Source: Sphingomonadales bacterium (GTDB taxonomy: Bacteria > Pseudomonadota > Alphaproteobacteria > Sphingomonadales > Sphingomonadaceae). Taken from it: 64,000 bases of DNA. Under the pieces are notes generated by a model. It worked only from the letters and a program-made list of their open reading frames with translations. It had not been told where the DNA came from and did not search any database. Positions 1-64,000 of the stretch are shown here, piece by piece; position 1 is the first letter of the stretch, and each line of letters opens with the position of its first letter. The stretch covers positions 1-64,000 of the forward strand of contig JAAURJ010000006.1 in NCBI GenBank assembly GCA_012032285.1, written 5' to 3'. The translations under genes and the position numbers were made by a program.

Positions 1-177
1 TTCGCTGTCCGGGCTAATTGCCGCCATTTGTGCGCCGGTTGCGGCTTTTTACTTCGAACGCGGTGAATTGGTACCCTTGCTCATTGCCTGTTCCTTAATT
101 GTTTTTGGAAACACCGTGAGAATATCGAAAGGCTGCTCAATGGAACCGAACCGCGTGTCGGCTCCAAACCGAAATAA
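1..177 (+). CDS. plsY: Glycerol-3-phosphate acyltransferase PlsY, C-terminal fragment
   Basis: This is the 3' end of a gene that begins before the window. PlsY transfers an acyl group from acyl phosphate to glycerol-3-phosphate at the inner membrane, the first step of phospholipid synthesis. Reading from base 2 gives a hydrophobic segment (GLIAAICAPVAAF, then LLIACSLIVF). After a one-base shift the typical PlsY tail follows (HRENIERLLNGTEPRVG), ending at the TAA at 175-177. The shift lies in the T run at 102-106: one more T would give VFWKHREN, the usual family sequence. It directly precedes dprA. Only about 58 residues are visible, so the identification rests on the tail motif and the hydrophobic segment. 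Confidence 0.75.
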
Positions 178-189
178 CGGCGGGTAATT

Positions 190-1287
190 TTGAACAATAA
201 CAATGATTTTGATAAGCTGAGACTGCTTCGTTCTCCAAATATCGGACCAGTTACCTATCGGCAGCTTATAACCCGTTTCGGCACCGCAGCAGAAGCATTA
301 AAAGCCATTCCCGATCTGGCGGCCCGCGGAGGGAAGCGCAGATTTTCGGCTGTTAGTGAAGTCAGCATCGAGAATGAAATGGAGGCGACCCGCCGCGCCG
401 GGGGGAGTTATCTGTTCTTCGGTGATCCTGCCTATCCCGCGCTCTTGGCGCAGCTTGATAATGCGCCGCCTGCTTTCACATATCGCGGTAATCACAGACT
501 GCTTGACCGGATGACGGTCGCCTTGGTTGGTGCGCGTAATGCATCGGCGGGGGCGTGCCGCTTTGCCCGGCAATTGGCGCTGGAATTAGGACGCGAGGAT
601 TTGGCGGTCGTCTCCGGCCTTGCCCGCGGCATAGATACAGCCGCCCATATAGGCGCGTTGGATAGCGGAACAATTGCAGTAATCGCGGGCGGAATCGATG
701 TGGTCTATCCGCCTGAAAATGAAGCGCTACAAGGCGAAATTGCGGAAAAAGGACTGTTAATTGCCGAAGCGCCGCCGGGAACCGAACCGCGTGCACGGCA
801 TTTTCCCTATCGTAACCGGATCATAGCCGGGCTTTCGCTGGGCACAGTGGTTGTTGAGGCCGCACCGCGATCCGGCTCGCTGATTACGGCAAGGCTTGCT
901 GCGGAAATGGGGCGAGAGGTTATGGCTATTCCGGGCTCTCCGCTCGATCCAAGGGCGCGAGGCTGTAATCAGCTTATCCGTGAAGGCGCGACACTGGTGC
1001 AAAATGCAGAAGAGATTGCCGAACTTATCAAGCCTTTTGACGAAAGGATGCAGCGCACCTACGCTAGGCAAGCCGTCGAAGAAAAAGCGCCGGGCGAATA
1101 TAATTATGAAAGCGAGGCAGAGCGTCAGGCAATTATTGACCTGCTTGGCATGACTTATGTGTCGGTTGATGAGTTGGTGAGGCAATCGGGTGCGCCGCCA
1201 TCTGTGGTGCAGCTTGTGCTGTTGGAACTGGAATTGGCGGGCCGGTTGGAACGCGGCGCAGGGGCAAAGGTTCGCATGGTCGGATAA
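190..1287 (+). CDS. dprA: DNA processing protein DprA
   Basis: DprA binds incoming single-stranded DNA and loads RecA during natural transformation; it is cytoplasmic. The 365-residue protein is the full family length. The Rossmann-like DprA domain is clear: VALVGARNAS, SGLARGIDTAAH, the IAGGIDVVYPPEN segment, HFPYRNRIIAGLS and PRSGSLITARLAAEMGREV. A C-terminal winged-helix region (about residues 300-365, IDLLGMTYVSVDELVRQSG) matches the usual DprA tail. The start is a TTG twelve bases after the plsY stop, since no ATG in the same frame gives the conserved N-terminus. The order plsY-dprA-topA is common in alphaproteobacteria and suggests one operon. Confidence 0.95.
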   Translation: MNNNNDFDKLRLLRSPNIGPVTYRQLITRFGTAAEALKAIPDLAARGGKRRFSAVSEVSIENEMEATRRAGGSYLFFGDPAYPALLAQLDNAPPAFTYRGNHRLLDRMTVALVGARNASAGACRFARQLALELGREDLAVVSGLARGIDTAAHIGALDSGTIAVIAGGIDVVYPPENEALQGEIAEKGLLIAEAPPGTEPRARHFPYRNRIIAGLSLGTVVVEAAPRSGSLITARLAAEMGREVMAIPGSPLDPRARGCNQLIREGATLVQNAEEIAELIKPFDERMQRTYARQAVEEKAPGEYNYESEAERQAIIDLLGMTYVSVDELVRQSGAPPSVVQLVLLELELAGRLERGAGAKVRMVG

Positions 1288-1389
1288 ATCCATGCTGGAC
1301 AAGGGCGTGAAAATCATGCTTGACGGCGTTGCAATTTGCCATCCACCATATGCGCACACGTAAGGCCATTGGAAAAAGATAAATAATTT

Positions 1390-3974
1390 ATGCGTTTAGT
1401 AATCGTTGAATCGCCCGCAAAAGCAAAAACAATCGAAAAATATCTGGGGCCTGGTCATGTCGTACTGGCTTCTTATGGTCATGTCCGAGATTTGCCGCCC
1501 AAAGACGGTTCGGTCGATCCCGACAATGGGTTTTCGATGCTTTGGGACAATTATTCAGATAAAGCGAAGCAGCTCAAGGCGATTACCGATAATGCCAAAA
1601 AGGCCGATACGTTAATCCTTGCCACCGACCCTGACCGCGAGGGGGAGGCAATTAGCTGGCACGTGCAAGAAGTATTGGTTCAGAAAAAAGCGCTACCCGC
1701 CAATGTTCAAAGGGTAACATTTAACGCCATTACCAAAGCGGCCGTTACCGACGCGATGAAGAAACCGCGCGGGTTGGACGTCGACCTTATTGATGCCTAT
1801 CGCGCCCGGCGCGCCCTTGACTATCTGGTCGGATTTACCTTGTCGCCAGTGTTGTGGCGCAAATTGCCCGGCGCGAAATCAGCCGGACGTGTGCAATCGG
1901 TGGCGCTGCGCCTGATCGTAGAGCGGGAGCGGGAAATTGAAAGTTTCACTGCGCAGGAATATTGGTCGGTCAAAGTGCAGATGGAGCATAAGGGACAAGG
2001 CTTTGAAGCAAGGCTGACCCATTATGCTGGTGAAAAACTCGACAAAATGGACCTGAAAAGCGAGGCGCAGGCAGAGATGGTTCGCACGGCTGTTGAGGCG
2101 GCCAATTTCAACGTGGATAAAGTTGAAACGCGCCCGCTCACCCGCAACCCATCTCCGCCATTTACCACATCGACTTTGCAGCAGGAGGCTGCCCGCAAAT
2201 TAGGCTTTGCCGCCAGCCATACTATGCGCATTGCGCAGGGTCTGTATGAGGACGGCGCAATCACCTATATGCGGACCGACGGCGTACAAATGGACGGCAG
2301 CGCGATTTCGGAAGCCCGCCGCGCAATCGCGACGCGGTTTGACAGCGGCTTCATCCCGGAAAAGCCGCGTATATACCAAAGCAAAGCCAAAAATGCGCAA
2401 GAGGCGCATGAGGCAATTCGTCCGACAGATTTCAGTAAAGAGCGTAGCGGATCCGGCGACTATGCCAAGCTTTATGACCTGATTTTCAAACGCGCGATGG
2501 CGAGCCAAATGGCATCGGCGCTACTGGAACGGACCACCGTTGATATGACCGACGGCACCGGTCAGCATATTTTAAGAGCGACGGGGCAGGTAATGAAATT
2601 TCCTGGCTTCTTGGCGGTATATGAAGAAGGCTTGGACGATAGCGAAGGTGAAGACGGAGCAATTTTACCGCCAATGACGGCAGGCGACGCTCCGGCCAAA
2701 AAAGCAGTAGAAAAAACGCAGCATTTCACGCAGCCACAGCCACGATATTCCGAAGCGAGCCTTGTCAAAAGGCTGGAGGAATTGGGTATTGGTCGGCCGT
2801 CTACTTATGCATCGACGATCCAGGTGCTCAAAGATCGTGCTTATGTGCGGATCGAAAAAAACCGTTTTTTTGCAGAAGAATCCGGGCGGCTTTTGACAGC
2901 ATTTCTGGAGCGGTTCTTTGAACGCTATGTGGCCTATGATTACACCGCCGGGTTAGAGGACCAGCTTGACGTGATAAGCGACGGGAAAGAGGATTGGCAA
3001 AAATTCCTAGATGCATTTTGGCGCGATTTTAAGCCCAAAACCGCTGAGGTAATGGAACAAAAGCCTTCGGAAGTGACTGCTGAAATCGACAAATTTCTAG
3101 CGCCTTATCTGTTTCCAGAAAAAGAGGACGGCGCCGATCCCCGTTTATGCCCAAGCTGCGGCGAGGCAGGCTTGCCCTGCGCGGCGGACGGTTTGGGGCC
3201 TTTGTTGCCTGTTCGAACTATCCGGAATGTAAATATACACGGAAATTTGGGCAACCAGGCGTCAGTGATGCGGGGGATACAGGCCCGGAAAATTTAGGCA
3301 AGCATCCCGAAACCGGCGAAGATGTCATGCGAAAATCTGGTCGCTTTGGTCCTTATTTCGAAATGGGAGAGGGCAAGGATGCCAAACGGGCTTCTATCCC
3401 CAAAGACTTGCCAAGCGAAGATATCGGACTTGAATGGGCGGTGAAGCTGTTATCTTTGCCGCGTACAGTTGGGCAACATCCTGAAACGGGTGAGGATATA
3501 ATCGCCGCCATTGGCCGTTATGGTCCTTATTTGATGCATCAGAAAAAATATGCGCGGCTGCAATCCACAGCCGATGTGTTCGAAACCGGCATGAACGCTG
3601 CTGTCGCCAAATTAGCTGAGGCTGCTGCCAATCCGGGACGTGGCCGTAGTGCAGCGCGAGAGCCGCTGAAAATATTGGGCAAACATCCGCGCACCGATGA
3701 AGAAATTAAGCTGATGGAGGGGCGCTATGGCGCTTATGTGACCGACGGCACAACCAATGCAACATTACCCAAATCAATTGCGCAGGATCAGCTGACTTTG
3801 GAGGAAGCGGCGCAGTTGATTGATGATCGCGCCGCAAAAGGGCCGGCAAAAGGCAACAAGAAAAAAGCCGCCCCCAAAAAGTCGGCCGCAAAAAAGAAAT
3901 CGCCCGCCAAGAAAAAGGCTCCGGCTAAGAAGAAAGCGACGACAACAAAGGCGGCCGCGAAAACCAAGCAATGA
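1390..3974 (+). CDS. topA: DNA topoisomerase I (one frameshift)
   Basis: TopA relaxes negative supercoils. The Toprim domain is at the N-terminus (VIVESPAKAKTIEKYLG, DPDREGEAISWH), and the active-site tyrosine is in GAITYMRTDG. The reading frame stays open to 3297 but leaves the family sequence near 3165; a second frame then carries the zinc-ribbon and C-terminal repeats (GKHPETGEDV, GRFGPYFE, GKHPRTDEEI) to 3974. One G missing from the run at 3165-3166 (GAGGGC read as GAGGC) restores CPSCGEGRLALRGGRFG. The corrected protein has about 861 residues, normal for the family. It ends in a Lys/Ala/Pro-rich tail of about 40 residues (KKKAAPKKSAAKKK and similar), a DNA-binding tail common in alphaproteobacterial TopA. 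Confidence 0.93.
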
Positions 3975-3990
3975 ATTTAAGGGGCGGCGA

Positions 3991-4887
3991 TTATCTGTTC
4001 CAATCCAGCCCCATGCCTTCATAAATTTCAGGGCTTTCGTCCCAGTCCGCCTTAACCTTTACATGAAGATAAAGGTGGACAGGGCACCCGCCCATCAGCG
4101 CGCTAATCTCTGTCCGCGCTTCGGCGCCGATTGCTTTGATCATTTGTCCGCCTTTGCCCAAGACTATGCCGCGCTGGCTGTCGCGTTGGACAATGATTTG
4201 CTGATGTATTTCGATGCTACCATCGTCCCTTTCCGAATATTTTTCTGTAACCACAGTAGCAGCATAAGGCAGCTCTTCATGCAGCTTGTGATAGAGCTGT
4301 TCGCGGGTGATCTCGCTTGCGAGAAGCCGATCGGTGATGTCTGACACCTGATCTTCGGGGAAATGCCATTCTCCCTCCGGCATAGCAGCGGCAAGTTCCC
4401 CCTTCAGGTGCGCTATACCTTCGCCATCCAGAGCGCTGACAAAAAAGCTTTGGTCAAACGCACATAGGTCATGGAGTTTTGCAGCCAGTGCGAGCAGCTT
4501 GTCTTTGCGCGATATATCAACCTTGTTGAGTATCAGCCACTTGGGTTCGTCCCGCCGCGCCAGAGCCTCGGCAATTTGTTCTACTTTCGGGCCAGCACCC
4601 TTTCGGCCATCGATGACAAGAGCAATCATGTCCGCGCCCGATGCGCCGTCCCATGCCGCCGAAACCATGGCGCGGTCCAATTTTCTTTGCGGTGCAAATA
4701 TGCCAGGGGTGTCGACAAGGATCATTTGAACTTCATCCTGCATCGCAACACCCATAAGCCGCGCTCTCGTGGTCTGTGCCTTTGGGCTGACTATAGCGAC
4801 TTTTTGCCCGACAAGGGCATTGACCAATGTTGACTTTCCGGCATTAGGCGCGCCGATTATGGCGATATGACCGCATTTGCGCTTCAT
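3991..4887 (-). CDS. era: GTPase Era
   Basis: Era is a ribosome-assembly GTPase that binds the 3' end of 16S rRNA and helps mature the 30S subunit. The 298-residue protein is complete: G1 motif GAPNAGKS, G3 VDTPGIF, G4 NKVD, then a C-terminal KH domain with VLGKGGQMIKAIG. It is the last gene of the lepB-rnc-era cluster on the minus strand. Its ATG overlaps the rnc stop by four bases (ATGA), so it is probably translationally coupled. It converges on topA with 16 bases between the two stops. The frame is intact, unlike both neighbours. Confidence 0.97.
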   Translation of the reverse strand: MKRKCGHIAIIGAPNAGKSTLVNALVGQKVAIVSPKAQTTRARLMGVAMQDEVQMILVDTPGIFAPQRKLDRAMVSAAWDGASGADMIALVIDGRKGAGPKVEQIAEALARRDEPKWLILNKVDISRKDKLLALAAKLHDLCAFDQSFFVSALDGEGIAHLKGELAAAMPEGEWHFPEDQVSDITDRLLASEITREQLYHKLHEELPYAATVVTEKYSERDDGSIEIHQQIIVQRDSQRGIVLGKGGQMIKAIGAEARTEISALMGGCPVHLYLHVKVKADWDESPEIYEGMGLDWNR

Positions 4888-5550
4888 GCATTTTGCTCCA
4901 AAAATAATTCTGCGGCCATTGTTTCTGCGGCCTGTTTGCTATTGGCGGTCGCGCTGACCGGATCGAACCCTTTTACCGTTACGGTCACTTCAAAACGCAT
5001 GGCATGGGGCGGCCCTTCTTTTTGGTGACTGCATATTCAGGTGTTTTACGGTTTTTTGCAGCACACCATTCTTGCAATGAGGATTTGGGATGCTTTGGCG
5101 CTTTGATCGCAGCCTCGATATGCGGGGACCAGTGGGTAATGACAAAAGCGCGGGCATCGGCAAATCCGCGTTCCAGAAACAAGGCACCGATCAAGCCTCC
5201 ATAACATCGCCCAACACATTATCGCTATTTTGAGCGCCATCATCGCGGGCCTGTTTTCCCAATATGATATGGGCAGGCAGACCGATTTTACGGGCGATTT
5301 CTGCGCAGGTCGACCCGGACACAAGGCTGTTGAGCCGGTGCGAGAGGCGTCCTTCCGCTTCATCCGGATAGCGGGCATAGAGCATTTCCGCGATTGTTAA
5401 GCCCAGCACCCTGTCACCCAGAAATTCCAACCTTTGATAATCGGGCTTACCCGTGCTGCCATGGGTGAGAGCGCGGCTATAATTGTCAAGCTGCGCCGGT
5501 TCATGGCCCAATATTTGGCACAGCCAGCTACGCGCTGCGTCGCAGATCAA
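4884..5550 (-). CDS. rnc: Ribonuclease III (two frameshifts)
   Basis: RNase III cleaves double-stranded RNA in rRNA and mRNA processing. The N-terminal half carries the signature RALTHGSTG, QRLEFLGDRVLGL and NVLGDVMEA. The frame then breaks at 5193-5194, where one A on the plus strand is missing, and continues as LIGALFLERGFADAR. A double-stranded RNA binding region follows (KSSLQEWCAAKNRKTPEYAV), broken again in the T run at 5019-5023. It then resumes as RFEVTVTVKGFDPVSATA and ends at the stop 4884-4886. With both bases restored the length is about 222 residues, the family norm. The likely start is the TTG at 5550-5548, overlapping the lepB stop (TTGA). The gene is essential or nearly so, hence sequence error is more likely than loss. 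Confidence 0.88.
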
Positions 5551-6452
5551 AAACCTTCCCCAATGCGTTCTCCGCGGGCCGCTGTGAACCATGTCCATGG
5601 CAATAACCAGCTTGATGAACCATCGGTTGAAAATACGCTGAACATCGCTTTACCGATCAAATTTTCCTGCGGGACAAGCCCGATGCCGCCGCCTTCTTGG
5701 GCCGGGAAACGGCTATCGGCGCTGCGGTCGCGGTTGTCGCCCATTAAAAAGACTTCGCCCTCCTTGACGATAAACACCTGCGTATCGTCGGCGTCACTTT
5801 TATATTCAATATCAAGGATATTATAGCTTTTGCCCTCTGGCAAAGTCTCCCGGTATCGGGGATAACGGCATTGCAGGCCGCCTGCAGGCGCGGCCTCTTC
5901 ATAGCTTTCTTTATAACAGGCGGTCGTTTGCCCCTCTAGCGCCGCCGCATCCTTCATATTCTGTGTCACGGGAATGACGAAATCGGCAATCCTCTCTTTT
6001 TTCACTGCATTACCATTGATATACAGAATGCCGTCAATCATCTGTATCTGATCCCCGGGAAGGCCTATAACACGTTTGATATAATCATCGCGCTGTGTCG
6101 GCGGCGCTTTGAAGACAACGACATCGCCGCGTTCAGGCTGATGGGCAAAAATATGGCCCGGTATAATCGGCAGGCCGAAAGCCATGGAATAATTGCTGTA
6201 ACCATAATTCCATTTTGATACAATTAGATAGTCACCAATTAACAACCGCGGTTGCATCGATTCTGACGGGATATTGAAAGGTGAAATGATGAAGCTGCGC
6301 AAAATAAACATGAACAGGGCCAGTTTCAGAAGGAATTTGCCATAGTCCTTCCATTCCGACGCACTGTCCTTTTCGACCTGAGGCGCTTTTTCGTCCAGAG
6401 GAGTGGATGGTTCATTTGCGGTATCCGCAGGGTTTTTGACAGTTTCTTGCAA
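5547..6452 (-). CDS. lepB: Signal peptidase I
   Basis: LepB cleaves signal peptides from exported preproteins at the periplasmic face of the inner membrane. The 301-residue protein has an acidic cytoplasmic N-terminus, one membrane segment at about residues 40-57 (LLKLALFMFILRSFII), the catalytic serine in PSESMQP (Ser65) and the catalytic lysine in YIKRVIGLPGD (Lys126). The conserved box MGDNRDRSADSR is near the C-terminus. It is the first gene of the lepB-rnc-era cluster and is transcribed divergently from pgi. The frame is intact. Confidence 0.96.
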   Translation of the reverse strand: MQETVKNPADTANEPSTPLDEKAPQVEKDSASEWKDYGKFLLKLALFMFILRSFIISPFNIPSESMQPRLLIGDYLIVSKWNYGYSNYSMAFGLPIIPGHIFAHQPERGDVVVFKAPPTQRDDYIKRVIGLPGDQIQMIDGILYINGNAVKKERIADFVIPVTQNMKDAAALEGQTTACYKESYEEAAPAGGLQCRYPRYRETLPEGKSYNILDIEYKSDADDTQVFIVKEGEVFLMGDNRDRSADSRFPAQEGGGIGLVPQENLIGKAMFSVFSTDGSSSWLLPWTWFTAARGERIGEGF

Positions 6453-6472
6453 GGGTGCCTCAAAAAATTAAT

Positions 6473-6536
6473 GGTGAATAAGCTTTGGCTGGCCTTCTAA
6501 TGGCAAGCCGGGCTATTGGCCAGCATCAGATTCACC
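6473..6536. promoter_or_regulatory. Nested inverted repeats in the lepB-pgi divergent spacer
   Basis: Two concentric inverted repeats fill the 106-base spacer between the divergent starts of lepB and pgi. The outer arms are GGTGAAT (6473-6479) and ATTCACC (6530-6536). The inner arms are GCTGGCC (6488-6494) and GGCCAGC (6518-6524). They could fold as a long interrupted hairpin or form operator half-sites. There is no T tract on either side, and the position is upstream of both genes, so a terminator is unlikely. Confidence 0.45.
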
Positions 6537-6558
6537 TGTTTACAGAAAAGAAGAACCT

Positions 6559-8055
6559 ATGCCCCGAAATATTTGGAATACCATCGCTGCGGTGCCCGCT
6601 GATAGCCTTAGACATATATTTGCTAATGATGCGCAGCGGGTTCAAAACATGACGGTGCGGCAAAGCGGTATCTTGTTTGATTTTTCGAAAACACATTTGA
6701 ACGATGGCTTGCTGGCTGCTTTCCAATCTTTGGCGGGCCATGCCAAATTTACAGAGGCACGCGAAAAGCTGTTTTCTGGGGAGATTGTAAACCCCAGCGA
6801 AGGACGCGCGGCAGAACATACAGCGGAGCGCGGCAATGGCGCGGCGCAGCAGGTGGAAATGGCAAAGGCGCTGCAAGCTCGGATGCGCGGTCTTATCGAG
6901 GCGATAGATGCGGGCGCGATGGGTGAAGTAAAGCATATCTTGCATATTGGAATAGGCGGATCGGCTTTGGGTCCAAAGCTGTTAATTGATGCGCTGGGCC
7001 GTGATGATGCCCGTTATGACGTCAAAGTGGTCTCCAATGTGGATGCGGCAGCTTTGGCAGAGGCGGTTGCCAATATGGACCCGCATAAAACCATTGTCGC
7101 GGTTGCATCCAAAACCTTTACCACGACCGAAACATTGATGAACGCCGCCAGCGCAATCGAATGGATGAAACAAGCGGGCGTTTCCGACCCAGAAGGACGG
7201 ATTATTGCGCTGACGGCAAACCCTGAAAAAGCGATAGAATGGGGCGTTGATGAAAGCCGCATCTTGCCTTTTAACGAAGCGGTGGGTGGCCGTTATTCGC
7301 TTTGGTGCTCGATCGGCTTTCCCGTTGCTATTGGACTTGGTTGGGCCGCTTATGAAGAGCTGTTAGAAGGTGCAGCGGCGATGGACCGCCATTTCAAAAC
7401 CTCTGATCTGACTTCTAATGCCCCGGTTTTGGCGGCCTATGCGGACCTATATTATTCGCAAGTAAGGAAATGCCAGACACGGGCGGTATTTGCTTATGAC
7501 GAACGGCTGCGGCTTTTGCCGGATTATCTGCAACAGCTGGAAATGGAATCGAACGGCAAATCGGTAACCGCATCGGGCGAGCCATTGGGCGTTAACAGTG
7601 CGCCTGTAACTTGGGGCGGTGTCGGCACCGATGCCCAGCACGCCGTGTTTCAGTTGCTGCATCAAGGGACGCATTTGATCCCCGTGGAATTTATCGTCAG
7701 TAAAACGCCGGGGCATGATTTCGATCCGGCGCATCATGAAACCCTTTTGATCAACTGTTTTGCCCAAGGTGCAGCGCTGATGTCGGGACGAAAATCGGAC
7801 GATGGCGCTCGTAACTATGTAGGCGACAGGCCGTCTGTAACGCTATTGCTCGAAGACGTCACGCCGTCGGTGGTTGGCGCATTGATCGCTTTTTACGAGC
7901 ATCGCACCTATGTCAATGCGATGCTGCTTGATATTAACCCCTTTGATCAATTTGGCGTGGAATTGGGCAAGGAAATTGCCAAAGCGATTGCACAAGATGG
8001 TCCAAGCGGCTTTGACGCCTCCACTATGGCACTGATTGCAGAGGCGGAGTTATAG
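6559..8055 (+). CDS. pgi: Glucose-6-phosphate isomerase
   Basis: Pgi interconverts glucose-6-phosphate and fructose-6-phosphate in the cytoplasm. In sphingomonads, which usually lack phosphofructokinase, it mainly feeds gluconeogenic carbon or links to the Entner-Doudoroff route. The 498-residue protein is complete: IGIGGSALGPKLL, VASKTFTTTETL, FNEAVGGRYSLWCSIGFP and QLEMESNGKSV are all family motifs. A purine-rich stretch before the ATG (AAAAGAAGAACC) can act as ribosome binding site. The next gene on the same strand, glutathione reductase, starts 64 bases downstream. Confidence 0.96.
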   Translation: MPRNIWNTIAAVPADSLRHIFANDAQRVQNMTVRQSGILFDFSKTHLNDGLLAAFQSLAGHAKFTEAREKLFSGEIVNPSEGRAAEHTAERGNGAAQQVEMAKALQARMRGLIEAIDAGAMGEVKHILHIGIGGSALGPKLLIDALGRDDARYDVKVVSNVDAAALAEAVANMDPHKTIVAVASKTFTTTETLMNAASAIEWMKQAGVSDPEGRIIALTANPEKAIEWGVDESRILPFNEAVGGRYSLWCSIGFPVAIGLGWAAYEELLEGAAAMDRHFKTSDLTSNAPVLAAYADLYYSQVRKCQTRAVFAYDERLRLLPDYLQQLEMESNGKSVTASGEPLGVNSAPVTWGGVGTDAQHAVFQLLHQGTHLIPVEFIVSKTPGHDFDPAHHETLLINCFAQGAALMSGRKSDDGARNYVGDRPSVTLLLEDVTPSVVGALIAFYEHRTYVNAMLLDINPFDQFGVELGKEIAKAIAQDGPSGFDASTMALIAEAEL

Positions 8056-8119
8056 GCGCTTTTGCCTGTAACAAATGCTGCTTCCTTCGCGAAAACACAG
8101 TCTGAAAGCAGATTAGCTT

Positions 8120-9463
8120 ATGACCTATGATTATGATCTTTTTATTATTGGCGCTGGATCGGGCGGGGTTCGGGCTGCACGCATATCTTCCGCGCATGGC
8201 GCAAAAGTGGCGATTGCAGAGGAATATCGTGTCGGCGGCACCTGCGTCATTCGCGGCTGCGTGCCCAAGAAGATGTTGGTCTATGCGGCCCATTTTGCCG
8301 AAGACTTGCATGAAGCGAACCGCTTTGGCTGGGATATGGCAGGCACGATTTTCAACTGGCAACGTCTGCGCGATATTGTGCAGGATGACGTCACCCGGCT
8401 TGAGGGGCTTTATGGTCAGACTTTAGCGAATAATGACGTCGCTATCTATCATGAAAGAGCCGTTTTAAGCGGCCCCAATGAGGTGACACTGGCCAGCGGC
8501 AAACGGATCAAAGCAAAATATATTCTGGTAGCGACCGGCGGGTGGCCAGCCAGCGCTGACTGTGAGGGTGCTCAATATACACTTACCTCTAATGAGATTT
8601 CCATCTGGAAAGCTTACCAAGCAGCATTATTATCGTCGGTGGAGGGTATATTGCCAATGAGTTTGCCGGGATTTTCCACGCTTTTGGCAGTGACGTCACT
8701 ATCGCCAACAGGTCAGATACAATATTGCGCGGTTATGATCAGGAAATTGTCGGAAAATTACAAGCCATGGGAGAAGCCAAAGGCATTAAATACCGTATGA
8801 ACGCGCCGCTTGAACGAATTGAGAAAAATCCAGACGGGAGCGTATCCGTGCATTTCCGGGATGGCGGTGCGCCGCAAAAAGCAGACGTCATCATGGTGGC
8901 TACCGGGCGTGTTCCAAAAACAAGCGGCTTAGGTCTTGAATCATTGGGTGTCGCAATGGACTCAGACGGCGCAATCATTGTCAGTGACGATAATAAATCA
9001 AGCATCGGCAGCATCTATGCTGTCGGCGACGTCACCAACCGTGTTCAATTGACACCGGTGGCGATCCGCGAAGGCCATGCCTTTGCCGATACAGTTTTGG
9101 CGCAACCCAAGAAGGATAAGCTATCAAAATATCCCGTCCGCCGTGTTTTCAAGTCCGCCGATTGCGGCTGTAGGCTTGACCGAGGCAGAGGCGAGGCTGC
9201 GCTATGATGATGTTAAAATCTATACAAGCGATTTCCGCCCAATGAAAAACGCTCTTTCGGGTCGGCAAGAGCGCGGTTTTTATAAGATGGTGGTTACAGG
9301 TGAGGAAGAAAAAGTCATTGGTCTTCATATGATTGGACCTGATTCTTCTGAAATATTGCAAGCAGCGGCAGTGGCAGTTGTTGCAGGATTAAGCAAGCAA
9401 GCTTTTGACGACACCGTCGCCTTGCATCCCAGCATGGCGGAAGAGCTTGTTTTGCTCAAATAG
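8120..9463 (+). CDS. gor: Glutathione-disulfide reductase (two frameshifts)
   Basis: This flavoenzyme reduces glutathione disulfide with NADPH. Visible parts are the FAD-binding GAGSGGVRAAR, the redox-active disulfide GGTCVIRGCVPKK, the second Rossmann fold VGGGYIANEFAG and the C-terminal active-site HPSMAEE. The frame breaks at the T run 8598-8600 (one T missing; restored sequence NEIFHLESLP) and at the A run 9126-9129 (one A too many; restored sequence NIPSAVFSSPPIAAVGLTEAEA). The corrected length is 447 residues, normal for the family. Both breaks are in homopolymers. The best name is glutathione reductase rather than another disulfide reductase, because of the CVIRGC motif and the C-terminus. 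Confidence 0.9.
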
Positions 9464-9513
9464 CACTGGACGAGTTGCTATTTGCAATTTATTCCTTGGA
9501 TAAGGAGAGGGAA

Positions 9514-10533
9514 ATGTCCAAGACGGTATTGGTTACAGGCGGCACAGGCTATATTGCGGGCGAGTTGATCAGGCAGTTATTGGTCAAGGGCTGGACAGTG
9601 CATACCACGGTGCGCGACAAGGCGAAGAGTGAGGCGCAGCTTCAATCGCGTTTTGGCGATCCGGGGGACAGGCTAAAGGTCTTTCAAGCAGAGTTATTGG
9701 CTGATGATGGCTGGGAAAAGGCCAATGCCGGGTGCAGCCATGTCGCCCATGTCGCATCGCCCATTTCGGCCAGCGCTCCGAAGCATGAGGATGAAATGAT
9801 CGTGCCGGCAATAGAGGGCACTTTAAGGGCGCTTCGCTTTGCAAAGGCGGCGGGCGTGATGCGCTTTGTCCAGACCAGCTCCATGGCTGCGGTTGCCTAT
9901 GGCCGCAGCGAGAAAGACTATATTGTCACCGAAGCCGATTGGACCGATGTCAATCATGGCGATATTTATCCTTATATAAAATCCAAGACGCTTGCTGAAC
10001 GGGCTGCCCGTAAATGGGTTGCGGATGAAGGCGGGCCAATGGAGTTTGTATCGGTCAATCCTGCAATGGTTTTGGGTCCGGTCGAAAGCCCCGATTTTTC
10101 GGCTTCGGTGGAGGCGGTGAAGCAGCTTATCGATGGATCAATGCCAATGGCGCCCGATCTGGGTTTTTCGATTGTCGATGTCCGCGATGTCGCCGATCTG
10201 CATATCAGGTGCCTGGAAACGCCGGGTCTTGGCGGAGAACGATTTCTGGCGGGTGGACCGTTTCTGAAAATGATTGAGGTTGGGGCCATATTGCGGGCTG
10301 GACTGGGCAACAAGGCACGCAAGGTGCCGACGCGCGTGATGCCTAACTGGATGGTATCGGTGCTCAGCCTTTTCAATCCCGCCGTCCGTTCGATAAAAAG
10401 CGAACTGGGCAAAAGCCGTCATGTCGATGCGGCCCATGCCAAGGAGAGGCTGGGCTGGGAAATGCGCGATGTTGAGGGCACAATCATAGACACCGCGCAA
10501 AGCCTGATCGAAAAGGGCGTAGTTAAAGCTTAA
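9514..10533 (+). CDS. NAD-dependent epimerase/dehydratase (extended SDR)
   Basis: The 339-residue protein belongs to the extended short-chain dehydrogenase/reductase group resembling dihydroflavonol-4-reductases and aldehyde reductases. Its NAD(P)-binding motif is TGGTGYIAGELIRQL and the catalytic pair is in YPYIKSKTLAE (Tyr and Lys four residues apart). VTEADW and NPAMVLGP are typical of this branch. The ATG at 9514 follows a strong ribosome binding site, AAGGAGAGGG, so the open frame extending 39 bases upstream is not used. The substrate cannot be read from sequence. It converges with the GST gene, overlapping it by 11 bases. Confidence 0.85.
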   Translation: MSKTVLVTGGTGYIAGELIRQLLVKGWTVHTTVRDKAKSEAQLQSRFGDPGDRLKVFQAELLADDGWEKANAGCSHVAHVASPISASAPKHEDEMIVPAIEGTLRALRFAKAAGVMRFVQTSSMAAVAYGRSEKDYIVTEADWTDVNHGDIYPYIKSKTLAERAARKWVADEGGPMEFVSVNPAMVLGPVESPDFSASVEAVKQLIDGSMPMAPDLGFSIVDVRDVADLHIRCLETPGLGGERFLAGGPFLKMIEVGAILRAGLGNKARKVPTRVMPNWMVSVLSLFNPAVRSIKSELGKSRHVDAAHAKERLGWEMRDVEGTIIDTAQSLIEKGVVKA

Positions 10534-11137
10534 GAGACGTCCAGCGCGGATATTTGGTCATGATGGCGTCAAATAACCGCGACGTCAAAAGCTGCTCCAA
10601 CCAATGCTGCAATGGCTGCAATGGCAGCGAATCAAACCATGCCCGGTCGGTATTGGCAAATTGCCGGATAAAAGGGAAAAGTGCGACATCGGTAAAGCCG
10701 CGCCTGCTCCCGGCCAAAAAAGCCTGATGCGACAATATTTGGTTTAGCCGCTCTAAGTGCGGACAGGCTTTGTCCCGCTCTTCATCTGGATTGCTCTGAT
10801 CATAGCGTGTGGGATATTTATACCGGTCAAGCGCACTCTTAAACGGACCGTCATTTGCATCAATCAAATTCTGATTTACAGAATTCAGCCAATTTTCCGG
10901 GTCATTCTGTGTTAAGGCCCAATGCATGATGTCAAGGCTCTCTTCCAGAACCCGGCCGTCAGGCAGCACCAGCACCGGCACTGTGCCCTTTGGCGATGAA
11001 GCCAGCATTTCTAATGGCTTTTCGCGTAGCAATATTTCGCGATGTTCATATTCGGCGCCGCTGATATAAATCGCCATCCGCGCTCGCATGGCATAGGGGC
11101 ACCGTCGGAAACTATATAATATTGGTTGTTTAGTCAT
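10523..11137 (-). CDS. Glutathione S-transferase family protein
   Basis: The 204-residue protein has an N-terminal thioredoxin-like domain with [30 protein letters not shown] and LDIMHW, followed by an all-helical GST C-terminal domain. The CPYAMRAR motif places it near the GrxB and omega-like GSTs, where the cysteine rather than a tyrosine or serine binds glutathione. The substrate is unknown. It lies just downstream of trhO: its ATG at 11137 sits inside the trhO 3' end (8-base overlap), so the two are likely co-transcribed. Confidence 0.88.
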
Positions 11138-12095
11138 CCGGGCTTTCGCTGTTTAACTCTGCACCCAAATGCTGCTCCCCTCGTTTTTTTGCCAGCGCAA
11201 TCTGTTTTTGCCTTTCGGCAAAGCGCCTTCGGTCCTCATCGCTACGTTCCTCATGACAATGGGGGCAGCTTATCCCTTCGATATAATATTCTGACGCCAT
11301 GTCAGCTGCGTCAATTGGGCGGCGGCAGGCATGACAAAGCTGTTTTTCGCCAAGCGCCAATCCGTGTCCCACCGATACGCGCTCATCAAATACAAAACAT
11401 TCCCCCCGCCATTTGCTATCTTCTTCAGGTATTTCTTCCAGATAGCGTAATATCCCGCCTTCTAGATGGTAAACCTCATCAATCCCTTCGGCTTTCAGGA
11501 AAGCCGTGGACTTCTCACATCTAATCCCTCCGGTGCAGAACATGGCGAATTTGGGGTTGTTGGTCCGGGCGGTCAAAGCGGCACGATTATCCCGAAACCA
11601 TTTGGGGAAATCCCTGAACGCCTTGGTTTTAGGATTGATGGCGCCTTCGAAACTACCAATACCGACTTCATAGTCATTGCGCGTGTCGATGATGATCGTG
11701 TCGGGATCACTGATCAGGTCATTCCAATCCTTCGCATGGACATAAGTGCCGACTTCACGGGTGGGGTCAATGCCGTCCACGCCCAGCGTCACTATTTCAT
11801 TCTTCAACCGCACCTTCATGCGGTAAAAGGGCATTTCTTTTGCGCTGCTATATTTGACATCAAGGTCGTCGCATCCGGGAAGCGAACGAATATGCTCGAC
11901 CACCGCTGCAATAGCGTCCGCCGTTCCGGCAATGGTGCCATTCACGCCTTCATGCGCGAGCAGTAAAGTCCCTTTAATAGCATTTTGCTTACACAGGCGA
12001 AGCAAAGGCGGCTGTATTTTTTCCGGGGCCTCAAATGCGGCAAAACGGTAAAGCGCGGCAACAGTTATGGGCAAATGCTGATTCATGCGCTCCAT
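11130..12095 (-). CDS. trhO: tRNA uridine-34 hydroxylase TrhO (rhodanese-like)
   Basis: TrhO (formerly YceA/UPF0176) hydroxylates uridine 34 in some tRNAs using oxygen. The protein has the N-terminal acylphosphatase-like region ([12 protein letters not shown]), a rhodanese domain with the active-site loop [12 protein letters not shown], and a C-terminal zinc-binding-like segment with CHACRR and CPHCH. The start is either the ATG at 12095-12093 (MERMNQH, 321 residues) or that at 12086 (318 residues); the first is used here. A much longer open frame runs upstream but lies antisense to pccB and has no homology-like content. It is transcribed divergently from pccB. Confidence 0.92.
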
Positions 12096-12141
12096 ATAGC
12101 AATCTGCGCTGAAACAGCAATTCAGCCTGTTTGGAAGCAAA

Positions 12142-12159
12142 TTTAATCGCTCGATTAAA
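12142..12159. promoter_or_regulatory. Perfect palindrome between trhO and pccB (candidate operator)
   Basis: The sequence TTTAATCG-CT-CGATTAAA is a perfect inverted repeat with 8-base arms and a 2-base centre. It lies in the divergent spacer about 60 bases upstream of the pccB start codon and about 50 bases upstream of trhO. Its size, symmetry and place are typical of a dimeric repressor operator such as those of TetR-type regulators. No regulator gene is next to it in this window, so the cognate protein is unknown. Confidence 0.55.
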
Positions 12160-12219
12160 AATTGCATTGACGGGCTTTGGGTGTCAAAGCTATCGCTTCT
12201 GCTTAACGAGGGAGAGGCT

Positions 12220-13752
12220 ATGTCCGCCAATATTGCCGAAGTTGAACGCCGCCGTGCCGCAGCGCATTTGGGGGGAGGGCAGAAACGCATTGATGCGCAG
12301 CACGCCAAAGGACGGCTGACAGCGCGCGAGCGGCTGAATGTGCTGCTTGATGAAGGCAGTTTTGAAGAGTTGGATATGTATGTCGAACATAATTGCGTGG
12401 ATTTTGGTATGGCCGACACCAAAATTCCTGGCGATGGTGTTGTAACGGGCAGCGGCACAATTAACGGCCGGCTGGTCTATGTCTACAGTCAAGATTTTAC
12501 TGTTTTCGGTGGCTCGCTGTCTGAACGCCAGGCTGAGAAAATCTGCAAGGTGATGGACAATGCGATGAAGGTCGGGGCACCTGTCATTGGCCTCAACGAC
12601 AGCGGCGGCGCTCGCATACAGGAAGGCGTGGCGAGCCTTGGAGGTTATGCCGAGGTGTTCCAAAGGAATGTGCTGGCATCAGGCGTCGTTCCGCAAATCA
12701 GCGTGATTATGGGGCCATGTGCAGGCGGCGCGGTCTATTCGCCTGCCATGACAGACTTCATATTCATGGTGAAAGATTCAAGCTATATGTTTGTAACTGG
12801 ACCGGAAGTGGTCAAAACAGTGACCAATGAAGTGGTCACACAGGAAGAACTTGGCGGGGCAGTCACCCACACTGCTAAATCAGGGGTTGCCGATAATGCA
12901 TTTGAAAATGACATAGAAGCGCTGTTCGCTGTGCGGGATTTCTTTGACTATTTGCCAGAGAATAATCAGGCCGGCGTGCCGGAGCGGCCCAGCAATGACC
13001 CTTGGGACCGTATAGAAGATAGCCTTGACACGTTGATCCCGCCATCAGCCAATCAGCCTTATGACATGCATGAGCTGATCCGCAAAACCTTTGATGAGGC
13101 TGATTTTTTTGAGGTGCAGCCCGCCCATGCCGGCAATATCCTATGCGGTTTTGGCCGGATTGAAGGGCGCACTGTGGGCATTGTCGCCAATCAGCCGATG
13201 GTGCTTGCAGGATGTCTGGACATTAACGCCTCCAAAAAAGCCGGGCGCTTCGTGCGTTTTTGCGACGCCTTTGAAATCCCAATCGTCACCTTTGTCGATG
13301 TCCCCGGCTTCCTCCCCGGCGTGGGGCAGGAGCATAATGGCATCATCAAGCATGGCGCAAAGCTGCTCTTCGCCTATGCCGAAGCGACCGTACCCAAGAT
13401 TACCGTCATCACGCGCAAAGCCTATGGCGGGGCCTATGACGTTATGGCGTCAAAGCATCTGCGCGGCGACCTGAACTATGCCTGGCCCACCGCCGAAATC
13501 GCGGTGATGGGCGCAAAGGGCGCGGTGGAGATCATCTTTCGACATGAAAAAGACGACCCCGAAAAAATCGCCGAGCGCACACAGGAATATGAAAACCGCT
13601 TCGCCAACCCCTTTGTGGCGGCGCAAAAAGGCTTTATCGACGAGGTGATCTATCCGCATTCGACGCGGAAACGCGTGGCGTTGGGGCTAAGGAAGCTGCG
13701 GAACAAGGCGTTGGAGAACCCCTGGAAAAAGCATGATAATATTCCGCTATGA
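12220..13752 (+). CDS. pccB: Propionyl-CoA carboxylase beta subunit
   Basis: PccB is the carboxyltransferase half of propionyl-CoA carboxylase, moving CO2 from biotin to propionyl-CoA to give methylmalonyl-CoA. The 510-residue protein has family length and motifs: [55 protein letters not shown] and [10 protein letters not shown]. The ATG at 12220 follows GAGGGAGAGGC; an in-frame extension upstream has no ribosome binding site. It heads the cluster that also holds mce, scpA and pccA, so the full path from propionyl-CoA to succinyl-CoA is encoded here. A palindrome about 60 bases upstream may control it. Confidence 0.96.
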
Positions 13753-14245
13753 GTAACCGCGAATCTGCAACGATATTGATCCAAAATTTCGATGGTCGAT
13801 CTGAGCCGTGCGACCTCAAGTTTGAGGTCTCTCACTATAGCGAGGTGATGAAATCAGAAACGCCAACATTTGGTCAGCAGATTTGGCATGGCAACGATGC
13901 CTTTCACGCGCTTGAGCTTTTTCGTCGAAAATCGAACCACAAGGATGGCGAACACTTTGCAATGGGTCTCGGAAGAATGCTTACCCGTCAGGTATGTGCC
14001 GCGATATGGAGAGAGGGTTTATGCTATACCCTATTCCGTCAGGCGGGCCTCCAGCTTTAAAGACGTTTGAACCGGCACCCATTGAGGAAATCGGCACGGT
14101 GGATGAACAATTAGCAGTTTGGCACGAGTGGTTAGATCAAGCGAAACGTCAGCGACAAGTAGATGCGTCGGGCTTTGCTGCATCGTCTGACGATCCTAAA
14201 CCTAATAGGTCGAGTTTTTGGAATAGAATCTGGAAGAGAAGATGA
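13749..14245 (+). CDS. Uncharacterised protein between pccB and mce (one frameshift)
   Basis: I do not recognise this protein with confidence. It starts at an ATG overlapping the pccB stop by four bases (ATGA), so it is coupled to pccB. A first frame runs to near 14018 and a second carries [18 protein letters not shown] to the stop at 14243-14245. One T missing from the run at 14018-14020 joins them into a 165-residue protein. The central part ([13 protein letters not shown]) loosely recalls the small DUF6968-type proteins. The C-terminal third is polar and ends in NRIWKRR. It has no signal peptide or membrane segment. Its stop overlaps an ATG at 14242 that begins a partial copy of mce. Confidence 0.6.
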
Positions 14246-14293
14246 AACCAAACCGCCCCAACCATATCGGCGTCGCACTGCCTCACTACTGTC
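14242..14293 (+). pseudogene. Partial duplicate of the mce 5' end
   Basis: Reading from the ATG at 14242 gives [14 protein letters not shown]. This is a diverged copy of the first 14 residues of the intact epimerase at 14810 (MKLGRLNHIGVATP). Over the first 42 bases, 33 are identical between the two copies. After that the sequence runs into a REP-like hairpin and all similarity to mce is lost. The copy overlaps the preceding stop as ATGA, the arrangement expected of the original operon junction. It appears to be the stub of mce left upstream of an inserted cassette. Confidence 0.7.
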
Positions 14294-14386
14294 TCGTTAT
14301 TGCGAGGAGCGTAGTGACGAAGCAATCCAGTGTTACGCAGGACTGCTCTGGATTGCCGCGCTCCCTTTGGTCGCTCGCAATGACGA
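14294..14386. repeat. REP-like palindromic repeat, copy 1
   Basis: The unit begins TCGTTATTGCGAGGAGCG, continues to GAAGCAATCCAG, has a variable centre, and returns as CTGGATTGCCGCGCTCC to GGTCGCTCGCAATGACGA. The two arms are complementary over most of their length, so a long hairpin can form. A second full copy is at 14714-14799 and a half copy at 20091-20120. The motif (cATTGCGAG...GCAATCCAG) is a widespread dispersed repeat type in proteobacterial genomes. Confidence 0.85.
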
Positions 14387-14401
14387 ATGTTTGTTAGTTA
14401 T

Positions 14402-14698
14402 ATGAAAAATCCGTGTGTCTATATGATGGCCAATAGGCGAAATGGCGCGGTTTATACTGGCGTGACATCTGCTTTAGTCAAACGCGCCTATCAGCATCGA
14501 GAGGGGCTGATTGACGGTTTCACCAAGCGGTATGGCTGCAAATTGCTGGTCTGGTATGAGCAGCATTCGACTATGGATTATGCGATAGCAAAGGAAAAGC
14601 AGATCAAGGGCGGATCGCGGCTCAAGAAGCTTGCGATGATTGAGGCGATGAACCCGGATTGGAAGGATTTATATGATGATATTGCGCATGGCTTTTGA
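14402..14698 (+). CDS. GIY-YIG domain nuclease-like protein
   Basis: This 98-residue protein is a single GIY-YIG domain of the small UPF0213/YhbQ-like type. The motif appears as VYMMANRRNGAVYTGVTS, followed by the conserved arginine and histidine in KRAYQHREG, then FTKRYGCKLLVWYE, the glutamate in AKEKQIKGG and MNPDWKDLY. GIY-YIG domains cut or nick DNA; the target of this subtype is not established. The start is the ATG at 14402, 15 bases inside a longer open frame, because family members begin at about this point. It lies between two full REP-like hairpins and between a truncated and an intact copy of the mce start, as if carried there by a mobile cassette. Confidence 0.88.
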   Translation: MKNPCVYMMANRRNGAVYTGVTSALVKRAYQHREGLIDGFTKRYGCKLLVWYEQHSTMDYAIAKEKQIKGGSRLKKLAMIEAMNPDWKDLYDDIAHGF

Positions 14699-14713
14699 AC
14701 AGCAGAGAATTTG

Positions 14714-14799
14714 TCATTGCGAGCGCAGCGAAGCAATCCAGTGCAGTTTTGCGCTGCTCTGGATTGCCGCGCAGCCTTTGGCTGCTCGCAATGACGAGG
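14714..14799. repeat. REP-like palindromic repeat, copy 2
   Basis: It starts GTCATTGCGAGCGCAGCG, has GAAGCAATCCAGTGCAG, a short centre, then CTCTGGATTGCCGCGCAG and GCTGCTCGCAATGACGAG. It is the same repeat family and orientation as copy 1, with a closely matched pair of arms. It ends about 10 bases before the start codon of the intact mce gene and so forms its immediate upstream region. Confidence 0.87.
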
Positions 14800-14809
14800 T
14801 TATGGGGCT

Positions 14810-15247
14810 ATGAAACTAGGCCGCCTGAACCATATCGGTGTCGCTACGCCTTCCATCGCGGACAGCATCGTCTTTTACCGCGACGTCATGGGTGCGACGA
14901 AAATTCATGAACCGTTTGACCTGCGCGACCAAGGCGTGAAGATATGCTTTGTCGATACGCCGACGCATTCGGGTATGGATGGTACGCAGATTGAGTTGAT
15001 CGAGCCGCTGCCGGGGAACGCCTCCATCGCGTCCTTCCTTGCAAAGAACCCGCAGGGCGGGCAGCATCATCTTTGTTATGAGGTGCCGGATATCCACATC
15101 GCCAAGGCCGAATTTGAGGTCATGGGCAAGCGCGTGTTGGGGGAACCACGTATTGGGGCGCATGGCACGCTTATCTTTTTTGTACACCCGGGGGATATGG
15201 GCGGTGTGCTGACCGAAATTATGGAGACGCCGAAAAACGGCCATTAA
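14810..15247 (+). CDS. mce: Methylmalonyl-CoA epimerase
   Basis: The epimerase converts (S)- to (R)-methylmalonyl-CoA, between the carboxylase and the mutase. The 145-residue protein is a complete glyoxalase-fold enzyme: LNHIGVATPSIADS with a metal-binding His, the ELIEPL segment (Glu), QHHLCYEV (His) and a C-terminal glutamate in LTEIMETP. It lies in the propionate block between pccB and scpA. Its 5' end has a diverged partner 568 bases upstream (see 14242), and its leader is a REP hairpin, so its expression may differ from the ancestral coupled arrangement. An unusual amount of foreign-looking sequence separates it from pccB. Confidence 0.94.
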   Translation: MKLGRLNHIGVATPSIADSIVFYRDVMGATKIHEPFDLRDQGVKICFVDTPTHSGMDGTQIELIEPLPGNASIASFLAKNPQGGQHHLCYEVPDIHIAKAEFEVMGKRVLGEPRIGAHGTLIFFVHPGDMGGVLTEIMETPKNGH

Positions 15248-15305
15248 GCTATACTGTCATATGGGTTTTAATCAAAGTGACGATTGAAAATATTTTGGAG
15301 GAAAA

Positions 15306-16091
15306 ATGAGCAATTATAATAATATTACACTCGATATTTTAGATAATGTTGCAACAATAACCTTAAATGTCCCGGAACGGCTTAATGCCTGTTCGCTTGG
15401 CATGGCGGACGAGATTAATGATGCATTAGACAGGCTTGATGGCGCAAGGGCGCTTGTCCTTACGGGGGCTGGCAAGGGTTTTTGTTCCGGTGCCGATCTG
15501 TCGAGCGGACGTGATAGCAGCATTTCCGGCGGGCAGGGCAGTTATCGTGCCCTGACGCAGCGATATAACCCGCTCATGGTAAAGCTGGCTAATCTCAATA
15601 TTCCTGTAATTACTGCGGTGAACGGTCCTGCGGCGGGTGTCGGTTGTTCAATTGCGCTATGCTGTGATTTTACCATTGCCAGCGAAAATGCCTATTTCCT
15701 TCAGGCCTTTGTGAATATTGGGTTGGTTCCCGATGGCGGTGCGAGCTGGGTTCTGCCGCGTTTAATTGGCAAAGCACGGGCGACGCAGATGATGATGCTG
15801 GGAGAGAAAATCGCCGCTACTCAGGCGCTGGATTGGGGGATGATTTATAAGGTAACTGCGCCCGATGCATTATTGGATGAGGCCAAGGCATTGGCTCAGC
15901 GGCTCGCCAGCGGACCTACGATAGCGCTCGGCATAATGCGGGCGAATATTCGCAAAGGACTGGATACCGACTTTACAAGCGCCCTGATGCAGGAGGCCGA
16001 AGGGCAGCGTGTGGCGGGGGACAGCAGCGATGCCTTTGAAGGCGCTGTTGCGTTCCTGCAAAAGCGTAAAGCGGAATTTAAGGGGCAATAA
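15306..16091 (+). CDS. Enoyl-CoA hydratase/isomerase family protein
   Basis: The 261-residue crotonase-fold protein has the family signature region [21 protein letters not shown] and the oxyanion-hole segments [12 protein letters not shown] and [10 protein letters not shown]. It resembles PaaG-type and short-chain enoyl-CoA hydratases; the exact substrate cannot be set from sequence. A strong ribosome binding site, TTTTGGAGG, precedes the ATG. Its stop overlaps the mutase start by one base (TAATG), so the two are coupled, which suggests a role in making or handling short acyl-CoAs that enter the methylmalonyl route. Confidence 0.9.
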
Positions 16092-18220
16092 TGACAAATA
16101 AGGAGCAGTGGAAGGCGCTAGCCGATAAAGAGGTCAAGGGACGCGACCTGACATGGCATACACCGGAAGGTATTTCCGTAAAGCCGCTTTATACAGAGGA
16201 AGACGTCGCCGATCCCGGACTTCCCGGTTTTGCGCCTTTTACGCGGGGTGTGAAGGCATCAATGTATGCCGGGCGCCCATGGACAATCCGGCAATATGCA
16301 GGTTTTTCCACGGCAGAGGAATCCAACGCCTTTTACCGGCGTAATCTGGCGGCTGGGCAAAAGGGGCTTTCTGTTGCCTTCGATCTTGCCACACATCGGG
16401 GCTATGACAGTGATCATCCGCGGGTTGTTGGCGATGTAGGCAAGGCGGGTGTGGCAATTGACAGCGTCGAGGACATGAAAATCCTGTTTGATGGCATCCC
16501 GCTGGAACAAATGTCGGTGTCAATGACCATGAACGGCGCGGTTATCCCTTGTATGGCCTTTTTCATTGTGGCTGGCGAGGAGCAAGGCGTTCCGCAAGAA
16601 CAGCTGTCAGGCACGATACAGAATGATATTCTGAAAGAATTCATGGTGCGCAATACCTATATCTACCCGCCTGAACCATCCATGCGTATTGTTTCAGATA
16701 TTATTGCATATACATCTGATAAAATGCCGTTATTTAATAGTATTTCAATCAGCGGCTATCATATGCATGAAGCCGGAGCGACGGCGGTTCAGGAATTGGC
16801 CTTTACCATTGCTGATGGTAAGGAATATGTTCAGCGCGCCAGTGCGACGGGTTTGGATATTGATGCCTTTGCCGGACGCTTAAGCTTCTTTTTCGGTATC
16901 GGCATGAATTTTTTCATGGAAGTGGCAAAGCTTCGAGCGGCCCGGACATTGTGGTGGCGGGTTATGGATGGGCTGGGGGCAAAATCCGACCGGTCAAAAA
17001 TGCTGCGCACCCATTGCCAGACTTCCGGTGTCAGCCTTCAGGAGCAGGATCCTTATAATAACGTTATCCGAACCACGGTTGAAGCGCTCGCAGCGACACT
17101 TGGAGGAACCCAGTCGCTGCATACCAATGCGCTGGATGAGGCGATTGCTTTACCAACGGATTTTTCCGCACGCATTGCCCGCAATACGCAGATCATTCTG
17201 GCTGAGGAAACCGGCATGACCCATGTGGTTGATCCCTTGGGCGGGAGTTATTATGTAGAAGCCCTTACTCAGCAACTTATTGATAAGGCATGGGATATGA
17301 TGTCTGATATTGATAAGGCTGGCGGCATGACGTCATATGTTGGCAGCGGCGCTCCCAAAGCCGCGATCGAGGAGGCTGCTGCGTTAAAACAAGCCAGTGT
17401 GGACCGCGGCGAAACTGTCATCGTTGGGGTTAATAAATATCGACCCCAAAATGAGGATGTCATCGACACACTTGATATCGACAATGCTTCAGTAAGAGAG
17501 GCGCAGATCAAACGGATCAATAAGGTAAAGGCCGGCCGTAATGAAGCCGCTTGCCGCGCGGCGCTGAAAGCGCTGACCGAAGGAGCCGGTGGCGATGGCA
17601 ATTTGCTTGCCCTTGCTGTGGAAGCTGCGCGTCAACGGGCAACACTTGGCGAGATTTCCGACGCCATGGAGACAATCTTTGGCCGCCATTCCGCTATGCC
17701 TTCGCCGGTTAAAGGCGTTTATGGCAAATCCTATGAAGGTGATTCCCGCTACACCATGGTGGTGGAGGGCGTGAATGCCGTCAGCCAACGCCTGGGCCGC
17801 AAACCACGTATTCTGATCGCCAAAATGGGTCAGGATGGGCATGATCGCGGCGCAAATGTCGTAGCATCCGCCTTTAACGATATGGGTTTTGAAGCAATCA
17901 GCGGGCCATTATTCCAAACGCCGCAGGAAACACGCGACATGGTGCTGGAAAAAGATGTCGATGCCGTGGGTGCCTCCAGTCTTGCAGCAGGCCACAAGAC
18001 ATTGATCCCAGAGCTTATCCGGTTGTTGAAAGAGGCTGGACGCAGCGATATTAAAGTATTTGCAGGGGGCGTTATTCCGCCGCAGGATTATGACTTCCTG
18101 ATACAGGCAGGTGTGGTCGGCATTTACGGCCCTGGCAGCAATATCGTCGAATGCGCCGCCGATGTCCTTAGGCTGTTGGGCCATAATATGCCGCCGCTGG
18201 ATGAGGATGCTATTGATTGA
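16091..18220 (+). CDS. scpA: Methylmalonyl-CoA mutase
   Basis: This adenosylcobalamin enzyme isomerises (R)-methylmalonyl-CoA to succinyl-CoA, feeding propionate carbon into the TCA cycle. The 709-residue protein is intact. The N-terminal TIM-barrel catalytic domain carries [20 protein letters not shown] and [17 protein letters not shown]. The C-terminal B12-binding domain carries the base-off motif MGQDGHDRG, then [14 protein letters not shown] and [14 protein letters not shown]. It is of the single-chain ScpA/MutB type. It starts one base inside the hydratase stop and ends one base into the next gene. The downstream bioB and pccA genes support the same pathway. Confidence 0.97.
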
Positions 18221-19014
18221 TGACACTCGGATTTTCTGTTGAAAGCTTATTACAGCACGCGCGTTTGTCGGGACCGCTGCGTATGGGTTTGCAGCGTTTG
18301 GAAACGGCGCAGTGGTTGCAGGTTAATCCAGATATCGCATTACGCCGCGCCGCTTTCGATGCTTTTCCCGGTGCCATTCAAATATTGCCACAGGCACATC
18401 ATGCCTGCGCGGAAGCTGCGGAAATGATCGGCATATCGGGTAGCCTTGGTGATGCGGCTCGCTCCGTCTGGGAGGATTTATGCATTTTGACGAAGGCTGA
18501 GATGGATGGCGATTACCATCTCACAGCCGCAGCGGTTGCCTTTCCGACTGATTGGTGCCTGCTTGATAAAATGGGTTTAGCATTGACGGCGGTTCATGCC
18601 CCAATCCACGGCTATGCGCAGCATTTGGCAAAAGGTGTGGATCATTTTATGGACAGGCTCCCTGCCGGGCAGATTTTCGGCAGGGCAAATTGCTTTATTG
18701 TCGGAACCAGCGAGCTGAGATACCAGCCCACAGCTACACCGGAGCAGATATTTGCAGGTTTGACCCCCGAAAATGCAGGGGAGAGGTTATTTATACGTTG
18801 CGAACGGCAAACCTTGCGCCGTTTGCCGAAAAGTGGCGCAATTCTTTTCACAATTGGGGTCTATGTCGAAGCATTAAGCAGGCTGGGCAAAGAAGCGCTT
18901 GCCAAAGTCGCATCGGCCTTTACCGATGCGGAGGAAGGCGAAAATGCCCGCCGTGCCGTTCCCTATTATGCACCGATATTGCGGGCATATTGGGACAAGC
19001 ACCGTGTGCAATAG
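18220..19014 (+). CDS. Heme-dependent oxidative N-demethylase family protein (DUF3445)
   Basis: The 264-residue protein matches the DUF3445 family by the segments FPTDWCLLDKMGLALTAVHAPIHGY, the RANCFIV region, FIRCERQTLRRLPKSGAILFTI and YVEALSRL. Characterised members are subunits of oxidative demethylases that bind heme and act on small methylated amines. The substrate here is unknown. It begins at the ATG that overlaps the mutase stop (TGATG), so it is part of the same transcript. Its place in a propionyl-CoA operon is not explained by known function. Confidence 0.8.
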   Translation: MTLGFSVESLLQHARLSGPLRMGLQRLETAQWLQVNPDIALRRAAFDAFPGAIQILPQAHHACAEAAEMIGISGSLGDAARSVWEDLCILTKAEMDGDYHLTAAAVAFPTDWCLLDKMGLALTAVHAPIHGYAQHLAKGVDHFMDRLPAGQIFGRANCFIVGTSELRYQPTATPEQIFAGLTPENAGERLFIRCERQTLRRLPKSGAILFTIGVYVEALSRLGKEALAKVASAFTDAEEGENARRAVPYYAPILRAYWDKHRVQ

Positions 19015-19074
19015 CCAAAATGAACCATAACATCCAACAGGAAAATATATGCCAAATATAAAGTGGGAAGCTGC

Positions 19075-20155
19075 ATGACCGAAGTTCGCAATGATTGGAC
19101 ACGCAACGAAATATCGGTGTTGTTTGACCTGCCCTTTACCGAGCTTTTGTTTCAGGCGGCAAGTGTTCACCGCGCCCATCACAAGCCAGATCAGGTGCAG
19201 TTATGCACTTTGCTCAGCATAAAAACCGGCGGGTGCCCGGAAGATTGCGGATATTGCAGTCAGTCTGTCCATGCCGACGAGCGGGGTGGAGGCGACCAAG
19301 TTGATGGATGTGCGCGCGGTGCTGCAATCTGCGGCGCAGGCAAAGGATCGCGGATCGCAGCGCTTCTGCATGGGTGCCGCTTGGCGTAATCCAAAGAACC
19401 GCGATATGCCTGCCATAGTCGAGATCGTGAAGGGCGTGCGCGATATGGGCATGGAAACGTGCATGACATTAGGAATGCTTAGCCCAAAACAGGCGGATAT
19501 GCTGGCCGAAGCGGGTCTGGATTATTATAATCATAATATCGACAGCAGCCCGGAATATTATGAAAAAGCTATTTCGACCCGTAAGATGCAGGACAGGCTT
19601 GACACTTTATCTGAAGTACGACGTGCGGGAATCAATGTGTGCAGCGGCGGGATAGTTGGGATGGGCGAAACGCGCGAGGACCGCGTTGGTTTTATTCATA
19701 CGCTCGCCACCTTGCCAGCGCATCCCGAAAGCGTGCCGGTGAATGCGCTGGTGCCGATTAAGGGCACAGTGTTGGGCGATATGCTCGCTGATACGCCGAT
19801 GGCAAAGATCGACGATATTGAATTTGTTCGCACCGTTGCCGCCGCGCGTATCACCATGCCGATGAGTATGGTCAGGTTGTCCGCTGGCCGCGAAAGTATG
19901 AGCGAGGCGGCACAGGCGCTATGTTTTATGGCGGGGGCAAACAGCATCTTCACCGGAGACAAGCTGCTCACCGCGCCCAATGCGGGTGATGATAGCGATG
20001 CTGCGATGTTTGCGCGTTTGGGGTTGAGAGCGTTGGATGGTGAGGAGCCGCTGCGCACGGAGAAGGCAATCCAAACTGGCGGGCTGGGCGCTGGATTGCT
20101 TCGCTCCGCTCGCAATGACGAAACAGGGAACGACGGATGTTTAACAAGATTCTAA
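19075..20155 (+). CDS. bioB: Biotin synthase (one frameshift; C-terminus extended by a REP repeat)
   Basis: BioB is a radical-SAM enzyme that inserts sulfur into dethiobiotin. The cluster cysteines are in the motif [11 protein letters not shown], and [31 protein letters not shown] and [10 protein letters not shown] are typical. The frame shifts near 19275-19286 by one extra base, most simply one G in the run 19283-19286. The corrected product is 359 residues, about 25 longer than usual. The extra part after [10 protein letters not shown] is translated from a REP-like repeat that overlaps the gene end. Placement between scpA and pccA makes sense because PccA needs biotin. It ends inside the first codons of pccA. 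Confidence 0.9.
20091..20120. repeat. REP-like repeat, half copy in the bioB 3' end
   Basis: The sequence CTGGATTGCTTCGC through CTCGCAATGACG is one arm of the same repeat family found at 14294 and 14714. A short complementary segment, GCAATCCA, lies at 20066-20073, and TGGATTGC at 20092-20099 can pair with it. The copy is translated as the last residues of BioB and stops just before the pccA start at 20137. Confidence 0.75.
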
Positions 20156-22148
20156 TCGCAAACCGTGGCGAAATCGCCTGCCGCGTTATCAAAACCGCGC
20201 GGCGCATGGGCATTGCCACCGTCGCGGTTTATTCCGATGCCGATGCCCGTGCGCCTTTTGTCGCTATGGCCGATGAAGCGGTGCATATCGGTCCTTCTCC
20301 TGCTGCGCAGTCCTATTTGCTGGCCAACAAGATTATCGCTGCGTGTAAGCAAACCGGCGCGGAGGCGGTGCATCCGGGCTATGGCTTTCTATCCGAACGC
20401 ACGAGCTTTGCCGAGGCGTTGGCGGCGGAGGGCATTGCCTTTATCGGCCCGCCGGTGAATGCCATCGCTGCGATGGGAGACAAGATTGAATCGAAGAAGC
20501 TGGCCAAGGATGCCGGCGTCAATGTCGTTCCAGGCTTTGTGGGAGAAATACGCGATACCGATCATGCAGTCGAAATTTCTGCAGAGATCGGCTATCCGGT
20601 GATGATGAAGGCATCGGCGGGTGGCGGCGGTAAAGGAATGCGGCTTGCCTATAGCGAGACCGATGTCCGCGAAGGCTTTGAAGCGACCAAGCGGGAGGGG
20701 CTGAACAGCTTTGGTGATGACCGGGTGTTTATTGAAAAATTCATCGAAAACCCGCGCCATATCGAAATCCAGATTTTGGGCGATCAGCATGGTAACATCC
20801 TGTATTTGAACGAACGGGAATGTTCGATCCAGCGGCGGCATCAAAAGGTAGTGGAGGAAGCGCCGTCTCCCTTTGTTACGCCTGCTATGCGCAAGGCAAT
20901 GGGCGAACAATGCGTCGCTTTGGCACGCGCAGTGGATTATCACAGTGCAGGCACAGTGGAGTTGATTGTATCGGGCGCGGATCCATCGGGCGAAAGCTTT
21001 TATTTCTGGAGATGAATACAAGGCTTCAGGTGGAGCATCCAGTCACCGAATGCATTACCGGCATTGATCTGGTTGAGCAGATGATCCGCGTTGCCGCCGG
21101 AGAGAAATTGGCTCTAAAACAAGAGGATATCACGATCAATGGTTGGGCGATTGAAAACCGCGTCTATGCCGAGGATCCTTATCGCGGCTTCCTTCCTTCC
21201 ACAGGGCGGCTTGTAGACTATAAGCCTCCGGTTCCCGGATGGAGCGGCGACGGTATATATGGCGTAAACGGTGTGCGCGTCGATGACGGCGTGATGGATG
21301 GCGGAGAGGTCAGTATATTCTATGATCCGATGATCGCCAAGTTGATCACATGGGGGCAGACCCGTGATGAGGCAGCTGACAAACAGATTGCGGCGCTCGA
21401 TAGCTTTATATTGGAAGGGGTCGGGCATAATATAGACTTCCTTTGTGCCATTATGCAGCATCCTCGTTTCCGTTCGGGCGACCTGACGACCGGTTTTATT
21501 GCGGAGGAATATCCAGATGGTTTTTCTGGGGCGCAGGCAACGGATGAATTGTTGATCCAACTGGCGGGCATTGCAGCTTTTATCGCCACAGCAAATGCCG
21601 ACCGCGCGGCACAGGTGGATGGGCAATTGGGCGGCCGCATAGATGCCCCCGGCCATTGGCAAATCCGCCTTGCGGGGCAGAAATTTAATGTGCTGCTCGA
21701 TGATAGAGACGGGATAAGCGTGGAGGGAGTGACTCTTGATCTGGAGATGGAATATACACCGGGCGACAATCTGGTCGTCGCAACCATTGGAGAAGCCGAA
21801 CTGGGCGTTAAATTGGCCAGAACGGTAAAAGGGTTCCGGCTGACCACGCGCGGTGCGAGCCATGAAGTTTTGTGCTTGCCCGGCCATATCGCACATCTTG
21901 CCGACCATATGATCGAAAAAACTCCACCAGATCTGTCCAAATATCTGCTGTGCCCCATGCCTGGATTGATTACAAAAATTCATGTGGAACCGGGCGATAC
22001 AGTCGAAGCAGGGCAACCGCTTGCGGTGGTTGAGGCCATGAAAATGGAAAATATTCTGCGTGCCGAGAAATCCGGTGTGGTGAAAATAATTGAAGTGGAA
22101 GAAGGCGAGAGTCTAGCCGTCGATGCGGTGATTTTGGAATTGGAATAA
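20137..22148 (+). CDS. pccA: Propionyl-CoA carboxylase alpha subunit (one frameshift)
   Basis: PccA carries the biotin carboxylase and biotin carrier domains of propionyl-CoA carboxylase. The order is: biotin carboxylase N-terminal domain ([15 protein letters not shown]), ATP-grasp ([33 protein letters not shown]), the PCC-specific linker and the biotin attachment site AMKMENIL near the C-terminus. The frame breaks at 21006, where CC is read as C; with the base restored the sequence reads [16 protein letters not shown]. The corrected length is 670 residues, normal for PccA. The start overlaps the end of bioB. The partner pccB lies 6 kb upstream on the same strand. Confidence 0.94.
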
Positions 22149-22227
22149 TGCCCCGATATGGCCTTGATGCAGGGCAGGGATAGCTTCATAAGACGTCTAT
22201 AACTTATATCCCGCGGGGAGGGGAAAA

Positions 22228-23868
22228 ATGCAGGATTCAGCCGTAGCGAAAAACAGTCCACAGCTTCGTGAACCCACTGCCAAGGAAATCCGGCTTGTGA
22301 TCGCAGCATCCTCAGCAGGTACAATTTTCGAATGGTATGATTTTTTCATCTATGGCACGCTTGCAGCCTTAATTGGTGCAGCTTTTTTTCCTAGTGATAA
22401 TGCGACGTTGGAAACTTTGCTGGTGTGGGCGGGCTTTGCCGTTGGCTTTGGTTTTCGCCCTATTGGAGCCATCCTTTTTGGTTTTTTGGGCGATAGGCTT
22501 GGGCGAAAATATACTTTCCTAGTGACGGTGACACTCATGGGCATTGCCACTGCCGGTGTGGGTTTGATCCCCAGCGCCGCTACGATTGGGATAGCCGCAC
22601 CGATTATCGTCATCCTGCTGCGTATTTTACAGGGTTTGGCGCTTGGCGGCGAATATGGAGGCGCGGCTATTTATGTGGCTGAACACGCTCCGCCGGAAAA
22701 GCGCGGCTATTATACCAGCTTCATCCAAGCCAGCGTAGTCGGCGGCTTTGTGCTATCATTGGCGGTGGTGTTGGCGTGCAGGGTGCTCATCCCCGCAGAG
22801 GAATTTGCCGCATGGGGATGGCGCGTGCCATTCCTGCTATCGCTAATCCTGCTGGCCATTTCGCTATGGATGCGGTTCAAATTGTCGGAAAGTCCGGTGT
22901 TTCAAGCCATGAAGGAAGCGGGAGAGACGGCAAAAAACCCATTCCTAGAAAGCTTTACCTATCCCGGTAATAAAAAACGTATTTTTGTCGCTCTATTTGG
23001 CGTCGCGGCCGCGCTTACGACAATTTGGTATACCGCATTTTTCTCCAGCCTGTCCTTCTTAAAAGGTCCGATGCGTATGGACGCGGTCACTGCGGAGCTG
23101 ATTGTCGGGTTCGCCGGATTGATCGCAATGAGCTTCTATCTAATTGTTGGCAAATGGTCGGACCGGGTTGGCCGGAAAAAGCCGATAATATTGGGTGGGT
23201 TGATGACCTTACTTTTGCTTTTTCCGACTTTTTGGGCGATGGGTAGCCTTGCCAATCCCGGCCTATCCGCATCTGCTATAGCCGCGCCTATCATGGTCAG
23301 CGGTCCAAATTGCGACTATGATCCCTTCGCCGATAGCCAAAAAACCGAGTGTGGTAAATTGATGGAAGACCTGACCTCTATTGGTGTGCCTTATAATGTG
23401 ATTCAGGCAAACGGCTCAGGAGTGTCGGCGGGTGAGACCGCGCTTGACCTGTCCGCTTATGCTTGGGCGGATGGCGCTGCCCGAAAGGCACAAATGAAGG
23501 AAATTTTATCTGGTGCAGGATATAATTTTGACACCCAGAATCCAAGCTTTGGTCAGGTCATTGGCATTATCGCCCTCTTGCTGGTTTTAGGCGCCATGTC
23601 GGCGCTCACCTATGGTTCGGTTGCGGCTTTGCTGTCTGAAATGTTCCCGGCACGGATTCGGTATAGCTCGATGTCGATCCCCTATCATTTCGGAGCCGGT
23701 TATTTTGGTGGGTTCTTGCCGCTGATAGCTGCCTATATCGTGGCCGTTACCGGGGACGCCTATAGCGGGCTATGGTATACTTGGGTGTTTATGGCGGTGG
23801 CGATTATGGTATGTTGGTGGGGATTACCCGGCGGTCCGCCCAAAGATTTTGAAGAAAATGCCGGATAA
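22228..23868 (+). CDS. MFS transporter, metabolite:H+ symporter (MHS) family
   Basis: The 546-residue inner-membrane protein is of the ProP/ShiA-like MHS type. Visible marks are SSAGTIFEWYDFFIYG at the first membrane segment, GFGFRPIGAILFGFLGDRLGRK, and LQGLALGGEYGGAAIYVAEHAP. It differs from most members by a non-membrane insert of roughly 100 residues between the eighth and ninth segments (around GPNCDYDPFADSQKTECGK), with two cysteines. The substrate is unknown; MHS members import organic acids, betaines or proline, and the adjoining propionate operon suggests a small carboxylate. Its ribosome binding site is GGGGAGGGG. Confidence 0.87.
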   Translation: MQDSAVAKNSPQLREPTAKEIRLVIAASSAGTIFEWYDFFIYGTLAALIGAAFFPSDNATLETLLVWAGFAVGFGFRPIGAILFGFLGDRLGRKYTFLVTVTLMGIATAGVGLIPSAATIGIAAPIIVILLRILQGLALGGEYGGAAIYVAEHAPPEKRGYYTSFIQASVVGGFVLSLAVVLACRVLIPAEEFAAWGWRVPFLLSLILLAISLWMRFKLSESPVFQAMKEAGETAKNPFLESFTYPGNKKRIFVALFGVAAALTTIWYTAFFSSLSFLKGPMRMDAVTAELIVGFAGLIAMSFYLIVGKWSDRVGRKKPIILGGLMTLLLLFPTFWAMGSLANPGLSASAIAAPIMVSGPNCDYDPFADSQKTECGKLMEDLTSIGVPYNVIQANGSGVSAGETALDLSAYAWADGAARKAQMKEILSGAGYNFDTQNPSFGQVIGIIALLLVLGAMSALTYGSVAALLSEMFPARIRYSSMSIPYHFGAGYFGGFLPLIAAYIVAVTGDAYSGLWYTWVFMAVAIMVCWWGLPGGPPKDFEENAG

Positions 23869-24921
23869 TTTCCAACCGGATCATTCTGCTCATGCCCCGT
23901 TACGGTTGCGTCTCGATGGCGAAGCTTTGGTTAGCAATTGGCGTGCGTTAAAGAAACGAAGCGGCGCCGCTGATTGTGGCGCTGCCGTAAAGGCAGATGG
24001 GTATGGCCTTGGCGCATTGGAAGTTGTCAAGCGGCTTAGTAAAGCAGGGTGCCGTGAATTTTTTGTTGCGCATTGGTCGGAGGCAGTAGCGCTTTCTACA
24101 ATCATTGAGCCAAGCCAAATAAGCGTTTTGAACGGGGCAGGGGCAGATGATATGGATGTCGCCCTGACCCTAGGTGCCCGCCCGGTTCTTAGCACAGTAG
24201 AGCAAATCAAACGCTGGAAAATCGCAGGCGGCGGGGTTTGCCATGTGATGATAGATAGCGGGATAAATAGGTTAGGTATTGGCCCCGAGCAATTTGATGC
24301 AGCGCTTTTCAACGGGTTACAAATTGATATACTGGCCTCTCACCTTGCCTCAGCGGATGAAGACAGCCCGCAAAATGAAGCACAATTGAGAATTTTTCAG
24401 GGAGCGGCCAATCAGATAAAAGCACAGCGGCTTAGCCTGTCCAACAGTGCCGGAATTATGCTGGGGCCGGATTATCATTTAATCTGACCCGCCCTGGATT
24501 ATCGCTTTATGGCGGTATAGCGCGCAGCGCAATGACAGATTTTATTCGTCAAGTGGTGTTTCCAGAAGCCCAAATCTTGCAATTAAGAAAGCTGCAGGCC
24601 GGTTCCCCGGTTGGCTATAATGCGACCTATATATGCCCGCATGATATGCGGGTTGCGACAATCGCGCTGGGCTATGCCGATGGCTATTTGCGTGCCTTTT
24701 CAAATGTCGGATATGCTAGATTCCGTGATGCTATTCTGCCGGTGATTGGCCGTGTATCGATGGATTTGGTGACATTGGATGTTAGTGCAGCACAAGACAT
24801 ATGTGAAGCAGATTGGGTGCAGATAGATTTTAACCTTATAAAGGCTGCGTCTATCTCCAAATTATCGCAATATGAACTATTGACGTGTATTGGCGGCCGA
24901 TCACAGCAGCTTTGGTCCTAG
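23858..24921 (+). CDS. alr: Alanine racemase (one frameshift)
   Basis: Alr converts L- to D-alanine for peptidoglycan using pyridoxal phosphate. The N-terminal PLP-barrel has AAVKADGYGLGA with the PLP lysine. Later come NSAGIML, the catalytic tyrosine segment VGYNATY, LGYADGYLRAFSNVG and VIGRVSMDLVTLDVS. The frame breaks at the T run 24478-24480 (one T missing); restored, it reads DYHFNLTRPGLSLYGGIA. The corrected length is 354 residues. The ATG at 23858 overlaps the transporter stop; a TTG three codons earlier is the alternative. It is followed by a strong terminator at 24955. Confidence 0.9.
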
Positions 24922-24954
24922 CTGGTTTTTTTGATACTATAAAGTCAGGCATAA

Positions 24955-24982
24955 AAAAGGCCCCGACAATGCGGGGCCTTTT
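24955..24982. terminator. Bidirectional rho-independent terminator between alr and the TonB receptor
   Basis: The hairpin has arms AAAAGGCCCCG and CGGGGCCTTTT around a short ACAATG-like loop. It is flanked by A on the left and T on the right, so it can terminate both the + strand alr transcript and the - strand receptor transcript, whose stop is 14 bases away. Confidence 0.9.
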
Positions 24983-24996
24983 CAATTTTTGAATGT

Positions 24997-27900
24997 TTAT
25001 TTGAAGTTAAAATTTACGTTCGCAAAGAATGTGCGTCCGACATAATCATAACCGGAATATAATGCCGCATTACCAATAGTGTTAAAACCAATCGATGTGA
25101 TTTGCGGCGGGGCAGTATTGAAAATGTTGCGAACACCAACAGTCATCTCAAATCTGTCAGCGTTAAGTTGTACTGATGCGTTATGTAAAAAGTAATTTGG
25201 CACTTCAAGTACAAAATTGTCACGGTTAGACTGAACTAGATCTGGATCCGTAATACCTGTCTGCTCATCGAAAGCAAAGAATTCATAGGTACGATTGCGA
25301 TCGCCATCAATCCAGTCAAGTCCGTAACGCAGCGTGATACCATTTTTCATAGCCAAAGTAGCATCGAAATTTCCAACCCAGTCAGGCTGAGTAATGGTGC
25401 CATTTGCATCCGTCAGGAATTCTTCCGGGAACAAGCGAGAGGATTGCTCGGTGTATTTGGTTACATTAGCATTTAGGATAAAGTTCGCACCGAGAATATC
25501 GCGTGAGTAACGACCGTTAAATTCAAAGCCTTTAACAATATCCTCAGACAGGTTCACAAAACTGCTAGTCACTGTCAATGCATTGTTGGCATCCCGATCG
25601 ACAAAGCGGCAGAAACCAGCATTGGGATCAAAATTGGGATCACCATAGCACCGACCCAAAATTGTGCCACCTGCGAGATCCGCGACACCATTTTCTACTT
25701 TGATATCAAAATAGTCGAGTGCCAAAGACAATTTACCAACACTTTCTGGAAGGACCGGCGTTGCGACAGCCCCCACTGTCCAGTTCACCGATGTTTCAGC
25801 CGCTAAACCGGCTTCTGCTCCGCCAACGCGAAATACTGTTATCCCACTCCGTTGAACGAAGTCAGCAGGTAAGCCGATGGATGCACAGTTGCGCGCAACT
25901 ATCACCTCTGTTGGTGATTGGTCCGCCGCTGGCGGAAGGTCGTCACAAGGATCTGCCGTTGAACCCAAAAAGCCGCTTGTCGCACCCAAGAATTGTTCCG
26001 CAAGGGCAGGTGCGCGATACGATGTGCCATAGCTACCCCGGAAACCGAAGCCGCGAACAGGTTGCCATTCTCCAGCGATTTTGTAAGTTACATCAGAACC
26101 GTAGGAGGCATAATCAGTGTATCGTGCAGAGCCATTTAGGCTTAAGCGATAAAAGAATGGCTGATCTGCCAATACTGGCAAAAACACTTCACCAAAAACT
26201 TCTTTCACGTTATCGCGGCCAATGGTTGGTGTAGCAGCGGTCAATCCAAACAAATTCCCATTGAGTGAATTTTCATCCGGACGATCATCGATGCTTTGTT
26301 TACGATATTCAACACCAAGTGCAAGCTGAGCGTCGCCGCCTGGCATTGCAAAAATCGGACCATCCACATTGAATGAAAAAGTAGTTTCGCGGAATTGTGT
26401 ATTTCCGATAGTATTTTGGACAATATAATCGCGGAAATCTTCCGGTAGACGGCCGCCGATGGTATCGGCGTTTAGGACGGGTGCCGCAACACATCCAGCA
26501 TTAGAAGCCTGACTAGCGCAGCTAAAGCTTCCATCCATATTTTGAACAACATTTAATGAATTTGCTAACCGGTCAACTAGGAACGATTCAATCTCATAAC
26601 GTCCGTCATTCCAGCTTTTGCCCACAAATGCATCATAGCGCCAATCAGGGAATACGAAATCACCGCGAATACCACCCGATGCACGGATATAATCCACTTG
26701 TTGAGAGGATTCTGTCAAACCAAAGCCGATAAATGCGCGTGCGGCTATTGTTTGTCCGCTAGACGTATTTGTAGGATTCAAAAATACACCACTCCGCAGA
26801 TTAGCAGGAAGCAGCGGGCTTCCGGTCAGATAATCAAGAGATAATTGCCGGTATAATGGCGATGAAGAATTTCGGCGTGTTACAAGCAACTCGCCATAAA
26901 CCTCAGCATTACCGAGAGCCTCCAAATCATAGGAAGCAGACAAAAATCCTGTATAGAGTTCAGCAGCAGTGATTAAAGGCTCTTCTTCCTGCAAAGGATC
27001 AAGTGTATCGCGGCTATAAAAGTCTACCCCGAGAAAACCGGGAAATGGACCGGTTGTTACTTCGGGCGCAGGAACGAAACGATTGAAACTGCCGACAAGA
27101 CCCGTTGTTCTGCTAATAGCATTACGTCTAGGAGCGCCCAAAGTGTTGATGGTTACACCGCCATTATCTAAAGTAAAGCATGGTGTGCCATCAAAGCCTA
27201 CACTATCACCCGATCCGAATGGACCGCCTTCTCCGTCACGAAAACCACCAACTGGGCAGTCGTAGAAGGGTACATCATTGCGCGAAAGAATGCGCCGTTT
27301 GCGATATTCAACAGAACCAGCGACGCTTAAACGGTCGGTCTCAAAACCGAAGGTTGCTGCTAGGCGGCTATCAACACCCGCCCCAACTTGTGGAACGTTA
27401 ATCTGAGCTTCTAGGCTAAGGCCTTGTGGGCTTTTGTTTGTAATGATGTTTACAACGCCTGCGATAGCGTCCGAACCATAAACCGAAGATGCACCGGCTT
27501 TCAGAATTTCGATCTGATCGACGATGGCTGTGGGTAGAACATTAAGGTCTGCCGCTACAACAGAACCGCGTGTACCGCCAGGTGCCAAGCGGCGGCCATT
27601 TAAAAGAACCAGTGTACGTGCAGGGCCAAGGCCGCGAAGACCTAGAGTATTTGCGCCCGTTCCGCCATCGGTAACAAAACCGCCAAATGCATTGTTTATT
27701 TGCCCGGCCCCTTGGGTGACAGCTGCGCTCTGCAGAGCATCAGTCGCACTGTTAAAACCTGACTGTGTAATTTCCTGCCTGTTAATAACCGTCAAAGGCT
27801 CAATTGCGCTAAACTCATCAGGACGGCGGATACGTGATCCGGTCACAACAATGGCATCGCTTGCGTTCGATGTCGAACTGGCATCTGCATCCACAGATTG

Positions 27901-28014
27901 CTCTGCAGATTCGCTACCCGCATCTGTATTATTCTCTTGGGCATAAAGCGGCCCGGAGACGCACAATGCCAACCCGATCGCGGACGTCGCGACCATAAAC
28001 TTTGTTTTCTTCAT
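24997..28014 (-). CDS. TonB-dependent outer-membrane receptor
   Basis: The 1005-residue protein has a signal peptide (MKKTKFMVATSAIGLALCVSGPLYAQ), an acidic linker, a plug domain beginning DAIVVTGSRIRRPDEF, the LGLRGLGPARTLVLLNGRR segment and a large beta-barrel ending in FFANVNFNFK. The last residue is lysine rather than phenylalanine, with Phe before it. The group is the large Gly/Asn-rich TonB receptors common in sphingomonads, often for plant or algal sugars, peptides or siderophores; the ligand cannot be called. The start at 28014 is chosen because GGGGAG lies just upstream and a signal peptide follows; the frame is open 72 bases further. The frame is intact. Confidence 0.9.
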   Translation of the reverse strand: MKKTKFMVATSAIGLALCVSGPLYAQENNTDAGSESAEQSVDADASSTSNASDAIVVTGSRIRRPDEFSAIEPLTVINRQEITQSGFNSATDALQSAAVTQGAGQINNAFGGFVTDGGTGANTLGLRGLGPARTLVLLNGRRLAPGGTRGSVVAADLNVLPTAIVDQIEILKAGASSVYGSDAIAGVVNIITNKSPQGLSLEAQINVPQVGAGVDSRLAATFGFETDRLSVAGSVEYRKRRILSRNDVPFYDCPVGGFRDGEGGPFGSGDSVGFDGTPCFTLDNGGVTINTLGAPRRNAISRTTGLVGSFNRFVPAPEVTTGPFPGFLGVDFYSRDTLDPLQEEEPLITAAELYTGFLSASYDLEALGNAEVYGELLVTRRNSSSPLYRQLSLDYLTGSPLLPANLRSGVFLNPTNTSSGQTIAARAFIGFGLTESSQQVDYIRASGGIRGDFVFPDWRYDAFVGKSWNDGRYEIESFLVDRLANSLNVVQNMDGSFSCASQASNAGCVAAPVLNADTIGGRLPEDFRDYIVQNTIGNTQFRETTFSFNVDGPIFAMPGGDAQLALGVEYRKQSIDDRPDENSLNGNLFGLTAATPTIGRDNVKEVFGEVFLPVLADQPFFYRLSLNGSARYTDYASYGSDVTYKIAGEWQPVRGFGFRGSYGTSYRAPALAEQFLGATSGFLGSTADPCDDLPPAADQSPTEVIVARNCASIGLPADFVQRSGITVFRVGGAEAGLAAETSVNWTVGAVATPVLPESVGKLSLALDYFDIKVENGVADLAGGTILGRCYGDPNFDPNAGFCRFVDRDANNALTVTSSFVNLSEDIVKGFEFNGRYSRDILGANFILNANVTKYTEQSSRLFPEEFLTDANGTITQPDWVGNFDATLAMKNGITLRYGLDWIDGDRNRTYEFFAFDEQTGITDPDLVQSNRDNFVLEVPNYFLHNASVQLNADRFEMTVGVRNIFNTAPPQITSIGFNTIGNAALYSGYDYVGRTFFANVNFNFK

Positions 28015-28125
28015 AATAACTCCCCAGCTATCAATTTCACCAGAAACACTCCGATGTTGCCACCGAGTAAGCCTAGCGAAATTCATTTTTCAACCCTGTG
28101 ATTAAAAAAAGCAGGCTTTCTGCCA

Positions 28126-28149
28126 ATATGTTGCCAAAAAGCAACATAT
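28126..28149. promoter_or_regulatory. Inverted repeat upstream of the TonB receptor
   Basis: Arms ATATGTTGC (28126-28134) and GCAACATAT (28141-28149) are perfectly complementary around a 6-base A-rich spacer. The site is about 110 bases upstream of the receptor start. It has no T tract, so it is more like an operator or a leader hairpin than a terminator. The rest of the spacer 28015-28470, between the divergent receptor and phaR, is AT-rich with no recognisable gene. Confidence 0.5.
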
Positions 28150-28470
28150 AATATTAACAGTGGTGTCAGTATGAATTTTTTGCTTAATGCTTATTCGTTA
28201 GATTTATCGTAATTATATTACATTTTGATCTTAGATAGTGGCATTTACCATCGCGTCAGCGGGCTTCATGTTGATTGCTTGCTGCTGCACTCAGGCGAGC
28301 CGTCATTTTGCTTGCCACGCTTATTCTTATCATTTTTGCCCATTCATCCGCAATTCATACTGCGCTGATGATTTCGAATCGCGTAGGCTTAAAGACTGAT
28401 CTTCGTTATCGGATGTTGCAGTGCACTATCGACTGGTGCTAGGCGAGGAGTAGGCAAATAGGATTTTATC

Positions 28471-29034
28471 ATGGCACGTACGCAAGGCACTGGGGAAAAA
28501 GGCGACCCCATCATCATTAAAAAATATGCGAACCGGCGCTTGTACAACACCGATTCCTCTAAATATATCACACTTGATTTCCTCGCTGAATTGACTAGAA
28601 AAGATATTGAATTTCAAGTAGTTGATGCTAAAACTGGTGAGGATATAACGCATAATGTCCTGACTCAAATCATAATGGATGAAGAGGCGAACGGGCAGAA
28701 TATGTTGCCCGTCGGATTTCTGCGGCAGCTGATCGCGCTTTACGGCGATTCCATGCAGTCGATGGTTCCGGGATTTTTGGAAAATTCACTGCAAAATTTC
28801 CGGCAAAAGCAGAAACAGGTTGAGGATGCGATTGAAAATGTCATCACCTCTGGGCCGTTTGGTGACATTGCCAAGACCAATATTGAACTGATGCGTTCCG
28901 CTCGTGATGCTTTTGTTCCTGGTCTTAGTGGCAAGAAAAACAATATGTCTACGCAAAAAACGGATGACATTGATGATCTAAAGCGTCAGATGGCAGAGTT
29001 GCAGGCAAAGATTGAACGGTTAAGTAAGGATTGA
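28471..29034 (+). CDS. phaR: Polyhydroxyalkanoate synthesis repressor PhaR
   Basis: PhaR represses phasin and PHA genes and binds PHA granules. The 187-residue protein has the N-terminal DNA-binding PHB/PHA-accumulation-regulator domain (IIIKKYANRRLYNTDSSKYITLDFLAELTR), followed by the PHB-binding segment ITHNVLTQIIMDEE, and a coiled-coil-like C-terminus (DDLKRQMAELQAKIERL). No PHA synthase or phasin gene is close by. It starts at the ATG at 28471 and lies upstream of proS on the same strand. Links to propionyl-CoA metabolism (a PHA precursor) fit the window but are inference. Confidence 0.93.
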   Translation: MARTQGTGEKGDPIIIKKYANRRLYNTDSSKYITLDFLAELTRKDIEFQVVDAKTGEDITHNVLTQIIMDEEANGQNMLPVGFLRQLIALYGDSMQSMVPGFLENSLQNFRQKQKQVEDAIENVITSGPFGDIAKTNIELMRSARDAFVPGLSGKKNNMSTQKTDDIDDLKRQMAELQAKIERLSKD

Positions 29035-29087
29035 TCTTAGGAATGCATCTTTTCTAACTGTTTTTCTTATTATTTACGGAATTAGCT

Positions 29088-30618
29088 TTGATTAAACACG
29101 CTCTTCAGGCGCGGCGCGCCACCGACTTTGCCAAATGGTATCAAGAGGTGATTTCAGAGGCCGATTTGGCTGAAGAATCTGGGGTGCGCGGCTGTATGGT
29201 CATCAAGCCATGGGGCTATGGCATATGGGAACGCATCCAGAAATTAATGGACGCCGAAATTAAAAAAGCAGGCGTTGAAAATTGCTATTTCCCACTTTTC
29301 ATTCCCTTGTCTTTTTTTTGAAAAAGAAGCGGACCATGTTGATGGTTTTGCCAAGGAAATGGCGGTGGTCACACATCATCGCTTAAAAGGCGTGGATGGC
29401 AGGCTGGTTCCAGATCCCGATTCAAAATTGGAAGAGCCATTGGTTGTTCGTCCTACATCGGAAACCGTTATTGGTGCGGCGATGGCCAGATGGGTGCAAA
29501 GCTGGCGTAATTTGCCGCTGATGGTCAATCAATGGGCAAATGTTGTGCGCTGGGAGATGCGAACGCGTATGTTTTTGCGCACAAGCGAATTTTTATGGCA
29601 GGAAGGGCACACCGCCCATGCCGATGAAGCCGGTGCGATGGCCGAAATGCTACGCGCACTGGAAATGTATCGCACGTTTGCCGAAGGGCCATTGGCGATC
29701 CCGGTCATTGCCGGAGAAAAACCGGAGCATGAACGTTTTCCTGGTGCCGTCACAACCTTTTCGATTGAAGCGATGATGCAGGATGGAAAAGCACTGCAGG
29801 CCGGCACATCACATTATTTAGGGACTAGCTTTGCCGAGGCCGCAGGTATCCGTTATCAGGATAAGGACGGCACGCAGCAATTGTGTCATACTACAAGCTG
29901 GGGCACATCAACCCGTATGATTGGCGGGGTGATTATGACGCATGGCGATGATGACGGTTTGCGGTGTCCACCGCAGATTGCGCCCTATCAAATCGTAATT
30001 ATTCCGATGCTTCGGGAAAAGGATGCAGATGAAGACCAGGCGGTTCTGGACTATGCAAAAGCGCTGAAATCAGGCTTGGATCGGGAGTTGGCTTTTAACG
30101 AGCCGGTTCGGACCTTGCTTGATATACGCGGAGAAAAGGCCGCAACAAAGCGATGGTCTTGGGTCAAAAAAGGAGCGCCCTTGATCATTGAAATCGGCCC
30201 TCGTGATGTAGAAGGCGGCAAATTGGCGCTGATCCGGCGTGACAAGCTTTATAATGCCGAAGGACGGCTTGCCACGCAATTCCCGGACAAAAAGATATTT
30301 ACCCGTGATGCGGGCGTGCTCTTAGAGGAAATTCAGGCGGCTCTTCATAAAGAAGCCAATGATAGACTCCATAATAATATCCATAAAAATATATCTGATT
30401 TAGAAAAATTTTATGAAAACTCAGGAAAATATCCGGGATGGGTCGAGCTGCAATGGGCCAAGCCCAGCGGGGCGGCATTGGATAAGATTGTTGAGCAGTT
30501 AAAAGAGTTGAAACTCACCATGCGAAATGCGCCTTTGGGGGCGCAAGAGGCGGAAGGTATTTGCTATTTTACTGGACAACCAGCGGTAGAACGCATCCTT
30601 ATTGGCCGGGCCTATTGA
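29088..30618 (+). CDS. proS: Prolyl-tRNA synthetase, short type (one frameshift)
   Basis: ProRS charges tRNA-Pro. The protein is of the short form without the bacterial editing insertion. Class II motifs are visible: PLVVRPTSETVIGAAM (motif 1-2 region), WEMRTRMFLRTSEFLWQEGHTAH and the C-terminal anticodon-binding part (YQIVIIPMLREK). The frame breaks in the T run 29312-29319, which has eight T where seven give IPLSFFEKEADHVDGFAKE. The corrected length is 509 residues. The start is a TTG at 29088 (MIKHALQARRATDF), matching the usual N-terminus. It runs directly into rnr, whose start follows the stop by one base. Confidence 0.92.
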
Positions 30619-30619
30619 T

Positions 30620-32946
30620 TTGGCAAAGCGCCCCAATATCATAAAGGGCAGAATAAAAGCCGGGGCAGGTATGCCAACGCGCGATGAGATAATGGCTTTT
30701 ATTGAAGGCAGCAATATACCCGCAGGAAAGCGGGAAATTGCAAAGGCTTTTGGTCTTAAGGGGCAAGAGAAAATTGCTCTCAAAGCCCTGCTGCGCGACA
30801 TGACCGACGAAGGCCTTGTGGATTTGGCTCCTGGCCGAGCCTTTCACAAAATGGGCGGCTTGCCTAAGGTTAGCGTGCTGAATATCATCGAGATTGACGG
30901 CAATCAACCGATTGCCGTGCCCGAACGATGGGAGGCAGAAGATTCGCCGCGGCCCAAATTGCGAGTGATTGAAAGAGGCAGACGCGGAGCGCTGGGCGTA
31001 GGCGACAGGATATTGGCCCGAACAGAAGAAGCGGGTAGAGGCTGGCTCGCACACCCGATTAAAAAATTAGGTAAGGCAAGCGAGCAGATATTGGGTGTCG
31101 TTGAAGCGGCGGCAAATGGACGCTATTGGCTTAAATCAACTGATAAGAAAATGCGTTATGATATGCCGATATCGGATATAGGTAATGCCAAGGATGGCGA
31201 TTTGGTCCTTGCCGAAACAGGCGGTAATTCACGTAAATCAGCTAAAGTAACCGATGTTCTGGGCGATCCATTCGCACCCAAAAGCTTTAGTATGATTGCC
31301 ATCCACAAATATGGGATTCCCGATACTTTCAGCGAGGAGGCAGAGGCTGAAGCGATCCGCGTATCCCGATTGCCGGTAAGCGCCGAAAACCGTGAGGATT
31401 TGCGTCATTTACCGATTATCGCGATTGACCCAAGAGATGCCCGCGATTTTGACGATGCAATTTGGGCTGCACCGGACGATGACCCAGCCAATGAAGGTGG
31501 GTACCGCGCCATCGTCTGTATCGCCGATGTCAGCTATTATGTGCGTCCGGGCAGCGTGCTTGACAAGGAAGCCTTAAAGCGCGGGAATAGCGTTTATTTT
31601 CCAGACCTTGTGGTGCCCATGCTACCGCACAGCCTGTCTTCGGACAAATGCTCGCTGCGTCAGGATGAAGATCGGGCGGTGCTGGCCTGCCATATGGTGG
31701 TGGATAGAAATGGCAATGTGACGTCATGGCGTTTCACGCGGGCAATCGCCCGTATTTCCGCCAACATCGCCTATGAAGATGCACAGGCGGCGATCGATGG
31801 AAAGCTGCCGCATGAAATGTTGCAGCCTGCTCTTAAGCCGCTATGGGCGTGTTGGAAATTGCTGTTCAAAGCCCGGACCAAGCGCGAACCGTTGGCTATT
31901 GAAATGCCCGAAAGGCGGATTACGCTCGATGAAAAGGGCAGGGTGACCGGTGTAGCAGTGCGCGAGACTTTGGATGCCAACCGTCTTGTCGAGGATTATA
32001 TGATCGCCGCAAATGTTGCTGCGGCAAAGGCGCTGGAGGCGAAGAAATCACCGCTGATCTATCGTGCACATGAGGAGCCTTCGCGTGAAAAACTGATGGC
32101 GTTGAAGGATTATCTGAAGACTTATGAGATTGGCTTTGCCATGGGGCAAGTGATAAAGCCATCAACATTCAATGCTATATTGAATAAAATTGACAAGGAT
32201 AATGAAATCCGTCCGCAAATAATGGAGCAGGTGCTGCGTAGCCAGACACAGGCCTATTATAGCCCGCGGAATATTGGCCATTTCGGATTATCACTCGGTA
32301 GCTACGCGCATTTTACCTCGCCGATCCGGCGCTATGCCGATTTGATCGTTCACCGGGCCTTGGTAGGTAGCTATGATTTGGAGATGCCAAAGCCGGCAGA
32401 TAAGACGATCAAGCCGGAAACCGCTCTGAGCAAGGCCGAGGCGGCGAAATTGGATCCAATTGCCGAAGCAATCAGCCGAACCGAGCGCCGGGCGATGGAG
32501 GCAGAGCGCGAAACCACTGATCGCTATGTTGCGGCCTATCTCGCGCAATATGTCGGAGAGATTGTTGAAACCCGGATTACAGGCGTTCAGAATTTCGGTT
32601 TTTTTGCTACTGTAGAGGGTATTGGCGGCGATGGTTTAGTTCCTGTATCAACATTAGGCAGTGACTATTTCATATATCAGGAGGCAAGCCAAACCTTATT
32701 AGGCGAACGCACCGGGCAGGAATATCGCCCGGGAATGCGGATCAAATTGCGGTTGGAAGAGGCCAATCCTGTCAGCGGCGCACTGCGTTTTTCGGTTCCC
32801 TCTGGCGGCTCGCAAAAAATGACAAGAGCCGGAAGCCGAAAGACGGTGATGATATGCCTGTTCCCGGCAAGACCAAAGCACATAAACATAAGGCAAATCG
32901 GCGCGGAAGACCCGCCAATATCCGGCATAAGGGACGAAAACGTTAA
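30620..32946 (+). CDS. rnr: Ribonuclease R (one frameshift near the 3' end)
   Basis: RNase R is a 3'-5' exoribonuclease that degrades structured RNA. The domain order is: winged-helix start (GMPTRDEIMAFIEG), cold-shock domains, the RNB catalytic domain with AIDPRDARDFDDAIW and HYASPIRRYADL-like HFTSPIRRYADLIVHRAL, and a C-terminal S1 domain (ITGVQNFGFFATV). In the A run 32814-32819 one A is missing. Corrected, the tail reads NDKSRKPKDGDD to a basic end (RRGRPANIRHKGRKR), stopping at 32944-32946, about 775 residues. As printed, the frame runs to 32956 with an unrelated tail. The TTG at 30620, directly after proS, is the likely start. Confidence 0.92.
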
Positions 32947-32966
32947 GCGGTCTTAATGCTAAACTG

Positions 32967-33422
32967 CTAACTGATTTCGTCAATCCGCTCTTCGGAGAGC
33001 GAACCAGGGACAACGATCACCGGACATTGCAATGTGCCCACATGGGTGGCGGCAAAATAGCTGACTAGCGGCCCGGGCGATCCGCCGCTTGCCGCGCCCA
33101 AGACCAATGCTGCGATATTGGAATTTTCGGCAAGCACTTGTTTGACGACTTCAATCCCTTCACCCGCCTTGACGGAGATGCTGGGCCTGATGCCTGATTC
33201 CTGAAACAAAGCGCCGGCGGCGCTGGCCACTAATTCTTCCGCGCGGCTTAACGCTTCGGCCTCCATAGTCGCCTGAACCGCGCCCCATGCAACAAAATCG
33301 GCCTGTTCGACAAGCGCCAATATATGAACATTTCCATTTGTTTTGGCCGCCCGCCGCGATGCAAAACGGAGCGCTAAACGTGCTTCTTCGGTTTCGTCAA
33401 TCACGACCATATATGTCCGCAT
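32967..33422 (-). CDS. Universal stress protein (UspA family)
   Basis: The 151-residue single-domain UspA protein starts MRTYMVVIDETEEARLALRFA and ends with the conserved GxxG-type loop region (LVLGAASGGSPGPLVSYF) and the strand CPVIVVPG. The nucleotide-binding pattern G-2x-G-9x-G(S) is only partly present, so ATP binding is uncertain. It converges with rnr, 20 bases apart, and is divergent from the pyruvate dehydrogenase E2 gene. Confidence 0.9.
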   Translation of the reverse strand: MRTYMVVIDETEEARLALRFASRRAAKTNGNVHILALVEQADFVAWGAVQATMEAEALSRAEELVASAAGALFQESGIRPSISVKAGEGIEVVKQVLAENSNIAALVLGAASGGSPGPLVSYFAATHVGTLQCPVIVVPGSLSEERIDEIS

Positions 33423-33567
33423 AAACCCGCCCCTTTTATCTTTTCGGCTTATCTTATCGATGAGTTTGCGCGAAAATCATTCCGCTTGCAACCATTAGCG
33501 ACTTGACGTCGGGGAAAAGGGCGCTCTATCGGGAGTCACCATAACAAGTTGCAACAAAGGCCCATCT

Positions 33568-34856
33568 ATGCCCATTGAATTGAAAATGCCCGCACTGTCA
33601 CCGACAATGGAGGAGGGAACGCTTGCCAAATGGCTGGTAAAAGAAGGCGATAGTGTTTCATCGGGCGATTTGATGGCGGAAATTGAAACCGACAAGGCGA
33701 CAATGGAATTTGAAGCGGTGGATGAAGGCATTATTGCCAAAATCCTGATTCCAGAAGGTACAGATAATGTAAAAGTGGGCGAGGTCATCGCTTTGATTGC
33801 TGAGGAAGGTGAGGATGTCGGCGCGGCGGCGAGCGCATCAGTGTCTGCGCCAAAAACAACACCTCCCGCTGCTGAAGCTGCCCCTGCTGCTCCGCTGGCG
33901 GTCCCTGCATCTGCAAGCAGCCCGGCCGCTGCGCCAACTTCATCGGATGGCCGGATAAAGGCCAGCCCGCTTGCCAAACGGCTTGCTGCAGCAAAGGGCT
34001 TGGACCTAACCCAAGTCACCGGCACCGGTCCCGGAGGCCGTATCGTTAAAGCTGACATTGACGGCGCCCAGCCAGAGGTGACGGCATCGGTTCCTGAGGC
34101 GGCTTCGGCCACCAGCGCAGTATCGGCGGCATCGCCAGCGTCCTTGCCTGTGCAAGCTGACGAGAATATTCCGCGCGCAATCGAAAAATGTCCAATATGC
34201 GAAAAACCATTGCGCGCCGCTTGACCGAGAGCAAGCAACAGGTGCCGCATATTTACCTGACCGTGGACATCAATCTCGACAAGCTGCTCAAATTGCGTAG
34301 CGAGCTAAATTCCGCGCTGGAGCCACAGGGCGTGAAGCTGTCGGTCAATGATTTGCTTATCAAGGCGCTGGCCAAATCGCTGATCGCAGTGCCAAAGTGC
34401 AATGTCAGCTTTGCAGGTGATACGCTGATCAAATATGAACGCGCCGATATTTCTGTCGCGGTCAGCATGGAAAACGGCCTGATTACCCCGATTATTGCGG
34501 GCGCGGATGCCAAAGCGGTGAGCGCAATTTCTTCAGAAATGAAGGAACTTGCTGGCCGCGCGAAGGAAGGCAAGCTGATGCCGCATGAATATCAAGGCGG
34601 CACCGCATCGCTTTCCAATATGGGGATGTTTGGGATCAAGCAGTTTGAAGCAGTGATCAATCCGCCACAAGCGATGATTATGGCGATTGGTGCGGGCGAA
34701 AAAAGGCCCTATATTGTCGATGATGCGCTGAGCATTGCCACCATCATGTCCGCAACCGGCAGCTTCGACCATCGCGCGATAGACGGTGCAGACGGGGCGG
34801 AACTGATGAAAGTGTTTAAGGCTTTGGTGGAAAATCCGCTGGGTTTGGTGGCTTAA
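33568..34856 (+). CDS. pdhC: Pyruvate dehydrogenase E2, dihydrolipoamide acetyltransferase (one frameshift)
   Basis: E2 is the core of the pyruvate dehydrogenase complex. A lipoyl domain is at residues 1-80 ([18 protein letters not shown], lipoyl lysine in [13 protein letters not shown]), then an Ala/Pro-rich linker, an E3-binding domain ([30 protein letters not shown]) and the acyltransferase domain with the catalytic [13 protein letters not shown]. The frame breaks at about 34189: one missing T makes [17 protein letters not shown]. The corrected length is 429 residues. The lipoyl motif and linker match pyruvate rather than 2-oxoglutarate E2. The E3 gene follows 335 bases downstream. Confidence 0.92.
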
Positions 34857-34858
34857 CA

Positions 34859-35198
34859 ATGCTGCCTTCGAATTGGCAAGAGTGGGTAGCTTGGGCTGGC
34901 ATAGTCATTCCGCTAATGGGTATGGTCTGGGCTTCTATTTTCTACGCCATAAAAAGGCGGCGTGAGATCCATTTTCATGAATATCAAAGAGTGTTCGAAA
35001 TAATCGATCATCTTGGCCAATATGGCGGAAGCATTGCTTCCAAAGTGTCGGCGGCATATGAATTAAGAAAATATCCTGAATATAAAACCTTATAATCAGG
35101 GTGGGCTGAAAACTAAGATTATCGGTAATGAAGCCAAAATGCTTGAAAATGAAATGCTGCTGACTGCGGAATATCTTGAAGGAAAAAAAGTTGAGTAA
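34859..35198 (+). CDS. Small membrane protein between E2 and E3 genes (one frameshift)
   Basis: I do not recognise this protein. It has one N-terminal membrane segment (about residues 10-28, AWAGIVIPLMGMVWASIFYAI) followed by basic KRRR and a soluble part with YQRVFEIIDHLGQYGG. In the printed sequence the frame ends at 35095. Removing one base from the AAAACCTTATAA stretch near 35086-35091 lets it continue with GGLKTKIIGNEAKMLENEM to the stop at 35196-35198, giving 112 residues that overlap the lpd start. The continuation is coherent and polar, which supports a real frameshift. It starts two bases after the E2 stop. Confidence 0.55.
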
Positions 35199-36603
35199 TT
35201 ATGATCTTATCGTCCTTGGCAGCGGCCCCGGTGGCTATGTAGCCGCCATCCGCGCGGCGCAGCTTGGGCTCAAAACCGCCATCGTGGAACGCGAAAATCT
35301 TGGCGGCATTTGCCTGAATTGGGGCTGTATCCCTACCAAGGCGCTGCTGCGTTCAGCAGAGATCAAACATTATATGGACCATGCGTCCAACTATGGCCTG
35401 AAGGTTGCAGGCGCGATTGAGGCGGATCTGGATGCAGTGGTCAAGCGTTCGCGCGGCGTCGCCAAGCAGCTTAACCAGGGCATCGGTCATTTGATGAAAA
35501 AGAACAAGATTACAGTCCATATGGGCGACGGGGCAATCACTGCGCCCGGCAAGATGACCGTTAAAGGCGAAAAGGGCGAAGAGCAACTGACCGCGAAACA
35601 TATCATTATCGCCACCGGTGCACGGGCCCGCGACCTTCCTTTTGCGCCCGCCGACGGCAAGCGCATCTGGACATACCGTCATGCCATGGTCCCGGCGGAA
35701 ATGCCCAAAAAGCTGTTGGTGATTGGCTCCGGCGCGATCGGCATTGAATTTGCAAGCTTCTACAATGACATGGGTGCGGACGTGACTGTTGTTGAGATGA
35801 TGGACCGTATTGTACCGGTTGAAGATGCGGATGTGTCTACCTTCCTTGAAAAAGCGCTCATCAAGCAAGGTATGACAATCATGACCGGGGCAGGTGTTGA
35901 AGAGTTGAAGGCCAGCACGACCGGTGTGTCGGCCAAGATCAAGGGCAAGGATGGCAAAATCCTTGCCGGCGATTATTCCCACTGCATCGTTGCGATCGGC
36001 ATTGTACCCAATAGCGAGAATATCGGACTTGAAGCGTTGAAAATCGAAACGACGCGCGGCCATATCAACACAGACCCGATGTGCCGCACAAATGTGCCCG
36101 GTATCTGGGCGATTGGTGACATTACCGCGCCGCCTTGGCTTGCGCACAAAGCCAGCCATGAGGGCGTGATAGCCGCCGAAGCCATCGCCCAAGCTTTGGG
36201 CAACAAGGATGTGCATCCCCACGCGATGGATGTGCGCAATATTCCGGGCTGTACCTATTGCCACCCACAGGTCGCTAGCGTCGGTCTGACCGAGGCCAAG
36301 GCGAAAGAGGCGGGTTATGATGTGAAGGTCGGCAATTTCCCCTTCATCGGCAATGGCAAGGCGATTGCGCTTGGCGAGGCAGAAGGGTTCATCAAAACCA
36401 TATTTGACGCCAAAACAGGCGAGCTGCTCGGCGCACATATGGTCGGCGCGGAAGTGACCGAGCTGATTCAGGGATATACATTGGGCAAGCAGGCCGAGTT
36501 GGTTGAGCAAGATTTTATGCAAACCGTCTTCCCGCACCCGACGCTCTCTGAAATGATGCATGAAAGCGTGCTGGGCGCTTATGGAAAAGCGCTGCATATA
36601 TAA
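35191..36603 (+). CDS. lpdA: Dihydrolipoyl dehydrogenase (E3)
   Basis: E3 reoxidises the dihydrolipoyl groups of E2 with NAD+. The 470-residue flavoprotein is intact: FAD motif GSGPGGYVAAIRAAQLG, redox disulfide GGICLNWGCIPTKALL, NAD-binding VIGSGAIGIEFASFY and the active-site FPHPTLSEMMHES. The start is the TTG at 35191, since LSNYDLIVLGSGPGG is the conserved N-terminus; GGAAAAAAAG just upstream can act as ribosome binding site. It is the E3 expected for the pyruvate dehydrogenase E2 gene upstream. Its stop overlaps the start of the next gene (TAATG). Confidence 0.95.
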   Translation: MSNYDLIVLGSGPGGYVAAIRAAQLGLKTAIVERENLGGICLNWGCIPTKALLRSAEIKHYMDHASNYGLKVAGAIEADLDAVVKRSRGVAKQLNQGIGHLMKKNKITVHMGDGAITAPGKMTVKGEKGEEQLTAKHIIIATGARARDLPFAPADGKRIWTYRHAMVPAEMPKKLLVIGSGAIGIEFASFYNDMGADVTVVEMMDRIVPVEDADVSTFLEKALIKQGMTIMTGAGVEELKASTTGVSAKIKGKDGKILAGDYSHCIVAIGIVPNSENIGLEALKIETTRGHINTDPMCRTNVPGIWAIGDITAPPWLAHKASHEGVIAAEAIAQALGNKDVHPHAMDVRNIPGCTYCHPQVASVGLTEAKAKEAGYDVKVGNFPFIGNGKAIALGEAEGFIKTIFDAKTGELLGAHMVGAEVTELIQGYTLGKQAELVEQDFMQTVFPHPTLSEMMHESVLGAYGKALHI

Positions 36604-37574
36604 TGAAAGTCCCGAGTCTCGGCCGCTTAAAGCGCGTTCCATTGCGCGAGGCATGGGATAATGAAGCGACAAGTTTTACCCCATGGCTTGCAGAAGAAGG
36701 CAATCTTGCTGTCTTGTCAGAAACACTCGAAATGGATCTTGGGGTTGTTGGCGTCGAAACCAATGTCGGCTCGTTTCGCGCGGATATTGTATGTCGTGAT
36801 CAATCTTATGATCATTCTGATGATCAACTTGTTCTAATCGAGAACCAGCTGGAACGCACGGATCACACGCATTTAGGACAGTTGCTTACCTATGCGGCAG
36901 GGCTGCAGACTGTCACCCTAGTTTGGATCGCCGATAAATTTACCGAGCCGCACCGTGCGGCGCTCGATTGGCTTAATGAGATTACCGATGAAAGGTTTCG
37001 CTTTTTCGGGCTAGAAGTCGAGCTTTGGCGAATTGGGGACAGTCCGCTTGCCCCTAAGTTCAATATTGTATCAAAGCCCAATAGCTGGTCAAAGACAGTC
37101 CATGGGGTGCGCCGAGATGCTGAAGCATCCGGACTAACAGATATTCGTCAGGCCCAGCTTTCTTTTTGGAATGAATTGAGCGGCAGGCTTGATGGTCTTC
37201 GCAACGGAACGCAGGGACGAATTCCCCGCGCCCAGCAATGGTATCCAGTTGCAATTGGTCGATCCGGATTCGTTCTAAATGCCTATTTCGTTGCACAAAA
37301 AGGCAGGATTGGTGTTGATCTGTTCTTTTCATCTAGCCATGCACACATGAATTTCGATTTTTTGTCTGAGCAAAAAGATGATATTGAAAGGGAACTGGGC
37401 AAACTTGAATGGATTAAGGCCGCCAAAGAGGCCCGTATTGCGCAATATCTAGATGTTGAAGATATGCTCAATCAGGAAAATTGGCAGTCTATGCTCGATT
37501 GGCTTGTCGAAAGACTCATTGCTTTTGATCGCGTTTTCCGTGCTAGAATTCGTGAAATTCCGAATATGAAGTGA
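36603..37574 (+). CDS. DUF4268-type PD-(D/E)XK nuclease-like protein
   Basis: The 323-residue protein has an N-terminal PD-(D/E)XK-like fold: TNVGSFRADIVCRD (acidic residue), then QLVLIENQLERTDHTHLGQLLTYAAGL, where the E-x-Q pattern in place of the usual E-x-K marks a known variant of this group. FFGLEVELWRIGDSPLAPKFNIVSKPNSW is strongly conserved in the family, and the C-terminal half is DUF4268-like. Function is not proven; relatives are annotated as restriction-like or defence-associated nucleases. It is translationally coupled to lpdA by TAATG, an odd partner for a pyruvate dehydrogenase operon. Confidence 0.8.
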   Translation: MKVPSLGRLKRVPLREAWDNEATSFTPWLAEEGNLAVLSETLEMDLGVVGVETNVGSFRADIVCRDQSYDHSDDQLVLIENQLERTDHTHLGQLLTYAAGLQTVTLVWIADKFTEPHRAALDWLNEITDERFRFFGLEVELWRIGDSPLAPKFNIVSKPNSWSKTVHGVRRDAEASGLTDIRQAQLSFWNELSGRLDGLRNGTQGRIPRAQQWYPVAIGRSGFVLNAYFVAQKGRIGVDLFFSSSHAHMNFDFLSEQKDDIERELGKLEWIKAAKEARIAQYLDVEDMLNQENWQSMLDWLVERLIAFDRVFRARIREIPNMK

Positions 37575-37634
37575 GCTAGGTGATAATCTTTGTTCCATCC
37601 TGTCTGCACTGGAAGATCGTGATCCCATTGAAAA

Positions 37635-37649
37635 GAACAAAATAAGAAC
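37635..37649. promoter_or_regulatory. LexA (SOS) box upstream of the Y-family polymerase gene
   Basis: The sequence GAAC-AAAATAA-GAAC is a direct repeat with a 7-base spacer. Its complement is GTTC-N7-GTTC, the established LexA binding site of alphaproteobacteria. It ends 39 bases before the start codon of the polymerase gene at 37689, in the right place to block its promoter. Confidence 0.85.
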
Positions 37650-37688
37650 ATATACTGCTCGGCCAAGCTTCTATTCCGAGTCACAATC

Positions 37689-38978
37689 ATGTTTTCTCCA
37701 TCGCCTCTTCGCTGGCTCTATCTTGATTTTAACAGCTATTTTGCCAGCGTTGAGCAGCAGCTTAATCCGGCCTTGCGCGGGCGGCCTGTGGCGGTGGTTC
37801 CGGTGGAAAGCGACAGTAGCTGCGCCATTGCCGCCAGTTATGAGGCGAAGGCATATGGCATCAAAACCGGCACGGCAATCTGGGAGGCGCGGCAGCTTTG
37901 CCCCGATTTGATCTGTGTCCTTGCACGTCATGACGCCTATGTGGACTATCATCATCGTGCGGTAGCGGAGATTAACCGCCATATTCCGGTCAGCGCGGTG
38001 TGTTCCATCGACGAAGTGGCGGCGCAGCTGATGCGAAACGAGGCCCAGCCCGAAGCGGCGAGACGCATTGCGCTATCGATCAAGGCGGGGCTTGCCGATA
38101 ATCTGGGGCCATGGGTGCGCTGTTCAATCGGTATCGCGGCCAACCGCTTTCTGGCAAAGGTCGGGGCCGATTTGCAAAAGCCCGACGGCCTGACGATATT
38201 GATGCCGGATGAGGTGGAGGCGCGGTTGACAGCAGCGCTAAAACCAACGGATTTGCCTGGCATTGGTCGCAATATGGAAAGGCGTCTACGGCGGCAGGGT
38301 ATTTACACAATGGCAGATATATTTGCGCTCGACCGCAAACAGATGCGGCGTGTTTGGGGCAGTATCTGGGGCGAGCGCATCTATTATTATCTGCGCGGCT
38401 TTGACCTGCCCGAACCTGTGACACAGCGCCGCACCATCGGGCATAGCCATGTGCTCGCCCCGTCGCTGCGCCCGCCATGGCAAGCCATTTATGTCGTCCG
38501 CCGCCTCACCTTAAAAGCCGCAAGCCGGCTGAGGCGTATGGATTATTACGCGCAACGTTATGCCATCTCTATCCGGCTTGAGGACGGTCGCCGCCTGTTT
38601 GAGGAAATGCGATTTCGCCCGGCGCAGGACAGTATGACATTCCTTGAAATGTTGCAGGAATTTTGGGAACGGCATATGCTGCGGGACAGGGGTATGCTGG
38701 TTAAGAAGGCCTCTGTCGTGCTGTATGGGTTGATCCATGCGAGCGCCTGTCAAAATGATCTGTTTGATCCGCCCTTATATGATGCGCCGGACAGGGCGGT
38801 CCCGGCCAGTGAGGACAGGCGTAAAATGCTGCGGCTTTCGCTGGCGCTCGATAAAATCAACAGCCGTTTCGGTCGCGACAGTGTGCTTATCGGGATGCTG
38901 CCTTCTGCCGGACGTGGTTTTTCAGGCACAAAAATCGCCTTTACCCGTATTCCCGAACTTGCTGAATTTAACGAGTGA
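37689..38978 (+). CDS. Y-family DNA polymerase, Pol IV-like (DinB family)
   Basis: The 429-residue protein is a translesion polymerase. The palm motif LYLDFNSYFASVEQQ holds the first catalytic aspartate, and VCSIDEVAA holds the second catalytic Asp-Glu pair. RCSIGIAANRFLAKVGADLQKPDGL and LPGIGRNMERRL (helix-hairpin-helix) are typical. It resembles the DinB-like branch found beside SOS genes in alphaproteobacteria rather than ImuB, which lacks the catalytic residues. No beta-clamp motif is obvious at the C-terminus. A LexA box lies upstream, so it should be damage-inducible. Confidence 0.93.
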   Translation: MFSPSPLRWLYLDFNSYFASVEQQLNPALRGRPVAVVPVESDSSCAIAASYEAKAYGIKTGTAIWEARQLCPDLICVLARHDAYVDYHHRAVAEINRHIPVSAVCSIDEVAAQLMRNEAQPEAARRIALSIKAGLADNLGPWVRCSIGIAANRFLAKVGADLQKPDGLTILMPDEVEARLTAALKPTDLPGIGRNMERRLRRQGIYTMADIFALDRKQMRRVWGSIWGERIYYYLRGFDLPEPVTQRRTIGHSHVLAPSLRPPWQAIYVVRRLTLKAASRLRRMDYYAQRYAISIRLEDGRRLFEEMRFRPAQDSMTFLEMLQEFWERHMLRDRGMLVKKASVVLYGLIHASACQNDLFDPPLYDAPDRAVPASEDRRKMLRLSLALDKINSRFGRDSVLIGMLPSAGRGFSGTKIAFTRIPELAEFNE

Positions 38979-39021
38979 ATATAAACATAGGCCATCGGTA
39001 GAGACATAAAAAGAGGGAAAT

Positions 39022-39939
39022 ATGGCCAAGGGAACACAGGATTTTACGCCCGACCCGCGCAATGAGAATATTCTCATCAATGTGAATGGGGTTTTGGTTC
39101 CGCGCGCCGAGGCGGTGGTGTCGGTGTTTGACAGCGGCTTCATGCTCGGCGACGGCGTGTGGGAAGGAATTCGTGTCTATAAAGGGCGTATGGCGTTTTT
39201 GAAGGAGCATCTCGACCGTTTGTGGGAGGGCGCAAAGGCGATTGCTATGGATATCGGGATTAGCCGAGAAGCTTTGATCCAGCGGCTAGAGCAGACCATC
39301 GCTGCGAACAAGATGGATGCCTGCCACATTCGGCTCATGGTCACGCGCGGGGTGCGCTCCACACCGTATCAGGATCCTCGCACCGTAGTCACATCTGCAA
39401 CAATAGTGATTATCGCGGAGGTGAAAGAACCGCACGCAGAAGTGATCGAGCAAGGCATTTCGCTCTTCACTGTCCATGTCCGCCGCGGTGACCCGGCGGT
39501 GCAGGATCCGAAATTGAATAGTCATTCAAAGCTTAACTGCATAACAGCCTGTATTCAGGCGAATGAAGCAGGTGCGAATGAAGGGTTGATGCTCGATCCG
39601 CATGGTTTTGTCGCCACCTGTAACTCGACGCATTTCTTCATTGTGAGGAAGGGCGAGGTATGGACATCAACCGGCGATTATTGTCTGGGCGGGATTACGC
39701 GTAGCAACATAATCCGCATCTGCCGCGAAGCCGGTATACCAGTATTTGAGAAAAATTTCTCGCTGACACAGGTTTACGGGGCCGAGGAAGCCTTTGTTAC
39801 CGGCACTTTTGCAGGCGTGGTGCCTGCGCCTATAATTGATGGCCGGATAATCAGTGAAGGGCGTGGGCCAATGGTGGAAAGCTTGCAGGGATTATACAAA
39901 GCGCTTGTGGAAAGAGATATTGAGCAATCTTACATCTAA
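39022..39939 (+). CDS. Class IV aminotransferase (branched-chain or D-amino acid type)
   Basis: The 305-residue PLP enzyme has the fold-type IV pattern: FDSGFMLGDGVWEGIRVYKG, HLDRLWEGAKAI, the probable PLP lysine in NSHSKLNCI, NEGLMLDPHGFVATCNSTHFFIV and the cofactor-binding loop VTGTFAGVVPAP. It is close to the ilvE/dat group, and the donor and acceptor cannot be set from sequence. A sulfotransferase-like gene 1.1 kb downstream on the same strand may be functionally linked, as these two families are neighbours in other alphaproteobacteria (family knowledge). Confidence 0.9.
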   Translation: MAKGTQDFTPDPRNENILINVNGVLVPRAEAVVSVFDSGFMLGDGVWEGIRVYKGRMAFLKEHLDRLWEGAKAIAMDIGISREALIQRLEQTIAANKMDACHIRLMVTRGVRSTPYQDPRTVVTSATIVIIAEVKEPHAEVIEQGISLFTVHVRRGDPAVQDPKLNSHSKLNCITACIQANEAGANEGLMLDPHGFVATCNSTHFFIVRKGEVWTSTGDYCLGGITRSNIIRICREAGIPVFEKNFSLTQVYGAEEAFVTGTFAGVVPAPIIDGRIISEGRGPMVESLQGLYKALVERDIEQSYI

Positions 39940-40189
39940 AGCCACACCTCCCCAATCATTTTTGATCAGATTCGATGGATTGTATTTTCAACATTGAATT
40001 TGATCACAAATTATTGGAAATAAAGTCCCAATGTATTAAAAAATAAATTTTTAGTATTATATTATAATAACGTATTTTTATAATATAAAAATATTAAAAA
40101 ATACTCTTTTTTCATATCATATATGTTTTACAATTTTGATTGCTTCCGATAAAAAGTGACACCAATTTTTTGGAGAAGGGAGAGGTTAA
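39940..40189. other. AT-rich spacer upstream of the PL7-like gene
   Basis: This 250-base stretch is very AT-rich, with runs such as TATTATATTATAATAA and TTTTTATAATATAAAAA that are short imperfect palindromes. It contains no open frame of interest. A good ribosome binding site (GGAGAAGGGAGAGG) lies at its right end before the ATG at 40190. Base composition contrasts sharply with the flanking genes and suggests acquired DNA or an AT-rich promoter region. Confidence 0.7.
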
Positions 40190-40894
40190 ATGCGTTTCAA
40201 TCATTTTCAATCAAAATTAGGGCGTAGATCTGTATTTTTTATTTCATGCGCTTTCATTTCAACCGCTGTAATGGCAGGCATCATGTCCGATACCAGAGGG
40301 GGATCAATCAACAATGGTGTACACCTTGTAAACAAGGATTCCAAATCGACTGATTCAAATGATCCAAGGGCGGAATCACATTATAGTGAAGGTTTGACTA
40401 GTAATAGCAGCACCAATGAAGGTACCTTTACTGCCGACTATAATGTCGTATCTGCACACCGAACGACCATTGCGCAAGTTCTTCATTGTAACAGTGACTT
40501 GGCAGATAAATGTAGGCCTGTCTTGTTTTTAACGGTGTATAAAAAGGACGGTAAAGTCACATTGTGCAGCAAAGATTGCGGCCCCAATAATGCGGGATTT
40601 GGCACAACTCCGGATTCCACCTTTAAAGTCACTATCACTGCATCGCGCTCCTCCGCGACCGTTAAAGTCACGGATACAAATTTTAGCAAAAGCTCTACCG
40701 TTACTTATCCCACTGACCGAGCTAATAACGGAAATTATACGATGCGTTTCGGTGCCTATCACCACCATACAGGACGCTATGATTGGTCACAGAGCAGTGC
40801 ACCAGCGCGTCCAAAAGCAGATTGGCCCAATCCGCCCAAAGCTTTTTCCAAGGCAGAGATTGGCGTTTCTAACGCAAGTTGGACGCGTAAATAA
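40190..40894 (+). CDS. Exported jelly-roll protein, distantly alginate-lyase-like (PL7)
   Basis: The 234-residue protein has a signal peptide (about residues 1-30, ending near STAVMAG), a Ser/Asn/Thr-rich stretch and a beta-rich domain. Segments such as RTTIAQVLHCNSDL, PVLFLTVYKKDGKV, TFKVTITASRSSATVKV and YTMRFGAYHHHTGRYDW resemble the strands of PL7/alginate-lyase-2 jelly rolls. The RFGAYHHH segment aligns with the usual YFKAGVYxQ motif. The catalytic Q-H-Y set is only partly visible, so it may be a binding or inactive form. Base composition is lower in GC than neighbours. It ends with a hairpin terminator. Confidence 0.5.
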   Translation: MRFNHFQSKLGRRSVFFISCAFISTAVMAGIMSDTRGGSINNGVHLVNKDSKSTDSNDPRAESHYSEGLTSNSSTNEGTFTADYNVVSAHRTTIAQVLHCNSDLADKCRPVLFLTVYKKDGKVTLCSKDCGPNNAGFGTTPDSTFKVTITASRSSATVKVTDTNFSKSSTVTYPTDRANNGNYTMRFGAYHHHTGRYDWSQSSAPARPKADWPNPPKAFSKAEIGVSNASWTRK

Positions 40895-40912
40895 CGTCCT
40901 ATAATTAAAAAG

Positions 40913-40977
40913 CAGGCACATGAATTTCCGAACCATTGAACTATTTTTAATGAATGAGATAGGATTTGATGTGCCTG
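40913..40977 (+). terminator. Hairpin with T tract after the PL7-like gene
   Basis: The arms CAGGCACAT (40913-40921) and ATGTGCCTG (40969-40977) are perfectly complementary, preceded by an A-rich run and followed by six T. The loop is long (47 bases), which is unusual for an intrinsic terminator but the stem and T run are clear. Confidence 0.65.
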
Positions 40978-41059
40978 TTTTTTATTCAATAAATTGGATT
41001 TTCATCCTTGCTTGCGTTAACGGGGGCTTTGATATGCAACCCTTAAAATGGAGAGGGGA

Positions 41060-41785
41060 ATGGGTGAAACGATCAAAATCGCAATGTGGTCGGGGCCGCG
41101 TAATATTTCGACAGCAATGATGTATAGCTTTGCCTCCCGTGCCGATTGTGCAGTCACTGATGAGCCTTTTTATGGTGCTTTTTTGAAAAACAGCGGCGCT
41201 AAACATCCCATGGCGGAGAAAATTATTGCCGATATGGATTGCAACTGGCGGTCAGTGACGCAGGCGATGTGCGGAGACATTCCAGGAAATAAAAGTATTT
41301 GGTATCAAAAGCATATGCCGCACCATATGATTGGCGATGTGAGCATAATGGATTTTCTGGATCACGTTAATGCGTTCCTTGTTCGTGACCCTGCTTTGGT
41401 CGCAGCTAGTTATTTGGCAAAAAATGAACTGATGGCGGCCGAGCAATTGGGATTTGCCCAGCTTGTAAATTATCATAAACGTATATCCGACCATTTGGGC
41501 CGCGCAGCCCCCGTTATCGATAGTAATGCCATATTGGCTGACCCGGAAGGACAGCTTTCCTTATTGTGCGCCGCGCTTGGGGTTATTTGGGATCCGTCAA
41601 TGCTTGCTTGGCAAAAGGGGCCAAAGCCGTATGACGGTATTTGGGCGAAACATTGGTATGGAGGGGTCTGGCAATCGACCGGTTTCGGGCAGCCATCGGC
41701 CTTTTCCGAATTACCGAATGAAGTTGGCCGCATTGCCGATAGCTGCCGTTCGGACTATGAATATCTGTTACAATTTCGCATATAG
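41060..41785 (+). CDS. Sulfotransferase-like protein
   Basis: The 241-residue protein starts with a PAPS-type phosphate-binding loop, MWSGPRNISTAMMYSFASR. This is the form seen in bacterial sulfotransferase-like proteins linked to branched-chain aminotransferases, some of which are fused in other organisms. HVNAFLVRDPALVAASYL is the second conserved block (3'-phosphate binding). The acceptor is unknown and PAPS use is not proven. The start is the ATG at 41060 after GAGAGGGG. It follows the class IV aminotransferase on the same strand, with the PL7-like gene between them. Confidence 0.75.
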   Translation: MGETIKIAMWSGPRNISTAMMYSFASRADCAVTDEPFYGAFLKNSGAKHPMAEKIIADMDCNWRSVTQAMCGDIPGNKSIWYQKHMPHHMIGDVSIMDFLDHVNAFLVRDPALVAASYLAKNELMAAEQLGFAQLVNYHKRISDHLGRAAPVIDSNAILADPEGQLSLLCAALGVIWDPSMLAWQKGPKPYDGIWAKHWYGGVWQSTGFGQPSAFSELPNEVGRIADSCRSDYEYLLQFRI

Positions 41786-41854
41786 CGAAAGAATTGCAGC
41801 GGCCCTATTTTTCATGCTATTATGAGAAAAATATTGAACACTGGGGAACGCAAA

Positions 41855-42196
41855 ATGTTTAGTTATGGAGTCGCAATTTTCCTGAGCATGGCCGCAGCGG
41901 GTAATACACTCGACGATGCGCGAAAGGAATATAACAACTGCTTGGTTGAATTACATAATGAGAATGTAGAAGCAAAGACATCAGCAAGCGGATTCCGCAA
42001 AATTGCCGATGAAGGCTGTGCAGAGGAACGCAAGAAATATACCAGCATTATGATAGCCGAAGAAAAACGCTATGGATCGAACCAAGCCGAGGCAACTGAC
42101 TACGCCAATGAAGAAGCGGATGGAGTCGCGGCCTATATCAAATCTGCTTTTGCAGAAAACGCTGATAAGGGTATTAAACTGGTGCCGGAGCAATGA
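41855..42196 (+). CDS. Small exported protein of unknown function
   Basis: I do not recognise this protein. From the ATG at 41855 it has 113 residues with a signal peptide (MFSYGVAIFLSMAAAGNT), then a charged, helical region with two cysteines (NNCLVEL and EGCAEERK). The spacing CLVEL...GCAEE suggests a disulfide-linked helical hairpin. An in-frame ATG 33 bases upstream is less likely because GGGGAAC precedes the downstream one. It lies before the tRNA-Ser gene. Confidence 0.6.
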   Translation: MFSYGVAIFLSMAAAGNTLDDARKEYNNCLVELHNENVEAKTSASGFRKIADEGCAEERKKYTSIMIAEEKRYGSNQAEATDYANEEADGVAAYIKSAFAENADKGIKLVPEQ

Positions 42197-42215
42197 TAAT
42201 CCCGCAGTGATATAA

Positions 42216-42305
42216 TGGCGGACAGGGTGGGATTCGAACCCACGGAGAGCTTGCACCCTCGCCGGTTTTCAAGACCGGTGCCTTAAACCGCTCGGCCACC
42301 TGTCC
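42216..42305 (-). tRNA. tRNA-Ser (anticodon TGA)
   Basis: On the minus strand the acceptor stem is GGACAGG with CCTGTCC, followed by discriminator G and an encoded CCA. The D arm starts TGGCCGAG, the anticodon loop is CTTGAAAA (anticodon TGA), there is a long variable arm as expected for a serine tRNA, and the T arm contains GGTTCGAATCC. The length is 90 bases. Confidence 0.95.
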
Positions 42306-42487
42306 GCATTATATCTGCGGAAGATTCTCCGCTGAAGATGCAGCGCTTATCTTGTGCCGTCCGCTAATTCAAGGCCTGTTCGCAGCATAGCTTGAGATAA
42401 AATGGCCCGGTAATAGGATCAATGGGGATTCCCATTGGAATCACGATGTGCCACTAAGGTTTCATAACTTAATATCAGGGGAATGAA

Positions 42488-43530
42488 ATGATCCGCTCGC
42501 GCTTTGGCACAATCAAATTTGGTTTGGCCTGTTAACAGGTGCAGCGTTAATGACGCAGGCCAGCGTTGCACAAGGCCAGAGTAGCGGGTTCCAGCAATAT
42601 TTGGACAGCGTTAAGGCAAAGGCATTAGCGCAAGGGGTAAGCGAGACAACGCTCAACCGCGCTTTATCCTCAATAAGTTACAATGACCGGGTCGTCCGAT
42701 TGGACCGTTCGCAGCCCGAAACGCAGCCCGATAAGCCCATTCCCGACTTCGCCCCGTATAAACGCACCCATGTCAATCCCGATAGAATCCGGCGCGGACA
42801 GGTCAAATATCGTGATCTACGGCCTATGCTGGAACGGATTGAGCGCGAAACCGGTGTTCCCGAAGAGATGATGATCGCGATATACGGGCATGAAACCAAT
42901 TACGGCGCCTATACCGGTAATTTTAATGCTCCAGAAGCATTGGCCTCACTGGCTTATGAAGGGCGAAGGCGCGATTTGTTTGAGGCAGAGCTGATCGCGG
43001 TGCTGAAGATGATCGATAGGGGCGTGCCACAATATGCGATTACCGGCAGCTGGGCCGGCGCCCTGGGCAAGCCGCAATTCCTGCCATCTGTATATTTGCG
43101 CCTTGCCAAGGATGGTGACGGCGATGGCTATGCCGATATTTGGAATAGCGAGGTGGATGCGATGACCTCCATCGCCAATTATTTCGTTAATGCAGGGTGG
43201 CGGCGCGACCAGATTTGGGGCTTTGCCGTCGATGTACCAAATGCTTTGGACCGTCAGGCAATCGCCTCCAAAATTACCTCGCCGCGCTGTGAACGGGTGT
43301 TTGCACGGCACAGCCAGTATAAAAGTGTGGCGGAATGGAAACGCCTTGGCGTGATGCCGCAGCGCGGATTTTGGCCCAATGAGGATATGCTCTTGGCGCT
43401 TATCGAACCCGATGGCATTGGAAAAACAGCATATTTACTCGGTAGCAACTATCGTGTGATATTGGACTATAATTGTTCCAATTTTTACGCATTGTCTGTG
43501 GGGTTGTTAGCCGATGAAATACGCCAGTAA
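42488..43530 (+). CDS. Lytic murein transglycosylase, MltB-like (one frameshift in the signal peptide)
   Basis: This enzyme cleaves the glycan strands of peptidoglycan in the periplasm. The SLT_2/MltB core is complete: MMIAIYGHETNYGAYTGNFN with the catalytic glutamate, QYAITGSWAGALGKPQFLPSVYL, and ANYFVNAGWRRD. The coding frame from an internal ATG at 42550 lacks a full signal peptide. From the ATG at 42488 the frame stops after 15 codons, but one C missing from 42528-42529 (GCCC read as GCC) joins them into a normal signal peptide ending ASVAQGQ. The corrected length is 347 residues. It overlaps the start of rlpA. Confidence 0.88.
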
Positions 43531-44560
43531 AATTATCCTCCTGCCGGTCGCGGCCTTGGCGCTGTCATCCTGTGGAAGCAGGGGGAGCGGCACCGATGGC
43601 GCAATGGTGCCGCAGAGCGCTTCGGCACCGCAAGGGACCGTTTCGGACTATCCGCAGAAAATCGGCGAACCTTATCAGATTGATGGAACAAGCTATACAC
43701 CCGAAGATGTTACTTCCTATGACGATGTCGGTTATGCCAGCTTTTATGGCCGTGAACTGGCTGGGCGACCAACCGCCAATGGGGAGGCATTCAACCCCGA
43801 TGGTATTTCCGCCGCACATAAAACCCTGCCGCTGGCCAGCTATGTCGAGGTAACCGCGCTGGATACTGGGAAGACAATTTTGGTGCGTGTTAATGATCGC
43901 GGCCCTTTTGCCAATGACCGAATTATCGACTTGTCCGAAGGGGCAGCGCGAGAACTTGGTATTTTGGCTCAGGGCGTAGCTGGGGTGCGAGTGCGTAAAG
44001 TGAACCCGCCCGAACAGGAACGCGCTGCGCTGCGCGGCGGATTAACCGCACCGGTGCGGATTGCAACGCCGGAATCGCTGCTTAAGGTTCTGCGCACCAA
44101 TTTAGCAAAATTGCCTAAGCCTGCACCTGTAAACCGTGCGAGCGCCCCTTCACCTGCCGTGGCCACGGGCAATACAGCACCCGCGCAGCGCGATGGTCGC
44201 TTCATCCGTGAAGGTAATGGCGCAGCCGCCGCCCGTTCCAATCCGCCAGCCCAGCGAAGGCAAACCGCACCCGCCAGCACAGCGGATGGCCGTTTTGTCC
44301 GGGAGGGGGCAGGGGCCGCGCAGAACACTTCGCCGCCTATTGCCGCTTCGGGAAGCTATGTTGTTCAGGTAGCTTCTTTTTCATCACGCGCCCGCGCCGA
44401 TGCGCTCGCCCGTAAATTGGGCGCGGTTGTTATGCCAAGCAGCGACGGTAATATTTTCCGCGTCCGCTATGGCCCCTATGGTAGCGAGGCCGAAGCCGAA
44501 AACGGGCTGGCAGTGGCGAGGAAACGCGGCTATTCCGACGCAAAGATTTTCCGCGAGTGA
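43514..44560 (+). CDS. rlpA: Septal ring lytic transglycosylase RlpA with SPOR domain
   Basis: RlpA is an outer-membrane lipoprotein that cuts denuded glycan at the division septum. The lipobox LSSC places the acylated cysteine at residue 20. The double-psi beta-barrel follows (GYASFYGRELAGRPTANGEAF, LPLASYVEVTALDTGKTILVRVNDRGPF), and the C-terminal SPOR domain (about residues 278-348) begins GSYVVQVASFSSRARADALA. A linker holds two related units, DGRFIREGNGAAAA and DGRFVREGAGAAQN. Its start is inside the preceding transglycosylase gene, so both are likely co-expressed. Confidence 0.93.
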   Translation: MKYASKIILLPVAALALSSCGSRGSGTDGAMVPQSASAPQGTVSDYPQKIGEPYQIDGTSYTPEDVTSYDDVGYASFYGRELAGRPTANGEAFNPDGISAAHKTLPLASYVEVTALDTGKTILVRVNDRGPFANDRIIDLSEGAARELGILAQGVAGVRVRKVNPPEQERAALRGGLTAPVRIATPESLLKVLRTNLAKLPKPAPVNRASAPSPAVATGNTAPAQRDGRFIREGNGAAAARSNPPAQRRQTAPASTADGRFVREGAGAAQNTSPPIAASGSYVVQVASFSSRARADALARKLGAVVMPSSDGNIFRVRYGPYGSEAEAENGLAVARKRGYSDAKIFRE

Positions 44561-44622
44561 CTCGTTCCTGATCCTATGGTTGCTGGCGGAAGCAAACGGT
44601 CCGCCACAATTTAAGGTCAATA

Positions 44623-45765
44623 ATGTTTAGAAATTTTGCCATCATCCTCTGCCCGCCGCTTTTGTTTTGCACAGCGGCAAAGGCCAATACCGTATATGAA
44701 AGCAGTGCGCCGATTGCCTATATGATCGACCTGTCATCGGGTGCGATTTTGTTTGATAAGGGTTCGGACAAGCAAATACCGCCTGCCTCTATGGCCAAAA
44801 TGATGTCCGCTTATGTGGTGATGGACAAGATTAAAAATGGCGGCTTGCCGCTGAACAAGAAAATAACCATTACGCCCGAAATATGGCAGAAATGGAATAA
44901 CCAAGGCTCGACCATGTTCCTGTCGTCGGGAGAACAGGTTACCGTTGAAAATCTGATGCACGGTATGGTGACGCTGTCGGGTAATGATGCGTCAATCGCG
45001 CTTGCCGTTGGAATATCGGGATCGGAAGCTGCCTTTGTCGAAGAAATGAACAAAACCGCAAAGCGCATCGGCCTTATTAATAGCCGCTTTGGTACGGCCA
45101 ATGGCTGGCCAGATGAAGGACGCACGCTGGTGACGGCGCAGGATTTGGCAATATTGGCGCGGCGAACGATTGAGGACTTCCCCGAACTATATACCAAATT
45201 TTACGGGCGGAAGGAGTTTAGCTGGGGAGGCATAACGCAGCCTGACCGCAATCCTTTATTGGGCAAAATTGCCGGTGCAGACGGCCTTAAAACCGGCCAT
45301 ACGGAAGAGGCAGGCTATTGCTTCACCGGCACTGCACAGCAAAATGGCCGCCGGTTGATCATGGTGGTGGCCGGGCTCGGCAGCTATAATGGCCGGATTA
45401 CCGAATCAACCAATTTCATGAAATGGGGTTTTGAAGCTTGGACATCAAAACCTGTGTTCAAAAAGGGCGATGCCATTGCTAATATTCCGGTGCAATTGGG
45501 CAGCGATAGCAGCCTGAAGATAACCGCGCCGCGCGATATGGCAGTGACAATGCCAGCTGACAAGGCGGCGGGTTATAAACTGTTTATCCGCTATAAAGGC
45601 CCGGTAAAAGCGCCTATTGCAAAAGGTGATCAGGTCGCAAGCTTAGTCGTCATGTTGAATGACGGTAGCGAGCAGGTATCGCCGCTTTATGCGGGTGAAG
45701 CCGTAACCGAGGCCGGTTTTTTCGGACGTGCATGGAACGGCTTTAAGTCGCTATTTTCGGCCTGA
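44623..45765 (+). CDS. dacC: D-alanyl-D-alanine carboxypeptidase (PBP5/6 type)
   Basis: This low-molecular-weight penicillin-binding protein trims the pentapeptide in peptidoglycan. The 380-residue protein has a signal peptide, the active-site SMAK motif in PPASMAKMMSAY, the SGN motif in TLSGNDASIAL and KTG in LKTGHTEEAGYC, then the C-terminal PBP5 beta-domain and a terminal amphipathic helix (FFGRAWNGFKSLF) for membrane anchoring. Its TGA overlaps the tmk ATG. The symbol follows the usual naming of this family in alphaproteobacteria; another dac name would be as good. Confidence 0.92.
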   Translation: MFRNFAIILCPPLLFCTAAKANTVYESSAPIAYMIDLSSGAILFDKGSDKQIPPASMAKMMSAYVVMDKIKNGGLPLNKKITITPEIWQKWNNQGSTMFLSSGEQVTVENLMHGMVTLSGNDASIALAVGISGSEAAFVEEMNKTAKRIGLINSRFGTANGWPDEGRTLVTAQDLAILARRTIEDFPELYTKFYGRKEFSWGGITQPDRNPLLGKIAGADGLKTGHTEEAGYCFTGTAQQNGRRLIMVVAGLGSYNGRITESTNFMKWGFEAWTSKPVFKKGDAIANIPVQLGSDSSLKITAPRDMAVTMPADKAAGYKLFIRYKGPVKAPIAKGDQVASLVVMLNDGSEQVSPLYAGEAVTEAGFFGRAWNGFKSLFSA

Positions 45766-46391
45766 TGACCAAGGGGCGCTTTTTATCGGTTGAAGGCGGG
45801 GAGGGCGTCGGAAAATCGACGCAGATTATCGCGCTGGCGCAGGCGATCCGGGCGCATGGCCATGATGTTATCATAACCCGCGAACCGGGCGGCACCGAAG
45901 GCGCGGAGGCGATCCGAAGCCTCCTGCTTGGTGGCAGCGACAACAGGTGGCAGCCACGCGCAGAGGCGCTGCTATTTGCCGCAGCGCGCAGCGACCATGT
46001 CGAACATTTGATCAAACCGGCAATTGATGGCGGGAAATGGGTTATATCTGACCGCTTTCTGGAAAGCAGCCGTGCCTATCAGGGTGGCGGCTCCGGGCTG
46101 TCAGATGCCAATATTTTGGATTTGCACGCCATAGGCAGCGGCGGTTTTTTGCCTGATCGCACATTAATATTGGAACTGGACGAGGTCGAGGCGAGTCGGC
46201 GTGCGGAGCTTCGCGACGGCGGCGTTGCTGACCGGATCGGCGGCAGGGACAGTGATTTTCATGCCATGGTCCATAGTGCATTCCGCCGCTTCGCCGCAGA
46301 AGATCCGGCGCGGATCAAAATGATTGACGCTGGCGGCGAACCGCAAGCGGTAACGAAGCGATTGATCGCGGCTATATCGGATTTACTGTAA
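45765..46391 (+). CDS. tmk: Thymidylate kinase
   Basis: Tmk phosphorylates dTMP to dTDP. The 208-residue protein has the P-loop GGEGVGKSTQ, the EPGGTEGAEAIR motif, the DRF region WVISDRFLESSRAYQGGGSG, and the LID arginines. It overlaps dacC by one base and holB by one base (TAATG), so dacC-tmk-holB-metG-tatD form a compact run, a common alphaproteobacterial order. The frame is intact. Confidence 0.95.
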   Translation: MTKGRFLSVEGGEGVGKSTQIIALAQAIRAHGHDVIITREPGGTEGAEAIRSLLLGGSDNRWQPRAEALLFAAARSDHVEHLIKPAIDGGKWVISDRFLESSRAYQGGGSGLSDANILDLHAIGSGGFLPDRTLILELDEVEASRRAELRDGGVADRIGGRDSDFHAMVHSAFRRFAAEDPARIKMIDAGGEPQAVTKRLIAAISDLL

Positions 46392-47350
46392 TGATCCGTT
46401 ATATAGGTCATGACGATAACAGCCGTGCTTTTGCTGCCGCAATACAATCGGGCCGTTTGCACCATGGCTGGATTTTGGCGGGGCCAAAAGGCTTGGGGAA
46501 GGCCGCTTTTGCCCGAAATGCCGCCAAAATGCTGGTCGATCCCGCCGGACAATATAGCGACCAGATTGAACGAGGCATCCATCCGGATGTCATCACAGTT
46601 GAACGCCCGCCCAAAGATCCACCAAAAGAAGGAGAGGCGATTGATCCAGATGCGGAAAAGAAGCGCAATATCCCTATCGCTGAAATCCGCGCACTTCAGG
46701 CCCGAATGACAACGCGGCCCGGCCTGTCGGACAAACGCGCGGTGATCATTGATGCGGCCGAAGATATGGAAACCAGCTCTGCCAATGCGCTGCTCAAATC
46801 CTTGGAAGAACCGCCTGCGGGCACCTATTTTTTCCTGATCAGTCACATGAGCGCCCGTTTGCTACCCACCATCCGGTCCCGCTGCCAGACGCTGCGCTTC
46901 GATCCTCTGGATGCTAAACAGATGGAGGCCGCGTTGCGCGGCGCCATGCCCGATTTGGATACGGAAAGCCTTCTACTTCTGGCACAGGCAGGGGCAGGGT
47001 CGCCGGGTCAGGCGATTGAATATGCTGGGCTGGAAATGGAAGAGTTGGAAAAAAACATGCGCTCCATCATCGATACGGGTGATCCGGGTAATGGCATCCG
47101 TGCCTCCATGGCGGCAAAATTGGCGGTCAAAGCGGCGCAGATTAAATATGAAGCCTTTCTGCGCCGCGCACCGCAAATGATTGCACATTATGCTGCACAA
47201 ATGGATGCTGCCCAAGCGGAAAACGCGATAAAGGCGTGGGAAGATGCCAATATCCTTGCGGCCCGCGCCACAGGTGTCAGTCTGGAAAAACAGAGCGTTG
47301 TTTTGCAAATGGGAAGCTTGCTGGCATCGCTACAAACGCATAAGGGATAG
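46391..47350 (+). CDS. holB: DNA polymerase III subunit delta prime
   Basis: HolB is a subunit of the clamp loader that places the sliding clamp on DNA. The 319-residue AAA+ protein has a Walker-A-like [15 protein letters not shown] (GLGKAA instead of the canonical GKS/T, as in non-hydrolysing delta prime), an insertion with [13 protein letters not shown], the sensor-2-like region [24 protein letters not shown] and the SRCQTLRF arginine-finger motif. It sits between tmk and metG. The frame is intact. Confidence 0.93.
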
Positions 47351-47382
47351 GTAATCACCCACTTTTTTGCTTTTGGAATAAT

Positions 47383-48973
47383 ATGTCAGATCCGCTCTAT
47401 ATTACCACCGCGATTAGCTACCCGAATGGCCCACCGCATATCGGCCATGCCTATGAAGCCATTGCCAGCGATGTCCTTGCCCGTTTTTACAGGATGCAGG
47501 GCCGCGATGTTCGCTTTCAAACAGGTACCGACGAACATGGCTTGAAAATGGCTCAGGCGGCGCAGAAACGCGGGGTTAGTCCGCAAGAGCTTGCTGATGA
47601 AATGAGCAATAAATTCAAAGATATGTGTAATGATTTGAATATTTCCTATGATAATTTCCAGCGGACAACAGACCCTGCCCACCACCGTGCGAGCCAAGCA
47701 ATCTGGCAAGCGATGGCGGATAAAGGCGATCTTTATTCCGACACTTATGAGGGATGGTATTCGGTTCGCGATGAAGCCTATTATGACGAAAGCGAACTGA
47801 TCGAAGGCGAGGGTGATGATGGTGTAAAAATCCGCCTGTCGCCAGAAGGAACGCCGGTTGAATGGACTGTAGAGGACAGCTGGTTTTTCCGTCTGTCCAA
47901 ATATCAGGACGCACTGTTGAAGCTTTTTCGCGAAATCCGGGCTTTCTTCAACCGGATAGCCGCCACAATGAAATGGTCAATTTTGTCGAAGGCGGCCTTC
48001 GCGATTTGAGTGTTTCTCGGTCCAGCTTTGACTGGGGTGTGAAGGTGCCCGGCAGCGAGAATCATGTCATGTATGTCTGGGTGGATGCACTCACCAACTA
48101 TCTGACTGGGCTTGGCTATCCAAAGAAGGAAGGCAATTTCGGCAAATATTGGAGTGAGGGCGGCGAAAGGGTGCATATGATCGGCAAGGATATTGTCCGG
48201 TTCCACAGTGTTTATTGGCCTGCCTTTTTGATGAGCGCTGACCTGCCTCTGCCATCACAGTGTTCGGCCATGGCTTCCTGCTCAACCGCGGCGAGAAAAT
48301 GTCGAAATCGGTGGGCAATGTCGTTGACCCGCTGGCGCTTGCCAATGCCTTTGGTGTTGACCAGCTAAGGTATTTCCTAATGGCTGATGTTGTCTTTGGA
48401 AAAGATGGCAGCTATTCGGCGCAGGCCATTGTTACAAAAACAAATGCGGATCTTGCCAATAGCTTTGGCAATTTGGTTCAACGTACGCTGTCTATGATAT
48501 TCAAAAATATGAACGGACAATTGGAGCGCTATGATAGGCATGGCGATGACAATGCTTTACTAGATGTTGTCGCTACGGCTTGCCGCACCGATCTACCGCG
48601 TGAATTTACGGCGTTTAATTTTTCCGGAGGGATTGAAGCGTGGATGCGAGCAGTTTTTGCCTGCAACCAATATGTCGATGATCAGGCCCCATGGACTTTG
48701 AAGAAAAATGACCCGGACCGGATGAAAGCGGTTTTAATGACGCTTTTCTGTGCGATCCATGATCTTACCATCGCCATACGTCCGGTTGTGCCTAGCGCCG
48801 CAGATGCGATATTGGATCAGATGGGAATTGCGGCGGATGCACGCGATTATGCGGCGCTTGGCAATGATGATTGGTGCGAGCATTTGATTGCTAGCGGCTT
48901 TTCATTGGATCAGCCCAGCGGCGCGTTCCCGCGACTGGAAATGCCAATGGACGGGGAAGGGGAGGCTTTCTAA
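47383..48973 (+). CDS. metG: Methionyl-tRNA synthetase (two frameshifts)
   Basis: MetG charges tRNA-Met. The class I HIGH motif is in [12 protein letters not shown] and the KMSKS loop in [16 protein letters not shown]. The knuckle between them lacks the four zinc cysteines, so it is the zinc-free type. The frame breaks at 47933-47935 (one A missing; restored [17 protein letters not shown]) and again at 48252-48253 (one C missing; restored [21 protein letters not shown]). The corrected length is 530 residues with the normal C-terminal anticodon domain. It lies between holB and tatD. Both breaks are homopolymer changes in an essential gene. Confidence 0.92.
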
Positions 48974-49749
48974 TGCTGGTCGATTCCCACTGCCACCTGA
49001 ATTATAAGGGCATAGCCGAACAGCAGGATTTGGTGCTGGAAAGGGCGCGGGCACAAGGGGTGACGGCGATGCTCAACATATCAACGCGCGAAAGTGAATG
49101 GGATGAAGTTATCGGCCTTGCCGAGGCGCATGACGATATTTGGGCTTCGGTCGGAATACACCCACATGAAGCCGATGCGCACGCCGATGTTGACGCGGCC
49201 AAGCTGATCCAGCGTGCGGCCAGCCCCCGGGTCATTGGTATTGGTGAGACCGGGCTTGATTATTATTATGACAAAAGCGACCGGGAACAGCAAAGGACAA
49301 GTTTTCGCAGCCATATCCATGCCGCCCGTGAAACCGGTTTGCCGATTATCGTTCACACCCGCGAGGCAGAGGGAGATACCGCCGCTATCCTAAAAGAAGA
49401 AATGGAGCAGGGGCCATTTAAAGGGGTTATTCATTGCTTCACAGCCAGTGCAGAATTTGGCCGCAAAGCATTGGATTTGGGCTTTTATATTTCACTGTCC
49501 GGCATTGTAACATTCAAAAATGCGGCTGATTTACAGGATGTGGCCAAATGGGTTCCGGGTGACCGTTTGCTGGTTGAAACCGATGCGCCCTTTCTGGCTC
49601 CTGTCCCGCATCGCGGCAAAACAGGTGAACCGGCTTTTGTGGCTGACACGGCGGCTTTTATCGCACAATTGCGCGGTCAAGATGTGAAGGAATTACAAAT
49701 GTCTACCGCTCATAACTTCTATACCTTATTCGATAAGGCTGCATATTGA
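48973..49749 (+). CDS. tatD: TatD family hydrolase
   Basis: TatD proteins are metal-dependent DNases of the amidohydrolase fold. The 258-residue protein has VDSHCHLNY (metal-binding His-x-His), the glutamate in IGETGLDYYYD, the histidine in IVHTREAEGDT, GVIHCFTAS and the C-terminal VETDAPFLAPVPHRGK. It starts on the last base of the metG stop (TAATG) and its own stop overlaps the next start (TGATG). The metG-tatD order is standard. Confidence 0.94.
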   Translation: MLVDSHCHLNYKGIAEQQDLVLERARAQGVTAMLNISTRESEWDEVIGLAEAHDDIWASVGIHPHEADAHADVDAAKLIQRAASPRVIGIGETGLDYYYDKSDREQQRTSFRSHIHAARETGLPIIVHTREAEGDTAAILKEEMEQGPFKGVIHCFTASAEFGRKALDLGFYISLSGIVTFKNAADLQDVAKWVPGDRLLVETDAPFLAPVPHRGKTGEPAFVADTAAFIAQLRGQDVKELQMSTAHNFYTLFDKAAY

Positions 49750-50342
49750 TGGAAACCGGCGGACAGATTGTATATGCCATAGGTGCCTTGGTATTGGTGA
49801 TCGCCGCATTGGCGGCACGCCGTATTTCTCTGGGTGAAACGGTGCGTATGCTATTGGCTTGGATCGCGATTTTCGCGCTGCTGTTCGTACTGTTTAGCTT
49901 TCGCGGAGAATTTAAGCAGATTTGGAACCGTGTAACCGCTGATCTGGCCGGCACCGCTAACCAAAAAGCATCTGGATCATCGGTGGAATTGACCCGCGGT
50001 GATGACGGGCATTTTTCGGTCCTTGCCAATGTCAATGGCCGACCAGTCCGCTTCTTAATTGACAGCGGCGCGACCATCACAACCTTGTCAAGCGAAAGCG
50101 CCGATGCGGCAGGGTTAGACTTTGATAGATCAGACTATCCGGTTATTGTCAGCACAGCAAACGGCCGCGCGAAATCCTGGCGTGCCAATATCAACAGCAT
50201 CAAGGTGGAAACTATTGTGATGAATGATTTGAACATCCATGTTTCGGATAATTTAGGTGACGTGAACCTGCTAGGCATGAATTTCCTCGACAGATTGGGT
50301 AGCTGGCGTGTGCAGGGTGACAAGATGATTTTAGAGCCATGA
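49749..50342 (+). CDS. Membrane-anchored retropepsin-like aspartic protease (TIGR02281 type)
   Basis: The 197-residue protein has two N-terminal membrane segments (about residues 8-24 and 34-52) and a C-terminal single-domain retropepsin fold with the catalytic motif FLIDSGATITTLS and the later hydrophobic-glycine pair in VNLLGMNFLDRL. The family is widespread in alphaproteobacteria; the substrate is not known. Its TGATG overlap with tatD suggests co-transcription. It is the last clearly chromosomal housekeeping-type gene before the accessory region. Confidence 0.88.
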   Translation: METGGQIVYAIGALVLVIAALAARRISLGETVRMLLAWIAIFALLFVLFSFRGEFKQIWNRVTADLAGTANQKASGSSVELTRGDDGHFSVLANVNGRPVRFLIDSGATITTLSSESADAAGLDFDRSDYPVIVSTANGRAKSWRANINSIKVETIVMNDLNIHVSDNLGDVNLLGMNFLDRLGSWRVQGDKMILEP

Positions 50343-50444
50343 TACTATCATTGATAAACCTACAATGATTATAAATTATCATAAGCCAATCGGTCAGCGG
50401 ATGACCTCAATGTCGCCGCCCCTTTGCTAGGCTAATTGGTAACA

Positions 50445-52810
50445 TCAGCCCGCTGGCTTTTGAAGCAAAGATAGTATATTCCCATCGCCATAGCCGATGG
50501 GATAGGTTTGCATGAAGCGGCCCAGCGTCGGCGAGTAGATGCGCGCTTTGTAATATTACATGCCGATTTCCGGCAACCAGGTCTGGCCGGTATATTGGAA
50601 CCGCCCTGCATTGGCCGCAGCCGGAATGCCAAAATCATCATATGTGTTGATCGAAAGCATGGCACCTGATCCATTGGTAACGGCGATCACGCTACCACGT
50701 TCATCGCTATGATACCAGCGGCGATCGGTCAGACCAGACCCTTCATACCACAGCAGCGGTTCATCCGCGCCCGGCCCGTGCACATAGCGACGCTGGAGCG
50801 CGTTGCTGCCATTATATTCCGCAATCAAATCCAGACCGTCATAGCCAAAGCGAGTCGTGACCGCCCCCGCCGTTTGATACAGCCTCAAAAGCGGATCATA
50901 GGCCATCGTAAAGGCCGCGCCGCCCACATTGCCGGATGTCATTAGGTTTTCACTGCGATAGACATAGCTGTTGCCGGCGGAGCCGGTCAGATTGCCGCGC
51001 GCGTCATAGCCCGCGGTTACAGGGCCGGTTTGGGTATATTGATTACGGCCGTTGCTGGTATAGCTGCGGTTTACATTAACATAGGCGGTATAGGCATAGC
51101 TGTCATTAGACCGGGTGACGGCCTTTATCTGGCTGCTGGGGGTATAGCCGGTCATGCCAATGGTGATATCTTGCGCCGTGCCCGCCAGATCATGCGCCAA
51201 GCTTGTGGGCCGTGACGCGGCGTCGTAGCTATAGCTGCTTACCGTGCCATTGCCGCGCGTCAGGGTTGTCATTCGGCCATAATCGTCATAGGCATAGGCC
51301 GCGAGCACGCCAACACCGCTTGTGGCACCATTTTCGCGAATCGCTAGCATTTTTCCGGTCACGTCATAGTCGTAATTGACAGTCAATCCACCGCCGGGAT
51401 AGACCATGGATGTGCGGCGACCCGCAACATCATAGCTATAACTGTTAGTGCCGAGCGGCCCCGCCTCGGTCAGGCGGCGGCTTAACGCGTCATAGGTGAA
51501 GCTGGTCGGGGTTAAACCTGTTTGCGTTACTGATGTGACTCGGCCAAGCAGATCGTAACTGTAACTACGGTCGGGCTCCGTTCCGGGCAGATTTGTCACC
51601 GTCAACCGGCCAAGATCATCATAACTCATGGCGATATTAGTGCCATTGCGCAGGCGGCGGTTGGTTATATCGCTGCGCGCGTTATAGGTAAGCTGTTCAT
51701 AGTCAGTTGTGGAGCTGCTCGCCGCGCCTTTGATTGGGGAGGGATATTGCGTTTTAATAAGCCGGTATAGCGTATCATAGCTATAGGTGGTTTTGTTATT
51801 CTCCGCGTCGGTTACCGATGTGAGGAGGGAATTGCTGTCATAAACATAGGTCGCGTAGGCGCGTTGATTTGCAAGACCAACCGAAGTTTCGATCTTCGTG
51901 ATCTGATTAACTTCATTATAGCTGCTGCGAATAATCCGGTCGGGACCATCGCTGCCTGCGGTTTGCAGGGTGATGGAATGGGTAACGCCGCCAGCGGTGA
52001 TAATTTGCCGAACCGGGCGGTCATTGGCATCATAAATCGTCTCCGCCTTTTGCAACGAGGTCGCCGCGTTCCAATCCGCATCCGACAGGCTGTTAACATT
52101 GACGGCTTCAACGGACTGAACAAGCCCGCTGCTATTATAGGTGGTGCGCTCACCAATATGTTTGCGTGCGCCAGTACCATCGGGGTCAGGGCCAACCATG
52201 CCAATCAATTCACGATTTTTGTTGTAACGGTAGCGGGTTGTATCTGCTGTTCCTGCGAGCGGTCCATCGGTACTCAGCCGGTTGCCAATATTATCATAGG
52301 TAAAAGAAGAAGCGGACGATACCGCATTATTACCAGAAGCAACCGTTTGCGTTAGGGGAAGCAGGTTGTTCGGCGTTCCCGCGCTTTGCGGACCATAGTT
52401 GAGAGTTAGCACCGTCTCATTGGCAGTACCCGGGCAAGTCGCAGCCACAGCACAGGTTTTCGTTGTGGTCAGTAGGGATACCGGCTGTCCCGATGCAACG
52501 ATTGCCCCTGCGCTATTTTTATAAAAAGCCTGATGGTTAGCATAGGTGAAGCTAACCGTGGGCCGCGTACCTCCAGCGGCAGCGGCAGGGCGCTCTACCT
52601 TAGTAACCTGACCTTGGCTATTATAGGTGTAATTGGTGACCTTACCCATCGGATCGGTATAGCTAAGCGGCTTGTTGCAGGTGGCCGATGTTGTGCCAGT
52701 GCAGCTGGCTGCATAGGTCCAGCTTTCGGTCAAACCGCCCGTTCCGCCAGTTACCCGGGATGTAACATTTCCGCGGGCGTCCACCGTATCAGATGCTGCC
52801 GGTGCACTAG
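50445..52810 (-). pseudogene. rhs/YD-repeat gene remnant, truncated at both ends
   Basis: The minus-strand frame from 52810 down to 50556 encodes many YD repeats (GRLTVTNLPG, GRVTSVTQTGLTP, GRRTSMVYPGG) and the Rhs core end (TYDDFGIPAAANAGRFQYTGQTWLPEIGM). At 50556-50558 a TAA replaces the first tyrosine codon of the expected GMYYYKARIYSPTLGRF; the reading frame goes on for another 37 codons and then dissolves. The 5' end is missing: it stops at an IS5 element, and DNA beyond that element does not continue the rhs frame. No C-terminal toxin or immunity gene is visible. Live Rhs proteins deliver toxins; this one is dead. Confidence 0.88.
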
Positions 52811-53601
52811 GCGGCGTGGACAAATTTGAGCCAGTATCTGGCGGCGGCGATATGGACCATGCTGAGGAAGTTTTCGGCGAGTTGGTCGTATCGGGTCGCG
52901 ATGGCGCGATTGATTTTCAGGCGGCCGAAGAAGCGTTCGATATGATTGCGTTCCTTGTAGAGCGCCCGATCATGCTCGATCTTGATGCGGCGGTTTGAAC
53001 GGCCCGGGATGACGGCCTGGATGTTGCGACGGGCAAGGTCGGTTCGTATGGCGTCGGCATCATAACCCTTGTCGGCCAGGAGCGCCTTCGGGGCCTGCTC
53101 AGGCATGGCGATCAGGGTGTCGTAGGCCTTGCAATCGGCGGCTTCACCGACCGTCAGGTGGAAAGCGACTGGTCGTCCTCTGGCATCAGCCAGACAGTGA
53201 AGCTTACTGGTGAACCCGCCCCGCGAGCGGCCAAGAGCGCGTCGATGAGCCCCCCTTTTCCGCCCGCTGCCGAGACGTGGGCGCGAACGTGTGGTGCTGT
53301 CGATGCTGTAGTGGCCGCTGTCTGCCATGATTTCGGCCAGCGTGACCGATACGGCCTCCCAGACCCCGGCCTCGCTCCAACGCCGGAAGCGCCGGTAGAT
53401 CGTGTTCCAGTTGCCGTATTTCGGCGGCACATCCCGCCACGGCGTCCCGCAGCGAAGCCGCCATAGTATGCCGTTGATGATGGAACGGTTCTCTTCAGGT
53501 GGCCGCCCACGCCCCCGGTTTGCGGCGTCGATCGGCAGCAAGCCTCTCAAAACGCGCCATTCTGCTTCGCTCAGATCGCCCCGGCTCAAGCTCGCCTCCA
53601 A
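52807..53601 (-). CDS. IS5-family transposase
   Basis: The 264-residue DDE transposase starts MEASLSRGDLSEAEWRVLRGLLP. The N-terminal DUF4096-like part (NGILWRLRCGTPWRDVPPKYG) is followed by the catalytic acids: Asp in YSIDST, Asp in LLADKGYDAD and Glu in KERNHIERFFGRLK. Between the first two, about 13 residues (TRSRPRLGSGRKR) differ from the usual VRAHVSAAGGKG. The usual sequence is found in the neighbouring frame, so two compensating one-base changes are likely. The TAG stop codon is formed by the CTAG target duplication. Confidence 0.9.
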   Translation of the reverse strand: MEASLSRGDLSEAEWRVLRGLLPIDAANRGRGRPPEENRSIINGILWRLRCGTPWRDVPPKYGNWNTIYRRFRRWSEAGVWEAVSVTLAEIMADSGHYSIDSTTRSRPRLGSGRKRGAHRRALGRSRGGFTSKLHCLADARGRPVAFHLTVGEAADCKAYDTLIAMPEQAPKALLADKGYDADAIRTDLARRNIQAVIPGRSNRRIKIEHDRALYKERNHIERFFGRLKINRAIATRYDQLAENFLSMVHIAAARYWLKFVHAA

Positions 53602-53656
53602 AAGGAAGCCTTGAATCAGCCACCGAGTCTCGCGTCAACCAATTTGTCCACGCCGC
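52811..53656 (-). mobile_element. IS5-family insertion sequence (IS427-like), 846 bp
   Basis: The element is bounded by terminal inverted repeats GCGGCGTGGACAAATT (left) and AATTTGTCCACGCCGC (right). It is flanked by a 4-base direct repeat CTAG (52807-52810 and 53657-53660), the YTAR-type target duplication of the IS5 group. It carries one transposase gene on the minus strand. Its insertion lies at the truncated 5' side of the rhs remnant. Confidence 0.93.
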
Positions 53657-53660
53657 CTAG

Positions 53661-54298
53661 AACAAAAATAAAAGCGCTTTACTCACACAATTACCACTCC
53701 CTGTTATTTTCGATAGTTATGAATCAATCAAACGTAATATGTTGTCAATAGATATTGTTTTCTTGAATAAAATTTCATTATTGAGAATTCGCATTTAGCA
53801 CTCAGCCCATTAAATTGGGCTTCGCATAGCATCAAATCGGCCCGGCAAAATCCAACCACGTGATGTAAAACAGAAACGGCAAACCGCTCGTCTGGTTTGC
53901 GTCACGACAAGCTTGCTGAACATAAATTATACGGGTTGCGAAAACTGGAAGCAGCTGCAGTGACAAATTTATGCGCGGCTTATTCTTCATGACCATGATG
54001 GATTGCGGCCGATAAGCAAGAAGATATCCGGTGTACCGGTTTCCGTCTTATGGTTAGCGGGCAAATGTTTGGCGTAATAAATTTAACATAATATATATTA
54101 TCGGGCTTATCCCATGTAAGCACCAGTTAGAAACGAGACGGTTCTCCCATTTAGAAATGAGAATCTGCTCATCCAGCGGTCAAGATCCTGACCGCGCTAG
54201 CTGGAGCGAAGCATGGAGATGGACAAAGAAGCCTGGACTTGTAACGGTTTTGCGCCGGTGACTTGGGCGTATAACATTCGCGCAAGGAGACTGGTAAA
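53661..54298. other. Gene-poor stretch between IS5 and an IS3-type remnant
   Basis: No convincing gene is present in these 638 bases. Visible structures are the inverted repeats AGCCCA/TGGGCT (53804-53809 and 53816-53821) and GCAAACC/GGTTTGC (53879-53885 and 53894-53900). There is also a pair of tandem imperfect repeats beginning TTAGAAACGAGA (54127-54149) and TTAGAAATGAGA (54151-54174). The latter may be remains of a transposable element end next to the fragment at 54299. Confidence 0.6.
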
Positions 54299-54461
54299 AT
54301 GAAGAAGCATAGTGAAAAGTTTAAGGCAGAGACGGTTCGGATTGCGGTGACCAGCGAGCTATTATGACGCGGGTTTGCTGCAGGTTTGTGAGTTGGCTTA
54401 TCGAAGCTGGGCAAATGGGGCGGAGCAATACAGGCCCAAGGATGAGAGCGTTGCGCTGTAA
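54299..54461 (+). pseudogene. IS3-type OrfA transposase remnant
   Basis: From the ATG at 54299 the first 20 codons read MKKHSEKFKAETVRIAVTSE, close to the N-terminus of IS3-family OrfA proteins. The frame then stops. A different frame downstream gives ELAYRSWANGAEQYRPKDES, loosely like the middle of such proteins, and stops at about 54461. The fragment is short and damaged, so it is a weak relic. Confidence 0.5.
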
Positions 54462-54608
54462 TCCTCATTAAGCCGCATAGCATTTATGACAGCATTTGTC
54501 ATGATTTTAACGCCACTGTTCAATTTTGTTTTCGTGCGATCGTCATTATTGGTAAGATTGCATTTGCCGTCCATATCCTGATTTTTTGATTTGGTAGCAA
54601 AGTTGCAG

Positions 54609-54663
54609 CTTCCCATTGGAGCAGCGATAGGAGTGCGGCCCCCTGCCCTGCGACAATGGGAAG
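54609..54663. promoter_or_regulatory. 10-base inverted repeat upstream of the response regulator gene
   Basis: CTTCCCATTG (54609-54618) and CAATGGGAAG (54654-54663) are exact complements around a 35-base loop. The site is about 110 bases before the response regulator start. It has no T tract. The second arm is echoed by GAATGGGAAG just before the ATG. It could be an operator or a leader hairpin for the locus downstream. Confidence 0.4.
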
Positions 54664-54770
54664 ATTACTGAATACTTCCGTGCTTGACGAAGCTGGATTG
54701 AAAAACGCAATATCGGTATATCGAAAATATACAATGTTAACGGCCCTGTGCATTCGAGAATGGGAAGCAA

Positions 54771-55466
54771 ATGGTGCAGAATGACCAGTCGCTAAATATC
54801 CTGCATGTCGAGGATGACGAGGCAGCCGCAGTCGCCGTTATGGCAGCAATGCAGCGCGAGGGAAATATTGTCTGCTGGGAGAAGACCGCAGAAGCGGGTC
54901 TGCAGAAAGCTGGGCGCGGGGCATTTGACGTGATACTTCTTGACCGAATGTTGCCCGATTTTGACGGGCTAGAGCTGGTTCGGCGCATACGCAGTGTCGG
55001 CATTGACACGCCGGTGATGATGCTGTCAGCACTGGGCCGAAGCGAAAACCGTATCGAGGGGCTGGATGCAGGGGTGGATGACTATCTTGCCAAGCCTTAT
55101 GAAACAGGTGAACTGATGAGCCGGTTGAGAGCTCTTCATCGCAGATCAGCGAGCCGGGTGCATAGCGCCATCATAATTTATGGACAATTTGAATGTCATG
55201 TAAAGGCGCGCACGGCCTTTCGCCAGAACCGCCATATCGCCCTTAGCCCCAAGGAGTTCGAACTGTTCAAATATCTAATGGAAAATGCAGGTATTGTTGT
55301 GAATAGAGATCAACTGCTGCGCGATGTTTGGAATATGGATTTCGATCCCCAGACCAATGTAGTGGACGTCAATATGGGACGGCTGCGCCGAAAATTGGAG
55401 CAGGGGCATAACGGTCCTGCTATTGAAACGATCTGGGGCTCCGGCTACCGGCTAATTGCCGGATAG
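54771..55466 (+). CDS. Response regulator, OmpR/QseB type
   Basis: The 231-residue transcription factor has a receiver domain with HVEDDE, the phosphoacceptor Asp58 in VILLDRMLPD, the Ser in MMLSALG and Lys108 in YLAKPYE. A winged-helix DNA-binding domain follows (LSPKEFELFKYLMENAG, VVDVNMGRLRRKLEQ, IWGSGYRLI). GGGAAG precedes the ATG. The histidine kinase gene follows after 27 bases. It is first in the one-direction run that ends with the CHAT-protein locus and may control it. Confidence 0.93.
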   Translation: MVQNDQSLNILHVEDDEAAAVAVMAAMQREGNIVCWEKTAEAGLQKAGRGAFDVILLDRMLPDFDGLELVRRIRSVGIDTPVMMLSALGRSENRIEGLDAGVDDYLAKPYETGELMSRLRALHRRSASRVHSAIIIYGQFECHVKARTAFRQNRHIALSPKEFELFKYLMENAGIVVNRDQLLRDVWNMDFDPQTNVVDVNMGRLRRKLEQGHNGPAIETIWGSGYRLIAG

Positions 55467-55493
55467 GCCGCCGGTTTCTTTGTTATTACCCCG

Positions 55494-56837
55494 ATGACCA
55501 TAGCTGCCCAGAAATCGATATTTACACGGCTGAGCGGCCGTATTGCCCTAGTGACCTTTCTGGCCATATTTTTGTTATATGGTGCGACATATTGGATTAT
55601 GCAAAGCAGCATGACCCGCGCCCTGCAATCTGCGGTGGATACGGATATAGCGGGACTTGCCGATATATATGCAAGCGGCGGTGCAGAAGAGCTGACAAAC
55701 AGGTTAGCCGATCGCCGTGCGCTGGTCAGTACAGAGGGCCGCCGCGCTCATTATTTGATAACTACCAATGGTAACACACAAATGGCGAAATGGCCCAAGC
55801 TAGACGCTTCACTCTCAGAATTTGGTTATGTTAGGCTTGATACCGGGCAACAGGTCTTTGCCCGCGCAACCCGGATTTCGCCGGACCTCACTCTTCTGGT
55901 TGCACGCGAATATGGGGATGACAGCGCATTGTTGATGCGGTTGAGCCTGATTTTCCTAGCCGCTCTTATCGCGATACCGGCCTGTGTCTGGATATTTGCC
56001 AGACAGCTTGCAGGGCGACTGTCACGACGTGTTGCGCGTATTAACGGGCTATTGCTTTCCCACCCCGATGAGGATGGGCAGCTGTCTGATGCCGAAACCG
56101 ATATCGCCGATGAAGTGGGGGCGCTGGCCCGCCATAGTGCTAGGTTGGTCAAAAGGTTAAGGGCAGCCGCGCAAGCACAACGCTATGTGACGGATCAGGT
56201 TGCACATGAAATCAAGACGCCGCTGATGCATCTCGATATGAAGCTGACCCGGATGCAACAAGACCAGCGTTATGCGCATTTGACCCACGAACTTGCCGAT
56301 GGCCGCAAGGATTTGAAGAATATCACAGGCCTGCTCGATAATTTACTGGATATCGCCGCCAGCGAGGCACAGCGCGGCGATATTTCCCGCCTGAAACAGG
56401 TCGATCTATCTGCTCTGCTCGGCAATATGCTGGAACTTTATGAGGCCAGTTTGGAAGATGCCGGAATGCATTATAGCGCCGACATCACAGATGGGGTTTC
56501 GATGATGGCGGAGGAAATGCAGATCAGGCGGTTGATTTCCAACCTGTTTGATAATGCAATCAAATATGCAGGCAAGGGATCGACATTGTCGGTATCACTT
56601 GACCTAGGCCCAAAACTGATCATCGCCGATGATGGTCCGGGTATCGCAGAGGATTTGCGCAGCAATCTCTACGACCGTTTCTCTAGGGGCAGCAGCAACC
56701 TGCAACAAAATGGTCACGGACTTGGCCTTGCCCTTGCCAAAGCAATATGCGAGCGTCACCTGCTGAAAATAACCTTGCAGAACAACCATAAAGGATGCAG
56801 TTTCCTGATCGAACCAAAAGAGGGCGATCATGGCTGA
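55494..56837 (+). CDS. Sensor histidine kinase
   Basis: The 447-residue inner-membrane kinase has two membrane segments (about residues 18-38 and 145-168) around a periplasmic sensor of roughly 105 residues with no recognised fold. A HAMP-like region follows, then the phosphoacceptor His near residue 238 in VAHEIKTPLMHLDMK, the N box LFDNAIKYAG, the G1 box IIADDGPGIAEDL and the G2 box GHGLGLALAKAI. It pairs with the response regulator upstream. Its 3' end overlaps the lipoprotein gene by 8 bases, tying the pair to the exported-protein genes. Confidence 0.92.
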   Translation: MTIAAQKSIFTRLSGRIALVTFLAIFLLYGATYWIMQSSMTRALQSAVDTDIAGLADIYASGGAEELTNRLADRRALVSTEGRRAHYLITTNGNTQMAKWPKLDASLSEFGYVRLDTGQQVFARATRISPDLTLLVAREYGDDSALLMRLSLIFLAALIAIPACVWIFARQLAGRLSRRVARINGLLLSHPDEDGQLSDAETDIADEVGALARHSARLVKRLRAAAQAQRYVTDQVAHEIKTPLMHLDMKLTRMQQDQRYAHLTHELADGRKDLKNITGLLDNLLDIAASEAQRGDISRLKQVDLSALLGNMLELYEASLEDAGMHYSADITDGVSMMAEEMQIRRLISNLFDNAIKYAGKGSTLSVSLDLGPKLIIADDGPGIAEDLRSNLYDRFSRGSSNLQQNGHGLGLALAKAICERHLLKITLQNNHKGCSFLIEPKEGDHG

Positions 56838-57438
56838 TAAACCCATAAATGCTATACCCGTCGCTTGCTTTGCCCTTTTTTTGCTGAGCGGATGCCAGAT
56901 GGCAAAAGCAGATGGCATTGCAATAATGCCGCCGCCTGCAAGCGTAGGCGCGACTGATCCAGCTTCATCGGAGCTGGTGAAAATTTCAACATTATTGGCT
57001 ATGGGAGAGGGCGCTGCTGCAAATGACGACACTGCGGCGCTGGCCAAAATTGTTATGGCGCTTGATGCATTGGGAGTAAAAGCGGCAGCAGCAAGCGAGG
57101 ATCCTATGCCGGAATGGCGCCGGATGGCTGCCGCTGAGTTATCCACTACTCCTCCCGACCGTGGGCGTTTGCTTGGCCCGGCTTTCCGCAAGGGGTGGCT
57201 CAATGCCGGACAGAGTTACGCATTGAACCAGACATTTCTGGCCGGGAAACGTGCGCGGATCGCGCTGTCTTCGCATGACAATATGAAAGTGCATTTTTCG
57301 GTCAGCGATGGCGGCAAAAGGAATCCTTGTGACACTGCACGCAGCTGTGAATGGATGCCGCTTTTCACACAACGTTACCAGATCACGCTGGAAAATCCGA
57401 CGAGTAAATCGGCATCCTATTATCTGGTTATTGACTAA
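56830..57438 (+). CDS. Lipoprotein with a C-terminal PPC-like domain
   Basis: The 202-residue protein has a lipoprotein signal with the lipobox LLSGC (lipidated Cys at about residue 22). A low-complexity Ala-rich region follows, then a C-terminal beta domain (NQTFLAGKRARIALSSHDNMKVHFSVSDGG to LENPTSKSASYYLVID) resembling bacterial pre-peptidase C-terminal domains. That domain has two cysteines (NPCDTARSCEW). I do not recognise the family as a whole. It overlaps the kinase gene and lies 13 bases before the CHAT gene, so it may be a partner or surface anchor for that protein. Confidence 0.7.
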   Translation: MADKPINAIPVACFALFLLSGCQMAKADGIAIMPPPASVGATDPASSELVKISTLLAMGEGAAANDDTAALAKIVMALDALGVKAAAASEDPMPEWRRMAAAELSTTPPDRGRLLGPAFRKGWLNAGQSYALNQTFLAGKRARIALSSHDNMKVHFSVSDGGKRNPCDTARSCEWMPLFTQRYQITLENPTSKSASYYLVID

Positions 57439-57451
57439 CAAAGGGGGTAAA

Positions 57452-60377
57452 GTGGCAGGACGAATATTTCGCGCAATTATCGTAATTATCTGCCTGCAAA
57501 TATTAGCACTGCCCGCCTTTGCAGACAGTCCGGCGGCTAGCGGGCCGCAGGAGGCCCCGACTGCAAGCCCGGTCGATATGGAATATATCGCCCAACAATG
57601 GAATTTGCGCGACCGTTTTTCCGCCCCGCAACCCGAACTCGCTTTCTGGAATGATCTGGAAACGCGCTGGCAAATCGAGCATGGCGATAATCGCGAGGCG
57701 CTTGCCTGGATACAGCTGCGTCAAGGAGTTTCGCTCTTCTACACGCAGGATTATGCGAGCGGCGCTGAAAAAATAGCGCTTGCACAAGAAACCGCATTGG
57801 CCAATGGATTGGAAAATAAACGTTTCTGGGGTGAACTTTACAGCTATGCGGCACTGCTGGAAACTGATCGGCCCGACAAGGCCGCGGCTTCCAGCTGGCT
57901 GGCCAAACTTGCAAAGCTGACCAATGACGGGCAGATTGATGATCCCTATATCCTGCCGCTTGCGCTTAATGCAGAGGGTTATTGGCAGTTTAAGCATGGT
58001 GACCGGGAAGTCGCGCTAGAAAAGGTTTGTACCTCGGCACGGCTGGCGCGGACGCAATTGCCGGTATCGGAAACTTTACGCCATGTGAATGCGCTCAATT
58101 GCGGGGTATTCAACTATTATCTTGATCGCCCCGAAACCGCCGCCTTGTTGCAGGAGGCGGCCAATGATATGCTTGCCAACCTGCCGCATGGACATAAGCA
58201 GATCGGACAAGCGCTGAATGTTGCGGGCGCAGTTTCGGCGCTGCTCGGCCGCTATCACGAAGCAGAACAGCTTTACCGCCGCCAGTTGGAGGTGGAACAG
58301 CTGAATTTCGGAGATGACAGCCCCAATGTCTACGATCCTGCGGCCAGAATATCTGAGATGCTGGCGATGCAAGGGCGGCTTGATGATGCCATTGCTATGC
58401 AGCAGCAGGTGATCGAACTGTCCGACAATATCAAAGGTGGCGGTGATTTTCGTCAACGCGGTTTTGCTCGCGTCTATCTAGCCACATTGCTTGGCCTTTC
58501 GGGGCAACCCGGCGACGGGGCAAACATGGCGCAGGCGGGCGTTGATATTCTGCGGGAACAATTTCCCGCTGGCCATCCAGCTGTCAGTCTTGCTGAGATT
58601 GAGCAGGCCTATATGATGGCCAATTATGCGGCGGAGGGGGATGCGGCAGCCATCTCCGCCCCTGCCTATGAACGGCTTAAAACTCAGTTGCCGGCAGGAC
58701 ATGGCGACCTGCTGACCGCAGCCATTCGGCATTCTTATGTTCTGGCAAAGTCTGGGCATATCGGCGAAGCCATGACGCTAGGCTGGGAGGCTGGCAGGAA
58801 ACAGCTTGCCCGCGCCGATGACATGACAGAGAGGCGCAGCGATGCCGTTTCCTTTTCGGTCAAGCTCGCTTCTGATTTCAATCTGCTTACCGAAATTTCA
58901 ATGCTGGCGGATGACAAGCCGCGGGTGATCGAAGCGGCACAGATTTCTATGGCCACAGATTTGACACTTGCCAACCGGGACGTTGCGGCGCGAATGATTG
59001 CACAGCAAAAAGGACTAGGTTCCCTGACAGAAGCATTGCGCCAGAAGAAGGGGGAACGCAGCAGGCTTGGGAACGAGATGGCGGCAATGTTGGCCAAAGA
59101 GTCTTATGACCCAAAAGCCGTTGAACAGCTGCGGCAAAATGCAAGCGGCATTGATGCAGATATTGCGGAGTTGAATTTGCAGATCAGCCGTGATTTTCCC
59201 GAATTTTCATCGCTGCGCAAAATTGAGGTTCCCACATTGGCGCAGATACAGGCGCGGCTGGATCCTGACAGTGCGGTCCTGTTCCCGCTCATGCTTTATG
59301 GCAAAACCGCCAGTATCATTTTGACCGGCGATGATGTGACATGGCAAATCATGCCGCAGGGAAGGCCAGCATTCATTCAGGCCCGCAGCAATCTTCTCCG
59401 TTCTGTCCGTTCTGCACAAGCCTCCGACCAATTTGATGTGCAGGCTGCGCATGACCTTTACCGGGCGATTTTGCCCGAAAAGTTAGAAGCCGCAATATCA
59501 GATAAGACGCATCTGATGTTTCCGGCGGGAGGGTCGATGGCTTCGGTACCGCCTGCGCTGTTGTTGACGTCACCGCCAAAGGCCGGGGAACAGTTGCCAT
59601 GGCTGATACGGCAGAAATCGGTTGCGGTATTTACGGATCTTAATTCTCCCCGTCCGTCACCGCAGGCGGCCGAAATCCGTTTTGCCGGGTTGGGCGATCC
59701 CGCCCTCGCCCCTGCCCCGTCGCGCAATATGGAGCTGAGCGTGGCGTTCCGGGGCGGACAGGTTGATACAGATTCCATATCGCAAATGCCCGGCCTTCCC
59801 GGAGCAGGCCGCGAATTAAAGCAGCTGCGTTTGGCCTTTGACAAGGCATTGTCAACGATTGTCACAGGCGAAGCCTTCACCGAAAAGCGGGTCAGGGATT
59901 TTGACTTTTCCTCCTATTCGGTGGTCGCATTTGCCACCCACGGCCTGACCAATGGGGAGATTTCAGGGCTATCGGAACCCGCGCTGGTGTTAACGCCGCC
60001 GCAGGGCAAAACAAGCGACGCCGCAGAAGACGGTCTGCTTACCAGCAGCGAGATTGCCCTTCTCAACATACCGGCCGACTGGGTTATCCTGTCTGCCTGC
60101 AACAGCGGGGCGGGGCAGAATGGGTCAGCGCCAGCCTATACAGGTCTGGCGCTTGCCTTTCGCCGGGCGGGGGGCGAAATCCTTGCTCCTGTCGCATTGG
60201 CAGCTGCGCGATGATATCGCCGCAAGGCTGAGCATCGATACCGTCCGCCTTGCCCAGTCGGGATTGTCGCGGGCGGAAGCCTTGCGGCAGGCGCAGTTAC
60301 AATTGATCGATAGCGGCGACATTGCAGATGCGGCCAACCCCAAATTATGGGCTCCCTTTATCCTGATTGAAAATTAG
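57452..60377 (+). CDS. Exported TPR-CHAT domain protease-like protein (one frameshift)
   Basis: The 974-residue protein starts at GTG 57452 with a signal peptide (IFRAIIVIICLQILALPAFA), so it is exported. A long helical region with TPR units follows (for example ALNVAGAVSALLGRYHEAEQLYRRQLEVE and AAIRHSYVLAKSG). The C-terminal CHAT domain of the caspase-like clan CD fold is complete: the catalytic His near residue 830 in VAFATHG and the Cys near residue 883 in ILSACNSG. The frame breaks in the G run 60169-60174 (six G where five fit); corrected, it continues AKSLLLSHWQLRDD to the typical CHAT end WAPFILIEN. Substrates are unknown; the neighbours are all exported. Confidence 0.88.
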
Positions 60378-60474
60378 GCCGCATCTAACAGCAATTGTCA
60401 TACTTATATCAGCCATTGTTTCTGTATAGCAATGGAGGGTCGCAGTAATCTCCAGATGTATGATTGGAGATACT

Positions 60475-60838
60475 ATGATCAATGTGAATTTTAGGCTCGT
60501 TCCGGCGCATTGCGATGCTCTGCCTGTTGTCCGCAAATCCTCTCCAGGCAAAGAAACAGCCCAGCCCCCAGAAGATGATGGATGTCGCGATGCGATGCGC
60601 CTATGTCACCGGCATTGCCGAAGGCAGCAAGGTGAAGCCGAAATATGGCTCTGCACAGTGGATACAGATTGCCGAGCTGCTGGAGCAGAAATTTGGGCTG
60701 GACAGCGAAAAATCGCTTAATCTTGTTAAGCAGCAATATGACAAACGGGCCCGCATTCTTGGCGCGGATAAAGCATATAAGGACATGCTTTCGCTCGTGA
60801 AGGATTGTGACCGCGAAATGGCCGTGATCCTAGCCTGA
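60475..60838 (+). CDS. Small exported protein of unknown function
   Basis: I do not recognise this protein. The clear part starts at an ATG at 60515 (MLCLLSANPLQAKKQ), giving 107 residues. An upstream ATG at 60475 has a better ribosome binding site (GGAGATACT), and removing one base from the TTCC at 60500-60503 joins it into a normal signal peptide (INVNFRLVRRIAMLCLL). The mature part is helical and charged (YVTGIAEGSKVKPKYGSAQW, LLEQKFGLDSEKSLNLVKQQY). Two cysteines are present, in MRCAYV and VKDCDRE. It is the first of the exported proteins after the CHAT gene, 97 bases downstream. Confidence 0.55.
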
Positions 60839-60872
60839 TCTACTTTCCACCAATACAGCTAATGGGGGCAAT

Positions 60873-61721
60873 ATGGCACAGCGTCGGTTTTTCCGTTACA
60901 CACAGATTATCGCTATAGCTGGCATCTTATGCACAGCTGCACCGGCCATAGCCAGCGATGATGACAGCGAGCTTGTCTATGAATGCGCCATGGCGCTCGA
61001 CCATGCGGCGGGCAAGGGCGTGGTCTATCCGGTATCATCTGCCCGCGCTCTGGCACAATTTGACGAGATCAGCGGCGGCGGCACCGCAAAAAGAGCCGCT
61101 GCGCGAAAATCCATCGAAGCTGTCTGGGCCAATGAGAAGCGGGAAAAGGGGCGCGAGGCGCTTGACCGCTATATCTTTGGCGTAGCGGAGGATTGCGCGG
61201 GATTATATGCCGAGTTAGCCGATAAACAGGTGCAGCAGGCCGAAGGCGAATTGAACGCGCTGGGCACGCTGTCCGCTGGATCTTTGCGTGCCTATACACA
61301 GCGTACTGGCGATTATGGCGCGGTCGCCGACTATCTTGTCTATCACTACCCCTATGGCAAGGATATGTTCAAGGATAACGCCGATGGCGACTATCTAGGC
61401 CAGATTATCGTCCAGATAGGTAAAGATGGCCTTATCCGGTGGAGTGATGAGGCCATCTATTCGATCGCAAACAAACATTATTGGCAATATAATCCGCCGG
61501 CCACCAGACTTGTCTTCGCCGAATATCAGCGGCGAATGCGCGTCAAACGGCAATCGGAAACAGAGGCACAGCGCTGGGCGCAAAGGGCCGCGGACGACCG
61601 CAGACGACAGGCGCAGCAGGCCAATGCAAAGCCCGTAGGGTCGATTGGTCGGTCCTGTGAAGTGGAATATCGGCCTGCGGAACCGGGGATTCCTGGATCA
61701 CGAGTTGTGAAATGCCGTTAA
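60873..61721 (+). CDS. Exported protein of unknown function
   Basis: The 282-residue protein has a signal peptide (FFRYTQIIAIAGILCTAAPAIA). I do not recognise the family. The mature part is mostly helical with cysteines in YECAMALDH and AEDCAGLY, and a basic Arg/Gln-rich C-terminal stretch (RQSETEAQRWAQRAADDRRRQAQQ) before a final pair of cysteines (SCEVEY and VVKCR). The overall pattern resembles the other exported proteins of this locus. It lies 34 bases after the preceding gene. Confidence 0.65.
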   Translation: MAQRRFFRYTQIIAIAGILCTAAPAIASDDDSELVYECAMALDHAAGKGVVYPVSSARALAQFDEISGGGTAKRAAARKSIEAVWANEKREKGREALDRYIFGVAEDCAGLYAELADKQVQQAEGELNALGTLSAGSLRAYTQRTGDYGAVADYLVYHYPYGKDMFKDNADGDYLGQIIVQIGKDGLIRWSDEAIYSIANKHYWQYNPPATRLVFAEYQRRMRVKRQSETEAQRWAQRAADDRRRQAQQANAKPVGSIGRSCEVEYRPAEPGIPGSRVVKCR

Positions 61722-61864
61722 GATTATGCCATTTGCTTGACAACCGGTTGCTTGCCCAGTTGGAGTTTGCCTTTCTCAGCCTGCGTTACTGGAAGCTTGC
61801 CGGTGATGCAAAAGATGCGATCTGGGCGGCGCTACAAGCTGCCACAATGCGAAAGAGCAGAACT

Positions 61865-62308
61865 ATGAAAATGACTTTACACCTTTCTGCTCTTTTGTTG
61901 CTTCTGTCGCCGCAGGCTGGCTTGGCGGCATCGCCGAGCAACGATGCCTCCATGCATAATGCCGCTTTTGAGGCAGGAACCCAGTGGGGTGTTTCTCCGC
62001 AAACGGTTAATGAGCGCCTGATCTGCGCGGGTGTATGGGACAGGTGGGATTATGCGGTGGCAAGTGCCGCCGATCCTGTCTTTACAAAAGCCCTTCGCCG
62101 CGAACTGTCCTCTGCCCACGCAAAAAAGCGCAAGATTTTCTGGACGCGAAAGGCGCGGAGAACTGATGATGCAGAGGATGATCCCGCATTGTTCAAACGC
62201 GATCAAGCCAAGGCCGAAGAAAAGGCCGATGACATCTACGCCGCCTATATCAACAATGAACAACGCGGGATGGAAAAATTCATGGAGTGGCTGGGAATAT
62301 GCAAATGA
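61865..62308 (+). CDS. Small exported protein of unknown function
   Basis: From the ATG at 61865 the product has 147 residues with a signal peptide (MTLHLSALLLLLSPQAGLAA). An open frame extends 153 bases upstream, but it has no signal-peptide-like start there. I do not recognise it. It is helical and basic in the middle (HAKKRKIFWTRKARR) and ends MEWLGICK. Two cysteines are visible (LICAGVW and GICK). The 143-base gap before it holds no gene that I can support. The next gene starts 10 bases before its stop. Confidence 0.6.
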   Translation: MKMTLHLSALLLLLSPQAGLAASPSNDASMHNAAFEAGTQWGVSPQTVNERLICAGVWDRWDYAVASAADPVFTKALRRELSSAHAKKRKIFWTRKARRTDDAEDDPALFKRDQAKAEEKADDIYAAYINNEQRGMEKFMEWLGICK

Positions 62309-63237
62309 CATTTATGAGAGCAGCTTTGTTCAGTCTTATAATATTCGCGGGCAGCTTGCCCGTCTCAGCTGTGAAAGCGGATAATACCGCCAAAACAGCA
62401 CAAACACAGTTCAGCGAGCCGAATAAGGGCCAAGGTGCCGAGCTCAATAGCATCATTATGCAGATCGCGGCCAAATTTAATGAGCAAGAGGATATGGCCG
62501 GGTCAGCGGCAATTGATGGCGAAGAACCAGAAATGTTCGTGGAATCAAACATATTTGTCTGCCCCGACGGTAGATATGAAAGCGGCTGCGATAAAGAAGT
62601 TGTGGAACGCGCGGTAAGTCTTGATAGCGCAGCTTTGGAAAAGATGGGCACAGAGTGTCTTTTCCGAACAAAAGCCAGCTGCTTGGTTGTGGCGAGTGGT
62701 CAGATAAACCTGACTATAACCGGTTCGACTTTCCGATGGCAGCATATGGTGCTGCAACCCAAGGACGGTCCGCTTGCGGAAATGATGGTGCTGTTTGAAA
62801 ATGGCGCAGCGCCGTCGCTGCTCACCGCCATTCAGGTGGATGGTTTTTTTGATGCGCCGCACGCCCCGCGCGATGGCGACGGGATTGGCATCATTCATAT
62901 CCCGGCCAGCAATGGCGGCCTCGGCACAGCAGACCATATTTTGTATACCAATGGAAAGGGTTGGAATTATACCACAGCCTATGAGATTCAGCTGCGTGCC
63001 GACAAGATGATGCCAGCTGGCTTTACGCTGGCCTCCCCCATCCATTTCAACCTGCGTGAGAGCAGCGGCTTTTCAATGGTCCGCCGCGATGGCGATCCGG
63101 GATGCTGCGTAACGGGCGGCACGGTGAATATGGATTTTGAAATCGTGGGCCATGATTTCAAAATCAGCAACATCGGTTTTAATGAGACAAAGCCGGTGGG
63201 AGAGACACGCTATGCACCGGAAAGGAACGCAAGATGA
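62299..63237 (+). CDS. Exported protein of unknown function
   Basis: The product of about 312 residues starts at ATG 62299 (or 62305), overlapping the preceding gene, with a signal peptide (RAALFSLIIFAGSLPVSAVKA). I do not recognise the family. It has cysteine pairs (FVCPDGRYESGCDKE; ECLFRTKASCLV; PGCCVTGG). The later half looks beta-rich (INLTITGSTFRWQHMVL, NMDFEIVGHDFKISNIGF). The overlaps at both ends indicate tight coupling with its neighbours. Confidence 0.65.
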   Translation: MQMTFMRAALFSLIIFAGSLPVSAVKADNTAKTAQTQFSEPNKGQGAELNSIIMQIAAKFNEQEDMAGSAAIDGEEPEMFVESNIFVCPDGRYESGCDKEVVERAVSLDSAALEKMGTECLFRTKASCLVVASGQINLTITGSTFRWQHMVLQPKDGPLAEMMVLFENGAAPSLLTAIQVDGFFDAPHAPRDGDGIGIIHIPASNGGLGTADHILYTNGKGWNYTTAYEIQLRADKMMPAGFTLASPIHFNLRESSGFSMVRRDGDPGCCVTGGTVNMDFEIVGHDFKISNIGFNETKPVGETRYAPERNAR

Positions 63238-63716
63238 AATCAGCAATAAGGATCATGGCTCTCCTCGCCATTTTGCCCGCCACCACGGCGCTTTGTATGG
63301 ATACTGCCCCGCACTTTGAACACGGCGAATGGCAGATTGAAATGAGCCAGGGCGGCAGTGCCACCTACAAAGACAGCAAAAACGAGCGCGAGAATGGTAA
63401 CAGTAGCATCAGGGAGGACAGGCCGAAACAGGTCGGGACGCTGTGCATAGCCGAACAAGATGCAAAACTGCTTCCCGAATTATTCGCGCCTGCATGCCGG
63501 ATATCCAATGTCGTCTACAAGGCAAAAGAAATGAAGGCAGACCTATATTGCGGCAATCTGTCCATGCCGATGAAGGGCAGCCTGTCGATGACAATTTACA
63601 AGGATGGCAAGGAATTGTCTGGATTCCAGATATTGGGCGGCGGCAGTGAACAAGTCGGCGCACTTATTACCACCCAAATCAAAATGACCCATATGGGCAA
63701 ATGCAAGGGCAAATAG
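63234..63716 (+). CDS. DUF3617-like exported protein
   Basis: The 160-residue protein starts at an ATGA overlap with the preceding gene and has a signal peptide (IRIMALLAILPATTA). The pattern of the mature part is that of DUF3617: an early W after FEHGEW, a cysteine in VGTLCIAEQDA, ACRISNVVYKAK, DLYCGNLSMPMKGSLSMTIY and a last cysteine in MGKCKGK. DUF3617 proteins are abundant in sphingomonads and other alphaproteobacteria, and their function is unknown. It is the one partly recognised member among the small exported proteins of this locus. Confidence 0.7.
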   Translation: MKSAIRIMALLAILPATTALCMDTAPHFEHGEWQIEMSQGGSATYKDSKNERENGNSSIREDRPKQVGTLCIAEQDAKLLPELFAPACRISNVVYKAKEMKADLYCGNLSMPMKGSLSMTIYKDGKELSGFQILGGGSEQVGALITTQIKMTHMGKCKGK

Positions 63717-63727
63717 GGAGCTATATC

Positions 63728-64000
63728 ATGCTAATTAACAGGGGTTTTTCGGGCAATTGCCCTTATGTATTTTGCGGTTGCATCCGGGGGCACCGTTCTG
63801 GCGCAAACAGAGGCGCAAAAGCAGTCTCAGGCCGCACCCAAATCAAACTTTGATCAAGGAGTAGCGGCATGGAAAGCCAGCAACTATAGCCTTGCCAAGC
63901 AGAAATTGAACGCCGCCTGCTACACCGATGGTGTTAAAGAGGGTTGTTTCAATCTGGGGGTCATGTTCGAGGAGGGCGGAGGAGTACCAATAGACCTGAA
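63728..64000 (+). CDS. Sel1-repeat-like exported protein, N-terminal part (one frameshift, cut by window end)
   Basis: GGGAG lies upstream of the ATG at 63728. As printed, the frame stops after about 42 codons. With one G removed from the run 63741-63744 it reads MLINRVFRAIALMYFAVA, a signal peptide ending near TVLAQ. It then continues FDQGVAAWKASNYSLAKQKLNAACYTDGVKEGCFNLGVMFEEG, a Sel1/TPR-like repeat with the cysteine spacing seen in HcpC-type Sel1 proteins. The gene runs off the window end. It is the last visible member of the exported-protein run. Confidence 0.65.

Follow-up and report, generated by a model that had tools for sequence, protein, structure and literature searches.

A single-domain GIY-YIG nuclease gene bracketed by inverted REP palindromes as a candidate partner of CGTC-type REPs

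A small GIY-YIG nuclease gene, bordered on both sides by inverted REP palindromes, separates pccB from mce in the window, a 64,000-nt stretch of a Sphingomonadales genome (assembly GCA_012032285.1, contig JAAURJ010000006.1). Related nuclease genes elsewhere are paired with REPs in the same way; this enzyme-repeat pairing is the real finding and makes the nuclease a candidate dedicated partner for CGTC REPs. We propose that single-domain Slx1-like GIY-YIG nucleases are mobility partners of CGTC-type REPs. The block in the window is probably a REP-GIY-REP cassette whose nuclease cuts its cognate REP and drives its spread, and the duplicated mce start beside it probably came from recombination between donor and recipient alleles. 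What the data show is how the block is built, that enzyme and REP are paired, that both the junction and its duplication recur, and that trees conflict in a single parallel case. Viewed alone, the mce duplication is of modest interest, as a scar of recombination.

The features of the junction are collected in Table 1. The upstream gene is one that we take to be pccB (propionyl-CoA carboxylase beta), a name that stems from the initial annotation rather than from a family scan. The downstream mce product scores 116.1 bits against the NCBIfam methylmalonyl-CoA epimerase model (cut-off 114.95). The initial annotation had described two starts of mce enclosing REP-like hairpins and a GIY-YIG gene, and all of these elements are confirmed: the first 42 nt of mce occur twice, ungapped, at 79% identity, with 568 nt between their starts; the upstream copy begins within an ATGA shared with the stop codon of the ORF before it; and two REP-like hairpin blocks and an intact GIY-YIG ORF lie between the starts. 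In a test of 51 cassettes the mce pair reaches a score of 42, where the 99th percentile of cross-pairs is 25, more than expected by chance. The frame that opens at the upstream start enters the left REP and never reaches mce. By reading, the upstream copy may extend, with gaps, to ~14294, where the REP begins. The left and right REPs are 91% alike over a 44-nt part of each. The 103-aa ORF has weak similarity in one other genome (G042), with shifted frames. An Rfam search over 13800-15400 gave no intron match and one chance-level match. A phage or defence system was set aside, with no PHROGs match and no PADLOC match.

Table 1. Features of the pccB-mce junction, in window coordinates.
Feature	Coordinates	Strand	Remarks
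pccB	12220..13752	+	Upstream border of the junction; ORF from 12181, ATG at 12220; mce neighbour in the 38 junctions examined
Small ORF, 103 aa	13749..14060	+	Follows pccB, ahead of mce; matches neither Pfam nor NCBIfam
Small ORF, 83 aa	13994..14245	+	Overlaps the 103-aa ORF; no family match; stop overlaps the upstream mce ATG
Relic mce 5' end (upstream copy)	14242..14283	+	33/42 identical to 14810-14851
Left REP	14295..14385	.	Inverted pair of GTCATTGCGAG-type repeats, tags outward; starts 11 nt past the 42 nt of the relic
Single-domain GIY-YIG nuclease gene, 98 aa	14402..14698	+	PF01541, E 2.9e-13; second in-frame ATG at 14387
Right REP	14712..14796	.	Second inverted pair, same family as the left REP, tags outward
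mce, methylmalonyl-CoA epimerase, full-length copy	14810..15247	+	TIGR03081, 1.4e-33, above cut-off

The 98-aa protein belongs to the GIY-YIG superfamily by its match to PF01541 above the cut-off. Residues Y7, Y18 and R28 are conserved in all 49 rows of the alignment and E65 in at least 90% of them; we take these four to be the active-site residues of the GIY-YIG fold. AlphaFold2, given the 49 aligned sequences, predicts a confident single domain (pLDDT 94.2). Its closest solved folds in a Foldseek search are UPF0213, Slx1 and the UvrC N-domain, all at weak scores (no match in the PDB at E 0.001, best 2.5e-3), and the nearest relatives by profile comparison are two UPF0213 proteins. The gene is under purifying selection, with dN/dS of 0.07-0.25 in the 11 pairs of relatives, out of 14, for which it could be computed. 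A group I intron endonuclease model matches 23 of the 49 relatives (best E 5e-6) and does not match the window protein. The gene does not fit an intron- or intein-borne homing endonuclease, which lies in a self-splicing element and carries a DNA-binding domain: it encodes a single Pfam domain in 98 aa, and no Rfam intron match lies around it. A structure-selective nuclease would suit palindromic DNA.

The window repeats resemble the CGTC-tagged REPs of Di Nocera (2013). Such REPs carry a CGTC tag (or TGTC, CCTC) at one end and have an 8-9 bp stem beginning AT, a loop of 4-5 and a CCA tail (PMC3733652). The window REPs carry TGTC at 14712-14715, GACG (the reverse of CGTC) at both right ends and CGTT at 14295; they consist of ATTGC/GCAAT with a variable inner part and a CCAG tail, with no clean 8-9 bp stem. 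They form head-to-head dimers present in multiple copies, at a low copy number: the strict pattern finds 7 copies in the 2.78-Mb genome of the window (G000) and none with the reversed control. A single unit folds no better than shuffled sequences (z 0.35), and the dimers, folded as single-stranded DNA, do (z -3.4 and -8.5; 0 of 200 shuffles fold as well). Units of family F3 match the stem and tail by eye in relatives (ATTCCCGC-GAAA-GCGGGAAT-CCA), and family F4 is found in 44 of the 45 genomes of the genus. According to the available part of PMC3733652, CGTC REPs are reported from five phyla, include Neisseria dRS3 and Rickettsia RPE-4 and RPE-6, apparently lack a dedicated transposase and flank no RAYT/IS200 gene.

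The genome of the window contains four small GIY-YIG genes, and the window REP lies near only one of them, that of the window. Two of the others bear REPs of their own, of the CGTCATGCTGAACTTG type at C51 and the CGTCATTCCCGCG type at C90; the fourth (C7) is a more distant GIY-YIG gene with only a weak inverted repeat (score 25). One further GIY-YIG sequence lies in a 648-aa open frame, presumably UvrC. Across the genus we compared the 200 nt upstream with the 200 nt downstream of each small GIY-YIG locus in a 45-genome search. The inverted repeat between the flanks scored above 29, the maximum of 237 shifted windows at the same loci, in 47 of 59 loci, as against 1 of 27 neighbouring genes (Fisher p 8e-12). 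In most of 18 cassettes inspected, a REP lies within ~60 nt of the ORF on each side, mirrored and with its tag outward; some, the window included, have a dimer on each side, and the right side of one (L043) has decayed.

The pairing extends well beyond the genus. A scan of GTDB species genomes with the GIY-YIG alignment gave at least 570 loci, with many phyla in the record titles, and 79 of the best 80 were testable (L187 had too short a flank, and four control windows were dropped because of N). Among these best loci, inverted flanking repeats exceeded the 99th percentile of 418 shifted controls in 54/79 and the maximum of those controls in 42/79, and an inverted pair was found at 2/87 neighbouring genes (Fisher p 2e-21). 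Outward-pointing tagged hairpins stood on both sides of 36/79 GIY loci and 2/87 neighbour genes. Any tagged hairpin at all was present at 65/79 and 22/87, respectively, so single REPs are not rare elsewhere and the pair is the special feature. A strong inverted pair was absent at 25 of the 79 broad loci and 12 of the 59 genus loci.

The pairing also holds at the level of the REP family. In a search at family level, over 397 genomes sampled from a larger group, 95 had a match at 1e-28; the best 29 relatives of the window protein were taken as new loci and, with the window, G036 and G037, make up 32 close relatives. One or another of five words (8-9 nt) from the window REP stands on each side of the gene, no more than 200 nt away, in 31 of these 32, compared with 1 of 126 shifted control windows, and 27 of the 32 have a strong inverted pair. 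The sole exception (L347) is bordered by a REP of the CGTCACCCC type. The initial annotation had suggested a search for small GIY-YIG genes flanked by this REP family, and the association proves very strong; the REP-GIY-REP block is a real, recurrent unit in the genus, broad and close-relative sets alike. Enzyme similarity and REP similarity are correlated (Mantel rho 0.43 in the genus and 0.30 in the broad set, 0/2000 permutations each), more weakly for pairs below 60% identity (41/2000 genus, 104/2000 broad, 0/2000 pooled).

Some GIY match is present in 29 of the 45 genus genomes; the other 16 all have some REP, and four of them (G004, G012, G019, G028) hold 40-50 copies of F4. Copies were counted after removal of those within 300 nt of a GIY gene, in genomes that are uncorrected for shared descent and in part incomplete. 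In this comparison, which ignores phylogeny, genomes with a cognate cassette have more copies outside cassettes than genomes without one: medians of 38 vs 12 for F4 (p 0.003), 3.5 vs 0 for F3 (p 0.0006) and 2 vs 0 for F1 (p 0.006, with three cassette genomes only). Genomes without the cognate cassette hold 28/36 copies of F1, 55/96 of F3 and 514/1143 of F4, cassette copies removed. The REPs in genomes without a GIY match could be remnants or could have been moved by another route. Y1 transposases (PF01797) have no match in the genome of the window and occur in 4/45 genus genomes, a scarcity that makes a RAYT unlikely as the REP mobiliser in this genus.

The 32 close relatives are spread over 16 contexts, as judged by shared neighbouring genes on short flanks. 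The context of the window is common to 11 of them, all downstream of pccB and distributed over the window's genus and six others. The next gene is mce in 9 of the 11 and is absent from the stretch covered in L328 and L044; no duplication is seen in 8. L323, from another genus, has the architecture of the window (pccB, small ORF, mce 5' relic, REP-GIY-REP, mce), and in L328 a DUF808 5' relic precedes the cassette and the start of the DUF808 gene is repeated after it. The cassette stands directly ahead of mce, with no duplication, in L321 and L327, and only a small ORF stands ahead of mce in, for example, L013 and L039; alleles of both kinds exist, and stacking them yields the layout of the window.

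Cassette presence also varies at fixed sites. At the accD-folC junction, G040 has a cassette and G030 a different one at the same junction. By reading, a single palindrome resembling the two outer REP halves of the G040 cassette joined together, in some cases decayed, is present in 9 of 30 genomes and half of such a palindrome in 4; 12 hold a REP, a dimer or a remnant, in most cases F4-like, and 4 have a 12-nt spacer. The single palindrome could be a scar or an empty target. At sucB-lpd, one genome of 30 (G030) has a cassette, and 26 spacers are shorter than 60 nt.

We examined the pccB-mce junction in 38 genomes of the genus (41 had mce; three junctions lay at contig ends or were split). The spacer is 11-12 nt in 17 of them, leaving no room for a second start, and at least 60 nt in 21. 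A second mce start is present in 4/38 junctions (4/21 with long spacers): that of the window, 42 nt long with the REP-GIY-REP block as cargo; that of G022, 31 nt, with REPs of two other families; that of G024, 45 nt, with another repeat; and that of G006, 86 nt, with non-REP cargo that by eye resembles an antitoxin-type ORF. A constant break at mce nt 42 was dropped in view of these lengths. The initial annotation had treated two mce starts in genomes without the cassette, or a lack of association between GIY-YIG genes and the repeat family, as evidence against the cassette having moved in as a unit. The former is found in G006, G022 and G024, each with other cargo between the starts; the association with the REP family stands (31/32).

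Duplicated gene ends occur beside other cassettes. Protein or DNA comparison found eight among 164 GIY loci: the window, C51, L323, L328, L251, L186 and two 3' cases, L216 and L226. At C51, also in the genome of the window, the N-terminal start of a biotin-carboxylase gene is duplicated. L251 is a Nitrospira record and L186 a Cloacimonadota record. Protein comparison gave hits of at least 48 at 34 of the 164 loci, which were sorted by eye, with the question in mind, into 7 gene ends and 27 REP-encoded peptides or unclear cases; L186 was added from the DNA comparison. Among 132 control genes there were 5 hits in 3 loci, of which L240 looks REP-encoded, L221 is a true 62-nt repeat outside the cassette and L243 is the third. 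The excess at cassettes is not significant (8/164 vs 3/132, p 0.36), and gene-end duplication is not established as a hallmark of cassettes. Only L323 and L328 have the left junction exactly at a REP tag. The window shows an offset, and at C51 the junction falls, by reading, within a REP element, where GCCGC is shared. L323 and L328 are also the only cases in which, by reading, the REP tag coincides exactly with a GTC codon of the target. GTC is codon 21 of mce in 20 of the 38 genomes, which is no more than suggestive for the landing of the tag.

The mce duplication is best read as the product of one-sided recombination that stacked pccB-mce alleles. The part of mce that follows the duplicated stretch in G024 clusters with that of G018 (100/98), and the pccB of G024 falls in a different clade (100/98). 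The upstream relic of G024 and the mce start of G021 agree at all 42 nt, and G021 too lies outside the pccB clade of G024, so either copy in G024 may be the resident one. The mce and pccB trees show no conflict for the genome of the window, and a donor from outside its own clade therefore has no tree support. The earlier suggestion that the second mce copy came from another strain thus receives support from trees in G024 and none in the genome of the window.

From these observations we infer the specificity of the nuclease, the mobility of the cassette and the roles of donor and recipient. Its cognate palindrome, or the DNA beside it, is most likely what the nuclease recognises and cuts; cutting would drive the cassette, and REP dimers without a gene, to be copied, in the way proposed for RAYTs with GTAG REPs. 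At the window junction, a donor allele of the form pccB-cassette-mce would have recombined into a recipient allele of the form pccB-small ORFs-mce. The event may have started with a cut or break within the 5' end of the recipient mce, repaired from donor DNA that carried the cassette immediately upstream of mce. The right side would have joined by homology within mce and the left by end joining at the outer end of the REP, ~40-55 nt inside the recipient mce, so that a lone mce 5' end remained upstream of the cassette and a complete mce followed it. Where homology was found on the left side too, in pccB, the cassette would be inserted cleanly, the state of most relatives linked to pccB. On this view the two mce starts would have diverged both through the difference between donor and recipient and through drift of the relic.

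The initial annotation had offered two routes to the duplication, and recombination is the better of them, given duplicates with differing cargo, the tree conflict in G024 and the layout of L323. The other route, in which the cassette simply inserted into mce and duplicated a long target site (42-60 nt), would account for the near-identical layouts of the window and L323, and we disfavour it as quite improbable. Long flanking direct repeats above the control 99th percentile were found at 0/40 REP dimers, the duplicate begins at the ATG in all four genus cases and varies between 31 and 86 nt, one case has non-REP cargo (L032), and none is found at the three cassettes read at accD-folC and sucB-lpd. 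No gene-start duplicate is present at 31 accD-folC junctions, 23 of them with spacers of at least 60 nt, or at 30 sucB-lpd junctions, only 4 of which have such spacers. The dimers and these two junctions together argue that the duplication does not arise from REP insertion as such. In a long-repeat test of 51 cassettes, 7 exceeded the 99th percentile (the window, L056, L096, L054, L102, L001 and L092). The repeat at L056 is a neighbouring REP element, those at L096, L054 and L102 are REP sequence by eye, that at L001 is a gene-start duplication, and that at L092 is unexplained. After the 51 cassettes and 40 dimers, target-site duplication was abandoned as a general route.

The pairing itself might be explained without a nuclease that serves the REPs. 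The GIY-YIG gene could be a free-standing homing endonuclease gene, a parasite that copies itself into REP palindromes while something else moves the REPs. Cassettes do resemble a REP dimer split by a gene, the accD-folC palindrome could be an empty target as well as a scar, and many REPs reside in genomes that lack a cognate cassette. We nonetheless consider this unlikely: the matching of enzyme to REP and the higher copy numbers in genomes with the enzyme suggest a benefit to the REPs as well, and Y1 transposases are rare here. More doubtful still is a role for the small GIY-YIG protein in host DNA repair, as a nuclease of the Slx1/UvrC kind linked only by descent to REPs that act in transcription or mRNA stability of its own gene. 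Its nearest folds and the purifying selection on its gene would fit such a role, and COG2827 genes are discussed as possible repair genes in Caulobacter in the available part of PMC1839093; against it stand the patchy presence of the gene among the 45 genomes, its many contexts, the rarity of paired inverted REPs at neighbour genes and the different REP families borne by paralogues within one genome.

A dedicated nuclease acting on its cognate REPs is the reading that we favour, and with it the question of the missing transposase of CGTC REPs becomes directly testable. More tentatively, and with rather less confidence than for the cassette in the window, we suggest that across bacteria single-domain GIY-YIG proteins may be dedicated mobility enzymes of CGTC REPs, the counterpart of RAYT/REPIN; their cassettes of a few hundred bp would home to operon junctions by conserved gene ends, and one-sided repair would leave a duplicated gene end with donor sequence. 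The enzyme-repeat unit, which turns up in many bacterial groups, may be the missing engine behind the spread of CGTC-type REPs. If true, a common family of small GIY-YIG proteins that has no function assigned would gain one, with a hint at how cassettes can settle in conserved operons and leave the next gene intact.

The cassettes share with RAYT/REPIN systems, described in part in PMC3733652, a small nuclease gene bracketed by inverted REPs, scattered gene-less inverted dimers and the matching of enzyme to REP. They differ from these systems, which combine GTAG REPs with a Y1/HUH TnpA-REP, in their GIY-YIG enzyme, in their CGTC/TGTC tags and in the lack of a Y1_Tnp match in the window's genome. 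With GIY-YIG homing endonucleases and the mobile ORFs of fungal mitochondria, which replace gene ends, they have in common the enzyme, insertion at a conserved gene and duplication or replacement of a gene end; unlike them, they have no intron, intein or extra DNA-binding domain, reside in a bacterial chromosome and are bordered by palindromic repeats. In size, fold and domain the nuclease is like the Slx1-like prokaryotic GIY-YIG proteins of COG2827 and UPF0213 surveyed by Dunin-Horkawicz (2006; PMC1564403). The available text of that survey links some standalone members to a methyltransferase gene; in contrast to the present cassettes, the string 'palindrom' is absent from it and no REP link was found there. 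The words transposase, RAYT and nuclease are likewise absent from the available text of RepRanger (2025; PMC12306157), and a search of the open-access literature found, among the papers listed, no link between GIY-YIG genes and REPs. The repeats themselves are like the CGTC-tagged REPs, as described in the available part of PMC3733652, in their CGTC/TGTC tag, CCA-type tail, head-to-head dimers and several families per genome, and, unlike the published examples, which apparently lack a dedicated transposase, they flank a GIY-YIG gene.

The genome from which the window derives (G000) holds a second cassette, L001 (G000:C51), which carries REPs from another family and in which the 5′ end of biotin carboxylase is duplicated. 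A direct repeat, 85% alike between its two 62-nt copies, lies outside the GIY cassette of locus L221 (see table). Within the window, the family of REPs that flanks the pccB-mce cassette has a third copy, in an ORF that we take to encode biotin synthase.

Coordinates of features in the window and at locus L221
Feature	Location	Strand	Remarks
REP of the window family, third copy	window 20093-20119	minus	in 3′ end of an ORF
Two small ORFs between pccB and mce	window 13749-14245		mutually overlapping; without known family
62-nt direct repeat, copies 1 and 2	L221 1491-1552 and 2318-2379		outside GIY cassette

Dimers of the CGTCACCCTGAACTTG family (L136-L172; REP dimers of genomes G006, G004 and G003) are mostly near 75-80, 89-91 or 143-146 nt long; cassettes that underwent internal deletion might account for the longer dimers. 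Some of the accD-folC spacers (L256-L285) contain single palindromes of the type TTGTCATTCCCGCG...CGGGAATGACAA, which, from their sequence, resemble a fusion of the outer two REP halves of the cassette in G040; these palindromes may be either excision scars or empty targets.

Pieces similar to the small ORFs between pccB and mce occur in the genome G042 with their frames shifted, so one of the window's two ORFs may be a frame-shifted gene. At the pccB-mce and sucB-lpd junctions of relatives, the small ORFs lying between the upstream gene's stop codon and the downstream gene's ATG were seen, by reading, to differ by species (for example at L013, L014, L022, L039, L290, L293 and L300). Small ORFs at these junctions appear like exchangeable cargo.

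In a Neisseria gonorrhoeae record (L219), a small GIY-YIG gene is flanked on both sides by CGTCATTCCCGC-type repeats; dRS3 is equated with CGTC-1 in the published description of CGTC-tagged REPs (PMC3733652).
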